64,000 nucleotides of DNA from contig NZ_CANLZU010000002.1 of the NCBI RefSeq assembly GCF_947495715.1, positions 1 to 64,000 of the forward strand. The letters run 5' to 3'. This document shows, one piece after another, positions 1-64,000 of the stretch. How positions within the stretch are numbered: position 1 is the first letter of the stretch; the number at the start of each line of letters is the position of its first letter. The position numbers were made by a program, and so were the translations under genes. This DNA comes from an uncultured Oceanisphaera sp. (lineage in GTDB: Bacteria; Pseudomonadota; Gammaproteobacteria; Enterobacterales; Aeromonadaceae). Below the pieces are notes generated by a model. It was not told the DNA's origin. It did no database searches and was given only the letters and a program-made list of their open reading frames with translations.

Positions 1-12
1 GCCGATTTTCAT
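1..12 (-). CDS. 5' end of an unidentified gene, cut by the window edge
   Basis: Reading leftward, an ATG at 12-10 is followed by codons for M-K-I-G and then the window ends. It is preceded by AGGAG (complement of 18-22) at a normal spacing of about 5 nt, which is why I call it a gene start. It lies downstream of bioA on the same strand, separated by a repeat element. Four codons are not enough to name a product. Confidence 0.4.
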
Positions 13-59
13 GGATGCTCCTACCTTTTTATTTATAACCTCATGAATTTTATCAAATA

Positions 60-180
60 ATTGTGGGGATGCTTCAGCTCCCAGCCTCCCCCTGGCGAAC
101 ATCCATAGTGATGCCTGTAAACCCGCAGCCAAGGGGGAGGGGCCGTTCGGCGCCGATCTGCACCGGGGAGAGTTGGGGAA
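60..180 (-). repeat. Dispersed CTCCCCC-type intergenic repeat, inverted copy
   Basis: The stretch carries CCTCCCCCTGGCGA near 85 and CCAAGGGGGAGG near 131, which can fold on each other, followed by GGCGCC. Read on the minus strand it matches the elements at about 2665-2740 and 35290-35375 (GCCGAACTGCTCCTCCCCC...CGCCAGGGGGAGG). It lies after the bioA stop codon, so it may act as an RNA 3' structure; that role is inferred. Confidence 0.6.
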
Positions 181-195
181 GGGTCTCGCTTTGTG

Positions 196-1482
196 TCATC
201 CTTCCCCTTGGCAAATTATCAGCATGGCCCGGGTGAGTTGGCTCAGCTCATCCGGATTTATGATGTAGGGCGGCATCACATACAGCAGCTTGCCGAAGGG
301 GCGGATCCACACCCCTTGTTCAACCAGCTGCTGCTGTACCTCGGCCACGTTCAGTGGCTCATGAAGCTCAATCACGCCAATGCCGCCCAGTACCCGCACA
401 TCCGCCACCCGGGGCAGTTCCCGCGCCGGGGCCAGCTCTTGTTGTAACTGCGCCTCAATGGTTGTGATGCGTGCCTGCCAGGGCGAGCTCAGCAACAACT
501 CCAGACTGGCGATGGCCACGGCACAGGCCAGCGGATTGGCCATGAAGGTGGGGCCGTGCATCAGCACACCGGCGGGGCCGTTGCAGATGGTCTCGGCCAC
601 CTTTTGGGTGGTAATGGTGGCGGCCATGGTCATGTAGCCGCCGGTCAGCGCCTTGCCGATGCACATGATATCCGGCGCTATGCCCGCCCATTCGCAGGCA
701 AACAACCTGCCGGTACGGCCGAAGCCGGTGGCAATTTCATCCACGATCAGCAAGACATCGTACCGATCGCACAAGGCGCGTGCGCCCTTCAGATAGTCCG
801 GATGGTAGAAGCACATGCCACCGGCGCCCTGCACTATGGGCTCCAGGATCAACGCCGCCAGTTCGTGGTGGCGCTGCGCCAGTATCTGCTCCAGCGGATG
901 CAGGTCTTCTGGATTCCAGTCGCCATCGAACCGGCTTTGGGGGCTGGCGATAAACAGATGCTCGGGCAGAAAGCCCTTGTACAGGCTGTGCATGCCGCCG
1001 TTGGGATCGCACACGCTCATGGCACCGAAGGTATCACCGTGGTAGCCCTTGTTCAGGGTCACAAATTTCGTTTTAGGCTGGCCCCGGCCGTGCCAGTACT
1101 GAATGGCCATCTTCAGCGCCACCTCCACCGACACCGATCCCGAGTCGGCCAGAAAAAACCGATCCAGCCCGGTTGGCAGCACCTGGCTGAGTGCCCGACA
1201 CAGGTTGACTGCCGGATCGTGGGTCAGGCCGCCGAACATCACGTGCGACATCTTCTCCAGCTGCGCGGTAGCGGCCCGGTTCAGCGCCGGCACATTGTAG
1301 CCGTGCAGACAGGCCCACCAGGACGACATGCCGTCGATAAGCCGGCGACCGTCGGCCAGCTGCAGATAAACGCCGTCGGCGCGCTCTACCCGGTAACAGG
1401 GCAGGGGTCGGGTAAGCGAGGTGTAGGGGTGCCAGAGGTGGTGCAGATCGAATGCCTGGTTATTCATGACTTCTTTGTTCAT
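196..1482 (-). CDS. bioA: Adenosylmethionine-8-amino-7-oxononanoate aminotransferase (DAPA synthase)
   Basis: BioA makes 7,8-diaminononanoate from KAPA using SAM as amino donor, the third step of biotin ring assembly in the cytosol. The 428-residue product has the normal family length. Visible motifs are LWHPYTSL at the N-terminus, [41 protein letters not shown], the PLP-anchoring region [11 protein letters not shown] with the lysine in [10 protein letters not shown], and [11 protein letters not shown]. The first ATG (1482) is used; a second in-frame ATG lies five codons later. It is divergent from bioB across about 107 bp, the classic arrangement for shared BirA control. The assignment is secure. 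Confidence 0.96.
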
Positions 1483-1493
1483 AAAATAGTCAG

Positions 1494-1547
1494 ATGTAAA
1501 CTTTGATTTGTATTGGTGATTGACAGGCTAGCACCGGTGCTTACACT
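1494..1547 (+). promoter_or_regulatory. bioA/bioB divergent control region with bioB promoter
   Basis: A perfect -35 hexamer TTGACA lies at 1520-1525, and a fair -10 (TACACT, 1542-1547) follows after 16 bp, reading toward bioB. ATGTAAAC at 1494-1501 resembles one half of the BirA operator (TTGTAAAC), but I see only a poor second half near 1518, so BirA binding is plausible by context and not demonstrated. GGCTAG (1526-1531) and CTAGCC (1546-1551) form an extra inverted repeat. Confidence 0.45.
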
Positions 1548-1589
1548 AGCCAAGAAAAACACCTCTGGATATCAAGGATAAGGCCCCGC

Positions 1590-2621
1590 ATGAGCCGTCA
1601 AAACTGGACCCGTGAGCAGGTGCTCGCATTATTTGAACGCCCCTTCTTCGACTTGCTGTTTGAAGCCCAGCAGGTGCACCGCGCCAACTTCGATCCCAAC
1701 GAGGTGCAGGTCAGTACCCTGCTATCCATCAAGACCGGCGCCTGCCCGGAAGACTGCAAATACTGCCCGCAAAGCGCCCGCTACAGCACAGGGCTGGAAG
1801 TTGAACGGCTGATGGAAATGGAAAAAGTACTGGAGCGAGCCAAGGAAGCCAAGGCCAACGGTTCCAGCCGTTTCTGCATGGGCGCCGCCTGGCGCAACCC
1901 CAAAGAGCGGGACATGCCTTATCTGGTGCAGATGGTGCAGGAAGTGAAGTCGCTGGGGCTGGAAACCTGCATGACCCTCGGCATGTTGAGCGATGATCAG
2001 GCCGGAAAACTGGCCGATGCCGGGCTCGATTATTACAACCACAACCTGGATACCAGCCCGGAATTTTACGGCGACATCATCACCACCCGTACCTACGCCG
2101 ACCGGCTCAACACCCTGGAAAACGTGCGCAACGCCGGCATGAAGGTCTGCTCCGGCGGCATCGTCGGCCTGGGCGAAAGCCCGGAAGACAGAGCCGGCCT
2201 GCTGCTGGCGCTGGCCAACCTGCCGCGCCAGCCCGAAAGCGTGCCCATCAACATGCTGGTGAAGGTGAAGGGCACACCGATGGAAAATCAGGAAGATCTG
2301 GACGACTTCGACTTTATCCGCACCATCGCCGTGGCCCGTATTTTGATGCCGCAAAGCCATGTGCGTCTGTCTGCCGGTCGCGAGAAGATGAACGACCAGA
2401 TGCAGGCCATGTGCTTCATGGCCGGCGCCAACTCCATCTTCTACGGCTGCAAGCTGCTGACCACCCCCAACCCGGACGAAAACAGCGACATGCAACTGTT
2501 CAAACGCCTCGGCGTGCGCCCCAGCGGCGCCAGCCAGAAACCGGACGAGATGACCGAAATAGAGCTGCACGAACAATTGGCCGCCCAGAACGAGCCCCAG
2601 CCGCTGTATTACGAAGCCTGA
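1590..2621 (+). CDS. bioB: Biotin synthase (radical SAM)
   Basis: BioB inserts sulfur into dethiobiotin to form biotin, using a radical-SAM [4Fe-4S] cluster and a sacrificial [2Fe-2S] cluster. The 343-residue protein shows the radical-SAM triad [10 protein letters not shown] (about residues 53-60), [38 protein letters not shown] and RLSAGREKM with the conserved arginine ligand region. ATAAGG precedes the ATG. It is the first gene of bioBFCD; a repeat-filled gap of about 300 bp then separates it from bioF. Confidence 0.97.
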
Positions 2622-2654
2622 ACCCACAGCTGTAAGCCATAAGCTGGAAGTAGC

Positions 2655-2900
2655 CCGAGCCGCCGAACTGCTCCTCCCCCTTGGCAGCGGGGATACAGGC
2701 ATCACGGCGGGGCTTCGCCAGGGGGAGGCTGGGAGGGGGTGTCATCACGGGCGGGCAGAGTAACCCCACCCCAACCCTCCCCTTGCGTTGCACTCCGTAG
2801 CTGTTCTGTTGAAATAGCGCTCAAGGGGAGGGAGCAAACACAGGCGCAGAATCAACCAGCGCCGCCGAACTGCTGCTCCCCCTTTTTATCGACCCCTTTT
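2655..2900 (+). repeat. Composite G/C-rich inverted repeats between bioB and bioF
   Basis: Two element types sit side by side. The first (about 2665-2740) pairs CTCCTCCCCCTTGGC with CGCCAGGGGGAGG. The second (about 2770-2840) pairs CCCTCCCCTTGCG with CAAGGGGAGGGAGC. A partial third copy of GCCGAACTGCT precedes bioF. Equivalent elements occur at 60-180, 35190-35375 and 45781-45815. They interrupt an otherwise tight operon and could affect its message; no coding role is seen. Confidence 0.6.
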
Positions 2901-2918
2901 TCATTTTTGGAGTGCCGT

Positions 2919-4070
2919 ATGCCTTTTAACCTGAGCCTGAGCGAGCGTGAAGCGGCGGGCCTGAAGCGTAGCCTGCCGGTGATCGATCGGGTAAGCGGCC
3001 GGCAACTGTGGGCCAACGGCAAAGGCTATCTCAACTTTGCCGGTAACGATTACCTGGGCTTCAGCCAGGCGCCCGAACTCAGAACTGCCGCCGAGGCCGC
3101 CGCCCGCGAGTTTGGTGTGGGCGCGGTGGCCTCGCCGCTGGTGGTGGGCCACCAGGCCATTCACCGGACGCTGGAAAGCGAACTGGCCGACTGGCTGGGA
3201 CTGGAGGCGGTGCTGCTGTTCAGCTCCGGCTTTTCCGCCAATCAGGCGGTGATAAAGGCACTGCTCGGTAAGGAGCATTGGCTGTGGCAAGACAGACTCA
3301 ATCATGCCTCTCTGCAGGAGGCGGGCGCACTCAGCCCGGCCCGCATGCAGCGCTTCGCCCACAACGACATGGCCGCCCTGGCGGCAAAGCTCAAACCCGA
3401 GGCGGGACTTATCGTGTCGGAAGGGGTATTCAGCATGGACGGTGATCAGGGTGACTGGCGCGGACTGTCACAAGTGGCCGGGCAAAGCAGCAACTGGCTG
3501 ATGATCGACGATGCCCACGGCCTGGGTGTGCTGGGCAAACAGGGCAGGGGTACCCTGAGCGAGCAGGGTGTGGCCGCAGACAAGGTGCAGATCACCATGG
3601 GCACCTTCGGCAAGGCGCTGGGCGTAAGCGGCGCCTTTATTGGCGGCAGCCGGGAGTTGATTGAGTATCTGCATAATCACGCCCGCAGCTATGTATACAG
3701 TACCCACCTGCCGCCACCCCAGACTGCCGCCATTCTGGCGGCGGTAAGGCTGGTGCAAACCGCGGACGACCAGCGCGAGCAGCTACGCGAGCGGGTGCGG
3801 CAGTTCCGCGACGGTGTTACCTCGCTGCCGTTCGAGTTGTTGCCGTCCGCCACCGCCATTCAGCCGCTGATCGTCGGTGACGAGCACAGAACCCTGGCAC
3901 TGGCCGCCCATCTGCGCGAATTGGGCTGCTGGGTGGGCGCCATTCGTCCGCCCACCGTGCCCAAAGGATCGGCCCGGCTGCGTATAACCCTGAGCGCCGC
4001 CCATAGCCCCGAAGACATCAGGGTACTGATTGCCGCGCTGGAGCGGGCCGTGCGGCAGGAGCAGAGCTGA
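2919..4070 (+). CDS. bioF: 8-amino-7-oxononanoate synthase (KAPA synthase)
   Basis: BioF is a PLP enzyme that condenses pimeloyl thioester with alanine to give KAPA. From this start the product has 383 residues, the normal size. Motifs seen are NDYLGFSQAPEL, GVGAVASPLVVGHQAIH, LLFSSGFSANQAVI, DDAHGLGVLG and the PLP-lysine segment MGTFGKALGVSGAFIGG. The frame stays open upstream into the repeat region, but the ATG at 2919 follows GGAG at 2909-2912 and begins the recognisable family sequence (MPFNLSLSERE), so it is chosen. Its TGA overlaps the ATG of bioC. Confidence 0.95.
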   Translation: MPFNLSLSEREAAGLKRSLPVIDRVSGRQLWANGKGYLNFAGNDYLGFSQAPELRTAAEAAAREFGVGAVASPLVVGHQAIHRTLESELADWLGLEAVLLFSSGFSANQAVIKALLGKEHWLWQDRLNHASLQEAGALSPARMQRFAHNDMAALAAKLKPEAGLIVSEGVFSMDGDQGDWRGLSQVAGQSSNWLMIDDAHGLGVLGKQGRGTLSEQGVAADKVQITMGTFGKALGVSGAFIGGSRELIEYLHNHARSYVYSTHLPPPQTAAILAAVRLVQTADDQREQLRERVRQFRDGVTSLPFELLPSATAIQPLIVGDEHRTLALAAHLRELGCWVGAIRPPTVPKGSARLRITLSAAHSPEDIRVLIAALERAVRQEQS

Positions 4071-4846
4071 TGGAGACAAAATCGCAAATGGCGGATCTTA
4101 TCGACAAACACAAGGTGGCCGCCGCCTTTGGCCGTGCCGCCCACAGCTACGAGCAACACAACGAGCTGCAGCGGCGCAGTGGTAATGCCCTGTTGCAACG
4201 TCTGCCGGAATGGGGCGACACGGGTCTGGATCTGGGTTGCGGCAGCGGCTGGTTTGCACCGCAGCTCAAACAGCGGGCGGAGCAATTGCTGGCGTTGGAT
4301 TTGTCGCCGAACATGCTGCAACAGGCGACGGCAAAAGCCGACATCATCCCCATCTGCGCCGACATGGACGCCATGCCGCTGCCCGGCCAGAGCCTGGACT
4401 GGATTTTTGCCAACCTCTGCCTGCAGTGGAGCGCCGACCCGGCCGCCTGGCTCAAGGGCTGGAGCGACCGGCTCAAGCCCGGCGGCGTGCTGGTGTTTTC
4501 TACCCTTTTAGCGGGCAGCCTGCACGAGCTGGAGCAGAGCTGGCAGCAACTGGACGGCCATGCCCACATCAACCGTTTTATCGCTTTTGAGGCGCTGGAG
4601 CAGCATGTCACGGCCACCGGCCGTCGCTGGCAACTGCAGCAGGTGGATGAGCAGCTTTGTTATCCGCAACTGAAAGGGTTGCTGCTCGATCTCAAGGGCA
4701 TCGGTGCCAACCGGGTCAACGGCTCTCGCCGTCCCGGCCTGATGGGCAAACAGGCCTGGCAGCGGCTGAATCTCATCTATCCTGTAAATCATCAGGGCCA
4801 CTGTGTGGCCACCTATCGGCTGGCGTATGGAGTCATCTATGGCTAA
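4070..4846 (+). CDS. bioC: Malonyl-ACP O-methyltransferase
   Basis: BioC methylates malonyl-ACP so that the fatty-acid cycle can build the pimeloyl chain. The 258-residue protein has a class I SAM methyltransferase core: AAFGRAAHSYEQHNELQ at the start, then the SAM loop LDLGCGSGWFAP, LALDLSPNML and FANLCLQWSADPAAWL, all typical of BioC. Start and bioF stop overlap as ATGA-type coupling at 4070. A second in-frame ATG lies six codons in. No bioH is seen here, so the pimeloyl-ACP esterase must be elsewhere. Confidence 0.94.
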   Translation: METKSQMADLIDKHKVAAAFGRAAHSYEQHNELQRRSGNALLQRLPEWGDTGLDLGCGSGWFAPQLKQRAEQLLALDLSPNMLQQATAKADIIPICADMDAMPLPGQSLDWIFANLCLQWSADPAAWLKGWSDRLKPGGVLVFSTLLAGSLHELEQSWQQLDGHAHINRFIAFEALEQHVTATGRRWQLQQVDEQLCYPQLKGLLLDLKGIGANRVNGSRRPGLMGKQAWQRLNLIYPVNHQGHCVATYRLAYGVIYG

Positions 4847-5522
4847 GACATTTTTCATTACCGGCACCGACACCGAAGTGGGCAAAACCTTCGTGACCCG
4901 GGCGCTGATGCAGGCCGCCGCCGAGGCGGGCAAAAAAGTATTGGGCTACAAGCCGGTGGCCTCCGGCTGTGAACTGATTGACGGCGAGCTGAAAAACAGC
5001 GACGCCCTGACCCTGCAGGCGGCCTCGTCCATCTCGCTGCCCTACGCCATGCACAACCCCTACGCCTTTGCCCCGGCCATCGCCCCCCACATTGCCGCCG
5101 CCCAGGCCAATGAGACCATCAGCATTCATCATATTGGCGAGGGGCTGGCCCGGCTGAAGGAAACCGCCGTCGACTGGATTTTTACCGAAGGCGCCGGGGG
5201 CTGGCGACTGCCGCTGGACGAACAGCACCTGTTGTCCGACTGGGTCAAAAAAGAGCACCTGCCGGTGATTCTGGTAGTGGGGGCGCGGCTGGGCTGCATC
5301 AATCACGCCCTGCTGACGCTGGATGCCATTCATCACGACGGCCTGGTGGTGGCCGGCTGGGTGCTGAACCGGGTCGATCCCGGAATGAGTCATTACGAAG
5401 AAAACGCCGCCACCCTCAAGCAGCGCATCAAGGCGCCGCTGCTGGGCGAGATCCCCTGGCTGGGCGAAGAGGGCATGGCGTCGGTGAATAACTTCATGGA
5501 TATTGCACCTTTGCTGAAATAA
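4839..5522 (+). CDS. bioD: ATP-dependent dethiobiotin synthetase
   Basis: BioD closes the ureido ring of dethiobiotin from diaminononanoate, CO2 and ATP. The chosen start gives 227 residues and the family N-terminus MAKTFFITGTDTEVGKTFVT, whose GTDTEVGKT is the P-loop. Other motifs are GYKPVASGCE and EGAGGWRLPL. The ATG at 4839 follows GGAG at 4830-4833 and overlaps the end of bioC by 8 nt, showing translational coupling. It is the last gene of the bio operon. Confidence 0.95.
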   Translation: MAKTFFITGTDTEVGKTFVTRALMQAAAEAGKKVLGYKPVASGCELIDGELKNSDALTLQAASSISLPYAMHNPYAFAPAIAPHIAAAQANETISIHHIGEGLARLKETAVDWIFTEGAGGWRLPLDEQHLLSDWVKKEHLPVILVVGARLGCINHALLTLDAIHHDGLVVAGWVLNRVDPGMSHYEENAATLKQRIKAPLLGEIPWLGEEGMASVNNFMDIAPLLK

Positions 5523-5536
5523 TTCATCATGGCTGT

Positions 5537-5562
5537 CTTGAATTTCGCCCGTGCGGACATAT
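5537..5562 (+). promoter_or_regulatory. Possible heat-shock (sigma-32-like) promoter for htpX
   Basis: CTTGAA at 5537-5542 and CATAT at 5558-5562 resemble the sigma-32 pattern CTTGAAA...CCCCATNT. The spacing is about 12 nt, slightly short, and the upstream half of the -10 element is poor. HtpX is heat- and envelope-stress inducible in enterobacteria, which supports the idea; the assignment is tentative. Confidence 0.4.
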
Positions 5563-5597
5563 TATGTCTGCATACTCGTTGAAGTAAGGAAATATAG

Positions 5598-6473
5598 ATG
5601 AAGCGCATACTGTTGTTTATTGCCACCAACCTGGCCGTGGTGCTGGTGCTGGGGGTGGTGCTGAACATCGTCTTTTCAATGCTGGGAATCGATCGCAGCA
5701 GCGTCGGTGGCCTGCTGGTGTTCTGTGCCGTGTTCGGTTTTGGCGGTTCGACCATCTCGCTGCTTATCTCCAAATGGATGGCCAAGCGCGCCTACAGCGT
5801 GCAGGTGATTGAGCAGCCCCGCAACGAAATGGAGCACTGGCTGATGACCACGGTCACCCGTCAGGCCCAACAGGCCGGCATCGGCATGCCGGAAGTGGGC
5901 GTGTATGACTCGCCGGACATGAACGCCTTTGCCACCGGCCCCAGCCGTAACAACGCCCTGGTGGCGGTGAGCACCGGCCTTATGTACAGCATGAGCCGGG
6001 ACGAAGCCGAAGCGGTGCTGGCCCACGAAGTCAGCCACGTAGCCAACGGCGACATGGTGACCCTGACCCTGATCCAGGGCGTGGTGAACACCTTCGTTAT
6101 GTTTTTCGCCCGTATCGTGGCCAACATCATCAGCGGCTTCTTCAGCAACAACGAAGAGGAAGAAGGCGGCGGCATGGGTGGTCTGGCCTATTTTGCCATC
6201 GTCATGGTGCTGGAGCTGGTGTTCGGCATTCTGGCCTCCATCATCGTCATGTGGTTCAGCCGTCAGCGTGAATACCGCGCCGACGAAGGCGGTGCCCGCC
6301 TGGCCGGCAAAGAGAAGATGATCGGCGCCCTGGAGCGTCTGCGTCACGGCCCGGAAGTGGAGCTGGAAGGATCGCTCGCCGCCTTTGGCATCAACGGCAA
6401 GCGCCACAGCGAGCTGTTCATGAGCCACCCGCCGCTGGAAAAACGTATTCAGGCCCTGCGCGAACAACGTTAA
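5598..6473 (+). CDS. htpX: Membrane zinc metalloprotease HtpX
   Basis: HtpX is an inner-membrane M48 protease that degrades misfolded membrane proteins together with FtsH. The 291-residue product has two N-terminal membrane segments (about residues 5-25 and 33-55), the catalytic zinc motif HEVSH near residue 143, two further hydrophobic segments (about 155-180 and 195-220), and the third zinc ligand region [19 protein letters not shown] precedes the ATG. It has its own promoter region after bioD and a strong terminator after it, so it is probably monocistronic. Confidence 0.96.
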
Positions 6474-6507
6474 CCAATTGCAATAACCCTGTAGTTTGGT
6501 CTCTTTT

Positions 6508-6533
6508 AACCCCGGCTTGCCGGGGTTTTTTTA
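6508..6533 (+). terminator. Rho-independent terminator after htpX
   Basis: AACCCCGG and CCGGGGTT pair around CTTG, followed directly by a run of T residues, about 35 bp after the htpX stop. Confidence 0.9.
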
Positions 6534-6636
6534 TTGCTGATTGTGAGGGGGGAAGTCAGCGGTACCGAGCATGCCGGTTTATCTCGATAAGCAACAGCCT
6601 ATAAATGATGTGGATTATGAAGCTGGTTTGCCTTTA

Positions 6637-6765
6637 TCGTCACCCTCGCGAACGCGGGGGTCCAGTGCCTTTGCAGACGACCAGCAGTCTGACGGTTCTG
6701 CACCACAGGTTCCGGATTCCCGACAGAGCCATACCGGTCAGGCCGCATTATACCAATCGGATTAA
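6637..6765 (+). repeat. MITE-like dispersed repeat (CTCGCGAA-CGCGGGGGTCCA type), copy 1
   Basis: CGTCACCCTCGCGAACGCGG followed by GGTCCAGTG, TTTGCAG, TCTG and CCGGATTCCCG matches, in order, the reverse complement of 38210-38310. Both lie between genes. The short reading frames here (6571-6790) are not supported as genes. The element is non-autonomous and I see no transposase; a MITE-like origin is inferred from two matching copies only. Confidence 0.5.
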
Positions 6766-6783
6766 TCATATGCTCAGGCCGTC

Positions 6784-6840
6784 ATCCTGACGAAAGTCAG
6801 GATCTCTCTGCAGACAGATGCCGTGCTTAAAACACGGCAT
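6784..6840 (+). other. Two adjacent hairpins upstream of the WYL regulator
   Basis: ATCCTGAC and GTCAGGAT (6784-6803) enclose a GAAA loop. ATGCCGTG and CACGGCAT (6818-6840) enclose a 7-nt loop. They fill the gap between htpX and the CRISPR-linked regulator. Neither is followed by a T run, so they are not ordinary terminators. The rest of 6840-6991 is AT-rich leader with no gene that I can support. Confidence 0.5.
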
Positions 6841-6991
6841 TGTTATCAGAAATTGATCACATCTTTAGTGAGATTGGTATTACTTAAGAACTTGCAAATG
6901 GCGAAGCGGTTTTTTCATTTTCAACGTTTGATCCTTGTTATTTTCATGCCAAGCGCCTTTAATGGCTTAAAACAAAACAAGCACGGACAGC

Positions 6992-7828
6992 ATGATAAAA
7001 ACCGAACTCCATCGCCGTTTCTGGCTGATAGAGCTGGTTGGCTATTGGGAAGGGCGGCTGACCAGCAATCATTTACGGCATTTTTTTGGTTTGAGCCGGC
7101 AACAGGCCAGCAAAGACATCAACCAATATTTGCAGCAACACCCCGGCAATCTGGAGTACTGCGGCTCTGCCAAGGGCTATTTGCCGACCCCATCTTTCTT
7201 GCCAGCATGTATTTCCGGTGACGTAGCCGAATATCTCAACTGGATGACAGGGCAGAGCGCCCATTCCATGCCCACCGCGTCCGGCTGCCGGCTGGAACAC
7301 ACTATTTTGTTGCCACCGGCCAGAAATGTAACCTCCAAGGTCATTCGCCCCCTGGTACAGGCGTTACGTAAAGGTGAACGGCTGGAAGTAGATTACGGCG
7401 CGGTCAGCAATGCCAACCAGGATGGCCGCATCATAGTTCCCGTGCGTTTTGTAAACACCGGCAGTCGCTGGCACCTGCGTGCCTGGTGTGAAAAAGCGAA
7501 CGGCTACCGTGACTTTGTGCTCAGCCGCTTTCACGGCACGCCGATGCCGGAAGGCAAGCCCTTGGCACCGCTGCCGCCCGACACTCACTGGAATACCCAA
7601 ATTACCCTGGTGCTCACACCCGATCCTCGCCTCAACCCGGAGCAACAGCATGCCCTGATACGGGACTACGCCATGAATAACGGCGAACTGAATCTTGAAA
7701 CCCGCGCCGCCCTGGCCGGTTATTTACTGCGCGAAATGCAGATAAACACCAAGATGCTCGACGGCAATCCCGCCGCCCAGCAATTGATACTGGCCAACCA
7801 CGACGAAGTGAAGGAGTGGTTGTTTTGA
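6992..7828 (+). CDS. WYL-domain transcriptional regulator next to the CRISPR-Cas locus
   Basis: The 278-residue protein has an N-terminal winged-helix-like part (about residues 1-70, with HHFGLSRQQASKDINQYLQ-like features near residue 27-45) and a WYL domain (about 120-190). The latter includes LEVDYGAVSN, RIIVPVRFVNT, WHLRAWCEK and GYRDFVLSRFHG, which match the ligand-binding fold. WYL regulators sense ligands such as nucleic acid and often control CRISPR or other defence genes. It lies just upstream of cas3 in the same direction, so it probably regulates this system; its target site is not visible. A cas-like name is not warranted. Confidence 0.85.
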   Translation: MIKTELHRRFWLIELVGYWEGRLTSNHLRHFFGLSRQQASKDINQYLQQHPGNLEYCGSAKGYLPTPSFLPACISGDVAEYLNWMTGQSAHSMPTASGCRLEHTILLPPARNVTSKVIRPLVQALRKGERLEVDYGAVSNANQDGRIIVPVRFVNTGSRWHLRAWCEKANGYRDFVLSRFHGTPMPEGKPLAPLPPDTHWNTQITLVLTPDPRLNPEQQHALIRDYAMNNGELNLETRAALAGYLLREMQINTKMLDGNPAAQQLILANHDEVKEWLF

Positions 7829-7925
7829 CCGGATCTGTAAAGTGACGCGACATGTGTTTTTGCACAGTGTTGGCGGGATGGCCGGAATGCACCACAGTAA
7901 GCGCAGCAAACAAAAGGAACACAGA

Positions 7926-10646
7926 ATGAATGCCAGTTATTTTCTGTATTGGGGCAAGGCGAGTAAGGATGAAAAAGAGTCCGGAGCAGACTATCACTTG
8001 TTACCTTATCACTGCCTCGATGTGGCAGCGGTGGGCTGGTGGCTGCTGGATGAACACGATCCCCTGACCAGAAGTCTGGCTGCATTCCTCAATATTTCTC
8101 CCGCGCAATTGAGGTTGTTGTTTACCTTTTCATTGATGCTGCACGATCTTGGCAAGTTTGCATCGGCATTCCAGAATTTGGCTGACTTCCCAGATTCTCC
8201 GCTGGTTAACTATCAACCAAGGTTTGGCTATGACAGCCGTCAGGCCAGACACGACAGGCTGGGTTATTTTTTCTGGTTACAGGCCAGCCGAGGCAGACAT
8301 TTATCAGGCACCGAGCTTGGACTTAAACAAACCGAACTCACTCAAGCCAGCCCCGCTCTGGACAGTCTGAATGCCATGTTCGATGTGGTGTTTGGCCACC
8401 ATGGCTACCCCATTAACCGGAGCAACCAGCCGAGGGCGATGAAAGACTACTGTCATGAGTCAGATATCAGCGCCGCCTGTGATTTTATTCGCGATTGTGC
8501 AGCGTTGCTGCAAGCTGAGTGGCCGGAGCAGCAAATGGCTGATAAAGAGTGGCTGACGCGCTTTCGGCAGGTGAGCTGGCATTTATCCGGCCTGGCCATT
8601 TTAAGTGACTGGATTGGCTCCGATAGAAACCATTTCGAGTATCAAACCGGTGGTTACACGCTCGATGAGTATTGGTTGCTGGCAAAGGGCAAGGCCCGGC
8701 AGGCACTGGCGGCAACGGAGCTGAACCAGCCTGTGAGTGTACAGCCGTTTATCTCTGTCCAGTCCCATTTTGGCTTTGAACCCACTCCCTTGCAGGCATG
8801 GGCAGAGTCGGTGCCTCTGGCTGCCGGCCCTCAGTTATTCATTCTTGAAGACGTGACGGGCGCCGGTAAAACAGAGGCGGCACTGGCGCTGACCCACCGG
8901 TTGTTGCAGCAAGGTGAAGCCGATGGTTTTTATTTTGGCTTGCCTACCATGGCGACCTCCAATGCCATGTTCTCCCGCGTGGCCGATCACTATCTGCAAA
9001 TGTTATCGGTGCAAGGCAGCCGCCCCAGCATAGTGCTGGCCCATGGTGCCAGAGAAATGAACGAGCGATTTCAGGAAGCCTTGCTCCCTGCAGATAAAGC
9101 CGAAATTTCTTATGCACAAGGCGATGAGACCGCCAGTCTGTATTGCAATCAGTGGCTGGCAGACTCCCGCAAGAAAGCGCTGCTGGCAGCGGTGGGAGTA
9201 GGCACCATAGATCAGGCATTAATGGCAGTACTGCCACGCAAGCATCAGCCGCTACGGCTGATTGGCCTGCACCGGAAAGTGCTGATTTTTGATGAGGTGC
9301 ATGCGGCCGACACCTTCATGTTTGAATTACTGGATGACTTGTTACAGGTTCACCTGCGCCAGGGTGGCAGCGTTATTTTGCTGACGGCGACGTTGGCACA
9401 GCAACAACGGGAACGATTGTGCCGGATCTGGCAACAAGCTGGAGGTATTACTCCTTTGCAGTTACTGGAAAAAGATGATTTTCCCCTGGCCACACATATC
9501 AGCTGTGAGCAAGGCCTGAAAGAAACACCGGTTGCCAGCAGGAAGTCGGTCAGCCGGGATCTGAACGTTGCGTTTGTGCATAGTGAACAGGCTTGTGTCG
9601 AAAAAATTCTGAGCGCTCAAAGAAAAGGCCAGTGTGTGGTGTGGATCCGCAACTCGGTGGACGATGCCATTCGTGCCTATCAAATGCTCGCTGGGCAACT
9701 TGGATCTGATGAAGCACTGACGCTGTTTCACAGCCGATTTACCTTGAAAGATCGCAAGACGATAGAAAACAGGGTGCTGTCTATCTTCGGTAAACAGGGC
9801 GGTCAGGATGATCGGCAGGGGAAAATCCTGATCGCCACCCAGGTTTTCCAGGAAAGTCTCGATGCAGATACCGACCTGATGATCTCCGATCTCTGCCCTA
9901 TTGACGATCTTATTCAGCGAGCCGGCCGGCTTCATCGACACATTCGGGATAAAGGGGGGAACCGCACAGATAAAACGCAGGATGAGCGTTCGTCTCCTCT
10001 TTTGCTGGTTCATGCTCCCGAGTGGCAGGAGCAACCGAATGCTGACTGGCTGCTCAATCATTTGCCTAATACCGAACATGTTTATCGCTCTCCCGGCAGG
10101 CTCTGGTTGGGCATGCAGATATTGCGCAAACAGGGGGCGATCCGCATGCCGGGTGAGGCAAGGAAATTGATAGAAGCGGTTTATGACAAAACGGCATTTG
10201 AGCGTATGCCACCGGCGCTGCAGAAAAAGGAAGATCAATATTTTGGTGAAATGCGCGGCCAGGCAGCCCGGGCCAAGAGTCAGTTAATTGAGTGGAGCAA
10301 AGGTTACAACCAGAGCAGTGCCAAGGCCTGGCACGACGACAACATTGAGATCAGTACACGTTTTTCGGACAGAGAAACCGTTCAGGTACTGGTATTCAGA
10401 CTCGACTCTCAGGGCCGCCTCCAGTTATGGGCAGAAGGCGAGTCTTATGCCTTGCAGAACAGTGTGGTGAAGCTTGCCAAGCATCGCTTCGCCGACAAGC
10501 TGGCGGCCTTGCCCGGAAAGTTTGCCGCAGACTTTGAAAAGCTGACACAGCGCTATCCGCAGGCAAAATTTCTGCAGCCCTGGTTGCCTGATAGCGATCA
10601 GGGTTTTGGATACTGCGCTCAGCTGGGAGTGGTGGTGAAAGAGTAA
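7926..10646 (+). CDS. cas3: CRISPR-associated helicase/nuclease Cas3, type I-E
   Basis: Cas3 is recruited by target-bound Cascade and unwinds and degrades DNA. The 906-residue product begins MNASYFLYWGKAS, as in E. coli Cas3. An HD nuclease domain comes first (YHCLDVAAVG near residue 28, MLHDLGKFASAF near 71, FGHHGYP), then an SF2 helicase with Walker A TGAGKTEA, DEVHAAD and LLTATL, and motif VI DLIQRAGRLHRH. The frame opens 28 codons earlier, but the ATG at 7926 is preceded by AAAGGAAC and fits family length. Its stop codon lies inside a degenerate CRISPR repeat on the other strand (10641-10669). A gap of about 300 bp then separates it from the Cascade genes. Confidence 0.97.
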   Translation: MNASYFLYWGKASKDEKESGADYHLLPYHCLDVAAVGWWLLDEHDPLTRSLAAFLNISPAQLRLLFTFSLMLHDLGKFASAFQNLADFPDSPLVNYQPRFGYDSRQARHDRLGYFFWLQASRGRHLSGTELGLKQTELTQASPALDSLNAMFDVVFGHHGYPINRSNQPRAMKDYCHESDISAACDFIRDCAALLQAEWPEQQMADKEWLTRFRQVSWHLSGLAILSDWIGSDRNHFEYQTGGYTLDEYWLLAKGKARQALAATELNQPVSVQPFISVQSHFGFEPTPLQAWAESVPLAAGPQLFILEDVTGAGKTEAALALTHRLLQQGEADGFYFGLPTMATSNAMFSRVADHYLQMLSVQGSRPSIVLAHGAREMNERFQEALLPADKAEISYAQGDETASLYCNQWLADSRKKALLAAVGVGTIDQALMAVLPRKHQPLRLIGLHRKVLIFDEVHAADTFMFELLDDLLQVHLRQGGSVILLTATLAQQQRERLCRIWQQAGGITPLQLLEKDDFPLATHISCEQGLKETPVASRKSVSRDLNVAFVHSEQACVEKILSAQRKGQCVVWIRNSVDDAIRAYQMLAGQLGSDEALTLFHSRFTLKDRKTIENRVLSIFGKQGGQDDRQGKILIATQVFQESLDADTDLMISDLCPIDDLIQRAGRLHRHIRDKGGNRTDKTQDERSSPLLLVHAPEWQEQPNADWLLNHLPNTEHVYRSPGRLWLGMQILRKQGAIRMPGEARKLIEAVYDKTAFERMPPALQKKEDQYFGEMRGQAARAKSQLIEWSKGYNQSSAKAWHDDNIEISTRFSDRETVQVLVFRLDSQGRLQLWAEGESYALQNSVVKLAKHRFADKLAALPGKFAADFEKLTQRYPQAKFLQPWLPDSDQGFGYCAQLGVVVKE

Positions 10647-10730
10647 ATCCCCGCCGAAGCGGGGAACAGGATAGAACCGAGAGAACAGTCTCTCTCTAGA
10701 GGGGTTCATCTCCGGGTATCGGAGAAACAG
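10641..10730 (-). ncRNA. Candidate crRNA-like regulatory RNA: degenerate repeat, 32-nt pseudo-spacer, degenerate repeat
   Basis: Read on the minus strand, 10730-10702 matches the array repeat at 18 of 29 positions and 10669-10641 at 20 of 29, with no gaps. The interval between them (10701-10670) is exactly 32 nt, so the unit has the 61-nt period of the real array. The downstream pseudo-repeat keeps the CCCCGC/GCGGGG stem with a TTCG loop and the flanking GTT and GGGGAT. The upstream one keeps a hairpin (TCTCCG/CGGAGA) and an 8-nt handle ATGAACCC, against ATAAACCG in the array. Processing by Cas6e would give a crRNA-like guide. The pseudo-spacer matches the cse1 promoter. Known relatives in concept are the CreR/CreA guides of type I-B systems. 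Expression is inferred; I did not identify a convincing promoter, though TATAGT (minus strand, near 10790) could serve as a -10. Confidence 0.7.
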
Positions 10731-10783
10731 CGTGGAGAGTACGTGAGTTTGAGGAGCATCGCCAGATCTGAAAGAAAACTCCC

Positions 10784-10824
10784 AATAACTATAAAATTAC
10801 AGTTTCACTGTAGAGCTTTATAAT
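10784..10824 (+). promoter_or_regulatory. Promoter of the cse1-cas2 operon overlapping a predicted Cascade binding site
   Basis: A consensus -10 TATAAT lies at 10819-10824, with a weak -35 (TTACAG, 10797-10802) 16 bp upstream, pointing to a start near 10831 and a leader of about 113 nt before cse1. Directly upstream of the -10, CTT at 10816-10818 is the target-strand form of the AAG PAM. The minus-strand sequence from 10815 down to 10784 matches the pseudo-spacer at 19 of 32 positions, including 14 of the first 17. Cascade bound here would cover the -35 and the spacer region and so block transcription. Confidence 0.7.
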
Positions 10825-10943
10825 TTTGATCTTGGTGTTCAAGTGTGGTTTACTTGAGTCCAGTATCGAATCCATCAGATAGAGGTGGGCGTAATTGAGG
10901 CAGCGAGCTACTTCATATTTTACGACATTAAGGAGCAATATTA

Positions 10944-12536
10944 ATGAATCTGATAACCGCTCCCTGGCTGAGCTACCGGCTCAGGGATGGCAGCGAGCAG
11001 CAGTTGCCGCTGACTGCCATTGCCAACCCGAATGTAGTGGATTTTGCATCGTCAAGGGCCGACTTCCATGGTGCCGCTTACCAGTTTGCCATTGGCCTGT
11101 TACAGACAGCTCTGGCCCCGCAGGATAAAGATGACTGGCATGAGCAGTATCTGACGCCGCCCGATGAGGCCGAGCTGGCCGCCGCGTTCACCAAGGTGGA
11201 GCATGCCTTTGAGCTGGACGGAGACGGACCGCGCTTTATGCAGGATCTGGATTCGCTGGATGCCGCCAGTCCTGTTCCGGTTTCCGGCCTCTTGATAGAA
11301 GCACCGGGCGGCAACACCCTTAAGCTGAATACCGATCATTTCATTAAACGTGGCATTGCGGAAACGCTGTCACCAGAGATGGCGGCGCTGGCGCTGTTTA
11401 CCCTGCAAATCAATGCGCCATCGGGTGGCCAGGGTCACAGAACCGGCCTGCGAGGAGGTGGCCCGCTGACCACCCTGGTGCTGCCCCATGAAGACGATGC
11501 CAGCCTGTGGCAAAAATTGTGGCTGAACGTACAGAGCCGGGAATCCTGGACGTATAAAGACCCCGATTATCACAGTGCAGAGCTGTTCCCCTGGCTGGGA
11601 GAAACCCGCATCAGCAAGACCAAGGGCAGTGATATCTACGAGCACGATGTACATCCGCTTGCCATGTTCTGGGCCATGCCGCGACGAGTCCGATTGCTGT
11701 TTGAACAACAGGAAGGCACTTGCCAGTTAAGCCTTAAAGCGTGTACCACTGTTTGCCGGCAATATCGCACCAGCAATTACGGCAATAACTATGTGGGTAC
11801 CTGGCAGCATCCGCTGACCCATTACCGCTCTAACCCCAAAAAGCCGGATGAGGATTACTTATCCACCAAAGGGCAGCCCGGCGGAATTCAGTATAAGCAA
11901 TGGCACAGCCTCAGCTTTGTGGATACGGCGGAAGGCAGTCATCCAGCCCAGGTGGTACAGGACTTTCTTCTGCACAAGTCTGAGTATTTCGATGTTGACT
12001 GGGGAGAAGCCCCCAGATTGTGGGCCTTTGGATTCGATATGGACAATATGAAGGCCAGAGGCTGGTACAACAGCGAATTTCCGCTGATCCGGCTGGATCC
12101 CGAACTCAGAGATGAGTTGCTTCATGAAATCAAGGCCATGCAACGCCTGGCGCAAGAGGTGCTGTGGCACTGCCGGACCCAGATAAAGGCAGCCTGGTTT
12201 GATAAACCGGCCGATGCCAAAGGCGATACCAGCCACATCGACTTACAGTTCTGGCAGCGAACACAGCATGACTTTTTTCAGATGGTGGCAGCGCTGCTGA
12301 ATGCACCGGATGGCCGGTTAACACCGGAAGCCGCCGGCCGCTGGTTGTGGGCATTGTCCCGTCATGCCAAAACACTGTTTGACGATCTGGCACTGTCCAA
12401 TCTGTATCCCGACCGGGAAATGTATAAAAAAATCCGCGCTCGCCGTCAGCTCAGTGGCTGGCTGGCAGGCAGCAAACGTATCCGGCAATTCAGTCAGGAT
12501 TACCGACTCGACACCTTAACCAGGGAGCTGGCGTGA
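10944..12536 (+). CDS. casA: Cascade large subunit Cse1 (CasA, Cas8e)
   Basis: Cse1 recognises the PAM and recruits Cas3 in the type I-E Cascade complex. The 530-residue product begins MNLITAPWLSYRLRDG, a typical Cse1 N-terminus, and contains FHGAAYQFAIGLLQTALAP and INAPSGGQGHRTGLRGGGP (the loop region near residue 150-170), then a helical C-terminal bundle. AAGGAG at 10930-10935 sets the start. It is the first gene of the Cascade operon, after a long leader with its own promoter. Its TGA overlaps the start of cse2. Confidence 0.95.
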   Translation: MNLITAPWLSYRLRDGSEQQLPLTAIANPNVVDFASSRADFHGAAYQFAIGLLQTALAPQDKDDWHEQYLTPPDEAELAAAFTKVEHAFELDGDGPRFMQDLDSLDAASPVPVSGLLIEAPGGNTLKLNTDHFIKRGIAETLSPEMAALALFTLQINAPSGGQGHRTGLRGGGPLTTLVLPHEDDASLWQKLWLNVQSRESWTYKDPDYHSAELFPWLGETRISKTKGSDIYEHDVHPLAMFWAMPRRVRLLFEQQEGTCQLSLKACTTVCRQYRTSNYGNNYVGTWQHPLTHYRSNPKKPDEDYLSTKGQPGGIQYKQWHSLSFVDTAEGSHPAQVVQDFLLHKSEYFDVDWGEAPRLWAFGFDMDNMKARGWYNSEFPLIRLDPELRDELLHEIKAMQRLAQEVLWHCRTQIKAAWFDKPADAKGDTSHIDLQFWQRTQHDFFQMVAALLNAPDGRLTPEAAGRWLWALSRHAKTLFDDLALSNLYPDREMYKKIRARRQLSGWLAGSKRIRQFSQDYRLDTLTRELA

Positions 12537-13147
12537 TGACAGACACAGAGCAAGCCGTAACACCCAAAGCACTCTTTGCCGGCGAGGGCGCATTAATGCG
12601 CTGGTGGCAAGCCATGATGTTGACCGAGCAGGAGCTCAAAACATTGGATATTCGGCCCGCGCCCACCGTGTATCGTGCCGAGCTGAGACGGGCCGGCACA
12701 CCGGAAGCGGCCTTGATGACCCAGGGGTTCAGAGCCTTGTGGCTGGCGTTGCCGGCTTCGGCCCGGGAGCGAAAGCCCTGGAGCATGCTGGCATGGGCAG
12801 CCCTGGCGGGCGTGCTGAGTCATGTAAAGCAGCAGGATGGCAGCAAAAGCTTTGCGGCGTCACTGGGCAAAATTAACCCCGATATCGACAAACCCAACGT
12901 CAGTGAATTGCGCTTTCAGCAACTGCAGGGAGCGAGAACGCCGGAGGACTTTTACCGTCGTCTGCACCGGTTGATAAAGCAGGTAAACGGTAAAACCCAT
13001 GTGGCTTCTCTGGCCAGAGGCATACTCGACTGGTTTGATGAACATCACGGCCGGCAGGCACTGCGGCCCGATAAAAAAATCGCCGTACGCTGGGCAATGG
13101 ATTACTACCAGGCCGCCGAATCGGCGCTGGCAAAAAACAAGGATTAA
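12536..13147 (+). CDS. casB: Cascade small subunit Cse2 (CasB, Cas11)
   Basis: Cse2 forms the dimer along the Cascade belly that stabilises the R-loop. From ATG 12536 the protein has 203 residues, mostly helical, with the Cse2-type segment LRFQQLQGARTPEDFYRRL near residue 122. A GTG at 12533 would add one residue. The ATG shares a base with the cse1 TGA, so translation is coupled. Small subunits diverge strongly; the identity rests on both the motif and the invariant position between cse1 and cas7. Confidence 0.92.
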   Translation: MTDTEQAVTPKALFAGEGALMRWWQAMMLTEQELKTLDIRPAPTVYRAELRRAGTPEAALMTQGFRALWLALPASARERKPWSMLAWAALAGVLSHVKQQDGSKSFAASLGKINPDIDKPNVSELRFQQLQGARTPEDFYRRLHRLIKQVNGKTHVASLARGILDWFDEHHGRQALRPDKKIAVRWAMDYYQAAESALAKNKD

Positions 13148-13161
13148 ACAAGGAGATTATG

Positions 13162-14196
13162 ATGAGCAAATTTATTCAACTGCACCTGCTGACCTCTTAT
13201 GCCCCTTCCAACCTGAACCGCGATGATCTGGGCCGTCCTAAAACCGCCCGCATGGGCGGAACGGAGCGTTTAAGAGTCAGCTCACAGAGCCTGAAGCGTC
13301 ATTGGCGTACTTCCGATGTGTTTGAGCAAACCCTGGGTCAGCACATTGGCACCCGTACCAAACGACTGGGCGTGGAAGTATTTAATCAGCTGTGTGAGCT
13401 GGGCGTGTCTGAGAAGCAGGCCAAAACCTGGGCGATAGCCATTGCCGGTGTGTTTGGAAAAGGTAAAAAGGACAGCCTGGAAATTGAACAGCTTGCTCAT
13501 ATCAGCCCGGAAGAGCTGGCAGCCGTAGACGCCTTGGTGAAGACCCTGGCCGCAGAAAATCGCGTACCGGAAAAAGAAGATCTTGCCTTGTTGCGCAAAA
13601 ATGCCGCTGCAGCAGACATTGCCATGTTCGGCCGCATGCTGGCATCTTCCCCTGAGTTTAACTGTGAAGCAGCCTGCCAGGTTGCCCATGCCATCAGTGT
13701 GCATGGCGTTGCGGTAGAAGAAGATTATTTTACCGCCGTGGATGATCTGAACCGGGGCGATTCGGATCTTGGTGCGGCGCATATTGGTGAAGCGGCCTTT
13801 TCTGCTGCCTTGTTTTACAGCTATATCTGCATCGACAAAGAGCTGCTTGTCAGCAACCTGGGCGGGGATATCGAGCTCGCCAACAAGGCCATTACCGCAT
13901 TGGTAGAAGCCGCGGTGAAAGTGTCTCCGAAAGGCAAGCAGAACAGCTTTGCCTCCCGTGCTTATGCCTCTTATGTGCTGGCCGAAAAAGGCGCTCAGCA
14001 GCCACGGTCTTTGTCGGTCGCCTTTCTGAAGCCCATTATCGGTGAAAACCAGGCCGAAGACGCGGTTCAGGCACTGCAGCGCCAGGCTGAAAATTTTGAC
14101 AAGGTGTATGGAGCCTGTGCCGATGACCGCTACTCCGTCAATGCCCTGGAAGGTGAGGGCAGTTTTGAGCAGCTAAAAGCATTTGCCGCAGATTAA
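13162..14196 (+). CDS. casC: Cascade backbone subunit Cas7e (CasC, Cse4)
   Basis: Cas7e forms the six-subunit filament that holds the crRNA spacer. The protein begins MSKFIQLHLLTSYAPSNLNR, with DLGRPKTARMGGTERLRVSS and QSLKRHWRTS just after, the family signature. C-terminal PKGKQNSFASRAYASYVLAE is also characteristic. Two tandem ATGs exist (13159 and 13162); AGGAG at 13151-13155 favours the second, giving 344 residues. It lies 14 bp after cse2. Confidence 0.95.
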   Translation: MSKFIQLHLLTSYAPSNLNRDDLGRPKTARMGGTERLRVSSQSLKRHWRTSDVFEQTLGQHIGTRTKRLGVEVFNQLCELGVSEKQAKTWAIAIAGVFGKGKKDSLEIEQLAHISPEELAAVDALVKTLAAENRVPEKEDLALLRKNAAAADIAMFGRMLASSPEFNCEAACQVAHAISVHGVAVEEDYFTAVDDLNRGDSDLGAAHIGEAAFSAALFYSYICIDKELLVSNLGGDIELANKAITALVEAAVKVSPKGKQNSFASRAYASYVLAEKGAQQPRSLSVAFLKPIIGENQAEDAVQALQRQAENFDKVYGACADDRYSVNALEGEGSFEQLKAFAAD

Positions 14197-14205
14197 GGAG
14201 GCATT

Positions 14206-14940
14206 ATGCAATATCTGGTTTTTCGGCTTTATGGTCCCATGGCCAGCTGGGGTGAAGCCGCCGTGGGCGGAGACAGGCCTTCGGGCCTGACTCCCGGTCG
14301 CTCTGCGGTACTGGGGCTGCTTGGTGCCGCGCTGGGTATTAAACGGGACGAGGTGAGCCGGCTTGACGCGCTGCGGGCTGCGGTGGGGGTTGCCGTTAAG
14401 GCTTATTCCTGCGGCAGCTTGATGCGGGACTATCATACCGCTCAGGTACCTTCACAGGACAAGAAGCGCACATTTTACAGCCGGAAAGATGAGCTGAGTA
14501 TTGACAAAGAGAAGCTGAATACGGTGTTGTCCAGCCGTGATTATCGCAGTGATGGCTATTGGGTGGTGGCAGTGTGGTTATGGCAGCAAAGCGAATTTAC
14601 GCTTGAAAAGCTTGAGGCTGCATTAAAACAACCGGTATTCACGCCGTATCTTGGGCGCAAGGCCTGCCCGCTGGCCGTTCCGGTAACGCCTCAATTGGTG
14701 GAAGCAGGGTTAAAAGAAACGCTCGATACATCATTCCCGCCGATTTTATTCAGCCATGAGCAGGATCGGCGCTGGCTTGGTCTGGGTAATACCGTCACTT
14801 ATCTGTGGCAGGGAGCAGCCGATGACTTGGGCGAATATGAAGGTATGCAGAGCAGCCAAGTATGGGATGAGCCGATAAGTCGGGAACCCTGGCAGTTTTC
14901 GGCACGGCAGGTGCATCAGCTGACTCTGGTGGAGGAATAA
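14206..14940 (+). CDS. casD: Cascade subunit Cas5e (CasD)
   Basis: Cas5e caps the 5' handle of the crRNA. The 244-residue protein opens with LVFRLYGPMASWGEAAVGGD, where the Cas5 pattern of a beta strand followed by GPxxSWG is plain, followed by RPSGLTPGRSAVLGLLGAALG and then a tail with YHTAQVPS. AAGGAGG precedes the ATG. It is 9 bp after cas7 and 1 bp before cas6e. Confidence 0.95.
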   Translation: MQYLVFRLYGPMASWGEAAVGGDRPSGLTPGRSAVLGLLGAALGIKRDEVSRLDALRAAVGVAVKAYSCGSLMRDYHTAQVPSQDKKRTFYSRKDELSIDKEKLNTVLSSRDYRSDGYWVVAVWLWQQSEFTLEKLEAALKQPVFTPYLGRKACPLAVPVTPQLVEAGLKETLDTSFPPILFSHEQDRRWLGLGNTVTYLWQGAADDLGEYEGMQSSQVWDEPISREPWQFSARQVHQLTLVEE

Positions 14941-14941
14941 C

Positions 14942-15763
14942 ATGTATCTATCCCGTGTAACCCTGGCTGATGCACCATCGGCCAGAGATGAATTGATTAA
15001 GTCCATGCACAAAGGAGTGTATGGCTATCACCAGTTGCTGTGGCGTCTTTTCACTCAGCAAAGTGAGCGCAGCTTTTTATTTCGTCACGAGCAGAGTGAT
15101 GGTCGCCTGGTACCTCAGGGAGAGCCTGTTTTTTATGTGCTTTCCCGCGAGCAGCCTGATAATGCCGAGCAGCTGTTTCAGGTGGAAAGCCGGCCATTTT
15201 TACCCCAGCTCACGTCAGGAGATCAACTCGGCTTTCAGATCAGGGTAAACCCGACGGTGTGCCGTAACGGAAAACGGCATGATGTCTTGATGGATGCTCA
15301 GCAGAAATGGCTGTATCAAGAAGCACAGTTGCTGGCGTTGCCCACTGAGGGCACCAAAAAAAACCTGACGCACCGGTTGCTGGATATGGCAACAGATGAA
15401 GATATTCGGCGCTGGAATACAGTGATTGAAAGCGGTCGCTATTGCGACGAGCTGGAAGCAAGATTAGGCAGAAGCTCAGCACTCGAACTGGCGTTAAAAA
15501 CCATTTCCGGGCAGGCGTTATTGGCCTGGTGGCAGCAGCGTAGCCAACAAATCGGTATTCAGTGCTCGGATGATGCCGTGCAGGCCGATGGGTATTTGCA
15601 GCACCATATCAAAGGGAAGGGGGTCGGTGCCATGTTCAGCTCGATTAACCTCAGCGGCACTCTTACCGTAGATAACCCGGATGTCTTTGTGGAAGGCCTT
15701 GCCCAAGGTATTGGTCGTTCCAAAGCTTTCGGCTGCGGGCTCATGTTAATCCGAAGGATTTGA
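14942..15763 (+). CDS. casE: CRISPR RNA endonuclease Cas6e (CasE, Cse3)
   Basis: Cas6e cuts pre-crRNA at the base of each repeat hairpin and stays bound to the 3' stem. The 273-residue protein begins MYLSRVTL and contains KGVYGYHQLLWRLF, whose histidine (about residue 29) corresponds to the catalytic one of E. coli CasE. It ends with the glycine-rich RNA-binding loop GIGRSKAFGCGLMLIR. It follows cas5 by 1 bp. The same enzyme would be expected to process the crRNA-like RNA at 10641-10730. Confidence 0.95.
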   Translation: MYLSRVTLADAPSARDELIKSMHKGVYGYHQLLWRLFTQQSERSFLFRHEQSDGRLVPQGEPVFYVLSREQPDNAEQLFQVESRPFLPQLTSGDQLGFQIRVNPTVCRNGKRHDVLMDAQQKWLYQEAQLLALPTEGTKKNLTHRLLDMATDEDIRRWNTVIESGRYCDELEARLGRSSALELALKTISGQALLAWWQQRSQQIGIQCSDDAVQADGYLQHHIKGKGVGAMFSSINLSGTLTVDNPDVFVEGLAQGIGRSKAFGCGLMLIRRI

Positions 15764-15790
15764 TTCGCGGCACTTTCAGGGAGCTGATGC

Positions 15791-17004
<1,214 letters not shown>

Positions 17005-17088
17005 GTTATGGATCTTTAACAACCCGGAATAGTTGGTGACTTTTTCTTGTCTGGAAAAAGCCATCTAAATCAGTAATATACGTTTAGA
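17005..17088 (+). promoter_or_regulatory. CRISPR leader
   Basis: This AT-rich stretch of 84 bp lies between the cas2 stop and repeat 1. It is the leader side because the degenerate repeat is at the opposite end and because the repeat strand matches E. coli orientation. CTTTTTC and GGAAAAAG (17038-17067 region) can pair. I could not identify a convincing IHF site or promoter by eye. Confidence 0.75.
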
Positions 17089-20000
17089 CCGTTCCCCGCA
17101 GGCGCGGGGATAAACCGCGTTTTTTGAAGATGAGCCGGTAAAGACCGGCCCGTTCCCCGCAGGCGCGGGGATAAACCGCGGACGAAGTGACCAAAGCCAA
17201 TATCAAGGGCCCGTTCCCCGCAGGCGCGGGGATAAACCGTTTTCAATGGTGATCACATCCGGCAAACGTATCCGTTCCCCGCAGGCGCGGGGATAAACCG
17301 TAGCCTGTGCGTTCCCTCAGCGACTCTGAAGGCCGTTCCCCGCAGGCGCGGGGATAAACCGTTGGGGTTATCACGTTTGATATTTTATATCTACCGTTCC
17401 CCGCAGGCGCGGGGATAAACCGGATATGCCTTTGGCAAAAACGCCGCCCTTAAGCCGTTCCCCGCAGGCGCGGGGATAAACCGCCGGTAACGCTGGCGTC
17501 TGGCATCAGAAGCCGCCGTTCCCCGCAGGCGCGGGGATAAACCGAATCATTATAAAAACGATAATAAGCAACAGAACCGTTCCCCGCAGGCGCGGGGATA
17601 AACCGTGATCAGCGATGACTATGATTCCGGGATCTACCCGTTCCCCGCAGGCGCGGGGATAAACCGATTTTTCATATTATCTTGATAATGAAGAGCGTCC
17701 GTTCCCCGCAGGCGCGGGGATAAACCGCCTGACCAGGCTCTACCGTACACCACCACTGGCCGTTCCCCGCAGGCGCGGGGATAAACCGCGCGATCTGGAT
17801 ATCGGCCTGGGTGATGTGGGCCGTTCCCCGCAGGCGCGGGGATAAACCGGCATTTGCAGCTAACATCTGGGCACGAGCAACCCGTTCCCCGCAGGCGCGG
17901 GGATAAACCCCACCGATGCCAACAAGCTGATCAGCGCCCGGCCCGTTCCCCGCAGGCGCGGGGATAAACCGCCGGCAGGCGGCAAAGGCGGCCGGTCGGG
18001 AGCCCGTTCCCCGCAGGCGCGGGGATAAACCGGGCAAGGTGTTCACCGCGAGCGTGGAGGACGGCCGTTCCCCGCAGGCGCGGGGATAAACCGTTTTCAT
18101 CGCCCTCTATGCTGACGCAGTTGATCCGTTCCCCGCAGGCGCGGGGATAAACCGGGTACTTGGCTTTCCCACCAGCCGCGCGTCGCCCGTTCCCCGCAGG
18201 CGCGGGGATAAACCGCTGTCCCCCGTTGCCCAGGCGCGGGAGATAGGCCGTTCCCCGCAGGCGCGGGGATAAACCGTGTATCTAAAACCGCATTGGTTGA
18301 ATTCAAATCCGTTCCCCGCAGGCGCGGGGATAAACCGTAAGATCAATTGCTTCCATGTGTAAATCTCCGCCGTTCCCCGCAGGCGCGGGGATAAACCGGG
18401 TTATATTCCAGCGGTTCCCATTCAATATCACCGTTCCCCGCAGGCGCGGGGATAAACCGAAACTTGAAACCGCTCAAACAGAGAATGATGGCCGTTCCCC
18501 GCAGGCGCGGGGATAAACCGCGGCTGTAAAATTGCTGTCGTGATGTAGTGAACCGTTCCCCGCAGGCGCGGGGATAAACCGTGTGGCAGCTGGACGTTAT
18601 GCTGCCCGCCGGTCCGTTCCCCGCAGGCGCGGGGATAAACCGACGGCTACACCATGCCGGTGGTCTGCTACTACCCGTTCCCCGCAGGCGCGGGGATAAA
18701 CCGTACGCCACCTCCTACCTGGGTGCCATTGCCCACCGTTCCCCGCAGGCGCGGGGATAAACCGTTAGACAATGGCGAAGCCATGCCAAACCGGTGCCGT
18801 TCCCCGCAGGCGCGGGGATAAACCGGTTGAGTCAGGCGAGTGTATTGATTATGAGTGCCGTTCCCCGCAGGCGCGGGGATAAACCGGCACCCACGGCGAA
18901 CACGCCCGACAGGGCCGCCCGTTCCCCGCAGGCGCGGGGATAAACCGCATTTTCCCAACGATCGCCACATTCGAAGTAAACCGTTCCCCGCAGGCGCGGG
19001 GATAAACCGGCAGTGACCCGGCCGAGTGATTCACGTCACGACCGTTCCCCGCAGGCGCGGGGATAAACCGACATAAACGAGATCATCAATAGTCATGCTA
19101 ACCCGTTCCCCGCAGGCGCGGGGATAAACCGGTGGGCAACAGCGGAGAAATGCCCCATTTGTGCCGTTCCCCGCAGGCGCGGGGATAAACCGGTGCCACT
19201 CATTTCGGCAATCCACCTGGCCGCCCGTTCCCCGCAGGCGCGGGGATAAACCGGAACCGGAGTAGTCGATTTGCAGGGGGATCGACCGTTCCCCGCAGGC
19301 GCGGGGATAAACCGCCCGGTATTCGGTGGGATTTGTTGGCGGGGCCCCGTTCCCCGCAGGCGCGGGGATAAACCGGGCGGTATCGCCTCGATGGTGCTTG
19401 AGGCCAACCGTTCCCCGCAGGCGCGGGGATAAACCGATGGTGTTACATGCTCAGTAGGTTCGATACCTCCGTTCCCCGCAGGCGCGGGGATAAACCGCGA
19501 GTCGATCCCCGCCTTGGCCTGCTCCAAAGCCGTTCCCCGCAGGCGCGGGGATAAACCGGATCCACGCAAGAAGGCAGGCAATCACATGTGCCGTTCCCCG
19601 CAGGCGCGGGGATAAACCGGATGCGGCGGCGACCGTGACAAGGGCAAGCGACCGTTCCCCGCAGGCGCGGGGATAAACCGTCTACCGTGACTGCCCTCAG
19701 TGCAACAAAAGCCCGTTCTCCGCAGGCGCGGGGATAAACCGGATCAGCTACACGCTGGTGAGCGGCTGTATTACCGTTCCCCGCAGGCGCGGGGATAAAC
19801 CGCGGAACTCCATTTCTTTACCGACTAGATGACACCGTTCCCCGCAGGCGCGGGGATAAACCGTCTGAATGTCTGGACTTGCCCGAGAAAACCCTTCCGT
19901 TCCCCGCAGGCGCGGGGATAAACCGCATGGGCTTACCACCCGGCTGTCCGCACTCATCCGTTCCCCGCAGGCGCGGGGATAAACCGCTGATTCTTGAAGC

Positions 20001-23000
20001 TGATGCCGAAAATCCGAGCCGTTCCCCGCAGGCGCGGGGATAAACCGCAGCTCACAGGGAGCGTCACCGCACACCGTGAACCGTTCCCCGCAGGCGCGGG
20101 GATAAACCGCGGTCGAGGTATGCAAACGAGCGATCGAAGGACCGTTCCCCGCAGGCGCGGGGATAAACCGCCGGTGATCATGGACGGTTTTGGTGGCCTG
20201 TGCCGTTCCCCGCAGGCGCGGGGATAAACCGCCCTTGCGGTCCTGATTCTGGGCCGCGCTGCGCCGTTCCCCGCAGGCGCGGGGATAAACCGCTCGACCA
20301 GGGTGCCCTCTACCGGGTACTGGACCGTTCCCCGCAGGCGCGGGGATAAACCGCGTTCTTTTCTCGCGTGTTCCGCTGGGCATACCCGTTCCCCGCAGGC
20401 GCGGGGATAAACCGCATGGTTTAAATGATTCACAAAAACAACAACGCCGTTCCCCGCAGGCGCGGGGATAAACCGTGTGGAAGATGAAAAACGAGTCCGG
20501 CGAAGAACCGTTCCCCGCAGGCGCGGGGATAAACCGAGCGGTTGATTAACCTGATGTTGCAGGCTGGGCCGTTCCCCGCAGGCGCGGGGATAAACCGCGC
20601 TTGTGAGTGCGTTTAGGCGGCTCTGATACCCGTTCCCCGCAGGCGCGGGGATAAACCGGTAACGTCATGAATAATAATCAAAAATCCAAACCGTTCCCCG
20701 CAGGCGCGGGGATAAACCGTGGGCGCGGTATGCCTGGGTAGGCCCCATACTCCGTTCCCCGCAGGCGCGGGGATAAACCGCATACCCCTCTAGCTTTAGA
20801 GTTGCCTCCTCACCGTTCCCCGCAGGCGCGGGGATAAACCGCCGCTAGTGGAAAACGAGCCGGTGGCCGGGGTCCGTTCCCCGCAGGCGCGGGGATAAAC
20901 CGACGGTTTAGCAGGGCGAGGGGGGATCAGAGCCCCGTTCCCCGCAGGCGCGGGGATAAACCGCTTCGCGCTTCATTGCTCCATGATATTGATGACCCGT
21001 TCCCCGCAGGCGCGGGGATAAACCGGCTGGCAAAAGCAAGGCGCAAGCGGCGTTCGACCGTTCCCCGCAGGCGCGGGGATAAACCGCCTTTTTTTATGCC
21101 TGACAACAGGGTGCCACACCGTTCCCCGCAGGCGCGGGGATAAACCGCACGTGGTCAAGCTTCGAACAAGCGGTGAAGGCCGTTCCCCGCAGGCGCGGGG
21201 ATAAACCGATATGTATTCGAATTAAAATCATCATACCAATCCGTTCCCCGCAGGCGCGGGGATAAACCGTAGAATCTGGCGAGTGGATTGACTACGAGTG
21301 ACCGTTCCCCGCAGGCGCGGGGATAAACCGCCCCTTGCCCTGACCGGTGCGCCCAGTGACTGCCGTTCCCCGCAGGCGCGGGGATAAACCGGTGGGGTTG
21401 GGGCTGGATCAGGTGCGCAACGTCCGTTCCCCGCAGGCGCGGGGATAAACCGGGTAGTAGCGGGATCTTCGGCAGCAATCGTACCCGTTCCCCGCAGGCG
21501 CGGGGATAAACCGGGGGCAGCATGGCCTGGAATCAGCTGGTCGGCCCCGTTCCCCGCAGGCGCGGGGATAAACCGCATCATCATGCTCATCCCAAAAATC
21601 AGAAGCACCGTTCCCCGCAGGCGCGGGGATAAACCGGGGGCTAGGGTGTGCAGGTGATTTGACGTTATCCCGTTCCCCGCAGGCGCGGGGATAAACCGTC
21701 TGGATGTTGATCGCAACTTTCCAGATATAACCGTTCCCCGCAGGCGCGGGGATAAACCGCATTACCACCGCCCGATATACCCTTATCCCGACCGTTCCCC
21801 GCAGGCGCGGGGATAAACCGACGATTCCAGCATGTTATACATGCCGACCGGCCCGTTCCCCGCAGGCGCGGGGATAAACCGACAGATAATCATGGATGCA
21901 ATTAGACATTGAACCGTTCCCCGCAGGCGCGGGGATAAACCGTGATTCAGATACCTCCATTTATAAATATAAAACCGTTCCCCGCAGGCGCGGGGATAAA
22001 CCGTAACATTGCGGTTTGGGGAAGCAGTAGCAAAGACCGTTCCCCGCAGGCGCGGGGATAAACCGGCAATTCGGCAACAGTAGCATTTGTATGGTCGCCG
22101 TTCCCCGCAGGCGCGGGGATAAACCGACACCATTCGTAAATACAAAAAAGGCCTGCGCCCGTTCCCCGCAGGCGCGGGGATAAACCGCTCTATTTGACCA
22201 GTGCGTCTAATCCTACTAACCGTTCCCCGCAGGCGCGGGGATAAACCGCAAGAGGTCGCCGCCAGTGACAGAACAAGCGGCCGTTCCCCGCAGGCGCGGG
22301 GATAAACCGCCCCGGCCCACCAAGGGCGGCACTGCTACGCCCCGTTCCCCGCAGGCGCGGGGATAAACCGCAGGGTTTCGACTACACCGCGATCGGTAAT
22401 ACCCGTTCCCCGCAGGCGCGGGGATAAACCGAGCACGCCAACGCCTTTACCGTGGCCAAAATGCCGTTCCCCGCAGGCGCGGGGATAAACCGGGCCGAAT
22501 CATTACCTGGTTAAACAGCCTGGACCGTTCCCCGCAGGCGCGGGGATAAACCGCTTACCTGAGCGGTCGCGAGCCATGGCGTCGACCGTTCCCCGCAGGC
22601 GCGGGGATAAACCGTTTTAAGCGGCTTTACCGTCGAGCGGGAAAGCCCGTTCCCCGCAGGCGCGGGGATAAACCGGCAACAATTACGGCATTGTTATTGT
22701 TGTACATCCGTTCCCCGCAGGCGCGGGGATAAACCGCCCGGCCCTCGTGCGTTGTGCGATAGGTACGACCGTTCCCCGCAGGCGCGGGGATAAACCGTCA
22801 GCGGCGAAATTGCCGAGTGCTTTGAATGTCCGTTCCCCGCAGGCGCGGGGATAAACCTGAGCAAGAGCAAGCAGCAACTGGAATCCCAGCCCGTTCCCCG
22901 CAGGCGCGGGGATAAACCGGGCCGGGCCGGTATGTCGCCCCACAGGTGCGGCCGTTCCCCGCAGGCGCGGGGATAAACCGCCTCTCACCACATTCACGAG

Positions 23001-23835
23001 AGAGTTTATCGCCCGTTCCCCGCAGGCGCGGGGATAAACCGGCAATTCGTAATACCCTTGCCGATGCCGTGGCCCGTTCCCCGCAGGCGCGGGGATAAAC
23101 CGCGTCCCTGAAAACTGGTCAGGCCCTTGCCGCCCCGTTCCCCGCAGGCGCGGGGATAAACCGTGGCTGTTTGACGGCTGCACGGTAGAGCCCCGCCGTT
23201 CCCCGCAGGCGCGGGGATAAACCGCCTGCAGCGTTGCGGTGGCCGCCGCCGCCAAACCGTTCCCCGCAGGCGCGGGGATAAACCGGTCGCAGAGGCCACT
23301 GATACACTGACGGAAAGCCGTTCCCCGCAGGCGCGGGGATAAACCGCTGCTGCGGGCCATTGGTGAGCACCGGGTTTTCCGTTCCCCGCAGGCGCGGGGA
23401 TAAACCGCCAAGCACGAATCACGCAAGCTGCAACCCTGGCCCGTTCCCCGCAGGCGCGGGGATAAACCGCAGGTGGCGCTCTTCATCGGCGTGGCGAATG
23501 GCCGTTCCCCGCAGGCGCGGGGATAAACCGCTCATCACCGATATCGACGACACCGGATTTACCCGTTCCCCGCAGGCGCGGGGATAAACCGGTCTCTACC
23601 TGCTTGCTACTGGATCGGGACTGCCGTTCCCCGCAGGCGCGGGGATAAACCGTCATCGGTTTCTTTCGGGCCGGCCGAACGAGGCCGTTCCCCGCAGGCG
23701 CGGGGATAAACCGCCATCAATGCGGCGGTTGCGGGCAATGCGGCCCCGTTCCCTGCAGGCGCGGGGATAAACCGGTGTGGCACAGGAAGCCTACTTGATG
23801 GGAATACCGTTCCCCGTACGCACGGGGATTAATTA
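17089..23835 (+). CRISPR. Type I-E CRISPR array, 111 repeats of 29 bp and 110 spacers
   Basis: The repeat has a CCCCGC/GCGGGG stem around AGGC, an upstream CCGTT and a downstream ATAAACCG handle. First repeat starts at 17089 and last at 23807. The distance equals 110 periods of 61 plus 8 bases, so most spacers are 32 nt and about eight are 33 nt. Repeats are nearly identical, with single-base variants at 17882 (last base C), 19713 (C to T in the stem), 22830 (last base T) and 23746 (C to T in the stem). The terminal repeat at 23807 is degenerate after CCGTTCCCCG, marking the trailer. Transcription runs left to right from the leader. The length and uniformity suggest an active system. Confidence 0.99.
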
Positions 23836-23840
23836 TCAAG

Positions 23841-24890
23841 TCACACCGCCGGGTTCGGCATCTGCAAATGCAGTTCTTCTATCGCCTCCAGCAGCTCTGT
23901 GCTCAGGGTAATGTTCACGCTGTCGATGTTCTCTTTCAGCTGGGTCAGGTTGGTGGCGCCAATCAGGTTGCTGGTCACGAAGGGGCGGCTGTTCACAAAA
24001 GCCTGGGCCAGTTGTGCCGGGCTGAGGTTGTGCTCTCGGGCCAGCTCAACATAGGCCGCGCTTGCCTGCTGGGCGCGGGGGTTGAGGTAGCGCTGAAAGC
24101 GGTCGTACAGGGTCAGGCGGGCGCCGGTGGGGCGGGCGTTGTTTTCATATTTGCCGGTAAGCATGCCAAAGGCCAGCGGGGAATACGCCAGCAGGCCCAC
24201 CTGTTCGCGCAGGCTGAATTCGGCCAGGCCCACTTCATAGCTGCGGTTGAGCAGGTTGTAGGGGTTCTGGATGCCGACGATGCGCGGCAGTCCGGCCTGC
24301 TCGGCCAGTTTCAGATACTGGTGCAGGCCCCAGGGGGTTTCGTTGGATACGCCAATCTGGCGGATCTTGCCGCTTGTTACCAGCTCTTCCAGCGCGCGCA
24401 GGGTTTCCTCTATCGGCACGGTTTCTTCCTGCTCCAGTTTGTCCATGCCCAGCTTGCCAAAGTAGTTGGCGCTGCGGTCCGGCCAGTGCAGTTGATAAAG
24501 ATCTATGTAGTCGGTTTGCAGTCGGCGCAGGCTGTCGTTGACCGCTTCAATCAGGTTGGCTCTGTCCAGGCAGGCCTTGCCGTTACGAAAGTAGGACGGG
24601 CGCACCGGATTGCGGGAAGGCCCCACCGCCTTGGTGGCCAGGATCAGCTCGTCGCGTTTGCCACGGGCCTTGAGCCAGTTACCAATCATGGTTTCGGTGT
24701 CGCCCCGGGTGTGCTCTCTGGGCGGAATGGGATACATCTCGGCGGTGTCGATCAGGTTGATGCCGTGATCCACCGCCATGTCCAGCTGGGCGTGGGCCTC
24801 GGCTTCGGTATTCTGCTCGCCCCAGGTCATGGTGCCCAGACCAATCAGGCTTACCTCGATGTCGGTATGGCCGAGTGTGCGATATTGCAT
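23841..24890 (-). CDS. tas: Aldo/keto reductase of the Tas family
   Basis: The 349-residue NADP(H)-dependent reductase matches E. coli Tas over its length: MQYRTLGHTDIEVSLIGLGT, then MTWGEQNTEAEAHAQLD, GINLIDTAEMYPIPP (catalytic Asp and Tyr), LQTDYIDLYQLHWPDR, IRQIGVSNETPWG, and LLAYSPLAFGMLTGKY. Its physiological substrate is unknown; E. coli Tas can suppress a tyrosine auxotrophy. AAGGAAAC precedes the ATG. The stop lies only 5 bp from the degenerate end of the CRISPR array, so the array trailer abuts this gene. Confidence 0.92.
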   Translation of the reverse strand: MQYRTLGHTDIEVSLIGLGTMTWGEQNTEAEAHAQLDMAVDHGINLIDTAEMYPIPPREHTRGDTETMIGNWLKARGKRDELILATKAVGPSRNPVRPSYFRNGKACLDRANLIEAVNDSLRRLQTDYIDLYQLHWPDRSANYFGKLGMDKLEQEETVPIEETLRALEELVTSGKIRQIGVSNETPWGLHQYLKLAEQAGLPRIVGIQNPYNLLNRSYEVGLAEFSLREQVGLLAYSPLAFGMLTGKYENNARPTGARLTLYDRFQRYLNPRAQQASAAYVELAREHNLSPAQLAQAFVNSRPFVTSNLIGATNLTQLKENIDSVNITLSTELLEAIEELHLQMPNPAV

Positions 24891-25015
24891 GATGTTTCCT
24901 TCTCGTTAGCTGATCAATGCCTCTGCCTACAGAGTAACAGCAAAGTCCCGCTGCGGTTAAGTACCTGGCCTGGCTGCCGATAACCCGAATAGCGAATCAC
25001 AACAGGAGTCTGCTG

Positions 25016-25600
25016 ATGGCTGTTTCCCCCATGTCGAATACGCGCGTCACCGGTTCGGGCCCGCGCGATGCCGAGCCGATGAAAAGCGGTGAAAAAACCG
25101 GGCAGCAAGCGCAACCGGCCGAGTTTGCGGTGGCCCGGGATGAACTGAAAGCCCGCGCCAATCAAAGCCTGGTCAAGGCGATGTTCGAGGCTGGCGGGCA
25201 GGGTGACGACAAGGCGATGCGTATTTTCTACGGCGAGGTGCTGGACAAGCTCAATGCCGAGCTCGGCACGGAGCAGGCGGTGAGGCAAGAGAAGGTAGTG
25301 GCGCAGAAAGAGGATTTCTGGTCGCCGGAGAACACGGCAGATCGTATCGTTAACAGCGCCCTCGGCCACTTCGAGACCTTTAAAACCCAGAACCCGGACA
25401 TGGCGGAACAAGAGCAGCTGGAGCAGTTTCTGACCAAGATCACCGAGGCCATCGACAAGGGCTACGGCGAGGCGGTCAAGGTACTGGACGGGCTCAAGGT
25501 GTTTGATGGCGGCATCAGGGATAACGCCGAAGCCACCCAGGCGCTGATAGGCGAGCGGCTGGCCGCATTTCGGGAAGAAAAGCAGGGAAAGCAGGAGTAA
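25016..25600 (+). CDS. DUF5610-like protein, function unknown
   Basis: The 194-residue protein has no signal peptide or membrane segment, an N-terminal disordered part (about 1-40), then a helical region with VARDELKARANQSLVKAMFE and FWSPENTADRIVNSALGHFE. The latter is the part I associate with the DUF5610 family of vibrios and aeromonads; this is recognition by pattern only. AGGAG at 25002-25006 sets the ATG. It is divergent from tas. Confidence 0.7.
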   Translation: MAVSPMSNTRVTGSGPRDAEPMKSGEKTGQQAQPAEFAVARDELKARANQSLVKAMFEAGGQGDDKAMRIFYGEVLDKLNAELGTEQAVRQEKVVAQKEDFWSPENTADRIVNSALGHFETFKTQNPDMAEQEQLEQFLTKITEAIDKGYGEAVKVLDGLKVFDGGIRDNAEATQALIGERLAAFREEKQGKQE

Positions 25601-25770
25601 TACCAATCCCACCTAAACCATGATCATGTACGTTTCGGTGTCAACGTCGAACAAAGGGGCCGCTCCGCCAACACGTCATGGGCGAAGGCCATCTTCACTT
25701 GGCAATGGCTGCGAACATTCACCGGATATTCGGTCAGGTTGAAACGGTTGGTGTCGGCGAGACAAGTCTT
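25601..25770 (-). other. Unassigned stretch beside the insertion sequence, possible gene remnant
   Basis: On the minus strand a frame of about 50 codons is open (EEDFKTCLADTNRFNLTEYP and onward) and ends near 25620 with no clear start or ribosome site. It may be the tail of a gene broken by the adjacent IS605-type element. I cannot name it. Confidence 0.3.
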
Positions 25771-25811
25771 GAAATCCTCCTCGGCCTAAAGGCCGAGCAT
25801 TCCTACTGCGG

Positions 25812-27017
25812 TTAAACGCTTGCGCTTAACTCACTTCGGTGGGTTCCTGCTGCTGGCGACATTAATGCATCGCTCACTTCACAGGCTAACCGGGCGTGTC
25901 CCGCCCTTAATACATTAATGGCACCGACCACATCGGCGTTTTCCTCAAATTCACAGGCCACACAGACAAACAGCGCCTGGCTCTGACGGTTATCCGCCGA
26001 GATATGCCCACAACAGGGGCAGGTTCGGCTGGTGTTCTTCGGCGGCACGGCTATCAGGTGCCCGCCTTGCCAGGCCAGCTTGTAGTCGAGCTGGCGGCGG
26101 AACTCGAACCAGCCCTGGTCGAGAATGGCCTTGTTCAGACCCGACTTGGCCCGCACGTTGCGCCCCGGCGCCGCTGCCGTCCCTGCCGCTGACCTGGACA
26201 TGTTTCGTACCTGCAAGTCCTCGATACACACCATCGCGTGGTTTTTGCTGATGGCGGTCGTGATTTGGTGCAGGTAGTCGCGGCGGGCGTGGCCGACACG
26301 GGCATGGAGGCGCTGGACCCGGGCTTTCGCCTTCTTCCAGTTACGGCTGAATTTGGTTTTTCGGCTCATCGCCTGCTGCGCTTTTCGCAAGGCGGTTTCG
26401 TGCCGCTTGAAGCTGTTGAGTGCGGCGTAGAAGCCGCCATCTGACAAGGTGGCGAAGCGGGCAATACCCATATCAATCCCGATCGCGCCGCCATGGTGGA
26501 TCGGCACGGCGACCTCCCGCTCGGTCTGGATAGCGGCATACCACTTGCCGTTTGACTGGCTCACGGTGACGTTCTTGATCACCCCGAGCACGTCCCGGCT
26601 GTGGCGGTAGCGCACCCAGCCCAACTTGGGCAGGAAGAGGCGACGATTGCCCTGGTCGAGTTTGTAACCTTGTGGATAGCGGAAGCTATCGCCGCGCCCC
26701 TTCTTTTTGAAGCGTGGGAAATCGGCTCGTTTGGCGAAGAAGTGGGTGTATGCCCGCTCCAGATCTTTAAGCGTTTGCTGCAATGCCTGAGAGGGGGTAT
26801 CGGCCAGCCAGGCGGTTGAACCGTCCCGCTTCCATTGGGTCAGTTGCTTGCACAGTGCCGCATAGCCGAGCTTCTTCTCGCCCTGCTCGCGGCGCTCCTG
26901 CTGCAACGCCAGTGCCTTGTTGAACACGAAGCGGCATGAGCCAGCGAAACGGCGCATTTGCCGCTGTTGCTGGCCATCTGGCCGAAGTGCGTATTTGAAG
27001 GCTTGAAGTCGTTGCAT
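25812..27017 (-). CDS. tnpB: RNA-guided nuclease TnpB (IS605 OrfB)
   Basis: TnpB is the ancestor of Cas12 and cuts DNA using an omega-RNA from the transposon end. From the ATG at 27017 the protein has 401 residues. The RuvC triad is intact: IGIDMGIARFAT (Asp), CIEDLQVRNMS (Glu) and NADVVGAINVLRAG (Asp), with a zinc finger CPCCG...CVAC between the last two. The open frame extends 73 codons further, but that part overlaps tnpA on the other strand and the family start is MQRLQAFKYALRP. The guide RNA would come from the 3' end of the gene and beyond (left side). Confidence 0.92.
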   Translation of the reverse strand: MQRLQAFKYALRPDGQQQRQMRRFAGSCRFVFNKALALQQERREQGEKKLGYAALCKQLTQWKRDGSTAWLADTPSQALQQTLKDLERAYTHFFAKRADFPRFKKKGRGDSFRYPQGYKLDQGNRRLFLPKLGWVRYRHSRDVLGVIKNVTVSQSNGKWYAAIQTEREVAVPIHHGGAIGIDMGIARFATLSDGGFYAALNSFKRHETALRKAQQAMSRKTKFSRNWKKAKARVQRLHARVGHARRDYLHQITTAISKNHAMVCIEDLQVRNMSRSAAGTAAAPGRNVRAKSGLNKAILDQGWFEFRRQLDYKLAWQGGHLIAVPPKNTSRTCPCCGHISADNRQSQALFVCVACEFEENADVVGAINVLRAGHARLACEVSDALMSPAAGTHRSELSASV

Positions 27018-27038
27018 GGTCACAATATAGTTTGGTCC

Positions 27039-27455
27039 ATGAAAAAACTCAACGACATCAGAACAGGCAGCCACTGTGTTTTCTCCATGCACGTTCATTT
27101 GGTCTTTGTGGCCAAATATCGCAGGAGAGTATTCGATAAGGCCGCCATCGACCGCCTCAGAGCACTGTTCACCAAGATCTGCGCTGACTTTGAGGCTGAA
27201 CTGAAAGAGATGGATGGGGAGATTGACCATGTTCACCTGCTGGTGAATTACCCGCCAAAAGTGGCGGTATCGGCGCTGGTGAACAGCTTGAAAGGGGCAT
27301 CCAGTCGGGTATTGAGAAAAGAGCGGCCAGATATAGCAGCCAAGTTCTACTACAAGGGGGCCTTGTGGTCGCCATCCTACTTTGTGTCAAGCTGCGGTGG
27401 AGCTCCGATAGAGATCATCCGCCAGTACATAGAGCAACAACAAACGCCCCATTAA
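27039..27455 (+). CDS. tnpA: IS200-type transposase TnpA (HUH/Y1)
   Basis: TnpA is a single-strand DNA transposase working as a dimer on hairpin ends. The 138-residue product has the HUH motif in EIDHVHLLVNYPP and the catalytic tyrosine in IIRQYIEQQQ near the C-terminus, plus FSMHVHLVFVAKYRR early on. The ATG at 27039 gives the family length; the frame extends 27 codons upstream into tnpB on the other strand. No truncation is seen. Confidence 0.93.
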   Translation: MKKLNDIRTGSHCVFSMHVHLVFVAKYRRRVFDKAAIDRLRALFTKICADFEAELKEMDGEIDHVHLLVNYPPKVAVSALVNSLKGASSRVLRKERPDIAAKFYYKGALWSPSYFVSSCGGAPIEIIRQYIEQQQTPH

Positions 27456-27658
27456 CCACGGAACGGCTACGCCGTTCACACTTTATATCCCCGCCATGAA
27501 TGACGGGGCTTTACGGTGTTTATGGGTAAGTTGTAAGGGATGCTGATTGCAGACGCTGAGTGGTGCCTGTTAGTGTGATTATGTTTGTGGAATGGACTCC
27601 GGCCTTCGCCGGAGTGACGGTGTTTTGTAGGCCGGGGAGCCCCCGGCTTACAATGTCC

Positions 27659-27707
27659 GAGTCCCGAGTCCCGAGTCCCGAGTCCCGAGTCCCGAGTCCC
27701 GAGTCCC
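27659..27707. repeat. Tandem array of seven GAGTCCC units
   Basis: Seven perfect copies of a 7-bp unit run from 27659 to 27707 and then decay (CTATTCC, CAAATCC). The array lies between the IS605 element and the end of the PhoX gene. It is one of four 7-bp arrays in the window. The rest of 27520-27658 holds two short G/C hairpins (near 27597-27616 and 27630-27651) and no gene that I can support. Confidence 0.95.
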
Positions 27708-27730
27708 TATTCCCAAATCCCTGACGTTAA

Positions 27731-29638
27731 TCAGGCGCCGATAATGCCGCCGTCTTCGCGGGTGATCATCATGACGCTGGAGCGGGGCGTGCTGTCGCCA
27801 CCCAGCGGGAAGTGGGAGCCGGCCAGATCTTCGCCCGGGTGCTGCACGCCCACAAACAGGGTTTTCTGATCCGGGCTGAAGGCGAGGCCTGTGATCTCGC
27901 AGGCAATGGGGCCGGTGAGAAAGCGGCGCACTTCACCGCTGGCCGGGTCGGCGCACAGCATCTGGTTGTTACCCATGCTGGCAAAGTCGCCTTCGTTGGA
28001 GTATTTGCCGTCGGTCTGTATCCACAATCGACCGGCCTGGTCGAAGCCGATGCCGTCCGGGCTGTTGAACATGTTGTCTTTATTGATATTGGCCGAGCCG
28101 GCATAGAGATTGTTCCGGTGCACGGTCGGGTTGCCGGCCAGCAGGAACAGATCCCAGTCGAATGCGGCGGCGGTGTGGCGGCCATTGGCCGGCTGCCAGC
28201 GCAGGATCTGGCCGTAATGGTTTTCGGCGCGCGGGTTGGGGCCGCCCACCGGCTGATTGTCTTTTACGCCGCGGTTCTTGTTGTTGGTCAGGGTACAGAA
28301 CACCACCGGCTCGGTGGGGTGGGCGGCTACCCACTCGGGTCTGTCCATGGTGGTGGCGCCGACCTGAGTGGCGGCCAGACGAGCGTGGATCAACACCTCG
28401 GCCTGGCTGTTGAAGCCGTTTTCCGGCGTCAGGCCGTTTTTGCCGAAGGTCAGTTCCAGCCATTCCCCCTTACCCTTGAGCTCGCCGTCGGCGGCGTCAA
28501 AGCGGGCCACGTACAAGGTGCCCTGATCCAGCAGGTCGCGGTTGGCCGCCATGTCGTTCGGGTTGTATTTGCCTTCACTGACAAAGCGATACAGGTGCTC
28601 GCCGCGCTCGTCGTCGCCCAGATACACCACCACATGGCCGTCTTTATCGATCACCAGCTCGGCGTTTTCGTGTTTGAAGCGGCCGAGTGCGGTGCGCTTG
28701 ATCGGGGTAGAGGAGGGGTCTTTCGGGTCTATTTCCACTACCCAGCCGAAACGATTGCACTCGTTGGGGTGCTTGGCCAGATCGAAGCGCTCATCAAAGG
28801 CATGCCACTGCCAGCCGGCGTCCTCTAGACCTATGCCGTAGCGGGCCTGGGCCGGGGTGATCTCGGCCTGACCCTTGCTGCCGAAGTAGCCGTTGACGTT
28901 TTCTTCACAGGTGAGATAGGTGCCCCAGGGGGTCATGCCGTTGGCGCAGTTGTTGAAGGTGCCCAGCGCCTGTTCGCCTTTGGGATCGGCGCTGGTCTGC
29001 AACAGGGCATTGCCCCTGGCCGGGCCGCCGATGGCCATGGGGGTGTTGGCGTGGATGCGGCGGTTGTATTTGCCGTCTTTGGCAAAACGCCAGCCGTCGG
29101 CGCTCTTGTTCAGGGTCAGCACCGACACCCCCTGGGCGGCCTGGGCTTTTTTCACATCCTCGGCCGTCATCTGCTTGCCCTGATGGGCAAACATCAGCTC
29201 GTAGTTACAGTATTCGTTGTTGATGGCCAGAATGGCGGTGTCGTCGTTCAGCGGGAAGAAACTCATGCCGTCGTTGTTGTCGCCAAACTGACCCAGTTGG
29301 TCGGCGGCGCTGTTGCCGCCGCCGTTGATGAACTCGGCCACGTTGGAGAATAGCGGGTCGCCCCAGGAGATCAGGCGCTCGGCCTGGTAGCCGGGTGGCA
29401 CCACAAAGCTGTCGGCGGTGCTGGTGGGCACGGCCTCAAAGCCCAGCAGCGGGCTGGTGCCGGTGGCCGCGGCCATGGCGCGGGAAAGTGGCGAGGCGCT
29501 GAAAAAGGCCACGGCACTCAGGGCAGCGGCACCGCCCAAAAAGCGACGGCGGCTAAGGCTCTGTTCAACCATTCGGGTAAACTCGGGCACCTGAGTGCGG
29601 GGGTGGTTCTGTTCATCCTTCAGTTCAAACTGGCTCAT
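27731..29638 (-). CDS. phoX: PhoX-family (DUF839) phosphatase, Tat-exported
   Basis: PhoX-type enzymes are calcium- and iron-dependent phosphatases that release phosphate from organic esters outside the cytoplasm. The 635-residue protein has a twin-arginine signal (SRRRFLGGAAALSAVAFF near residue 30, cut after AMA). It continues with FNNCANGMTPWGTYLTCEEN (typical of the family), then VVEIDPKDPSS, KHENAELVID and YLGDDERGEHLYRF. AAGGATAA precedes the ATG. It stands alone. The specific name phoX is a family-level assignment; substrate is not proven. Confidence 0.85.
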   Translation of the reverse strand: MSQFELKDEQNHPRTQVPEFTRMVEQSLSRRRFLGGAAALSAVAFFSASPLSRAMAAATGTSPLLGFEAVPTSTADSFVVPPGYQAERLISWGDPLFSNVAEFINGGGNSAADQLGQFGDNNDGMSFFPLNDDTAILAINNEYCNYELMFAHQGKQMTAEDVKKAQAAQGVSVLTLNKSADGWRFAKDGKYNRRIHANTPMAIGGPARGNALLQTSADPKGEQALGTFNNCANGMTPWGTYLTCEENVNGYFGSKGQAEITPAQARYGIGLEDAGWQWHAFDERFDLAKHPNECNRFGWVVEIDPKDPSSTPIKRTALGRFKHENAELVIDKDGHVVVYLGDDERGEHLYRFVSEGKYNPNDMAANRDLLDQGTLYVARFDAADGELKGKGEWLELTFGKNGLTPENGFNSQAEVLIHARLAATQVGATTMDRPEWVAAHPTEPVVFCTLTNNKNRGVKDNQPVGGPNPRAENHYGQILRWQPANGRHTAAAFDWDLFLLAGNPTVHRNNLYAGSANINKDNMFNSPDGIGFDQAGRLWIQTDGKYSNEGDFASMGNNQMLCADPASGEVRRFLTGPIACEITGLAFSPDQKTLFVGVQHPGEDLAGSHFPLGGDSTPRSSVMMITREDGGIIGA

Positions 29639-29743
29639 TTTTAACTTATCCTTTGCTCACATGAGGTTACAACCACTGTATGCAGCTTAGGCTAGCGGCC
29701 GATAATGGCAGTTTGATAACAACAATATGACGGGAAGGTGACG

Positions 29744-30088
29744 ATGCGAATGGAGAGCGCCGACAGGCTGGCGAAGATAATCATCGGTTTGCAGGCGATA
29801 TTGATCAGCCTGATGTTGCTGGTGACCGCCTGGTTCATGCAGCAGGGGGAGGCGACGGAACAGGCACTGCAAGGGCCCCTGCTATGGCTGTTTATGGCCT
29901 TGCTGGTGGCGGCCTGGCTGTGGCTGTGTCGTCGTGCCTGGTATGGTTATTTATCGTCGCAGGGCATGCGGGTGCAATGGCCGTTCTGGGTGTTGGTGGC
30001 GGTGCAGTTACCGTCTTTTCCGCTGGGCACCATCATGGGCGCCGGACTGATTTTTCTTAAACTGAAATACCACCCGCGGGAGTTATAA
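29744..30088 (+). CDS. Small integral membrane protein, function unknown
   Basis: The 114-residue product has three hydrophobic segments (about residues 10-30, 45-62 and 80-103), a charged loop WLCRRAWYGYLSSQGM between the second and third, and no signal-peptidase site. The ATG at 29744 follows GAAGG at 29734-29738; a GTG at 29738 would add two residues. It is divergent from the PhoX gene and convergent with the glycine-zipper gene. I do not recognise the family. Confidence 0.7.
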   Translation: MRMESADRLAKIIIGLQAILISLMLLVTAWFMQQGEATEQALQGPLLWLFMALLVAAWLWLCRRAWYGYLSSQGMRVQWPFWVLVAVQLPSFPLGTIMGAGLIFLKLKYHPREL

Positions 30089-30090
30089 AC

Positions 30091-30120
30091 GAACAGGCCC
30101 GCTGCATGGCGGGCCTGTTC
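30091..30120. terminator. Bidirectional terminator between convergent genes
   Basis: GAACAGGCCCGC and GCGGGCCTGTTC form a perfect 12-bp stem with a 6-nt loop, 2 bp after the stop of the upstream gene and 12 bp from the end of the convergent gene. Confidence 0.8.
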
Positions 30121-30132
30121 GGGTTCTGGTGT

Positions 30133-30609
30133 TTAGTCGTCCCAGTCATGGTGGCGATGACCATGACCACGGCGATGCTTGTGCTTATGCTTATGCTTGT
30201 GTTTTTTGTCGTGATAGTAGTGGTGCACTTCCTTTTCGCGGTGACCGTCACCGGAACGAGCACCCAGGGCCGAACCGGCACCGCCGCCGATGCCGGCACC
30301 AATCAGCTGGCCACTGTCACCGGCCAGGTTCTTGCCCAGCGCGGCGCCACCCAGGGCACCCACGGCGCCGCCGAGAGCGGCTTCGTTCTTGTTGCCTCTG
30401 TTGGCGGTGGCCGCACCACCGGCGGCGCCACCCAGGGCTGCACCTACCAGGGCGCCGGTATCACCGCCCATTTGTTTACCCAGCAAGGCACCGGCAGCGC
30501 CCCCACCGGCACCGCCGATAATGGTGCTGAGGGTTTCACCGGCCAGGGCCGGAGTGGCCGCCAGCATCAGTGGCAGCAGACCAAGGGCGATTATTTGTTT
30601 TTTCAACAT
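30133..30609 (-). CDS. Glycine-zipper outer-envelope protein with histidine/lysine-rich tail
   Basis: The 158-residue protein has a signal peptide (MLKKQIIALGLLPLMLAATP, cut after ALA) and a long run of GxxxG repeats (about residues 30-115, for example GGAGGGAAGALLGKQMGGD). It ends with a striking tail of alternating H and K/R (about 125-158). Glycine-zipper proteins of the YMGG type sit in the envelope and may oligomerise. The tail looks able to bind metals such as Ni or Zn, which is inference from composition. Confidence 0.8.
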   Translation of the reverse strand: MLKKQIIALGLLPLMLAATPALAGETLSTIIGGAGGGAAGALLGKQMGGDTGALVGAALGGAAGGAATANRGNKNEAALGGAVGALGGAALGKNLAGDSGQLIGAGIGGGAGSALGARSGDGHREKEVHHYYHDKKHKHKHKHKHRRGHGHRHHDWDD

Positions 30610-30789
30610 ACAGACTCTCTCTCAGACTGTTGATAATTTGGCCTGACTATACAAAGGTTCTGCAGCAAGGGAAGCGATATCGAATGGGTTATGTTTGAGC
30701 CTGTCGGGAGTGAAATTAATTAAGGTGTTGTTTTATATCAGTTTTATTTTTTACTGACTTGCAGGCGACCAGCCGTGACCGACAGATTT

Positions 30790-31095
30790 TGACCGTTGAT
30801 GCGGTTATCAGTCCCGGAACAGCCACACCAGGGTACGCAACCCCTGCTGGCCGTAGCGGGCCAGCCGGTCGAAGCGGCTGCGTTCTATCGGCAGATACTG
30901 CTTGTCGACCGGGCTTTCACCGGCCGCTTCGTCGATATCCGGGTCGTGGATATAGACGAATTCCTTGTCGATGGCGCATCGGCGTGCTCAACCACAAGCC
31001 TGTCTTCGCCTGCAAGTACTTTATGGTAAAAGGCCACTGGCAGATCTATCGCCATAACGGCGGCGGCAAGGAAGCGGATTCCGGCTGTTCTATGA
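30790..31095 (+). pseudogene. Remnant of a RimK-like ATP-grasp ligase
   Basis: One frame reads CRWRIGVLNHKPVFACKYFM, followed by VKGHWQIYRHNGGGKEADSG, which is the core of RimK-type ATP-grasp proteins (DWRIGVLN...PLFACKYYM...GHWQIY). Just upstream, a different frame reads VVDIDEFLVD, as expected for the preceding strand, so a frameshift or small deletion separates them near 30965. No intact N-terminus or C-terminus is present. The rest of 30610-31282 holds repeats but no supported gene. Confidence 0.55.
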
Positions 31096-31130
31096 ACCCC
31101 GGCCTGAAACGATGCGCCATCTTGCCGGTT

Positions 31131-31220
31131 TCGTAGGGTCCATTTCAATGGACCAGGCGCGTCATCATGTAACGATGTGGTCGAATACTCACACCTAAAA
31201 ATAAGTCGACCCTACGAAAA
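31131..31220. repeat. GGTC-palindrome element flanked by CGTAG/CTACG
   Basis: An 18-bp perfect palindrome (GGTCCATTTCAATGGACC, 31137-31154) is preceded by TCGTAG, and GACCCTACGA recurs in inverted orientation near 31208. Similar palindromes with CTACG lie at 35395-35412 and 45824-45841. The function is unknown; it follows the RimK-like remnant. Confidence 0.6.
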
Positions 31221-31282
31221 ACGGCGCCTGCAGGCGCCGCGAACTGGCACCCTTGCCTTGGCGAGGGTGTCATCTTGAGTAT

Positions 31283-31753
31283 TTACAAAAAATCCCGTTC
31301 GCCGCGGCGCAGTGGGTCCGGCTTGGGCTCGCCGGCGGCACAGAAGTCGAGCGAGGCCGAGTTCAGGCAATAGCGCAGGCCGGTGGGGGCGGGGCCATCC
31401 GGAAACACATGGCCCATGTGGCCGTCGCAGCGACGACAACGAATCTCTACCCGTCGCATGCCGTGGCTGACGTCCGCCAACTCGAGAATATGATCCGGAT
31501 GATAGGGCGCATAAAAGCTGGGCCAGCCGGAGCCGGATTCGAATTTACAGGCCGAAGAAAACAGCGGCAGGGCGCACAGCTTGCACACATAGCAGCCGTC
31601 CTGATGGTTATCGAGCAAACCGCCGCAGAAAGGGGCTTCCGTCCCCTGACTCAGTAAAATCCGTTTTTCATCCGCACTCAGTTGCGCGGCCAGTTGCTGC
31701 AACTGCTCGTCGGTGGGTGGGCTCAGATCGTAGGGGCTGGGAGTTTGTGCCAT
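31283..31753 (-). CDS. msrB: Peptide methionine (R)-S-oxide reductase MsrB
   Basis: MsrB repairs the R epimer of oxidised methionine. The 156-residue protein has two zinc CxxC pairs (CYVCKLC and CRRCDGHMGHVF), FESGSGWPSFY, and the catalytic cysteine in RYCLNSASLDF near the C-terminus. It starts 2 bp after msrA, so the two are cotranscribed and together repair both epimers. The N-terminal extension of about 25 residues (PYDLSPPTDEQ) is common. Confidence 0.96.
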   Translation of the reverse strand: MAQTPSPYDLSPPTDEQLQQLAAQLSADEKRILLSQGTEAPFCGGLLDNHQDGCYVCKLCALPLFSSACKFESGSGWPSFYAPYHPDHILELADVSHGMRRVEIRCRRCDGHMGHVFPDGPAPTGLRYCLNSASLDFCAAGEPKPDPLRRGERDFL

Positions 31754-31755
31754 GG

Positions 31756-32373
31756 TTACAGATCCTTTTTCAGCCGATGCTTGAAGAAATGCTGCACCTT
31801 GGCCACCTTGGGCTGGGCAACGGCGGCGATATAAGGCTGATTGGGATTGATCGCCGCGTAGTTCTGATGATAGTCCTCTGCCGGATAAAACACGGCCAAC
31901 GGCTCGAGCGTGGTGACGATGGGCGCCCGGAATACGCCGTTCTGCTCCAGCAAGGCAATATAGTCGGCGGCCAGCCGGCGTTCGGCGTCATCCTGATAAA
32001 ACACCGCCGAGCGATACTGGCGGCCACAATCGTTGCCCTGACGATTAAGCTGGGTGGGATCGTGGGCGATGCCGAAAAACACCTTCAACAGGGTGCCGGG
32101 GCCAATCAGGGCGCTGTCGTATTCGATGGCGATGGCTTCTGCATGATCGGTGGTGCCGCTGCACACCGCCTTGTAGTTGGCGGTGTCTTCGCTGCCGCCG
32201 GTATAGCCGGAGATCACCTGCTGTACCCCGTCCAGCTGTCGATACACCGCCTCGGTGCACCAGAAGCAGCCACCGGCCAGCACCAGGGTGCGTACGCCGG
32301 TGTTGCGCAAGGCGCTGTCGTCGGCATCGGGAAAGTCACCGGGTAGCAGGCTCAGCACGGAATCCGTCATCAT
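31756..32373 (-). CDS. msrA: Peptide methionine (S)-S-oxide reductase MsrA
   Basis: MsrA reduces the S epimer of methionine sulfoxide. Its catalytic motif GCFWCTEAVYRQLDGV is intact, followed by SGYTGG, NYKAVCSGTTDHAEAI and FFGIAHDPTQLNRQGNDCG. An AGGAG just upstream favours the tandem ATGs at 32373/32370 over the ATG at 32385 (which lies within the ribosome site), giving about 205 residues. First gene of the msrA-msrB pair. Confidence 0.95.
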   Translation of the reverse strand: MMTDSVLSLLPGDFPDADDSALRNTGVRTLVLAGGCFWCTEAVYRQLDGVQQVISGYTGGSEDTANYKAVCSGTTDHAEAIAIEYDSALIGPGTLLKVFFGIAHDPTQLNRQGNDCGRQYRSAVFYQDDAERRLAADYIALLEQNGVFRAPIVTTLEPLAVFYPAEDYHQNYAAINPNQPYIAAVAQPKVAKVQHFFKHRLKKDL

Positions 32374-32631
32374 ATTTCTCCTCATGGGTCGTTCGGCTAC
32401 GTTACCACAGCCAACAGCCAGGCTAAACGCCCTTGCACTGCCCGCCGCGTGTGCCCTGCAACAGACAGCGTTATTCTGCCTTTAGTTGCAAAGAAAGTGG
32501 CAGTGAGTCATTGCCTGCGGCTCGCCCCCTGCAGTTATATGGCTAAGGTACTGCCAGATAGAGCGTTTTGCTGTTGCTGCTTTTGCCATCCTGCTAGTCT
32601 ATGCGCCTTTATGCTGAATGTCGGAATCATC

Positions 32632-33414
32632 ATGGAACTGGATTTGCTTACGCTGGGATTGCTGGCGCTGGCGGCGCTGCTGGCGGGCTTTATCGATGCG
32701 ATTGCCGGTGGCGGTGGCTTGATTACGGTGCCGGCGCTGCTGGCCACCGGCATGCCGCCGACCATGGCGCTGGCCACCAACAAACTGCAAAGCAGCTTCG
32801 GCTCGTTCTCGGCCACCTTTTACTACCTGCGCCGGGGGCTTATCGACTGGCGCACCATGAAATGGGCGGTGGCCTGTACCTTTATCGGCAGCATGATCGG
32901 TACCCTGCTGGTGCAGCGTATCGACGCCTCTTTGCTGCAAAAGGTGCTGCCGTTTCTGCTGGCGGCCTTCGCATTGTATTTTCTGTTTTCGCCCCGGGTA
33001 GGGGATGAAGATCGCCAACGTCGGCTGGGTATCATTCCCTTCGCGCTGCTGATCGGCACCGGGGTGGGTTTTTATGACGGCTTCTTCGGCCCCGGTACCG
33101 GCTCCTTCTTCGCGCTGGGGTTTATTGCTCTGGCCGGCTTCAGCATGGCCAAGGCCACGGCCCATACCAAGTTGCTCAATTTCACCTCCAACATCGCCTC
33201 GCTGCTGTTCTTTATTCTCGGCGGTCAGGTGGTCTGGGTGGCGGGTTTGTCGATGGCGCTGGGGCAGTTTGTCGGCGCCCGGCTGGGCTCCAACATGGTG
33301 GTGACCCGGGGTACCCGTATCATCAAACCCATGCTGGTGACGGTGTCATTGGTGATGTCGGTACGCCTGCTGTGGCAACAATATCCGGCCTGGTTTGCCT
33401 GGGTACCCCTGTGA
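32632..33414 (+). CDS. yfcA: TSUP-family membrane permease YfcA
   Basis: The 260-residue protein matches E. coli YfcA, a TauE/SafE-type transporter for small anions such as sulfite or organosulfonates; the real substrate is unknown. Motifs: AGFIDAIAGGGGLITVPALL, ALATNKLQSSFGS, GFYDGFFGPGTGSFFALGF and AHTKLLNFTSNIASL, in a duplicated four-helix layout. The chosen ATG opens the first helix; an alternative ATG lies 7 codons earlier. Its TGA overlaps the btuC ATG. No gene is seen in 32386-32631. Confidence 0.93.
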   Translation: MELDLLTLGLLALAALLAGFIDAIAGGGGLITVPALLATGMPPTMALATNKLQSSFGSFSATFYYLRRGLIDWRTMKWAVACTFIGSMIGTLLVQRIDASLLQKVLPFLLAAFALYFLFSPRVGDEDRQRRLGIIPFALLIGTGVGFYDGFFGPGTGSFFALGFIALAGFSMAKATAHTKLLNFTSNIASLLFFILGGQVVWVAGLSMALGQFVGARLGSNMVVTRGTRIIKPMLVTVSLVMSVRLLWQQYPAWFAWVPL

Positions 33415-34415
33415 TGCTGGCAAGGCTTTTTAGGCAACAACAGCGCAAGTATCAATACTGGCTGCTGGGGCTGGGCCTGGCGCTGGTGGCGGCCATGTTG
33501 CTCAGCCTGCAGCTGGGTGCGGTGGGGGTGGGCATAGAGGCGCTATGGCAGCCGGTTTCCAAGTTGGAGCAGCAGGTGTTCTGGCAGTTGCGGCTGCCGC
33601 GAACCCTGCTGGCGGTGCTGGTGGGCGCCAGCCTGGCGCTGTGCGGGGCCGTGCTGCAGGTATTGCTGCATAATCCGCTGGCCGAGCCGGGGCTGATTGG
33701 TATTTCCAGCGGGGCCAGCCTGGCGGCGGTATTGACCCTGTCGCTGTCGGTGCATCTGGGCTTGAACCTGCCTTACTGGAGCTTGTCGCTGGCCGCCTTT
33801 GTTGGTGCCCTGCTGGTCACCCTGCTGTTGCTGGCGCTGTCGCGGCGCCGTCTGGGTCCTGGTGCGCTGTTGCTGTTCGGAGTGGCGGTGGGCATTCTGG
33901 CCAACGCGGTGCTGACCTGGCTGTTGTATCTGGCCGACGATGCCTCGCTGCGCAGCTTTCTGTTCTGGATGATGGGCAGCCTGGGCCACGGTCAGCCGCT
34001 GTCGTTGTGGTGGTGGCTGCCTGCGCTGCTTGCCCTGGCCTGGCTGGTGCGTCAGGGCCGGCGGCTCGACTTGCTGGCGCTGGGCGAACATCAGGCGCGA
34101 CTGCTGGGGTTGAATGTGCGCTGGCTGCAACCCCGGCTGGTGCTGGCGGTGTGTTTGCTTACCGCCTTCAGCGTGGCCATGGCTGGCCCCATCGGCTTTG
34201 TCGGGCTGGTGGTACCGCATCTGCTGCGGCTGCTGGCGGGCGGCAAGCAGCGCTTTTTGCTGCCCGCCTCCATGCTGGCCGGGGGCCTGGTGCTGACCCT
34301 GGCCGATGTGGCGGCGCGCACCGCGCTGACGGTGGGCGAGTTGCCCATCGGCGCCGTTACCGCCACCCTGGGCGCGCCGGTGTTCATCTGGTTACTGGTG
34401 CGTCGTCATGCTTGA
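33414..34415 (+). CDS. btuC: Vitamin B12 ABC transporter permease BtuC
   Basis: BtuC forms the inner-membrane channel for cobalamin with BtuD. The 333-residue protein has about ten membrane segments and the family motif LPRTLLAVLVGASLALCGAV followed by LQVLLHNPLAEPGLIGISSG, and AGPIGFVGLVVPHLLRLL near the C-terminal third (the BtuD coupling helix). The ATG overlaps the yfcA stop, so expression is coupled to yfcA, an unusual partner. No periplasmic BtuF is in this operon and I saw no cobalamin riboswitch upstream. Confidence 0.92.
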   Translation: MLARLFRQQQRKYQYWLLGLGLALVAAMLLSLQLGAVGVGIEALWQPVSKLEQQVFWQLRLPRTLLAVLVGASLALCGAVLQVLLHNPLAEPGLIGISSGASLAAVLTLSLSVHLGLNLPYWSLSLAAFVGALLVTLLLLALSRRRLGPGALLLFGVAVGILANAVLTWLLYLADDASLRSFLFWMMGSLGHGQPLSLWWWLPALLALAWLVRQGRRLDLLALGEHQARLLGLNVRWLQPRLVLAVCLLTAFSVAMAGPIGFVGLVVPHLLRLLAGGKQRFLLPASMLAGGLVLTLADVAARTALTVGELPIGAVTATLGAPVFIWLLVRRHA

Positions 34416-35166
34416 GTTCGAGAATTTTATCCAGGCCCGGCGGGTCGGTCCCGTCAGCGGCGAATGTGCAGCGGGTCGGTTGACGTTGCTGATCGGCCCC
34501 AACGGCAGCGGCAAGTCCAGTTTGCTGACGGGGGCGGCGGGCCTGAGTGACAGCGACGGCAAGGGCCGGGTTCGGCTGGCGGGCAAGGACCTGTCCGGTT
34601 TCAGCCTGCATGAGTTGGCCCGGCACAGGGCCATGCTGGCCCAGCAGGCGGTCATGCCCCATGGTCTGCGCGGTTATGAATTGCTGGCACTGGCGGCCGA
34701 GCCGCTGGGCGGGGTGAGCGAGGCGGCATGCCGGGTGATGGCCGAGCTGGCGGGGCCGCTGGGGCTGGAGCCGCTTTACAATCGCCAGATCAACACCCTG
34801 TCCGGTGGCGAACAGCAACGATTACTGATTGCCGGCACCCTGTTGCAGGTGGATCCTGCCATCAACCCCGACGCGCGTTTGTTACTGCTGGACGAACCCC
34901 TGGCCGGGCTGGACTGGCATCATCAGCTTGCCACCCTGCGTTTGTTGCGCGGTTATACGCAGCGGGGGCTGGCGGTGGTGGCCTCCATTCACGACATCAA
35001 CCTGGCCTGCCAGTATGCGGACGAGATCTGGTGTCTGCACCGGGGCCAGCTGGCGGCGCGAGGCACACCCGAAGTGATCACCCCGGCGCTTATCGCCGAG
35101 GTGTTTGAGGTCAAGGTGCGGGTGCTGGAGCAGGACGGCTACCGGATTATGCTGCCGGAGGAGTAA
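34408..35166 (+). CDS. btuD: Vitamin B12 ABC transporter ATPase BtuD
   Basis: BtuD powers BtuC. The 252-residue ATPase has Walker A IGPNGSGKSSLL, the Q-loop LAQQ, the signature LSGGEQQRLLIAGTLLQ, Walker B LLLLDEPLAGLD and the switch histidine in SIHDINLA. It overlaps btuC by 8 nt. The C-terminus (FEVKVRVLEQDGYRIML) matches BtuD, unlike siderophore ATPases, which are the main alternative. Confidence 0.92.
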   Translation: MLEFENFIQARRVGPVSGECAAGRLTLLIGPNGSGKSSLLTGAAGLSDSDGKGRVRLAGKDLSGFSLHELARHRAMLAQQAVMPHGLRGYELLALAAEPLGGVSEAACRVMAELAGPLGLEPLYNRQINTLSGGEQQRLLIAGTLLQVDPAINPDARLLLLDEPLAGLDWHHQLATLRLLRGYTQRGLAVVASIHDINLACQYADEIWCLHRGQLAARGTPEVITPALIAEVFEVKVRVLEQDGYRIMLPEE

Positions 35167-35189
35167 AAGCAGAGATTAAAGCAAAGGAC

Positions 35190-35412
35190 CTACAGCAACC
35201 CCTCCCCAACCCTCCCCTTGCGTTGCACCCCGCCGTTATTCTGATCACTCTGAAGCTTAGGGGAGGGAGCAAACCAGCGCTGTGGCTACAGTTCGGCGCC
35301 GAACTGCTCCTCCCCCTTGGCTGCGGAAACACAGGTATGACGGTGGGTTATCGCCAGGGGGAGGCGGGGTGGGGTGTTAACGCATTGTTAATTCGGTCGA
35401 ATAAATTCGACC
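35190..35412. repeat. Composite intergenic repeat: two G/C inverted elements and a GGTC palindrome
   Basis: The first element pairs CCCTCCCCTTGCG with TTAGGGGAGGGAGC (about 35210-35272). The second pairs CTCCTCCCCCTTGGC with CGCCAGGGGGAGGC (about 35308-35365). A palindrome GGTCGAATAAATTCGACC (35395-35412) followed by CTACG ends the unit. The same modules appear in other order between bioB and bioF and near 45781-45845. Confidence 0.7.
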
Positions 35413-35450
35413 CTACGCTGCAGGTTTGCACCGGCGCGTTTTGGCTCAAT

Positions 35451-35562
35451 CTAATCCCTATTCCCTATTCCCTATTCCCTATTCCCTATTCCCTATTCCC
35501 TATTCCCTATTCCCTAATCCCTAATCCCTAATCCCTATTCCCTATTCCCTAATCCCTATTCC
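35451..35562. repeat. Tandem array of sixteen CTAWTCC heptamers
   Basis: Sixteen units of CTATTCC or CTAATCC run without interruption from 35451 to 35562. The last unit overlaps the 3' end of aroH and supplies its TAG stop codon. Confidence 0.95.
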
Positions 35563-36614
35563 CTCACCGCCTGATACAGGGTTTCCAGCAACTGCTCGGT
35601 ATCGCTCCAGCCCAGGCAGGCATCGGTGATGCTCTGGCCGAATACTTGCGCCTTGCCGTCCACTACCTCCTGACGGCCCGACTCGATAAAGCTTTCGGCC
35701 ATCACCCCGGCAATATGGCGGCTGCCGTTGTTCAGCTGGTTGCAGATGTCTTCGGCCACCAGCAGCTGGCGCTGGTGCTGTTTGAGGCTGTTGCCATGAC
35801 TGAGATCCACCACCAGCCGGGGTGACAGACCTACTTGTTCCAGTCCGTCGGCTGCCTCGGCCACGCTGTCGGCATCGTAGTTGGGGGCCTTGCCGCCGCG
35901 CAGGATCAAATGACCGAAGGGATTGCCGCTGGTCTGGTAGATGGTCATCTGGCCGTCTTTGTCCGGCGAGCAGAAAATGTGCGGGTGGCTGGCGGCGCGC
36001 ACCGCATCCAGCGCAATCTGAATGTTGCCGTCGGTGCCGTTCTTGAACCCGACCGGACACGACAGCGCCGAGGCCATTTCCCGGTGCACCTGAGATTCGG
36101 TGGTACGCGCGCCAATGGCGCCCCAGCTGATCAAGTCGGCAATATACTGCCCGGTCACCATATCCAGAAACTCGGTGGCGGTGGGCAGGCCCAGGGCATT
36201 GATGTCGCACAACAGCTTGCGGGCCAGCTGCAAACCGGTGTTGACGTCAAAGCTGCCGTCCAGGTGCGGATCGTTGATCAACCCCTTCCAGCCGACGATG
36301 GTGCGCGGCTTTTCGAAATAGGTGCGCATCAGGATGCACAGCTTGTCCGCGTATCGGGCGCGCAAGGGCGCCAGTCGCTCGGCATAGGCGAGGGCGGCGG
36401 TCGGGTCGTGAATGGAGCAGGGGCCCACGATGACCAGCAGCTTGTGGCTGGTACCGGCCAGAATGGCTTCAATCTCGGCGCGGGCGGTCAGCACCGTCTC
36501 GGCCATGGTGTCGGTCAGCGGGAATTGGGTATTCAGCTGGTGCGGGGTGATCAGCGCCGCCAGGCGGCGACTTCTCAACTCATCGGTGTTTAATGTATTG
36601 GTATCTAAGGACAT
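35556..36614 (-). CDS. aroH: DAHP synthase, AroH-like (tryptophan-sensitive type)
   Basis: This enzyme condenses phosphoenolpyruvate with erythrose 4-phosphate, the first step of aromatic amino acid synthesis. The 352-residue protein has IVGPCSIHDPTAALAYAERL, MRTYFEKPRT, WKGLINDP and GARTTESQVHREMASALSCP. LPTATEFLDMVTGQ and SPDKDGQMTIYQTSGNP resemble E. coli AroH more than AroF or AroG. The frame is open 87 codons upstream; the ATG at 36614 fits family length. Its TAG stop lies in a heptamer array. GCCGTGG/CCACGGC (about 36673-36695) precedes it. The isozyme call is by residue comparison from memory. Confidence 0.88.
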   Translation of the reverse strand: MSLDTNTLNTDELRSRRLAALITPHQLNTQFPLTDTMAETVLTARAEIEAILAGTSHKLLVIVGPCSIHDPTAALAYAERLAPLRARYADKLCILMRTYFEKPRTIVGWKGLINDPHLDGSFDVNTGLQLARKLLCDINALGLPTATEFLDMVTGQYIADLISWGAIGARTTESQVHREMASALSCPVGFKNGTDGNIQIALDAVRAASHPHIFCSPDKDGQMTIYQTSGNPFGHLILRGGKAPNYDADSVAEAADGLEQVGLSPRLVVDLSHGNSLKQHQRQLLVAEDICNQLNNGSRHIAGVMAESFIESGRQEVVDGKAQVFGQSITDACLGWSDTEQLLETLYQAVRE

Positions 36615-36715
36615 GGAGCTCGCTGCTATAAAGTCGGAGTGCCGTAGCACGATGTCCTTACCATAACGGAAAGCCGTGGCAGGGAAAACCACGGCGAAGG
36701 GATAAATCCGGGCGC

Positions 36716-37123
36716 TTATGGGTTGGTAAAGCGCTGGCCGGAGATCTCCGGGTGGTAAATCGGCTGAATCACGTTGCCGGCGGGGTCGGTAATGTGAAAG
36801 CTGCGTGCGCCGTCGCCGTGATCGTGGGGCCGGTCCAGCATGGTCACACCCTTGCTCTTCAGGTACAGAAACCACTGTTCCAGCTCTTCCTTGCTGTCGA
36901 CGATAAAACCGAAGTGATCCATGCTCTGCACGCCGCTGGCCGGCAGGTCCGAGCGGCCCAGAGACAGGTTGTCGTTGCCGCAGGTGAGGTACACCAGATC
37001 CTTGTGCGCCCGGCGCAGCAGCTCCATGCCCATGATCTCGGTATAAAAACGCTCACATTCTTCCAGGTTGGGCATGGTGAAGGCGATATGGCGCATGCCG
37101 TTCAAACGACTGGGTCTTTCCAT
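36716..37123 (-). CDS. VOC-superfamily (glyoxalase-fold) metalloprotein
   Basis: The 135-residue protein has one vicinal-oxygen-chelate module pair: MRHIAFTMPNLEECERFYTE with the first His ligand, then MDHFGFIVDSKEELEQWF with the second His, and HITDPAGNVIQPIYHPE with a Glu-like position. Such proteins include glyoxalases, dioxygenases and fosfomycin-resistance enzymes; the substrate cannot be told. It is upstream of aroH on the same strand and divergent from the small monooxygenase gene. Confidence 0.82.
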   Translation of the reverse strand: MERPSRLNGMRHIAFTMPNLEECERFYTEIMGMELLRRAHKDLVYLTCGNDNLSLGRSDLPASGVQSMDHFGFIVDSKEELEQWFLYLKSKGVTMLDRPHDHGDGARSFHITDPAGNVIQPIYHPEISGQRFTNP

Positions 37124-37198
37124 GGCGGGGCTCCTTGTCTCTTGGCTAAAAATATTGTGTACTATTTGTTGATTTTAGATAAACAAATGGAGTTTACA

Positions 37199-37501
37199 AT
37201 GTATTCGATTATTGTCAAAACCAAGCTCAAGCCCGGCACCACCGACGCCTTTCTGGCCGCCATGCTGCCCAACGCCGCCGCCTCGGTACGTGACGAACCC
37301 GGTTGCCATACCTTTGACGTGCTGCAGGACAAGGCCGATCCCGAGCTGTTCTGGCTGTACGAAATCTATCAGGACGAAGCGGCCCTGGCCGATCACAAGC
37401 TGACCCCGCACTACAAGGCCAGCCGCGCCGTGGTCACCGACCTGATTGCCGAGCAGTCGGTGATCCGCGCCGACGTACTGGCGGTCAATCCGGCCCGTTA
37501 A
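37199..37501 (+). CDS. Antibiotic biosynthesis monooxygenase (ABM/YgiN-like) protein
   Basis: The 100-residue protein starts MYSIIVKTKLKPGTTDAFLA and has the ABM-fold pattern VRDEPGCHTFDVLQDKADPE, followed by LFWLYEIYQDEAALADHKLTP and HYKA. These ferredoxin-like dimers oxidise quinol-like compounds without cofactors or act as sensors. GGAG at 37189-37192 sets the start at 37199; an ATG four codons earlier overlaps that site. The gene is divergent from the VOC gene across 75 bp. Confidence 0.82.
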   Translation: MYSIIVKTKLKPGTTDAFLAAMLPNAAASVRDEPGCHTFDVLQDKADPELFWLYEIYQDEAALADHKLTPHYKASRAVVTDLIAEQSVIRADVLAVNPAR

Positions 37502-37508
37502 GCCGCAG

Positions 37509-37528
37509 GCCCCGCTTTCCGGCGGGGC
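37509..37528 (+). terminator. Probable terminator hairpin after the ABM gene
   Basis: GCCCCGC and GCGGGGC pair around a 6-nt loop 8 bp after the stop. The following sequence is TTCACC, so the T run is poor. Confidence 0.5.
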
Positions 37529-37624
37529 TTCACCACCGACGAGGCGCCGATGAAGCCCCGGAGTGGAAAAGGAAGGCGGTGGGCGATATGCTGACCGCAC
37601 TTTCTTAATTGCCTGATATTGCCC

Positions 37625-38140
37625 ATGACAGCACCACAAGACATGATGCACAGCGACACCCTGATGCAGCAGTTGACCCACTGGGGCATAACGCCGCCGC
37701 TGATTGAACACCCGCCGCTCTATACCTGCCAAGACGCCGACCGGCTGCTGATCAGCCGTCCCGGCACCCGACTCAAGAACCTGTTTCTGCGTGACAACTA
37801 CGGCCGCCGCCATGCGCTGTTGCTGACCCGAGCCGACAAGCAGGTGGATTTGAAAGCCCTGTCGCGCGACATCGGCTGGTCCCGGCTTGGCTTTGCTTCC
37901 GCCGAGCGGTTGCAGCGTTATCTGGGTGTACAACCCGGCCATGTGTCGGTGCTGGCGCTGGTCAACGATCGTGCACAGCAGGTGGAATTGTGGCTGGACA
38001 AGGAGCTGGAACACGGCGACGACTTTCACTGCCACCCGCTGCGCAACACCGCCACCCTGCTGCTGAGCCAGGCCGATTTGCTGAGCTTTACCGCCCGAAC
38101 CGGCCATACGCCGCTCTGGTTGCCCGTACCGTCCCGTTAA
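37625..38140 (+). CDS. YbaK/EbsC-type aminoacyl-tRNA deacylase, ProXp-ala (PrdX) like
   Basis: This class hydrolyses mischarged Ala-tRNAPro and similar species, keeping proline codons accurate. The 171-residue protein has HPPLYTCQDADRLL, GTRLKNLFLRDNYGRRHALL with the conserved Lys, VDLKALSRDIGWSRLGFASA, and PGHVSVLALVND, followed by FHCHPLRNTATLLL. These match PrdX/ProXp-ala rather than plain YbaK. A TTG at 37619 would add two residues; ATG 37625 is used. Confidence 0.85.
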   Translation: MTAPQDMMHSDTLMQQLTHWGITPPLIEHPPLYTCQDADRLLISRPGTRLKNLFLRDNYGRRHALLLTRADKQVDLKALSRDIGWSRLGFASAERLQRYLGVQPGHVSVLALVNDRAQQVELWLDKELEHGDDFHCHPLRNTATLLLSQADLLSFTARTGHTPLWLPVPSR

Positions 38141-38460
38141 AGAGCTGGGATTAGGGACTGGAGAATCGGGATTGGGTAAGTAATGCTTCATAACAGGTGT
38201 GGTTCTGTCGTCATTCCCGCGAAGGCGGGAATCCAGGGCCTGTGGCGCAGATTTGTCAGCCTGCGCTTCTCCTGCAAAGACACTGGACCCCCGCCTTCGC
38301 GAGGGTGACGAGAAAGAAAAGCTAGCCCCAGTATCCACATAAGTTATGCGTGATTACTTATTAGGGAATTGGGATCCGGGTAAACCGTATAACATACAGC
38401 TCCGTTGCCCCGTTAAAACGGGGCCTACAGGCCCCGCCACTTACAGCTTATAGCTTACGG
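38141..38460. repeat. MITE-like repeat (copy 2) and decayed heptamers between the ProXp-ala-like gene and ttrA
   Basis: The core at about 38205-38312 is bounded by CGTCATTCCCGCGAAGGCGG on one side and CCGCCTTCGCGAGGGTGACG on the other, a terminal inverted repeat. Inside it matches the reverse complement of 6640-6720. Decayed GGGATTA/GGGACTG heptamers flank it (about 38150-38180 and 38362-38380). CCCCGTTAAAACGGGG (38410-38425) is a small hairpin. I see no gene. Confidence 0.6.
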
Positions 38461-38481
38461 CTTACCGCTCCCCGAAGGGGG

Positions 38482-41400
38482 TTACACCGCCTCTATCCGG
38501 GCCGGCAGACCCTGGCGAACGGCGGCGCCGCTGGTCCAGTCCAGCCAGACGTTGGCCACCTCCTTGCGGGTCGGATCCATCAGGCCCAGATCGTTCAGGT
38601 TTACTCCGGCACCCAGCCGGGGGTTGGCGGCCATGGGTTCGCCGTCCACCAGATGGGCGCGGGCACCCAGCTCGGTGTGACCGTAGCCGTGCTCGATGGC
38701 CACGGCGCCTTCCACTATGCCGTCGCGCACCAGGGCGATGCCTTCCACTCGACCGCCGGGGGTTAACAGTCGTACCGGCTGGCCGTGCTGAATGCCGGCT
38801 CGTTCGGCATCCCGGCGGTTGATGCTGATCGGGTTTTCCGGGTGGATCATCCGCAGCCGTTCGGCACCAATGCTCGACGAGCTCATCAGGTGCGACTTGT
38901 ACGAGGTCACCAGCAGCGGCCACTGGCTTTCGGGGTAGTGATCCCGCATCGGGCTGCCGTCGGCGAAACGCGCGCCAAACTGGGTGGCGCAGCCCGGCAG
39001 TTTCTCGCCGGTCATCGAATGAATACTGCTGCCGATGGTCGGGTTCCAGATGCACAGGGTATTGGCAACCCGGTTTTTCATCAGCTCACCCTCCCAGCCC
39101 TGCTCGAAGGGAGCGAAACGTCCACCCCGGCTCAGAATGAAGCCGGCCTTGCGCCGTTCTTCCGGGGCCAGCGTCTCGCCAATCAGCGGCATCAGCCGGG
39201 CGGCGTTGGTCAGTAGCAGATCGTCGGCGCTAGCATCGGGCACCGGCTGACCGGCAAAGGCCAGGTTGGCGGCGGCGCGCAGATAGAAATCGGACGAACG
39301 GTGCAGCCCGTGCCGCTTGCCCTGGTGGTCGCTAATGGCGTTGTCGCCGAAGCCGGGCAGCGCCATTCTCTTGGCCAGGTTGATGATAAAAGACTCCAGC
39401 CCCACATGATCGCCGTTGGGCAGCTGTGGTGTGGCCGGGGTCACCACCGGCCAGCGGGCGGTGGTGGTTTTCTGCGGCACGCCGCCCCAGGGCTTGGTGA
39501 AGCCCCAGCTCTCGTAGGCGAGGGTGTCCGGCACTATGTAATCGGCCAGCGCCGTGGTTTCGTTGATAAAGCCGTCGACGGCGATAAATAACGGCAGCTT
39601 GGCCGGATCTTTCAGCTGCTCGCCGAGAAAGTGCTGGGCACCGCCAATACCATAGAGCGGATTGGTCATGTGGCTGATCCAGGCCTTGAGCCGGTAGGGA
39701 TAGCCGGAAAAGGCCGCCGCCAGATGCTCGGTCAGCAGGGGAGCCGAGAACGAAAACCAGGGCGCGCGCGCCGGATAGGGCGACTCGCCGGCGGCCAGCT
39801 TGCGTTTATACTCGCTGCTGTTTTCGTAGGCGAAACGATTACGGGACAGGAAAAGTCCTTTGGGCGCGATTTTGCCGTCGAAATTGACCAGATCGTAGCG
39901 TGGGCCCTTCTCAACCGACGACACCCCGCCGGCCCCGGGGGCCAGCCCGCCCCTGGCGTTGATATTGCCCAGCAAGGTGTTGAGCGTCAGTACCGCAAAG
40001 GCGGTGTAGAAGGCGTTACCGCTCATCATGCCGCCGTGAGCATCCACCACCGCCTGACGGCCATGACGTTTCAGCTCCCGGCCCAGCCCTTCGATGATGT
40101 TGACCGGCACCCCGCAGTCCTGGCTGTAGTCGGTCAGGGACTTCTGCAGCGCCGACCGTTTCAGGCACTGCAGCGATGAGGTGACCTGTACCGGCACGCC
40201 CTTGATGGTAACGGTGCGCTCTACCCACAGCGCCGCCGGACGGGCCGAGGTATGGGGCATCAGCTCGCCGCTTTCGGCATCTACCACCAGTTGGGTGTCG
40301 GCATCACCCATATCGAGGTCGGCGGCGGTCAGGAAGCGGCCGGCCTGTGGATGCGGCGCCTGAATCACCAGATGAGTGGCGTTGCTGTGGCTCGGCTCAC
40401 CGGCGGCGGCCTGGGCCGCCGGGCCGGGCTGAGCCAGATAAGGCTGATTGATGCCGTCGTTTTCCATCAGCCAGCGGATCAGCGCCAGTGCCAGGGCATC
40501 GTCGGTGGCGGGCTTGATGGGCACCCAGCGGCCGCGCTCTTCATTCTGGCGGCTGATGCTGTTGGGCAGGGTGGGGGCAACCACCACATAGTCCAGACCG
40601 CCTTCGCTGCGGGCATGAGCCAATTGGCGGCCCTGACGCTTGAACGGGTTGCCGGCCTGGGCCGGCGAGGTGCCGATGCAGAGCACGAAACGGGCGTGAT
40701 CCCAGTCCGGCTTGCCGTGGGCAAACTTCTTCAGATCGTTGAACACGGCACCGGATCCGGCACGAAAACCGAAGCCGCAATAGCTGCCGTGGTGGCCGAA
40801 GTTGCGGGTACCGAAGCTGTTGAACACGAAACGCTTGAGGAAGCTGTCGCGGCCCTCGTCACCGGCATTGGTCACCAGCAACTGGTTGGCCCTGGGGCCA
40901 AACTCGGGGTTGTCGGCATCCACCGGGGTGTTTAGGTCGCGAATGGCACGCAGCCCGTCCACATGGCCTTCACCAAATAGATCACCGCCTTCCACCACTT
41001 CCTGCAGCAGTTGCTCGAAGCCGATGCTTTGCCACTTGCCTTCGCCGCGTTTACCGGCCCGCTTGAGAATACGGGTGAGGCGATAGGGGCTTTGCAGTTG
41101 CTCGCCCAGCGCCGCGCCGCGCGCGCAGGCGGTGGATCTGTGCTCCAGCCCCGCTTCGCCGGCCAGTTGGGTAAACACCTGGCGCACCGGGGTTTCCTGT
41201 GCCGGCGCCTTGGGGTTGGACAGGGGATGATAGGGGTTGCCGGCGATGCGCAGCACCTTGTTGCCTTGGGTGTCTACCCGGGCGCGCAGGCCGCACTGGG
41301 TCCAGCAGCCAAAGCATTGTACCGGGCTCACCACCTGATGCTCCGCCATGGTCAACTCGCCGTTCGGCGCTATCATGAATTCCGGTTGCAGGGCATTGCC

Positions 41401-41550
41401 GGCAATGGCGTCGTTGGTGGGCACGCCGCTGGTGCCGTTGAGCAGCCCCTTGACCGCCTTGTTGACCGGGTCGGCGTAGCCGAGGGCAAAGGCACCGGTG
41501 CCACCGGCGATCATGCCGGCTTGTAGCAGGGTGCGACGTTTCTTATCCAT
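38482..41550 (-). CDS. ttrA: Tetrathionate reductase catalytic subunit TtrA
   Basis: TtrA is the molybdopterin subunit that reduces tetrathionate to thiosulfate in anaerobic respiration. The 1022-residue protein has an RR-type Tat signal (MDKKRRTLLQAGMIAGGTGA), an iron-sulfur motif in VQCFGCWTQCGLRARVD with a fourth cysteine in STACARGAALGEQ, and a long DMSO-reductase fold. Segments such as GHHGSYCGFGFRAGSGA, IGTSPAQAGNPFKRQGRQLA and DYIVPDTLAYESWG support TtrA. GGGAG precedes the ATG. It overlaps ttrC by 8 nt and ends the ttrBCA operon. Confidence 0.94.
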   Translation of the reverse strand: MDKKRRTLLQAGMIAGGTGAFALGYADPVNKAVKGLLNGTSGVPTNDAIAGNALQPEFMIAPNGELTMAEHQVVSPVQCFGCWTQCGLRARVDTQGNKVLRIAGNPYHPLSNPKAPAQETPVRQVFTQLAGEAGLEHRSTACARGAALGEQLQSPYRLTRILKRAGKRGEGKWQSIGFEQLLQEVVEGGDLFGEGHVDGLRAIRDLNTPVDADNPEFGPRANQLLVTNAGDEGRDSFLKRFVFNSFGTRNFGHHGSYCGFGFRAGSGAVFNDLKKFAHGKPDWDHARFVLCIGTSPAQAGNPFKRQGRQLAHARSEGGLDYVVVAPTLPNSISRQNEERGRWVPIKPATDDALALALIRWLMENDGINQPYLAQPGPAAQAAAGEPSHSNATHLVIQAPHPQAGRFLTAADLDMGDADTQLVVDAESGELMPHTSARPAALWVERTVTIKGVPVQVTSSLQCLKRSALQKSLTDYSQDCGVPVNIIEGLGRELKRHGRQAVVDAHGGMMSGNAFYTAFAVLTLNTLLGNINARGGLAPGAGGVSSVEKGPRYDLVNFDGKIAPKGLFLSRNRFAYENSSEYKRKLAAGESPYPARAPWFSFSAPLLTEHLAAAFSGYPYRLKAWISHMTNPLYGIGGAQHFLGEQLKDPAKLPLFIAVDGFINETTALADYIVPDTLAYESWGFTKPWGGVPQKTTTARWPVVTPATPQLPNGDHVGLESFIINLAKRMALPGFGDNAISDHQGKRHGLHRSSDFYLRAAANLAFAGQPVPDASADDLLLTNAARLMPLIGETLAPEERRKAGFILSRGGRFAPFEQGWEGELMKNRVANTLCIWNPTIGSSIHSMTGEKLPGCATQFGARFADGSPMRDHYPESQWPLLVTSYKSHLMSSSSIGAERLRMIHPENPISINRRDAERAGIQHGQPVRLLTPGGRVEGIALVRDGIVEGAVAIEHGYGHTELGARAHLVDGEPMAANPRLGAGVNLNDLGLMDPTRKEVANVWLDWTSGAAVRQGLPARIEAV

Positions 41551-42619
41551 GACGGACTCCCATATGATCCAGTAAGGCCCAGACGGCGCCGGCCAGTGCC
41601 AGCCACAGTCCGAGAGTGCCGATAACGATGATGCCGGCCGAGCCCAGCAGGTCGGGGCTCAGGTGATAGAGGCCGGCACCGTATTTGGGTACCGTTTGCA
41701 CGTTCATCAGTACCACCCAGCGAAATCCCCAGGCACACAGCAATGCCAGCAACGCGGGCAGGGCGTCGAAGGCCGACACCGGGCGACGGTTGCGACTCAG
41801 GCACAGCAGCCACAGCAAGGCTCCGCCGGCCAGCGACAGCAACAACAGGTGGCGCCAGAAGGTAAAGTTCACGAACAGCCGTCGGGCTTCCAGCCAGGAG
41901 GGACTGCCCAGCACCATGCCGGACACCGCCCACAGCAGCATCGCCAGGGTGAGGGCCGCCAGGGTGGCGGTCATGGCGCGGCGCAACATCAGGGGGGCAG
42001 GGCGCCGGTCGGCGCCGGGGCGGGGCAGCAGGACTTCCAGCAGCAGCAAGAGGCCGAACAGGGCGAGAAAGGCCGTCAGCAGCAGATTGACCGGCAGCCA
42101 GGCGGTATCCCACAGCGCACGCGAGCGCACCACCCTGATTTCCATGCCGGTATAAAGCAGAATGCCGATGGCCGCCAGGGCGGTAAGCCAGGCCAGGGCC
42201 TGAAGCACCCGGCCCCGAGGCCAGAGCGGCAGTGCCAGCCACCACTTGAGCCAGGGTTGTTTGGGGCCGAGATGGGGCCGTAACAGGCTGAATGACACCA
42301 GCAGCGCCAGCGTCACGAATACCGGCAAGATCAGTGCGCCCAGCCACATCCAGGAGCCGGGGGTGAGCTGGGTGTAGAAATGCCAGAAGCGAAACGGCTG
42401 ATGCAGATCGGCCAGCAGCGCCACCGGGCCGGTAACGGCACTGATGCCCAGTATCAAGGCCAGGCGGCCGCACCAGGGATGCAGTGCAGCGCGTTCGTTC
42501 AACGCCCATGGCAGCAGCAGGGCGGCGCTGGCGGCCAGCCCAATCAGAAAGAAATATTGCACCGCCCAGGGCAGCCAGGGGGCTTCGGCGTGAGTGGTAA
42601 GCAGTTCGGTAACCGGCAT
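41543..42619 (-). CDS. ttrC: Tetrathionate reductase membrane subunit TtrC
   Basis: TtrC anchors the reductase and oxidises quinol, passing electrons through TtrB to TtrA. The 358-residue NrfD-type protein has about nine hydrophobic helices; WAVQYFFLIGLAASAALLLP opens it and WMWLGALILPVFVTLALLVS follows. AAGGAGG precedes the ATG. It lies 9 bp after ttrB and overlaps ttrA. Confidence 0.92.
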   Translation of the reverse strand: MPVTELLTTHAEAPWLPWAVQYFFLIGLAASAALLLPWALNERAALHPWCGRLALILGISAVTGPVALLADLHQPFRFWHFYTQLTPGSWMWLGALILPVFVTLALLVSFSLLRPHLGPKQPWLKWWLALPLWPRGRVLQALAWLTALAAIGILLYTGMEIRVVRSRALWDTAWLPVNLLLTAFLALFGLLLLLEVLLPRPGADRRPAPLMLRRAMTATLAALTLAMLLWAVSGMVLGSPSWLEARRLFVNFTFWRHLLLLSLAGGALLWLLCLSRNRRPVSAFDALPALLALLCAWGFRWVVLMNVQTVPKYGAGLYHLSPDLLGSAGIIVIGTLGLWLALAGAVWALLDHMGVRHG

Positions 42620-42628
42620 GGAGCCTCC

Positions 42629-43345
42629 TTAACCGTGATCCGGGAACCAGAGCCCGGGTTGACCGTCGATGCGATTCACGAATTCTTCGCCGAGGCCGAT
42701 GTAGTACACTTGCGGCGCCGTGCCCTGCTCGGGCTTGAGTACCTTGAGGTCGGCGGCATGCTCATGGAGCAGGCGACTGATCCGGCTGTCGGGATCCTTC
42801 ATGTCGCCGATGACCCGAGCGCCGCCCACGCAGGACTCGACGCAGGCCGGCAGCAGGCCCACTTCCAGCCGGTGCACGCAAAAGGTGCACTTGTCGGCGG
42901 TCTGGGTATCGTGGTTGATAAAGCGGGCGTCGTAGGGACAGGCCTGTACACAGTAGGCACAGCCCACGCACTGCTTGTTGTCGACCACTACTATGCCGTC
43001 GTCGCGCTGGTAGGTGGCCTGGGTCGGGCACACCGGCACGCAGGGCGGATTTTCGCAGTGGTTGCACAGGCGAGGCAGCATCACCTGAGTGACCTGTTGT
43101 GTTGCTTCCATCTCGACTTCGTATTGCTGTACCGTGGTGCGAAACTGGCCGATGGGCGGCAGGTTTTCCATGCTGCAGCTGACGGTACAGGCCTGGCAGC
43201 CGATGCATTTGCGCAAATCGATGACCATGCCGTAACGTTTGCCGGCAGACGCCGGTGCCGCCTGCAGCTCGGTCACCGGAATCAGGCTGGCGCCGGCGGT
43301 GAGCCCGGTCATATTTCTGAGAAATTGTCGTTTACTGACGTCCAT
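42629..43345 (-). CDS. ttrB: Tetrathionate reductase iron-sulfur subunit TtrB
   Basis: TtrB carries four [4Fe-4S] clusters that relay electrons. Cysteine clusters are CIGCQACTVSC, NHCENPPCVPVCPTQATYQ, CVGCAYCVQACPYDARF and CTFCVHRLEVGLLPACVESC. A Tat-like N-terminus KRQFLRNMTG is present. The ATG at 43345 follows GAGG at good spacing and gives 238 residues; the frame extends 10 codons further. It is divergent from ttrS across about 87 bp. Confidence 0.94.
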   Translation of the reverse strand: MDVSKRQFLRNMTGLTAGASLIPVTELQAAPASAGKRYGMVIDLRKCIGCQACTVSCSMENLPPIGQFRTTVQQYEVEMEATQQVTQVMLPRLCNHCENPPCVPVCPTQATYQRDDGIVVVDNKQCVGCAYCVQACPYDARFINHDTQTADKCTFCVHRLEVGLLPACVESCVGGARVIGDMKDPDSRISRLLHEHAADLKVLKPEQGTAPQVYYIGLGEEFVNRIDGQPGLWFPDHG

Positions 43346-43405
43346 AATGAGTACCTCGGGAAAGGATGAGTCCATTGTCCCGGGGGGCTGCTACTTCGTT
43401 CTATT

Positions 43406-45160
43406 GTGGTTTTCCACATAAGGGACTTTGACTTGATCTGGAACAGGTTTTTAGCATGCCTGGGGCTGCTGTTGCTGTGTGTTCCGCTCGCCTCGGCCGA
43501 GACCTATCGAGTCGGCTTGCTGGCGTTTCGCGGTGAGATGCTGTCCCGCGCCGAGTGGGCGCCCACCCTCGAGGCGTTGAACCGGGTGCTGCCCGCACAC
43601 CGTTTCGAGGGGCGATATCTCACCCAGCAGCAACTGGACGACGAACTGGCCGCCGGCCGGCTCGACTTTGTGGTCACCAACCCGGCACACTTTGTGCTGA
43701 GCCGGGGCCAGGGGCTGAACTGGCTGGCATCCTATCTGGATCCGCATTACGGCCAGGCCAGACAAAGCGTGGCCGGCACCCTCTGGGTGCGGGCCGACAG
43801 CGACATCACCGACGTTGGGCAATTAGGCGGAAAGCCGGTGGGAGCGGTGCACCAGCAGGCCTTCGGTGGCTACCTGCTGGTGGCGGAGCAGTTGCGTCGT
43901 CGGGGAATATTGCCGACCGAGCTGGATCTGCGCTTCACCGGTTATCCGGTGGATGCGTTGGTGTATCTGTTGCGTGACGGCTCTCTGAGTGCGGCCATGT
44001 TGCCGACGTGTCTGCTGGAAAGCATGGTGCAGGAAGGGTTGGTGACGCGTACCGACTTTCGGGCGCTGATGGTGCAGGATGATGCCATTTGTGTGCGTTC
44101 GACCCCGCTCTATCCGGGCTGGAGCTTTGCCGCCGTCGGGGCGACAGATGAAAACGTGCTGCGGGCCATCAGCCGGGCTCTGCTCAATCTGGAATATAAC
44201 GGCCGGCCCTTGTGGGGCGCGGCCATTCGGCTGGATGAGGTTGAACGTTTGCTGGCCGACTGGCAACTGGGCCCTGCATCGGATTCGGCATCGCCCCTGC
44301 GACTGCTACACCAGTTGATTACTCGTTACTGGCCTTTTCTGGCCGCCCTCGTGATTATCGTGCTGGCCATGTTGCTGCACCACTATCGGGTGACCCTGTT
44401 GTTGCTCAGGCGCACTCAGGAGCGAGATAAACTGCACGATCTGATACAGCACAAGGAGCGGGAGCTGGCCCAGGCGCGACAACGTATTCTGGTGGGCGAA
44501 ATGGCCACCGGCCTGGCACACGAGCTGAATCAGCCGCTGTCGGCCATTCAGGCTTATGCCCAGGCGGGCGAGCTGGTGACTGAGGCCGGGCCGCAGCAGG
44601 AGGCCTTCGGCCACATAGTGGCCGAAACCGAGCGGGGCGCGGCCATTATTCGTCGTTTTCGCCAGTGGGCCACCCAGCCTCTGCCGGTGGCCGAGGCGTT
44701 TGAACCGGCGGAGTTGTGCCGGGAACTGGTGGCACGCCTAGGCCCGCGGGCTGAAGCGAAGGGGGTGAGACTGTCGGCCCGCACCGACGCCGGCACCCTG
44801 TTGTCGGTGCGCCCGGCAATAGAGCAAATTCTCAATAACCTGCTCGGCAATGCGCTTGATGCCCATGGCCGTGTGGCTGATGATCGTGAGACTCCTGACC
44901 AGCAAAACCATGGCATCATATTGCTGAGCGCTCACCACGAGCCACAAGGCTGGCGCCTGACGGTGGAAGACGATGCCGGCGGGGTGAGCCACCATATTAT
45001 CGAGGCGATGCAGCAGAGTCTGCCCGCCAGCCACTATCACGGCATGGGCATAGGGCTGTTGGTCAGCCACCGGCTGGCGCTTCGCCTGGGCGGGAGCCTG
45101 ACGCTGGTGAATACCGGCGAAGGTACCAGAGCCACACTGTTTTTACCCGAGGAGAACTGA
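43406..45160 (+). CDS. ttrS: Tetrathionate sensor histidine kinase TtrS
   Basis: TtrS senses tetrathionate in the periplasm and phosphorylates TtrR. The protein (584 residues from GTG 43406) has a signal peptide (FLACLGLLLLCVPLASAETY), a PhnD-like periplasmic domain (about 32-290, with VGLLAFRGE and DFVVTNPAHFVLS), and a membrane helix (about 305-325). The kinase core follows, with phospho-acceptor GLAHELNQPLSAIQAYAQAG, N box QILNNLLGNALDA and G boxes VEDDAGGV and HGMGIGLLVSHRL. A TTG at 43433 preceded by AGGGA is an equally good start (575 residues). Its stop overlaps ttrR. Confidence 0.92.
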   Translation: MVFHIRDFDLIWNRFLACLGLLLLCVPLASAETYRVGLLAFRGEMLSRAEWAPTLEALNRVLPAHRFEGRYLTQQQLDDELAAGRLDFVVTNPAHFVLSRGQGLNWLASYLDPHYGQARQSVAGTLWVRADSDITDVGQLGGKPVGAVHQQAFGGYLLVAEQLRRRGILPTELDLRFTGYPVDALVYLLRDGSLSAAMLPTCLLESMVQEGLVTRTDFRALMVQDDAICVRSTPLYPGWSFAAVGATDENVLRAISRALLNLEYNGRPLWGAAIRLDEVERLLADWQLGPASDSASPLRLLHQLITRYWPFLAALVIIVLAMLLHHYRVTLLLLRRTQERDKLHDLIQHKERELAQARQRILVGEMATGLAHELNQPLSAIQAYAQAGELVTEAGPQQEAFGHIVAETERGAAIIRRFRQWATQPLPVAEAFEPAELCRELVARLGPRAEAKGVRLSARTDAGTLLSVRPAIEQILNNLLGNALDAHGRVADDRETPDQQNHGIILLSAHHEPQGWRLTVEDDAGGVSHHIIEAMQQSLPASHYHGMGIGLLVSHRLALRLGGSLTLVNTGEGTRATLFLPEEN

Positions 45161-45744
45161 TGCAGATTTACCTTCTGGACGACGACGAACAGGTGGTGGC
45201 GGCCAATCGCTTTCTGCTCAAAGCGATGGGCCACGACAGCCTGGGCTGGTCACACCCGCAGCAGTTTCTGGACGAGCTGGATGATAATAAGCCGGCTATT
45301 TTACTGCTGGATCTGGCCATGCCCGAACTGGACGGCCTGGCGGTGCAGCAGATGCTGGTGCAGCGTAACAGCACGGTGGCGGTGATCTTGCTCACCGGAC
45401 ACGGCGATGTGCCCCAGGCGGTAACGGCGATGAAGCGGGGCGCCGTGGATTTTCTCGAAAAACCGATAGATGCCCGCCGCCTGGCCGCCGCCTTGAGTCA
45501 GGCCCAATTGAAGCTGGATCAACTGGTGGAGCAGGCCCGGGTGCGCGGGTGTTTTACCCGGTTATCGGCCCGCGAGCGGGAAGTGGTGTCGCTGGTGGCC
45601 ACCGGTTTGACCAACAAGGCCATTGCCGAGCAGCTGTGCGTGGCCGTGCGTACGGTAGAAGTGCACCGCGCCTCGGCGATGACCAAGCTGGAGGTGGCCA
45701 ACATGGCCGAATTGCTCAACCACTGGCAGCTGTATCGGGGGTAA
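45160..45744 (+). CDS. ttrR: Tetrathionate response regulator TtrR (FixJ/LuxR type)
   Basis: TtrR activates ttrBCA when phosphorylated. The 194-residue protein has a receiver domain (DDDEQVVAANRFLL, phospho-Asp in ILLLDLAMPELDG, then LLTGHGDVPQAVTAMKRGA and FLEKP) and a LuxR helix-turn-helix (LSAREREVVSLVATGLTNKA followed by IAEQLCVAVRTVEVHRASAM). The ATG overlaps the ttrS TGA. It ends the plus-strand part of the locus. Confidence 0.94.
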   Translation: MQIYLLDDDEQVVAANRFLLKAMGHDSLGWSHPQQFLDELDDNKPAILLLDLAMPELDGLAVQQMLVQRNSTVAVILLTGHGDVPQAVTAMKRGAVDFLEKPIDARRLAAALSQAQLKLDQLVEQARVRGCFTRLSAREREVVSLVATGLTNKAIAEQLCVAVRTVEVHRASAMTKLEVANMAELLNHWQLYRG

Positions 45745-45942
45745 AACGTGAGGGGTGAGGGGAAAAGGCCGTGTTTACGGATTGGCGCCGAACTGCTCCT
45801 CCCCCTTGGCTGCGGGTTGGGCAGGTCCATTGAAATGGACCCTACGAGACGGACAGGCTTGCGCCGCACGAATGGGCGCTTACCATGTCACGCCTCACGC
45901 CTCACGCCTCACGCCTCACGCCTCACGCCTCACGCCTCACGC
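45745..45942. repeat. Composite intergenic repeat with GTGAGG arm, G/C element, GGTC palindrome and CTCACGC array
   Basis: From left: GTGAGGGGTGAGGGG (about 45748-45762), a truncated CTCCTCCCCCTTGGCTGCGG element (about 45796-45815), the palindrome GGTCCATTGAAATGGACC (45824-45841) followed by CTACGAG, and seven CTCACGC units (45894-45942). The GTGAGG arm is complementary to the array, so the unit could fold into a large hairpin. The array supplies the ansA stop codon. Confidence 0.75.
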
Positions 45943-46953
45943 CGGGCGACTCAATTCTCCGCGTAAATTCCGCTTCATCAGCTCGCGTATTTCTTCCGGC
46001 GGCAGGTTTTTGCTGAGCAGGTAATGCAGCTTGGTCAGCGCCGCTTCGGTGGTCATGTCGTAACCCGAGATCACCCCGGCCTGGGCCAGGGCGTGGCCGG
46101 TGGCGTAACCGTCCATGTTGACGGTGCCGCGCAGGCACTGGGTCAGGTTGACGATGATTACCCCCCGGGCCGAGGCCTCGGCCAGCAGGGTCAGCATGGC
46201 CTCGTTCTGGGGCGCATTGCCTACCCCGTAAGACAACAACAGCAGCGCCTTGACCGGTTGCTGCAGTATATTGCCGATAACCTCGGCGGAGATGCCCGGA
46301 TAAAGCGTCACCACCCCGATGGGCTGGGGGGTGATGGCGCTGACGGTCAGCGGCTTGCCGGTGGCGGTGCCAAGCTGGCCCGACTCCAGGCTGATATGAA
46401 TGCCGGCATTGAGCAACGGCGGAAAGTTGGGCGAGTCGAAGGCCTGAAAACCGTCGGCGTGCACCTTGCTGGCGCGGTTACCCCGATACAGCCGGTTGTT
46501 GAAGAACAACCCCACCTCGTGGATGGGATAGTTGGCGGCCACATAGAGGGCATTGAGCAGGTTGGGGCGGCCGTCGGAGCGCAGCTCGGCCAGAGGGATC
46601 TGCGAGCCGGTGACGATCACCGGCTTGTCCAGATCTTCCAGCATGAACGACAGCGCCGCGGCGGTAAACGCCATGGTGTCGGTGCCGTGCAGCACCACAA
46701 AGCCGTCGTAGTCGTCGTAGTTGGCCTTGATGTCATCGGCAATGCGCTGCCAGTCGGCGGGGGTCATGTCCGACGAGTCGATCAGCGGATCATATTCGTG
46801 AATATCATAGGCCGGCATTTCCGAGCGATGAAACTCCGGAGTTTTGGCCAGGCAGTCGGTCATGAAGCCGGCGTGGGGCACATAGCCACGGGCGGATTTT
46901 TGCATGCCGATGGTGCCGCCGGTGTAGGCGATGTAGATTTTTTTCTGGCGCAT
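45937..46953 (-). CDS. ansA: Cytoplasmic L-asparaginase I
   Basis: AnsA hydrolyses asparagine to aspartate and ammonia in the cytosol. From the ATG at 46953 it has 338 residues, as in E. coli. Motifs: IYIAYTGGTIGM with the first catalytic Thr, then FVVLHGTDTMAFTAAALSFM with the second Thr and the Asp, VIVTGSQIPLAELRSD, and LLLSYGVGNAP. AGGAG lies just upstream of that ATG; a longer start 15 nt earlier contains the ribosome site. The ATG overlaps the sppA stop (TAATG). Its TGA lies in the CTCACGC array. Confidence 0.95.
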   Translation of the reverse strand: MRQKKIYIAYTGGTIGMQKSARGYVPHAGFMTDCLAKTPEFHRSEMPAYDIHEYDPLIDSSDMTPADWQRIADDIKANYDDYDGFVVLHGTDTMAFTAAALSFMLEDLDKPVIVTGSQIPLAELRSDGRPNLLNALYVAANYPIHEVGLFFNNRLYRGNRASKVHADGFQAFDSPNFPPLLNAGIHISLESGQLGTATGKPLTVSAITPQPIGVVTLYPGISAEVIGNILQQPVKALLLLSYGVGNAPQNEAMLTLLAEASARGVIIVNLTQCLRGTVNMDGYATGHALAQAGVISGYDMTTEAALTKLHYLLSKNLPPEEIRELMKRNLRGELSRPA

Positions 46954-48788
46954 TAAAACTCCTGGCATTCAACACACAGCACATACTGGCCGCGCACATC
47001 GTCGAAATGGCTCAGGGCCGACAGCTCGCTCTTGAGCTGCTCACCCGCCGGGCGCAATACCGCCGGCAGGGCGGCGGTGGCCCAGTCGCTCAGCACACCC
47101 GAGTCCAGCAGCAGCTGTTCCAGCAGCATGTCCTTGGCGGAAGTGGGCAGCTTGACCGGCTTGACGCTGAATTCCGGCAATTCGGCCAGACCGGCGGCAC
47201 CGGCCAGGGCATCGTTCAGGTAGCCCAGTTCATCCACCAGGCCCAGCTCTTTGGCGTCCTGTCCGGTCCAGACATGGCCCTGAGCGGCACGCTCCACCTG
47301 CTCCGGATTCATGCTGCGGCCCTTGGCCACCAGGTCGACGAACTGATCGTAGGTGTGCTCGACCCCCATCTGGATCAGCTGCTTGGTGTGCTCCGGCAAG
47401 CCGGTGGTCAGGCCCGCCCCCACAAAGTCGGTGGTGCCTACGCCGTCGGTGTGCAGGCCCAGTTTTTCGAACGCTTCCTCGAAGGTAAGGAAGAGGCCGA
47501 ACACACCGATGGAGCCGGTGAGGGTGGTGGGGGCGGCATAGATTTTGTCGGCATCGGCGGCTATCCAGTAGCCACCGGAGGCGGCGATGCTGCCCATGGA
47601 CACCACCAGCGGCTTGCCGCTTTCCTTGAAGCGCAACAGGCTGCTGCGGATCTGCTCGGCGGCAAAGGCGCTGCCGCCGGGGCTGTCGATGCGCAGCACC
47701 AGGGCATGAATGTCCGCATCGAGCCGGGCTTCATCAATCAACTGGCTCAGGTATTCATCATTGATGGTGTTGGGGCCCGCATCGCCGCCCATGATGGCGC
47801 CACTGGCGGTGATCAGACCCACCGCCGGCGCGGCGTTTTTGCGTGGCGCGCTGTGGCTGAGGTAGGTGGGAATTTCCACGCTCATGTAGCGGTTGGTCTG
47901 ACTGTCCCAGCCTACCTGCTCGGCCACGGTCTGCAGCATTTCGTTACGGCTGGCCAGCCTGTCGACCAGTCCCTGCTCCAGGGCGTAGCGAGCCGGATCA
48001 CCATTCACGGCACCAAAGCGGCTCAGCAGCTGCTCTTTGCTCGGATTGATGTGGTCGGCGGGAATGTCCCTGAGTGTGACGATGTTGTTCTGATAATGCT
48101 GCCACAGCTGGCCGAGCCAGCGCAGGGTGTCTTCACGGCTCTCTTCGGACATGTCGTCGCGCAGATAGGGCTCTACGAACGACTTGTAGGTGCCGACCCG
48201 AAACACATGGGGGGTAATGTTGAAGCGCTCGAAGGCCGACTTGTAATGCAGCCGATAGACGCCGAGACCCTGAATGGTCACGGCGCCGGCCGGATTCAGC
48301 AGCACTTCGTCGGCGTGGGCTGCCAGATAATACTGGCCCTGGGTGTAGTAGTCGCCAAGGGCATACACCGGCTTGCCGGAGGTCTTGAAGCCCTCGATGG
48401 CTTCACCCACTTCATCAAGCTTGGTGAGGCTGGACTCGCTCATGTTCTGCAGCCGCAGCACCAGAGCGCCGATGCGCTCGTCGTTGCGAGCCCGATCCAG
48501 GGCTTCCTTTATCTGGCTCAGGGTCATGGGGGGCGGCGTATTGTCGCCGGACAGCCATTTTTCGGCCAGGCGCCGGGGGCTGGCAATGGTGTCCTGCTCC
48601 AGTATCGGGCCGGTCAGGGTGAGGGTGAGGGCGGCCCTGGCCGGCAGGGTGGGCGCTTCATCCTTTGAGCTGAATACCAGCACCACGGCAACCAGTATGG
48701 CGAGAAACAGCAGGTTGATAATCAACATGCGAATGGCATTCAGTACCCGACCCAGAGTACGAAACACCCACTTGATGGCAGACCACAT
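46953..48788 (-). CDS. sppA: Signal peptide peptidase SppA (protease IV)
   Basis: SppA clears cleaved signal peptides in the membrane. The 611-residue protein has an N-terminal membrane anchor (about residues 22-40, LIINLLFLAILVAVVLVF) and two tandem S49 domains. The catalytic Lys lies in VGTYKSFVEPYLRDDMSEES of the first domain and the Ser in GSIAASGGYWIAADADKIYA of the second. AAGG precedes the ATG. It overlaps ansA and is divergent from fadH. Confidence 0.94.
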   Translation of the reverse strand: MWSAIKWVFRTLGRVLNAIRMLIINLLFLAILVAVVLVFSSKDEAPTLPARAALTLTLTGPILEQDTIASPRRLAEKWLSGDNTPPPMTLSQIKEALDRARNDERIGALVLRLQNMSESSLTKLDEVGEAIEGFKTSGKPVYALGDYYTQGQYYLAAHADEVLLNPAGAVTIQGLGVYRLHYKSAFERFNITPHVFRVGTYKSFVEPYLRDDMSEESREDTLRWLGQLWQHYQNNIVTLRDIPADHINPSKEQLLSRFGAVNGDPARYALEQGLVDRLASRNEMLQTVAEQVGWDSQTNRYMSVEIPTYLSHSAPRKNAAPAVGLITASGAIMGGDAGPNTINDEYLSQLIDEARLDADIHALVLRIDSPGGSAFAAEQIRSSLLRFKESGKPLVVSMGSIAASGGYWIAADADKIYAAPTTLTGSIGVFGLFLTFEEAFEKLGLHTDGVGTTDFVGAGLTTGLPEHTKQLIQMGVEHTYDQFVDLVAKGRSMNPEQVERAAQGHVWTGQDAKELGLVDELGYLNDALAGAAGLAELPEFSVKPVKLPTSAKDMLLEQLLLDSGVLSDWATAALPAVLRPAGEQLKSELSALSHFDDVRGQYVLCVECQEF

Positions 48789-48913
48789 AGCAACGCCTTA
48801 ATCGGAATAGTTTTCGAATCAATCCATTATGACGGCAGTGACTTCACAATGCCATGAGCGGTAAGCGGTTTACCGTAAAACGAGTGTTTGAAAACGCCCC
48901 CTGGATCCATTAG

Positions 48914-50959
<2,046 letters not shown>

Positions 50960-51186
50960 AACAGGTGAGGGGTGAGACGAAAGGGGTGAGGCGATAAAAC
51001 ACTGCCTGTAGACCCTACTTCAGTCGGGAGGGTTTGTTGATTGATGAAGGTTTTCCCACTGAAGTGGGGTCTACAATTTCGCCTCACACCTCACACCTCA
51101 CACCTCACACCTCACACCTCACACCTCACACCTCACACCTCACACCTCACACCTCACGCCTCACGCCTCACGCCTCACACCTCACC
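50960..51186. repeat. Large composite inverted repeat with fifteen CCTCACA/CCTCACG heptamers
   Basis: GGTGAGG-type motifs (50964-50994) are followed by an inverted pair at 51008-51024 and 51057-51074 (GTAGACCCTACTTCAGT against ACTGAAGTGGGGTCTAC, one mismatch) and fifteen heptamers (51082-51186). The last four units change from A to G and C at the final base. The left GGTGAGGCGA is complementary to the right TCGCCTCACA, so the unit is an extended palindrome. It lies between fadH and ydjA. Confidence 0.85.
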
Positions 51187-51269
51187 GCTGCAAAAACTTT
51201 ATGCCCGGGCGCCGTGCTGCTAAGGTAGCGGGCATCGAAATTCGAGCTTGTTACATAAGGTTTTACATC

Positions 51270-51824
51270 ATGGAAGCACTGGAACTGTTACTCAATCGCC
51301 ACTCCAACCCTCGGCTGATCGAGCCGGCCCCGGCCGGCGAACAGCTGGAGGCCATTTTCAAGGCCGGTCTGCGGGCGCCGGATCACGCGGCTCTGACCCC
51401 CTGGGAATTCATCGTGTTCGGCGGTGAACAGCGGGAAAAGCTGGGTGACATTCTGGCCGAGGCCACTCGCGCCAAGGGTGACGATGAAGACAGCGTAGAG
51501 AAAGCCCGCCAGGCCCCCCTGCGTGCGCCCCTGGTGATCACCGTGGTGGCCAAGATAAAGCCCCACGACAAGGTGCCGCAGCTGGAGCAGGAAATCTCCG
51601 CCGGTTGTGCCCTGATGGCAATGCAGATGGCCTCTCAGGCCCAGGGTTTCAACGGCATCTGGCGCACCGGCTGGTTTGCCTTTGATCGCGGCGTGCATCA
51701 GGCGCTGGGCCTGACCGAGCAGGATCAGATTGTCGGCTTCCTGTATCTGGGCACCCCCCAGGTAGCGGTACGCAAGTTGCCCGAGCGGGATCCGGCCCAG
51801 TTTGTGCGCTACTTCGGTTCGTAA
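51270..51824 (+). CDS. ydjA: Nitroreductase family protein YdjA
   Basis: The 184-residue flavoprotein has the minimal nitroreductase fold: NRHSNPRLIEPAPAGEQLEA, RAPDHAALTPWEFIVFGGEQ, and GFNGIWRTGWFAFDRGVHQA. These match YdjA, an FMN oxidoreductase of unclear substrate. ATAAGG at 51255-51260 supports the ATG. A strong terminator follows. Confidence 0.9.
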   Translation: MEALELLLNRHSNPRLIEPAPAGEQLEAIFKAGLRAPDHAALTPWEFIVFGGEQREKLGDILAEATRAKGDDEDSVEKARQAPLRAPLVITVVAKIKPHDKVPQLEQEISAGCALMAMQMASQAQGFNGIWRTGWFAFDRGVHQALGLTEQDQIVGFLYLGTPQVAVRKLPERDPAQFVRYFGS

Positions 51825-51830
51825 AAAGAT

Positions 51831-51880
51831 AAAAAGGGGTCGGAGTCATTTAAATAAAATGACTCCGACCCCTTTTTTTG
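51831..51880. terminator. Bidirectional terminator with long perfect stem
   Basis: AAAAAGGGGTCGGAGTCATTT and its complement AAATGACTCCGACCCCTTTTT form a stem of about 21 bp around a short AT loop between ydjA and convergent mobA. The sequence resembles a GGGTCGGAGTCATTT element I know as common in marine gammaproteobacteria. Confidence 0.9.
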
Positions 51881-51881
51881 T

Positions 51882-52472
51882 TTATTTCTGGGCCTGTTGT
51901 TCCAGCTCCTGCAGCGCGGCTTGGGTATTGAGGTTGAAAAAGGCCTCGACCTGATCGCTGAAGTCTACGGTGACCAGCTGGTGGCGCTCAAACCATAGCT
52001 GCAGCTTGCGATCGCCCCCATCCAGATAATTACACAAAGACGGCAGCAACGACTGGTGTACCAGGGCGGTGGCCGCATGCAGCTGAATGCCGTCATCCAC
52101 CACCGCAATTTGATCGTGATGGCGAATGGCGGCGCACAGCCGGTGTGCCAGATCCATCGGCACCAGCGGGCTGTCGCAGGGCACAAACAGCACCCATTCG
52201 CTGGGTGCATGGCTCAGTCCGGCCTCGAATCCGGCCAGGGGGCCGGCATAATGCACGTCGTTATCCGGCACCACCGGCGCCAGTTGCCGGTAGCAATCCA
52301 GATTACGGTTGGCATTGATCAGTACTCTGCCCACCTGAGGAGCCAGCCGTTCCAGCAGATGCACCACCAGCGGTTTGCCCCATAACTCCAGCAGCCCCTT
52401 GTCGGCCCCGTTCATCCGTCGCCCTTCGCCTCCGGCCAGAATAACGGCAGTGATATCTTTTGGATTCAGCAT
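51882..52472 (-). CDS. mobA: Molybdenum cofactor guanylyltransferase MobA
   Basis: MobA adds GMP to molybdopterin to make the MGD cofactor, which TtrA in this window requires. The 196-residue protein has the nucleotidyltransferase loop ILAGGEGRRMNGADKGLLEL, then VPDNDVHYAGPLAGFEAGLS and LFVPCDSPLVP. It stands alone. A short complementary pair (CAGGAGCT / CAGCTCCT) is seen upstream at about 52531 and 52580; no other gene lies in 52473-52695. Confidence 0.93.
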   Translation of the reverse strand: MLNPKDITAVILAGGEGRRMNGADKGLLELWGKPLVVHLLERLAPQVGRVLINANRNLDCYRQLAPVVPDNDVHYAGPLAGFEAGLSHAPSEWVLFVPCDSPLVPMDLAHRLCAAIRHHDQIAVVDDGIQLHAATALVHQSLLPSLCNYLDGGDRKLQLWFERHQLVTVDFSDQVEAFFNLNTQAALQELEQQAQK

Positions 52473-52695
52473 GATATTCCCAATAATTGCAGCTTATCGT
52501 TGATAGTAACCATATCACCGCGTGGGGGCAGGAGCTAAATCAAGAAATTGATATTTTTGTGGTACTTGCTCTCCTTGACGCCAGCTCCTAACATGGACGC
52601 GCCCGACTCTGTAACCAACCATCATCGCCGGTGCGTCCTGTCGTTAAAAACAGGTATTGCCACACGACGACGCCATTGCACTCCAAGGGATAATA

Positions 52696-53910
52696 ATGAC
52701 AACAACTTCGCTCGACGGCCCTTTTCGCGGCCGTCCCGTTATTGCTTTGCTGGCCATGGTCGCGCTGATGCTGGCCGCCGCCAACCTGCGTGGGGGCCTG
52801 GTGGTAGTAGGGCCGCTGGTGATGGAAATTCGCGCCGCGCTCAACATCAGCGCCAGTGCCTTTAGTCTGCTGACCACGCTGCCCCTGCTGTGTTTTGGCG
52901 TCATGTCCATCTGCGTGCCCTGGCTGACCCGCCGCTGGGCGCCTCAGTGGCTGTCGATTGCCGGTTTGATGGTGATAAGCCTGGGCGTGGGGCTGCGGCT
53001 GGTAGACAACTATCCGCTGGTGATCCTCGGTACTCTGCTGCTGGGCTCGGCCATTGCCGTGCTTAACGTATTGATACCCGGACTGGTAAAAGCCTTTTTC
53101 CCCCGCCAGGTGGGGCTGATGACCGGCCTCTACTCGGTTACCCTCAGCCTGGGGGCGGGCATGGGCGTGTATCTGGCGGTGCCCCTGCTGGAGCAATTTG
53201 GCGGCTGGCGTTATCCGGTGGCGCTGTGGGCGATATTACCGCTGCTCAGCCTGTTGTTCTGGCTGCCGATGCTGAAGGTCAGCGGCGTGGGGCGACCACA
53301 AAACCCGGTGCGTGTCAGCCTGTGGCGAGACAGGCTTGCCTGGGCCATTACCTTCTACATGGGGCTGCAGTCGTTCTACTTTTATTCCATGGCCACCTGG
53401 TTGCCCAAAATCCTGCTTGAAAGCGGTCTGGATGCCCATCAGGCCGGCACCGCCACCGCGCTGATCAATCTGGTGAGCATTCCCTTCAATTTATGTGTGC
53501 CGATACTGGCGGCCAAGATGCGTAGCCAGCGTATGCTGGTACTGGGCACCTTTGTCGTGTCTTTCTGCGGTATTGCCGGGCTCTGGTGGCAACCGGCGGC
53601 GGCGCCGCTGCTGTGGGCATCGCTGATTGGCATGGGCTGCGGCAGTGCGCTCAGCCTGGCGCTGTCGTTTTTTGTGCTGCGTGCCGGCAATACCGCCGAG
53701 GCCACGGCGCTCTCGGCCATGGCCCAGAGCATCGGCTACCTGCTGGCGGCCCTGGGGCCGGTATCGCTGGGTTTGCTGCGCGACATGGGCGGTAACTGGC
53801 AAGTGGCGCTGCTGGTGATGCTGGCGCTGCAACTGGTGCAATTTGCCGTTGGCTGGTCTGCCGCCCGGCCGGTGAACGTGGTGCCGGACCAGGAGCTCGG
53901 GGTCAGGTAA
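52696..53910 (+). CDS. MFS transporter of the CynX/NimT family
   Basis: The 404-residue protein has twelve hydrophobic helices. LRGGLVVVGPLVMEIRAAL near residue 35 is typical of CynX/NimT permeases (cyanate, 2-nitroimidazole and glucarate-type exporters). AAGGGA precedes ATG 52696; the frame extends 13 codons upstream. The substrate is not predictable. No regulator is adjacent. Confidence 0.85.
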   Translation: MTTTSLDGPFRGRPVIALLAMVALMLAAANLRGGLVVVGPLVMEIRAALNISASAFSLLTTLPLLCFGVMSICVPWLTRRWAPQWLSIAGLMVISLGVGLRLVDNYPLVILGTLLLGSAIAVLNVLIPGLVKAFFPRQVGLMTGLYSVTLSLGAGMGVYLAVPLLEQFGGWRYPVALWAILPLLSLLFWLPMLKVSGVGRPQNPVRVSLWRDRLAWAITFYMGLQSFYFYSMATWLPKILLESGLDAHQAGTATALINLVSIPFNLCVPILAAKMRSQRMLVLGTFVVSFCGIAGLWWQPAAAPLLWASLIGMGCGSALSLALSFFVLRAGNTAEATALSAMAQSIGYLLAALGPVSLGLLRDMGGNWQVALLVMLALQLVQFAVGWSAARPVNVVPDQELGVR

Positions 53911-54055
53911 TACGGCGATATATGAAACATTGGTGTTGAGATGTGGCTTCGCCACATTGCACAGCTGAAGCAGTGCCTTGCCCGAAGGGCTATTCTTGGT
54001 GGTTGGCGATTGATATTTATACGGTCGCTGTTGTTTCTACCAGGGAGGGTTGAGC

Positions 54056-54937
54056 ATGAAGAAGTTACCGCTATGGCTACCGTTGGTGCTGTTGCCGGGT
54101 ACCGGATACGCCGAGGGCATAGCGCCGCCTCCGCTGCAGCTGGCATCGGACTATCAACAGCAGGATGTGACCCATTACCGGGTCAGCGAAAAGCTGGACG
54201 GCGTGCGTGCCTACTGGAACGGGCGCGAGCTGCTGTCGCGCGGCGGGCATCGTTTCTCGGCGCCCGACTGGTTTGTGGCCGGCTTTCCGGATACTCCGCT
54301 GGATGGCGAGCTGTGGCTGGGCCGGGGGCGCTTTGAAGAGCTGTCGGCGGCGGTGCGCCGTTACCGGCCAATTGATGCCGAATGGAAAAGCATTCGCTTT
54401 ATGGTGTTCGACCTGCCTGCCAGCGAGCTACCGTTTGAAGCCCGGCTGAACGCGCTGCAACGGCTATTCTCACACCTGGACTCCCCGTATCTTGAACTGC
54501 TTGAACAGCGGCTATTGCCCGACAATACGGCTCTGGCGGCGTATCTGGCCGAGGTGGAAGCGCTGGACGGTGAGGGGCTGATGCTGCGCCACCGGGACAG
54601 CCTTTATTCGGCCAGCCGCAATCAGGACCTGCTCAAGCTCAAGCGTTTTCAGGATGCCGAGGCCCGCGTGCTGGCGCATCTGCCGGGGCAGGGCAAATAT
54701 GCGGGCATGCTGGGCGCTCTGCTGGTAGAAACCGACGACGGCCGGCAGTTTCGGTTGGGCACCGGTTTCAGCGATGCCCAACGCCAACAGCCGCCGCCGG
54801 TGGGGGCGCGAGTGACCTACCGTTATCAGGGTGAAACCGGTCAGCGCCTGCCCCGGTTTGCCAGTTTTGTGCGGGTAAGAAACGACGAGCCGGAGCAGGC
54901 CGACTCTGGCCCGGCACCGGTCTCGGGAGTAAAGTAA
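54056..54937 (+). CDS. ATP-dependent DNA ligase, periplasmic (LigE type)
   Basis: The 293-residue protein has a signal peptide (KKLPLWLPLVLLPGTGYAEG, cut after GYA) and a minimal ligase core: motif I EKLDGVRAYW with the adenylated Lys, DGELWLGRG, MVFDLPA, EGLMLR and LLKLKRF, followed by an OB-like tail (PPPVGARVTYRYQGETG). Exported ligases of this kind occur in competent gammaproteobacteria and may repair incoming DNA. GGGAGGG precedes ATG 54056. Confidence 0.9.
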   Translation: MKKLPLWLPLVLLPGTGYAEGIAPPPLQLASDYQQQDVTHYRVSEKLDGVRAYWNGRELLSRGGHRFSAPDWFVAGFPDTPLDGELWLGRGRFEELSAAVRRYRPIDAEWKSIRFMVFDLPASELPFEARLNALQRLFSHLDSPYLELLEQRLLPDNTALAAYLAEVEALDGEGLMLRHRDSLYSASRNQDLLKLKRFQDAEARVLAHLPGQGKYAGMLGALLVETDDGRQFRLGTGFSDAQRQQPPPVGARVTYRYQGETGQRLPRFASFVRVRNDEPEQADSGPAPVSGVK

Positions 54938-54969
54938 CCCCGTGTGCCGTTATTCTGAGGAACTCCGCT

Positions 54970-55728
54970 TTGTGTCTTATCGCCTTTTCGTGGCAGCCGG
55001 AACAACGCCGGCTGCATTTGCTGGCCAATCGGGATGAATTTTATGCCCGCCCCACGGCCGCGGCCGACTGGTGGCCGGATGCGCCCGAGATCTGGGCCGG
55101 GCGCGATTTGCAGGCCGGAGGCACCTGGCTGGGCATGAGCCGCACCGGGCGTTTTGCCGCCCTGACCAATGTGCGTGAGGGCAGCCCCAGAACGGGCCTG
55201 CGCAGCCGGGGCGAGCTGGTGGCCGATTTTCTGGCCGGCGAGCAGACTCCGGCCAGTTATTTAGAGCGTGTGCTGGAAAATGGCGACCATTACGCCGGTT
55301 TCAATCTGCTGGTGGGCGATCTGGCCCGGGGTGAGCTGCATTACGGTGGCAATCGGACAGGCGAGGAGGCACGCCGGCTGACGGCGGGGCTGTATGGATT
55401 ATCCAACGCCATGCTCGACACTCCCTGGCCCAAGGTGGAACGGCTCAAGCAGGGGCTGGCCAGACTCGGCCTGGTGCACGAAGGCACGGCCTTCGGCCTG
55501 CTGGATGACGACACCCGGGCCGCATTGGAACAATTGCCCAGCACCGGGGTGGGGCCGGAGTGGGAAAGTCTGCTGTCGTCCATTTTCATTCAAAGCCCGG
55601 ACTACGGCACCCGCGCGCAAACGGTGCTGTGTGTGGAGCAGGGCAGGGTGGCCATTACCGAGCAGGGGCGGGGACCAAAAGGCGCGCTGCTGGAGCGGCG
55701 GCAGGCCAGCTGGATACTGCACCGGTAA
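54970..55728 (+). CDS. NRDE (TANGO2-like) protein
   Basis: The 252-residue protein begins MCLIAFSWQPEQRRLHLLAN, then RDEFYARPTAAADWW, GTWLGMSRTGRFAALTNVRE, which are the family hallmark; the cysteine after the initiator is the proposed Ntn-type nucleophile. The start codon is TTG at 54970, chosen because the second residue must be Cys and GAGG lies upstream. TANGO2 relatives affect haem and CoA metabolism, but bacterial function is unknown. Confidence 0.9.
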   Translation: MCLIAFSWQPEQRRLHLLANRDEFYARPTAAADWWPDAPEIWAGRDLQAGGTWLGMSRTGRFAALTNVREGSPRTGLRSRGELVADFLAGEQTPASYLERVLENGDHYAGFNLLVGDLARGELHYGGNRTGEEARRLTAGLYGLSNAMLDTPWPKVERLKQGLARLGLVHEGTAFGLLDDDTRAALEQLPSTGVGPEWESLLSSIFIQSPDYGTRAQTVLCVEQGRVAITEQGRGPKGALLERRQASWILHR

Positions 55729-55849
55729 GTTGAGTGGCACGAGTGTTTTTATGCTCATTCCTGTAGGTATGTAATCACCTAACGCCCACGCACCAGAGGC
55801 AACAAAGCGACCTCCCTCGACACGCTACAAGTACATCCCTATAAGCTCG

Positions 55850-55928
55850 GACATGCCATCCCTGGCATGTCACGCTCGAGTGAGGCAATCTCTGTTGCCT
55901 CTTCTGGTATGCAGCGTCTCCTGCATAC
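55850..55928. other. Three consecutive hairpins, each with a 6-nt loop
   Basis: Stems GACATGCC/GGCATGTC (55850-55871), GAGGCAA/TTGCCTC (55882-55901) and GTATGCAG/CTGCATAC (55907-55928) each enclose exactly six bases. They lie in the 230-bp gap between the NRDE gene and the next convergent gene; no other gene is seen in this gap. Possibly a repeat family or structured RNA. Confidence 0.65.
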
Positions 55929-55961
55929 AGCAGCAAGTGTTTTGCTCAATGGGACAGGGGA

Positions 55962-56366
55962 TCAAACCCGCTGTCTGATTCTTGCTGCCACACAGGGGGC
56001 CGAGGCCACCACCAGCAGCACGATGGGCCACAGGTTGCCGTCCCTAAATGTATAGGCTTCAACCAGCTGGGCCCACGACTTGCCCTGAATGAGGTAGCCA
56101 AAGCCGAATTCAAACAGCAGCGTCAGGCACAGCCACCCTATGCCGATGGCGGCATAACCTGCAGCGGGTAAGCGGCCAAGCCAGGGCAGAGTGAGGCAGG
56201 CCACGGCGAGAATCAGTACAGACAGCAATACGCCGCTAAGCGTCAATGCCAGCGCGTTGCCCATCACCGGCACGAGTAATGCCTCTCGCAACCCGCCATT
56301 GATGATGGCCAGCACCAGAATAACCAACCACAGCACAAACGCCTTGATGGTGATTTTGAGTATCAC
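55962..56366 (-). CDS. Small four-helix membrane protein, function unknown
   Basis: The 134-residue protein has hydrophobic segments at about residues 8-24, 36-63, 70-92 and 112-126, with a KSWAQLVEAYTFRDGNL loop before the last. No signal-peptidase site or catalytic motif is seen. It is followed by hairpins and lies downstream of the SOUL gene on the same strand, possibly cotranscribed. Confidence 0.65.
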   Translation of the reverse strand: MILKITIKAFVLWLVILVLAIINGGLREALLVPVMGNALALTLSGVLLSVLILAVACLTLPWLGRLPAAGYAAIGIGWLCLTLLFEFGFGYLIQGKSWAQLVEAYTFRDGNLWPIVLLVVASAPCVAARIRQRV

Positions 56367-56437
56367 AGAGGGTTCCTCTTACCGATAACACCGGCAGCAG
56401 ACCAGAACGTTCGCTTGGCCGCCCACTGCCGCCGGGC

Positions 56438-57076
56438 CTATGGGCTTTGTGGCGGCGCCACGGGCACCAGAATTTCGTTACGGCGTAAAAACCAGGGCAT
56501 GAAGGGCGGGTTATAACGGGCCCAGACGGGCTCACCTATCACGCTGAAGCCGTTTTTGTTGATCCAGGCGTCCAGCCGCTCTTTGTTTTGCCGGTAATTC
56601 TTTTCGTTCCACAACCCCGAATAGGTGACCGCCGCCATGTGGCGCGCGGGTACTCGCCGCAATGTGATGTTCGGATCCTTGGGGGTGGGCAGTGTTTCCA
56701 GCGAGTAGGAGGCGGGCATCATGAAACTGACCGCCCAGTTGCCGTTTACCCGCTGCTGACCCACCGGGGAGGTCATGTCGATTTTTTCGCCTTGCGCCTG
56801 CTGGCTGACCGGGGCGGTCATCTCGATGTTCTGGCTGGTGGTGTTATTGCCGGAAATGTATTTGAACAGCCGGCCAAACGCCTTGCTGCCGGCGTCATCG
56901 AAGTCTCCGCCGACCAGGGTTTCGGCAATAATATGGGGCGCATATTCGCGCAGCTCAAAGTTGTTGTCCTGACGTATCACCCGGTATTCGGCTTCTTCGG
57001 TTGCCATCGCGTTGCCCACTCCCATCATCATTGCCAGCATGATCCACACCGTCTGTTTCAGGTACGTCATAACCAT
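56438..57076 (-). CDS. SOUL haem-binding family protein, exported
   Basis: The 212-residue protein has a signal peptide (about 1-25, ending NAMA) and a SOUL domain: YRVIRQDNNFELREYAPHII, SGNNTTSQNIEMTAPV and LRRVPARHMAAVTYSGLW. Members bind haem or related tetrapyrroles in the periplasm. GAGGA precedes the ATG. Confidence 0.9.
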   Translation of the reverse strand: MVMTYLKQTVWIMLAMMMGVGNAMATEEAEYRVIRQDNNFELREYAPHIIAETLVGGDFDDAGSKAFGRLFKYISGNNTTSQNIEMTAPVSQQAQGEKIDMTSPVGQQRVNGNWAVSFMMPASYSLETLPTPKDPNITLRRVPARHMAAVTYSGLWNEKNYRQNKERLDAWINKNGFSVIGEPVWARYNPPFMPWFLRRNEILVPVAPPQSP

Positions 57077-57150
57077 AGATCCTCAATTCTGTCATTCATC
57101 CGGCCTGGCGGCTGCCTCTTGCCTGAGTATCAGCCACGGTATGCCTGGCG

Positions 57151-57879
57151 TCAGCGTCGGCCATGGCGTAGCGCAAGATACATGTTGATCAGCAGCGGCA
57201 GCAGGGTACCGATGCAGGTTGCTACCAGCACATCGGTGGGCCAGTGTACGCCCAGCACCATGCGCGAAAATCCGACCAGCATGACCCACAGCATTGCCAC
57301 CGCCAGCGCAAACCGACGTGCCGCCGGCACCATGCGGCTAATGCTCAGGGCGACCGCCGTCGCAAAGGCGGTGACCACCAGCGTATGGCCGCTCGGAAAG
57401 CTGGAACCCCAGTACCATTCGGTTTGCCACAGTTCGGGCCGGGCACGACCCACCACCATTTTGATCACATACACCACGGCGGCAGCGCTGATGACCGAGG
57501 CGGCCACCAGCACCGCCTCGACCCGGCGCCCGGCCAGCAGCAAGCCGACGGTGGTGATAATCGTTAATGGCACCAGTACCATGGCCGAGCCGGTGAGCGT
57601 GATCGCCTCGAAGAAACCGGTCAGCGTGGGCGAAAGATGACCGCGAATAAACAGCAGCACAGTGTGATCGAACGGGCCCGATTCGCCGTCCAGCACATCT
57701 TCGGTCACCTTGATCGCCGTGACCGCCAGCACCAGAGCGCACAGAATAAGCAACCGCCGCCGCTCCAGCGCTCCGGACCATGCCGGCTGCCTGCGACGCA
57801 CATAGATACCCAGCGCAAAATGAAGACTGACGACGATAAGTGTCAGCTTGATAACGTCTTCGAACAGCTCAAAAATCAT
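57151..57879 (-). CDS. PAP2-family phosphatase, membrane
   Basis: The 242-residue protein has six membrane helices and the PAP2 signature: KMVVGRARPELW, SSFPSGHTLVVTAFA and SRMVLGVHWPTDVLVA (catalytic His residues). Such enzymes dephosphorylate undecaprenyl pyrophosphate or phosphatidic acid; which one is not clear. It is the last GC-rich host gene before the cassette array. Confidence 0.9.
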   Translation of the reverse strand: MIFELFEDVIKLTLIVVSLHFALGIYVRRRQPAWSGALERRRLLILCALVLAVTAIKVTEDVLDGESGPFDHTVLLFIRGHLSPTLTGFFEAITLTGSAMVLVPLTIITTVGLLLAGRRVEAVLVAASVISAAAVVYVIKMVVGRARPELWQTEWYWGSSFPSGHTLVVTAFATAVALSISRMVPAARRFALAVAMLWVMLVGFSRMVLGVHWPTDVLVATCIGTLLPLLINMYLALRHGRR

Positions 57880-58417
57880 GATGTGGTCAACTGGCCTCTA
57901 CGGGTTGTTGGTAAGTCGAACGTATAACGCTAATGGCTGGGCGCAACTATAGGAACTCAGATGTTTATTTAAATGGGTATTGGTTCAAAAAGCGATGCAA
58001 AATTTCCACTCTGCAAAGGTTCCATTTGAATTTTTCACGCGAAGAGGCACAATAGCTGCTTTAACCATAGCCAGCACAAAGTGAAAGTGGCCCGGTCGCC
58101 TACAAGATCCTGCGGTAGCCTGCATGAAGAAAAAACGGATGTTTTATACAGTGTATTGTCGAGCTTGCCGCCATCGTGCTCACTATCAACAACCCATGCG
58201 CGTGTACAACAAATCCGGCTTAAAAATGCTCATAATATGAGCAGATTGAGACAGGATCTTGTGGATAGTGCGCAAGTTGCCGTGGATATCGCGCATACGC
58301 GTTTTTGCTCATCACTAAATACGGCTGATTAATGGTAATTTATCTATTATCAATGGCTTATAAGTGAATTTTGAACTGGTGCGATGGCAGAAATATGAGC
58401 ATGCGCACTATTAAAAT
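57880..58417. other. AT-rich gap before the first cassette, possible attI side
   Basis: About 540 bp with no supported gene. It holds TGCTCATAATATGAGCA (a 17-bp palindrome near 58228) and several short stems. No attC and no integrase frame was found on either strand. Composition moves toward the AT-rich cassettes. The end of this gap, at 58418, is the first cassette junction. Confidence 0.5.
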
Positions 58418-58445
58418 GTTATGGCTATTTATTTAGGAGAAGGCT

Positions 58446-58751
58446 GTGAATATGGAAGTGGTTTGTAATTCTATCGAAGAAGTACGTACAAATATTGATT
58501 CAATCGACCGAAAAATAGTTGCTCTAATTGCCGAGCGTGGTGGATTCGTAAATCAAGCAGCTCGCTTTAAAAAGACTACCGACGATGTGAAAGCACCAGC
58601 GAGAGTTGAGCAAGTTATTGATAAGGTCAGAGGCCTCTCGGCTGAGTTTGGCGGCAATTCCGATGTAACTGAGGTCGTTTATCGGGCTATGATTTCAGCA
58701 TTCATTTCCGCTGAGCTAACAGAACATGCTGAACTCAACAGCGATCTGTAA
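58446..58751 (+). CDS. AroQ-type chorismate mutase / isochorismate-pyruvate lyase-like protein (cassette 1)
   Basis: The 101-residue protein has a single AroQ helical bundle: SIEEVRTNIDSIDRKIVALI, FVNQAARFKK and ARVEQVIDKVRGLSAEFGGN. It most resembles PchB, which splits isochorismate in salicylate synthesis, or a monofunctional chorismate mutase. The GTG at 58446 lies 5 nt after AGGAGA and is preferred to the ATG at 58452. The gene has its own ribosome site and no cotranscribed partner. Its role in a cassette is unknown. Confidence 0.8.
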   Translation: MNMEVVCNSIEEVRTNIDSIDRKIVALIAERGGFVNQAARFKKTTDDVKAPARVEQVIDKVRGLSAEFGGNSDVTEVVYRAMISAFISAELTEHAELNSDL

Positions 58752-58754
58752 AAA

Positions 58755-58830
58755 CCATAACAAGGCCAATCACAAACGCCAGCAAGCTGGCTGGACTCGC
58801 TAACGCTCGCCTGTGTTGGCGGCGTTAACT
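58755..58830 (+). repeat. attC site of cassette 1
   Basis: R'' CCATAAC (58755-58761) and R' GTTAACT (58824-58830) bound a 76-bp imperfect palindrome; inside, GCCAATCACA pairs with TGTGTTGGC. R'' is complementary to the cassette start at 58418. Confidence 0.85.
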
Positions 58831-58869
58831 GTCAAGAGTGCCCCGAGTATCGTTATAGGAATTAGCGTC

Positions 58870-60606
58870 GTGGATGAACTTAAAGAAAAACTGTTAAAAG
58901 CTAATGTGGATGGCAACTTTTTTGATTTCATCCAAGAAGTTTATTATGACGACCGAAGAGGTGAAAAGCTTCTGCCTAGCCTTTTGGTTGAATTGCATAA
59001 TGAAGGGCTATTAAATCTCGTAGAGTTATTCACCAGTTTTAAAAATAAAACTGAAAATCATGGCTTCTTTTCAGTACGACATGTTTTCGAAGAGGTTTTA
59101 CCGGATATTAATGCTCCGGTAAAAGACGTTGCTGATTGTGTGAAACATCTTACGCTAGAAGCAGGTCAAGATATGGCCGCATATATGCTTTTGCCCCCAT
59201 TTAAAGAGTTCTGTAAAAAAGATACAGATAGATCCAAAGGTCTATTTGATATCTCTTTAACTAATATTGATCAAGACTTTGACCATCTATCTACTGCTAT
59301 TGAAGCAGGGGCAAGTAATGATGAAGTTCAATGCGTTAATCAAGCGATTGAACTACTTACTCATGAAAACGAGTTAATTATACAAAGATCCATTTTTGCA
59401 TTGGGTAGAATTAATTACCAAGACAAAATGCTATTAAAGCCAGTTGCAACAGCTATCATAAAATCATCCGTGTCTTCACCAACGGATGTAATTTTGGCGG
59501 CATCAATGAGAGCGCTGTTTGAAATTGTTTCTCACTCTGATGATTTAGAGGATTTGTTCTTAGATTTTTTAAACACGCATTCAGATCACTTGGATGATCG
59601 ATATATTCATGCTGCTTCAGAAATATTATTTTATGACGGGAAAAAGGTAAGCGGTAATGTTGAACTTAAATTGTTGAATATTTGCAGTCATACCAAGCCA
59701 GAAAATCAAGGTACTATTAATAATATTGATTACGCTTTGGAACGAATATTAAAAAGAAACAGTTTCAATGATTGTATTGTTTTTTTAGAACGATTCTTTG
59801 AATTAAGCAGGTACAAACTGTCTATTAAGCATTTCGATAGTTTTGTTCGAGAGCTGCATAATCACCGAGATACTCATCTATCCTCATTGCTTACACGATG
59901 GTTGCTGTCAAAAAAAGTAAAGCTAGGCAAATATGCTTCTGATCTTCTTCGGGATTCAGATAAAGGTATTTCTATTGGTTTTGACGGTTCCTACGTAACT
60001 AAAGAAAGCAAAGGCGTACACCTATTTTTAGCGAGAAAATCTTGTGGGTGGTTTTTTAATCAGCCTGAAACAGCAATTAGCTTAATTGAATCGTTGATTC
60101 TTGATGCTCCTGATGATGAATTAAAAGATATTCAGCAGCTCATTTTTCACCCGCTTTGTGTGAGTTACCCTGGAAGTATTCGTGACCACTTGGAAACAAT
60201 GAACGAGTCAAAAGAAGAAAGGGTCAAACAGATAGCATCTGATGTTTTGTCTGAATACGAAGAATATCAAGCATCAGTGAAAGCGGCTTTAAAAATAAAT
60301 GAATTAAGCCCTAGTGAGCAGGATAGGCATACGTACTGGAGGCATCACAATAAATTGATGAGTGAGTCTATGAAGAAGGCCAGAAGCAAATCGTTTTTTA
60401 CCTCTTTGTTTGCTGGGAATGAATCAGTATTACTCTATGGAAATAAATCGATTCACTATATACATCATGGTGAGCAAAAGACACGTCAGGAAGTCCCTCT
60501 TAGTGAAATTAGTACATCATTTGAATTTGCATCAATGCATAACCTCGACCCACACGGTTTAGAAAATATGATCTGGCAGTTTAAAGCTGAGGGTTGTACG
60601 TCATGA
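58870..60606 (+). CDS. Helical repeat (HEAT-like) protein, first gene of a two-gene cassette
   Basis: The 578-residue protein begins VDELKEKLLKANVDGNFFDF (GTG at 58870 after AGGA). It has no signal peptide or membrane segment. It is built of helical repeats, for example LLTHENELIIQRSIFALGRI and SPTDVILAASMRALFEIVSH. I recognise no catalytic motif. The frame extends upstream into attC1, which cannot be coding. Its TGA overlaps the ATG of the nuclease-like gene, so the pair should be produced together. A scaffold or sensor role is inferred. It is strongly AT-rich, unlike the host. Confidence 0.7.
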   Translation: MDELKEKLLKANVDGNFFDFIQEVYYDDRRGEKLLPSLLVELHNEGLLNLVELFTSFKNKTENHGFFSVRHVFEEVLPDINAPVKDVADCVKHLTLEAGQDMAAYMLLPPFKEFCKKDTDRSKGLFDISLTNIDQDFDHLSTAIEAGASNDEVQCVNQAIELLTHENELIIQRSIFALGRINYQDKMLLKPVATAIIKSSVSSPTDVILAASMRALFEIVSHSDDLEDLFLDFLNTHSDHLDDRYIHAASEILFYDGKKVSGNVELKLLNICSHTKPENQGTINNIDYALERILKRNSFNDCIVFLERFFELSRYKLSIKHFDSFVRELHNHRDTHLSSLLTRWLLSKKVKLGKYASDLLRDSDKGISIGFDGSYVTKESKGVHLFLARKSCGWFFNQPETAISLIESLILDAPDDELKDIQQLIFHPLCVSYPGSIRDHLETMNESKEERVKQIASDVLSEYEEYQASVKAALKINELSPSEQDRHTYWRHHNKLMSESMKKARSKSFFTSLFAGNESVLLYGNKSIHYIHHGEQKTRQEVPLSEISTSFEFASMHNLDPHGLENMIWQFKAEGCTS

Positions 60607-62345
60607 AGTTAGTGATTAGACAATACTTGGCATCTTTGAAAGAGCGAGGCGAATTGGATGCGTTATTGCCAGACTTACTGTCGCAAATAGGGTTGGAAGT
60701 ATTTTTAAAACCTGGCGTCGGCAGCAGACAGTTCGGAGTAGATGTTGCAGCTTTTGGTAAGCTGTCTAGTGAATCTGAAAGCACTGTTTACTTATTCTCA
60801 GTGAAGTCTGGGGATTTGGACAGAAAGGATTGGGATAGCGGTAATCCACAGGACTTGCGTCCTTCTATCAATGAAATAATCGATGTGTTTATTCCTACTC
60901 GAATTCCAGCAGAATACAAAGATAAACCTGTTGAGATTTGTTTATGTTTTGGTGGTGAAGTTAAAGAAGAAGTAAGATCTAACGTAAGTATGTTTTTAGG
61001 TAAATTAAAAACATGTGACTTAAGTTTCTCTGAATGGAATGGCGATAGGCTTGCAGATTTAGTGGAGCAGCACATGCTTCGAGAGGAACTGTTACCCATT
61101 AATTGTCGCGGTTTACTTCGCAAGTCACTGGCGATGATTGACGAGCCAGAAGTATCATTCAAACACTTTAGCCAGCTTGCCATTAGCCTCACTTGCACTG
61201 ATGACAAAAAGCCAAAAGATATTTTAACAGGTGTTCGCCAATTATATCTATGTCTTTGGATATTATACTCATGGTGCAGAGATGAGGATAATCTAGAGAG
61301 CGCATTCCTATCAGCAGAATTTACAATGCTAAATGCTTGGGAAGCCGCGAAATTTGCGTTTGGCAAAAAGAATAAGGTAGCAGTTTCTACACTGACAACT
61401 TTGGATTCAATTCTTAGGCTAAATCTACAAGTATCAAATCAATACATTGATGAAAAAATCATACCTCATTGCAATAATTTGTATGCTATATCACATGCAG
61501 TAAAACCGTCTTGCGCCACAGATGTAAACTTAAAATTGTTTGATGTTCTAGGTCGGTTAGCCCTTACAGGTTGCTGGACTTATTGGTATTTAGGTCAAGT
61601 CAGCGATGAAAATGTAGAAGCCGGCAGGCTTTTTTCAGAAGCAGTAACTAAATATCAAGATAGCATTAAGCAGTTAATCGTAAACAACCCAATTTTGTTT
61701 ACACCATACAAAGATGAACAAGCAATCGATTTAGTACTAGCTCTTTGGTTCCTCTCTCTTGATCATAGGCATTGGCGTGATATCAACTCTTGGTTGAGTA
61801 ATATGTCACGGGAGATATATCAAATGTTTAAGATCAGCGATAAATACCCGACAACCATACGAAGCTACGCTGAATTAATAGAACACCCCGTTGATAAAAC
61901 TGAAGATTATAAGAAGAGCGTAACTAAAGGCTCTATATTATACCCCTACATATCTGCTTTTTCAGCGATTATGGGATTTCAAGAGCCATATGAGATAGTT
62001 AAAAAAATTAAAGAAGAGTTTTTATCACACTGTAATTTTCAAGTGTATTTTCTTGAAGAGTCTTCTGAAGATCACTTTTATCGTTCCGATAAAATGCATG
62101 GTGCAACGTTATCTGATGTTTGCGTGACCGAAGCCCCTGATGAATTGATTCAGCAGTTGGTTAGTGAGTGTGACCAGTCAAATAAAGTTTATGATATGAC
62201 TGCTTTTAAGTATTCTTTTTGGCCAATTATCTTAACTGGCTGTAGGCATTACAGGCTACCCGTTCCAATGCATTTTATAATTGATATTTTCAAACAAAGA
62301 AAAGAGCATGAAGCTGCAAGTGGTAAAGAGGCAGAAGAGTCTTAA
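60603..62345 (+). CDS. Predicted PD-(D/E)XK-like nuclease with helical C-terminal region (cassette 2, second gene)
   Basis: The 580-residue protein has an N-terminal region LLPDLLSQIGLEVFLKPGVG followed by SRQFGVDVAAFG and YLFSVKSGDLDRKDW. The arrangement of the Asp in GVDV and the Ser-Val-Lys strand is that of a PD-(D/E)XK or Mrr-like nuclease. The rest (about 180-580) is helical with repeat-like features and no known motif. ATGA overlap couples it to the upstream gene. I read this as a candidate two-component defence module; activity is not shown. Confidence 0.7.
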   Translation: MKLVIRQYLASLKERGELDALLPDLLSQIGLEVFLKPGVGSRQFGVDVAAFGKLSSESESTVYLFSVKSGDLDRKDWDSGNPQDLRPSINEIIDVFIPTRIPAEYKDKPVEICLCFGGEVKEEVRSNVSMFLGKLKTCDLSFSEWNGDRLADLVEQHMLREELLPINCRGLLRKSLAMIDEPEVSFKHFSQLAISLTCTDDKKPKDILTGVRQLYLCLWILYSWCRDEDNLESAFLSAEFTMLNAWEAAKFAFGKKNKVAVSTLTTLDSILRLNLQVSNQYIDEKIIPHCNNLYAISHAVKPSCATDVNLKLFDVLGRLALTGCWTYWYLGQVSDENVEAGRLFSEAVTKYQDSIKQLIVNNPILFTPYKDEQAIDLVLALWFLSLDHRHWRDINSWLSNMSREIYQMFKISDKYPTTIRSYAELIEHPVDKTEDYKKSVTKGSILYPYISAFSAIMGFQEPYEIVKKIKEEFLSHCNFQVYFLEESSEDHFYRSDKMHGATLSDVCVTEAPDELIQQLVSECDQSNKVYDMTAFKYSFWPIILTGCRHYRLPVPMHFIIDIFKQRKEHEAASGKEAEES

Positions 62346-62370
62346 GCATTCAAGTCTTTTCAAAACATAC

Positions 62371-62442
62371 AGTTAACAAGCGCATGTTGGCGGACCGGTT
62401 TTACGCTGCGCTTCAAACCAGCCGCAAATGCGAGCGTTAGTA
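62371..62442 (+). repeat. attC site of cassette 2
   Basis: R'' AGTTAAC (62371-62377) and R' GTTAGTA (62436-62442) bound 72 bp; inside, GGCGGACCGGTTT pairs imperfectly with AAACCAGCCGC. R'' is complementary to the cassette start at 58824. Confidence 0.85.
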
Positions 62443-62464
62443 CATTAGGAGTTTACCCACATAT

Positions 62465-63484
62465 ATGGATATTAGAGAAATATGTAACGAGTTAAATAGT
62501 AGATCTAAAAGCTATCAAGTTGGTAAGTTACAGAGGCTAAGATCAAAAATAAAAGATATATCTAGGCCTAAAACGTTAAATATATTTAGTGATCAAACCA
62601 TTGATGAGGATTGGGCATTTCATTCCGGTGGACGAACAGAACTTCAGTTTAATATAGGCACAGAAAAAGAGGGATTTAGGTATGGACTAGCCCTTTCACT
62701 GCAATTAAGTCGAACACTTCCTGACATTTCAGATTTTGAAGTTAAAATACTACGGTTTAATGAGTATCTACTAGCAAATACCCATGATTTAGATAACATA
62801 AAAATGTGGGTGCACTCACCGAGTGGAAGAAGTGAGATAAAGAAAATATCTGAAATTAAACTGACTCACTTTCAGGAAGGAAATTTTATATTCTTTGGCC
62901 TCTTGTGTGATGCTGACAGCATTGATTACGAACATGTTCTTCAAACGTTCGATCAACTACTTCCAATATATGAGTATGTTGAAAGCAATGCATCTTTGAA
63001 CGAATCAATACTAAGCAAGAGTGCTAGCTTTACTTTTAGTGGATTTAGTGAAGATAAAAAACTGTATGGAACTTATAGCTCCCCAGCAAAGAAGTTTGAA
63101 GTAAAATATAAACATAATGAACTTCAGCTTAAACTTTGTCAGTTACTTTCCAATAAGTATGGCGTAGTAAATGTTGGCGACGAGTGCTTAACAAAGTTTG
63201 GAACAAGGGTTGATGCGGTAGTTAAAAATACTGAAGGTTTTATATTTTATGAAATAAAAACAAACTCCACATTAAAGCTTTGCATTCGTGAAGCTCTTGG
63301 GCAGCTTTTGGAGTATGGGTATTGGGATTCTGATGTGGTCCCTCAAAAGTTAGTTGTTGTAGGAGATCATTCTGTAAATGAAGTGGCTATAAAGTATCTT
63401 CGTAAGCTTCGTGATGAGTTCAATTTACCTATTTATTATCAAAGAGTTGGCATTAATGATATCTCTCTTAGCAAAATGTACTAA
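62465..63484 (+). CDS. Predicted nuclease with C-terminal PD-(D/E)XK domain (cassette 3)
   Basis: The 339-residue protein has an unassigned N-terminal half, including FNIGTEKEGFRYGLALSLQL, which recalls MrcB/DUF3578-type regions (uncertain). Its C-terminal third is a clear PD-(D/E)XK domain: GTRVDAVVKN, FIFYEIKTN and EALGQLLEYGYW. The stop codon lies inside attC3. A weak ribosome site (AGGAG, about 62447-62451) precedes ATG 62465. Defence or restriction is the likely role. Confidence 0.75.
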   Translation: MDIREICNELNSRSKSYQVGKLQRLRSKIKDISRPKTLNIFSDQTIDEDWAFHSGGRTELQFNIGTEKEGFRYGLALSLQLSRTLPDISDFEVKILRFNEYLLANTHDLDNIKMWVHSPSGRSEIKKISEIKLTHFQEGNFIFFGLLCDADSIDYEHVLQTFDQLLPIYEYVESNASLNESILSKSASFTFSGFSEDKKLYGTYSSPAKKFEVKYKHNELQLKLCQLLSNKYGVVNVGDECLTKFGTRVDAVVKNTEGFIFYEIKTNSTLKLCIREALGQLLEYGYWDSDVVPQKLVVVGDHSVNEVAIKYLRKLRDEFNLPIYYQRVGINDISLSKMY

Positions 63485-63570
63485 CAAGTTGCTCAAACGG
63501 AAAAATAACAGTTGGCCATCGCTTCGCGATTATAGCCAACCATTATTTTCCGCTTAGCAAGGCGTTAGGC
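63479..63570 (+). repeat. attC site of cassette 3
   Basis: R'' TACTAAC (63479-63485, overlapping the stop codon) and R' GTTAGGC (63564-63570) bound 92 bp; AAAATAACAGTTGGC pairs with GCCAACCATTATTTT. R'' is complementary to the cassette start at 62436. Confidence 0.85.
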
Positions 63571-63613
63571 TAATAATATAGTTTTTATCATTATTAAAAA
63601 TTAAGGAGTAATA

Positions 63614-64000
63614 ATGAATAGTGACTTTCCCGCAACAATGGGTGACGTAATGAAATACACTGGGTTCTGGCCAAGAGTTGGTGCAAGCCTAATCGATACT
63701 GTAATTATATTGGTATTAACGTACCCTATTTTAATTTCAATATACGGCTGGAGTTATCTTGATGGCGATAACTTAGTCGAAGGTTTTGCTGATTTATTAC
63801 TTAGTTGGATATTTCCACTTGTTGCCATAATCGCATTTTGGATTTATCGTCAGGCAACTCCAGGAAAAATGGCAATACAGGCGCGTATTGTGGATGCCAA
63901 AACAGGTCAAAAACCAACATTGCAGCAATATATTGTGAGGTATATTGGCTATTTCTTAGCATCTATTCCTTTAGGGTTAGGCATTTTTTGGGTTGCTTGG
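63614..64000 (+). CDS. RDD-family membrane protein, 3' end outside the window (cassette 4)
   Basis: AAGGAGT at 63603-63609 precedes the ATG, and 129 codons are open to the window edge. The sequence has the RDD signature: FWPRVGASLIDTVIILVLTY (Arg and Asp in the first helix), a second helix near WIFPLVAIIAFWIYR, and ATPGKMAIQARIVDAKTGQK. RDD proteins are small membrane proteins, some linked to ion or osmolyte transport. A third helix begins at the edge. Confidence 0.8.
   Translation, partial: MNSDFPATMGDVMKYTGFWPRVGASLIDTVIILVLTYPILISIYGWSYLDGDNLVEGFADLLLSWIFPLVAIIAFWIYRQATPGKMAIQARIVDAKTGQKPTLQQYIVRYIGYFLASIPLGLGIFWVAW

What the first reader, a model, noticed from the sequence alone, without database searches (positions are those of the whole stretch)
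10641..10730. Hidden minus-strand mini-CRISPR between cas3 and cse1 with exact 61-nt geometry
Two degenerate copies of the array repeat lie in inverse orientation at 10702-10730 (18 of 29 identical) and 10641-10669 (20 of 29), without gaps, and are separated by exactly 32 nt. The nearer-to-cas3 copy keeps the perfect CCCCGC/GCGGGG stem with a TTCG loop and overlaps the cas3 stop codon. This has the form of a crRNA-like guide (repeat handle, 32-nt guide, repeat hairpin) hidden inside the cas operon. Similar guides (CreR/CreA) are known from type I-B and a few other systems. A type I-E example with this design and tetraloop would be new to me.
Basis: partly seen in the sequence, partly recalled or inferred. 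Interest (0 to 1): 0.95.

Follow-up and report, generated by a model that had tools for sequence, protein, structure and literature searches.

The report
CRISPR guide that silences its own operon
Between two CRISPR genes of a marine bacterium lies a small, worn-down CRISPR unit whose guide RNA is predicted to steer the defence complex to the switch of its own genes and turn them down; such self-regulating guides are already known, and this is a clear new example.

Summary
Two minus-strand repeat relics (10702-10730, 18/29; 10641-10669, 20/29) flank a 32-nt spacer and form the best 61-nt repeat pair in the window outside the array. It is the best PAM-plus-seed site in the 3.6-Mb genome. The six genus members with a cas3-cse1 gap all keep the arrangement, with three unrelated guides, each matching its own promoter. 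In a survey, 29 of 45 loci with a gap of at least 60 nt carry it, with near-chance matching at the flipped-out positions 6 and 12. Most likely it is a CreR: Cascade represses its own operon, pairing too short for cleavage. It is not new in kind: a review credits CreRs to type I-E, and a type I-E guide-plus-toxin module in the same gap is published. Added here: the carriers, guide-promoter co-turnover, two guide-length classes, and a small ORF present in O. baumannii but missing in the window. RNA, processing and repression are untested.

The parts
10702..10730 (-). Degenerate repeat 1 (psi-R1), hairpin plus 5' handle AUGAACCC
   Evidence: 18/29 to the array repeat; stem-loop in the fold; perfect stems of 5-6 bp in the six genus carriers
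10670..10701 (-). 32-nt guide CTCTAGAGAGAGACTGTTCTCTCGGTTCTATC
   Evidence: Exact 32-nt spacing; matches the cse1 promoter region
10641..10669 (-). Degenerate repeat 2 (psi-R2), 7-pair hairpin with TTCG loop and T-rich tail; overlaps the cas3 stop codon; candidate terminator
   Evidence: 20/29; the only terminator-like site found in 10600-10960, mean 0.2 in shuffles
10649..10709 (-). Predicted mature 61-nt crRNA-like RNA if cut like a type I-E crRNA (8-nt handle, 32-nt guide, 21-nt 3' hairpin)
   Evidence: Inference from known type I-E Cas6e processing; not tested
10784..10815 (-). Predicted protospacer; 14 of the first 17 positions match, mismatches at 6, 9 and 12
   Evidence: the only site at 1 mismatch in the genome for the PAM-plus-seed pattern
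10816..10818 (-). PAM 5'-AAG-3' (CTT on the + strand)
   Evidence: the PAM was not part of the score
10796..10824 (+). Predicted promoter of the cse1 (Cascade) operon, ATTACA-17-TATAAT; -35 and spacer covered by the protospacer, PAM abuts the -10
   Evidence: 10 of 12 consensus matches, best of 3 promoter-like sites in 10600-10960; a consensus match only
10944..12536 (+). cse1/casA (large Cascade subunit), first gene downstream of the target
   Evidence: TIGR02547, 379.6 bits
7842..10646 (+). cas3
   Evidence: TIGR01587 and TIGR01596
12533..16708 (+). cse2, cas7e, cas5e, cas6e and cas1e genes, including the presumed processing enzyme Cas6e
   Evidence: NCBIfam matches
17089..23774 (+). CRISPR array, 110 repeats, start-to-start 61-62 nt

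Best explanation
A CreR-type autoregulatory guide. A minus-strand transcript from the cas3-cse1 gap is cut by Cas6e at two degenerate repeats, giving a 61-nt crRNA-like RNA. Loaded into Cascade, it finds AAG plus a seed match in the cse1 promoter, just upstream of the -10 box. It pairs for about 17 nt, with bases 6 and 12 flipped out, and blocks RNA polymerase. Pairing past position 17 is near background, so Cas3 should not cut the chromosome. The result is negative feedback: free Cascade represses its own operon, and abundant crRNAs or anti-CRISPRs that occupy Cascade would relieve it. Shown from sequence: repeats, geometry, target, PAM, overlap with a predicted promoter, conservation and co-turnover. 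Inferred: transcription, processing, loading, repression and the feedback role. Repeat 2 probably also ends the transcript (inferred from its hairpin and T-rich tail).
For: The geometry is exact. The best guide-target match in the gap has AAG although the PAM was not scored, and 0 of 2000 shuffled guides did as well. In the own genome the pattern's other sites have 3 mismatches, against 1 for this site. In the genus there are three guide families (CTCTA, GTTTG, CTATG), and each matches its own, different promoter. Before any PAM filter, 32 of 45 distinct gap loci had a best site with p at most 0.02, and its PAM was AAG in 27, AAA in 2, other in 3, against 1.8% AAG among all sites of the carriers' regions. 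Among the 29 carriers, matches per position are 29 at each of 1-5 (required by the filter), 29/27/25/28/29 at 7-11, 4 at 6 and 6 at 12, and fall after 17; positions 6, 12, 18 and 24 were not scored. Of 324 coding control segments 6 scored at least 9.5, none with AAG or AAA. Of 812 guide-against-other-locus pairs 21 reached 9.5, 16 of them between homologous guides or targets, 5 not, against 28 of 29 for guides on their own loci. E. coli Cascade binds with AAG plus as few as 5 bp but needs more than 18 bp for interference (PMC5904413 passages). In a type I-B CreA, changes at 6 and 12 are tolerated and changes at the other ten of the first 12 positions are not (PMC8501985 passages).
Against: There is no RNA or expression evidence. 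No minus-strand promoter was found next to repeat 1 by the consensus scan. Position 9 is mismatched in the window, whereas O. baumannii pairs there; in the type I-B test a change at any of the ten paired seed bases cost about 10^4-fold in transformation, read there as loss of toxin repression. Repeat 1 has a 5-nt loop and may be a poor Cas6e substrate. In the survey the protospacer overlaps my best predicted promoter in only 14 of 29 carriers, so promoter calls are rough. 16 of 45 gap loci did not pass as carriers, among them five Halomonas or Vreelandella loci with gaps near 525 nt (one of the 16, L051, is a carrier by hand). Four of ten genus members with a Cse1 have no gap and no element there.
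Confidence: 0.85

Rival explanations
1. A CreTA-type addiction module: the same guide represses a toxin (small RNA or very short ORF) made from the promoter at 10796-10824, and cas repression is secondary.
For: Citrobacter rodentium has a type I-E CreTA with a translated 96-bp toxin in the same cas3-casA gap, guide on the opposite strand (PMC12055562). O. baumannii has a 43-49 aa ORF downstream of its target. By eye, 17 of 29 surveyed carriers have small ORFs of three recurring kinds there.
Against: The window has no ORF of 25 aa or more in the 126 nt between target and cse1. The O. baumannii ORF is missing from that place and not found elsewhere in the genome. cse1 follows directly.
Confidence: 0.1
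2. A dead remnant of a former mini-array, kept only by descent.
For: Both repeats are degenerate, and one seed position of the window is mismatched.
Against: Guide and target sequences have been replaced in the genus while the pairing and the AAG PAM stay. Mismatches concentrate at the flipped-out positions 6 and 12. Repeat hairpins stay intact.
Confidence: 0.04
3. The hairpin next to cas3 is only a transcription terminator or mRNA-end structure, and its likeness to a repeat is chance.
For: It is terminator-like on the minus strand.
Against: The scan found no terminator on the + strand, where cas3 ends. A second repeat sits exactly 61 nt away with a crRNA handle, and the 32 nt between match the promoter region.
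Confidence: 0.01

Closest known systems
CreR, cas-regulating RNA (Liu et al. 2023, Cell Host Microbe, pmid 37659410; not held; known here through passages of reviews PMC13131331 and PMC12737573)
   Same: crRNA-like RNA with partial match to a cas promoter, guiding Cas proteins to repress cas genes; reported for types I-B, I-E and V-A; generally not coupled with a toxin gene
   Different: Another host clade. I could not read the original, so I cannot say whether this genus or arrangement is in it
Type I-E CreTA of Citrobacter rodentium (PMC12055562, one section read)
   Same: Same cas3-casA gap, guide on the opposite strand, target with a type I-E PAM beside a promoter
   Different: That locus encodes a translated 96-bp toxin and has an ATG PAM; the window has no ORF of 25 aa or more there and has AAG
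CreA/CreTA of haloarchaea, type I-B (PMC8501985 and PMC9458426, passages)
   Same: Two degenerate repeats around a spacer, the first more diverged; seed pairing at 1-5 and 7-11 with 6 and 12 free
   Different: Type I-B, TTC PAM, RNA toxin
CRISPR-derived regulatory mini-arrays (Shmakov et al. 2023, NAR, PMC10450183; not held; title seen in a reference list; content recalled)
   Same: Recalled as standalone repeats and mini-arrays aimed at cas promoters, mostly in type I
   Different: Not compared member by member

Membership tests
CreR (type I-E) | Spacer flanked by degenerate copies of the cognate repeat, outside the array, in the cas locus | tested here: met
   18/29 and 20/29, 61-nt period
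CreR (type I-E) | Partial complementarity of the guide to a cas promoter, with PAM | tested here: met
   AAG, 14 of first 17 positions, predicted promoter 10796-10824; the promoter itself is a consensus match only
CreR (type I-E) | Maintained guide-target pairing in relatives (my criterion) | tested here: met
   6 of 6 genus members with a gap; 29 of 45 surveyed distinct loci with a gap of at least 60 nt, plus L051 by hand
CreR (type I-E) | Expressed and processed by Cas6 | not testable with these tools
   No RNA data
CreR (type I-E) | Effector-dependent repression of cas expression, relieved by competing crRNA or anti-CRISPR | not testable with these tools
   Needs reporter assays
CreTA (type I-E, Citrobacter kind) | Translated small toxin ORF downstream of the guided promoter | tested here: not met
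   No ORF of 25 aa or more between target and cse1; shorter ORFs were not ruled out
CreTA (RNA toxin kind) | Toxic small RNA from the guided promoter | tested here: inconclusive
   Only 126 nt of sequence; toxicity cannot be judged from it
CrePA | Protein toxin, typically with a KilA-N domain, under CreA control | tested here: not met
   No ORF of 25 aa or more between target and cse1
Ordinary CRISPR array | Near-identical repeats | tested here: not met
   18/29 and 20/29, against 110 copies of at least 24/29 in the array

The most novel reading that the evidence does not exclude
Autoregulatory guides of this kind are what remains when a CRISPR-repressed toxin module loses its toxin. In this one genus the stages can be seen side by side: O. 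baumannii with guide, target and a small coding ORF; L009 with a decayed ORF remnant; the window with the ORF cleanly missing. The guide-promoter pairing survives each loss. More widely, type I-E loci carry a set of unrelated small peptides under the same guided promoter, and guides come in two lengths, 20-22 and 32-33 nt.
Probability: 0.4. Interest if true: 0.7.

Novelty: new member of a known kind. Interest (0 to 1): 0.5.

Why it matters
It gives a natural type I-E self-regulating guide with a defined target in a marine genus, and a set of relatives in which guide and promoter have changed together. That makes two questions testable: how short a pairing Cascade uses to repress without cutting its own chromosome, and whether regulatory guides descend from toxin modules. 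It also shows how a guide hidden as decayed repeats can be recognised: handle and hairpin, then AAG plus seed in the neighbouring promoter.

Tried and rejected
Rfam: no match at gathering scores in 6000-18000. Viral contigs were searched for copies of the guide: none for the CTCTA guide; three hits for the GTTTG guide, two of them the same sequence, had no repeat hairpin in front by eye and look like chance. The O. baumannii small ORF has no plasmid match at E 0.001 and no Pfam or NCBIfam match. An upstream scan of loci that are not carriers gave many low-complexity or palindromic hits; AAG hits were L060 and L077, with good handles, and L075, with a poor one. Upstream of cas3 this scan reached the fuller copies (L013-L015) of three of the four genus members without a gap and gave no AAG hit; the fourth (L010) is too short to reach. 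Cross-locus control: 21 of 812 guide-region pairs reached 9.5; 15 are homologous guides hitting the related mini-array (PAM CC-), one is a related guide on a related target, and five are unrelated, one of these with AAG (L031 guide on the L070 target). The stem rule missed L051 and reported a false site there; by hand it scores 17 with AAG and is counted apart. A covariation count on the six-sequence alignment was not run, because the repeat-1 stem is shifted by one base between members. The carrier filter required positions 1-5 to match, p at most 0.02 and PAM AAG or AAA; three duplicate loci (L012, L018, L036) were dropped before counting. The Zobellella CRISPR paper PMC6742469 was searched for six terms only: no mention of a mini-CRISPR, crRNA or intergenic element.

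Full report
Setting. The window carries a type I-E locus: cas3 (7842-10646), cse1 (10944-12536), cse2, cas7e, cas5e, cas6e and cas1e (cas2 was not tested), and an array of 110 repeats at 17089-23774. The nearest named relatives by Cse1 are Oceanimonas, Zobellella and Oceanisphaera, so the strain belongs to that clade; its own name is not given.

Observation. Between cas3 and cse1 the minus strand holds two repeat relics, 10702-10730 (18/29) and 10641-10669 (20/29), exactly 32 nt apart. Single matches of 18-19/29 occur elsewhere in the window, but the pair at 61-nt spacing is the best outside the array, 38 matches against 32 for the next, and one of the two 32s reuses the second copy. The second relic overlaps the cas3 stop TAA (10644-10646). 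The 90-nt RNA folds well (-35.7 kcal/mol, z -3.54).

Target. The guide read on the minus strand is CTCTAGAGAGAGACTGTTCTCTCGGTTCTATC. A scan of the gap region that did not score the PAM and ignored positions 6, 12, 18 and 24 returned as best site the minus strand of 10784-10815, with AAG in front. Positions 1-5, 7-8, 10-11 and 13-17 match; 6, 9 and 12 do not. None of 2000 shuffled guides did as well. The PAM abuts the -10 box of the best promoter-like site in the region, ATTACA-17-TATAAT at 10796-10824, and the protospacer covers its -35 box. In the own genome (3.65 Mb) the PAM-plus-seed pattern has one site with 1 mismatch, this one, and four with 3, one of which is the guide's own locus; the reversed control pattern gives one.

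Relatives in the genus. 10 of 23 genus genomes have a Cse1 match, the window included. Six have a cas3-cse1 gap of 262-560 nt (window, O. baumannii, O. marisflavi, L004, Z. iuensis, L009) and all six carry the element with a 32-nt guide; in the other four (L005, L007, L008, L010) cas3 and cse1 overlap and there is no room. Guides fall into three unrelated sequences, and each matches its own promoter region with AAG. Repeat 1 keeps a stem of 5-6 unbroken pairs in all six. By identity to a generic repeat it is more worn than repeat 2 in five of the six; in O. marisflavi it is 20 against 19. In Z. iuensis a stem pair has changed on both sides relative to the others, seen by eye.

Wider survey. 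From the 79 loci plus the loci, 82 distinct loci have cas3 upstream of cse1. 45 of them have a gap of at least 60 nt. 32 of these gave a best site with p at most 0.02, with PAM AAG in 27, AAA in 2, ACC in 2 and GTG in 1, against an AAG rate of 1.8% over all sites of the carriers' regions. The 29 with AAG or AAA and a match at positions 1-5 are called carriers. L051, the GTG case, was a miss of my stem rule; by hand it scores 17 with AAG. Matches per position in the 29 are all 29 at 1-5, 4 at position 6, 29/27/25/28/29 at 7-11, 6 at 12, 25/22/20/16/19 at 13-17, and near background after that. The filter itself demanded positions 1-5; positions 6 and 12 were left free and lie near the 25% expected by chance. 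Of 324 coding control segments 6 reached 9.5 and none had AAG or AAA. Of 812 guides set against other loci, 21 reached 9.5, five of them not explained by homology; on their own loci 28 of 29 do. Inferred guide length (distance to the best second-repeat match) is 20-22 nt in 16 carriers and 32-33 nt in 13, with none between. The 16 non-carriers include five Halomonas or Vreelandella loci with gaps near 525 nt. Two loci without a gap (L060, L077) have such a guide with an AAG target upstream of cas3 instead.

Mechanism. E. coli Cascade binds with AAG plus as few as 5 bp, but interference needs more than 18 bp, and every sixth base is flipped out (PMC5904413, passages). In a type I-B CreA, seed bases 1-5 and 7-11 are needed while 6 and 12 are free (PMC8501985, passages). 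The element fits this design: binding without cutting, at the predicted promoter of the operon that makes Cascade. The second repeat is the only terminator-like site found in 10600-10960 and lies on the minus strand; several other carriers have a T-rich tail there (by eye). Inferred and not shown: transcription, Cas6e cutting, loading and repression. A weak point is the mismatch at position 9, absent in O. baumannii. Another is that no minus-strand promoter next to repeat 1 was found.

Toxin question. O. baumannii has a 43-49 aa ORF between target and cse1; ORFs alike by eye lie in L020, L031 and L073. Between L031 and L073 differences by codon position are 3, 3, 15, and against O. baumannii 9, 5, 13 and 9, 6, 19, which suggests coding. 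A second, tryptophan-rich kind in the Halomonas group shows weaker or no third-position excess (6, 5, 6; 3, 3, 7; 3, 6, 9). The window lacks the O. baumannii ORF: its sequence runs on directly where O. baumannii has it, and no copy is found elsewhere in the genome. O. baumannii alone of 23 genus genomes has it intact, which would also fit an insertion; but L009 keeps a stretch that aligns to the ORF's 3' part with a broken frame (local alignment; frame by eye; no significance was computed), which favours loss. By eye, 17 of 29 carriers have small ORFs of three kinds after the target, some hydrophobic. A Citrobacter rodentium module of this design has a translated toxin (PMC12055562, section read). 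So these may be toxin modules, and the window may be one that lost its toxin. None of the peptides searched had a family match at its curated cut-off (10 in Pfam; 5 in NCBIfam).

Known or new. A 2026 review says CreRs mediate autorepression in types I-B, I-E and V-A (PMC13131331, passage). The original paper was not held. Paper searches for CreR, mini-CRISPR, mini-array, CreTA and Oceanimonas or Zobellella CRISPR terms listed nothing that announces this genus's element; beyond listings I saw only the passages and sections named here and term hits in PMC6742469. The finding is therefore a new member of a known kind.

Noticed in passing
L018/L002 (O. baumannii), between guided promoter and cse1: A 43-49 aa ORF (IFRRF..GRLLDARQYG..AWPI) with look-alikes in L020, L031 and L073; no Pfam or NCBIfam match. 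Candidate toxin of a guide-repressed module; missing in the window, remnant in L009.
   Followed up: partly
L024, L032, L033, L035, L038, L042, L045, cas3-cse1 gap: About 32-52 aa tryptophan-rich basic peptides (..EWDWVSI..) downstream of the guide target, grouped by eye, mostly in the Halomonas group; codon signal weak.
   Followed up: partly
L060 and L077, upstream of cas3: Guide with AAG target upstream of cas3, followed by a small hydrophobic ORF ending in basic residues; possible guide-repressed toxin in Desulfuromonadales-related type I-E loci.
   Followed up: partly
29 carrier loci: Guide lengths are bimodal, 20-22 nt (16 loci) or 32-33 nt (13 loci), none between; the difference is about two 6-nt Cas7 steps (recalled).
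   Followed up: no
Carriers such as L025, L065, L087: The PAM (CTT on the + strand) overlaps a TTGACA-like -35 box, so the promoter element itself supplies the PAM.
   Followed up: no
window 10798-10812: The target contains a perfect inverted repeat TACAGT-ttc-ACTGTA, which could also be a protein operator.
   Followed up: no
L031 guide against L070 region: The guide of L031 also scores 10 with AAG on the L070 target, in a different genus; chance or shared descent not examined.
   Followed up: no
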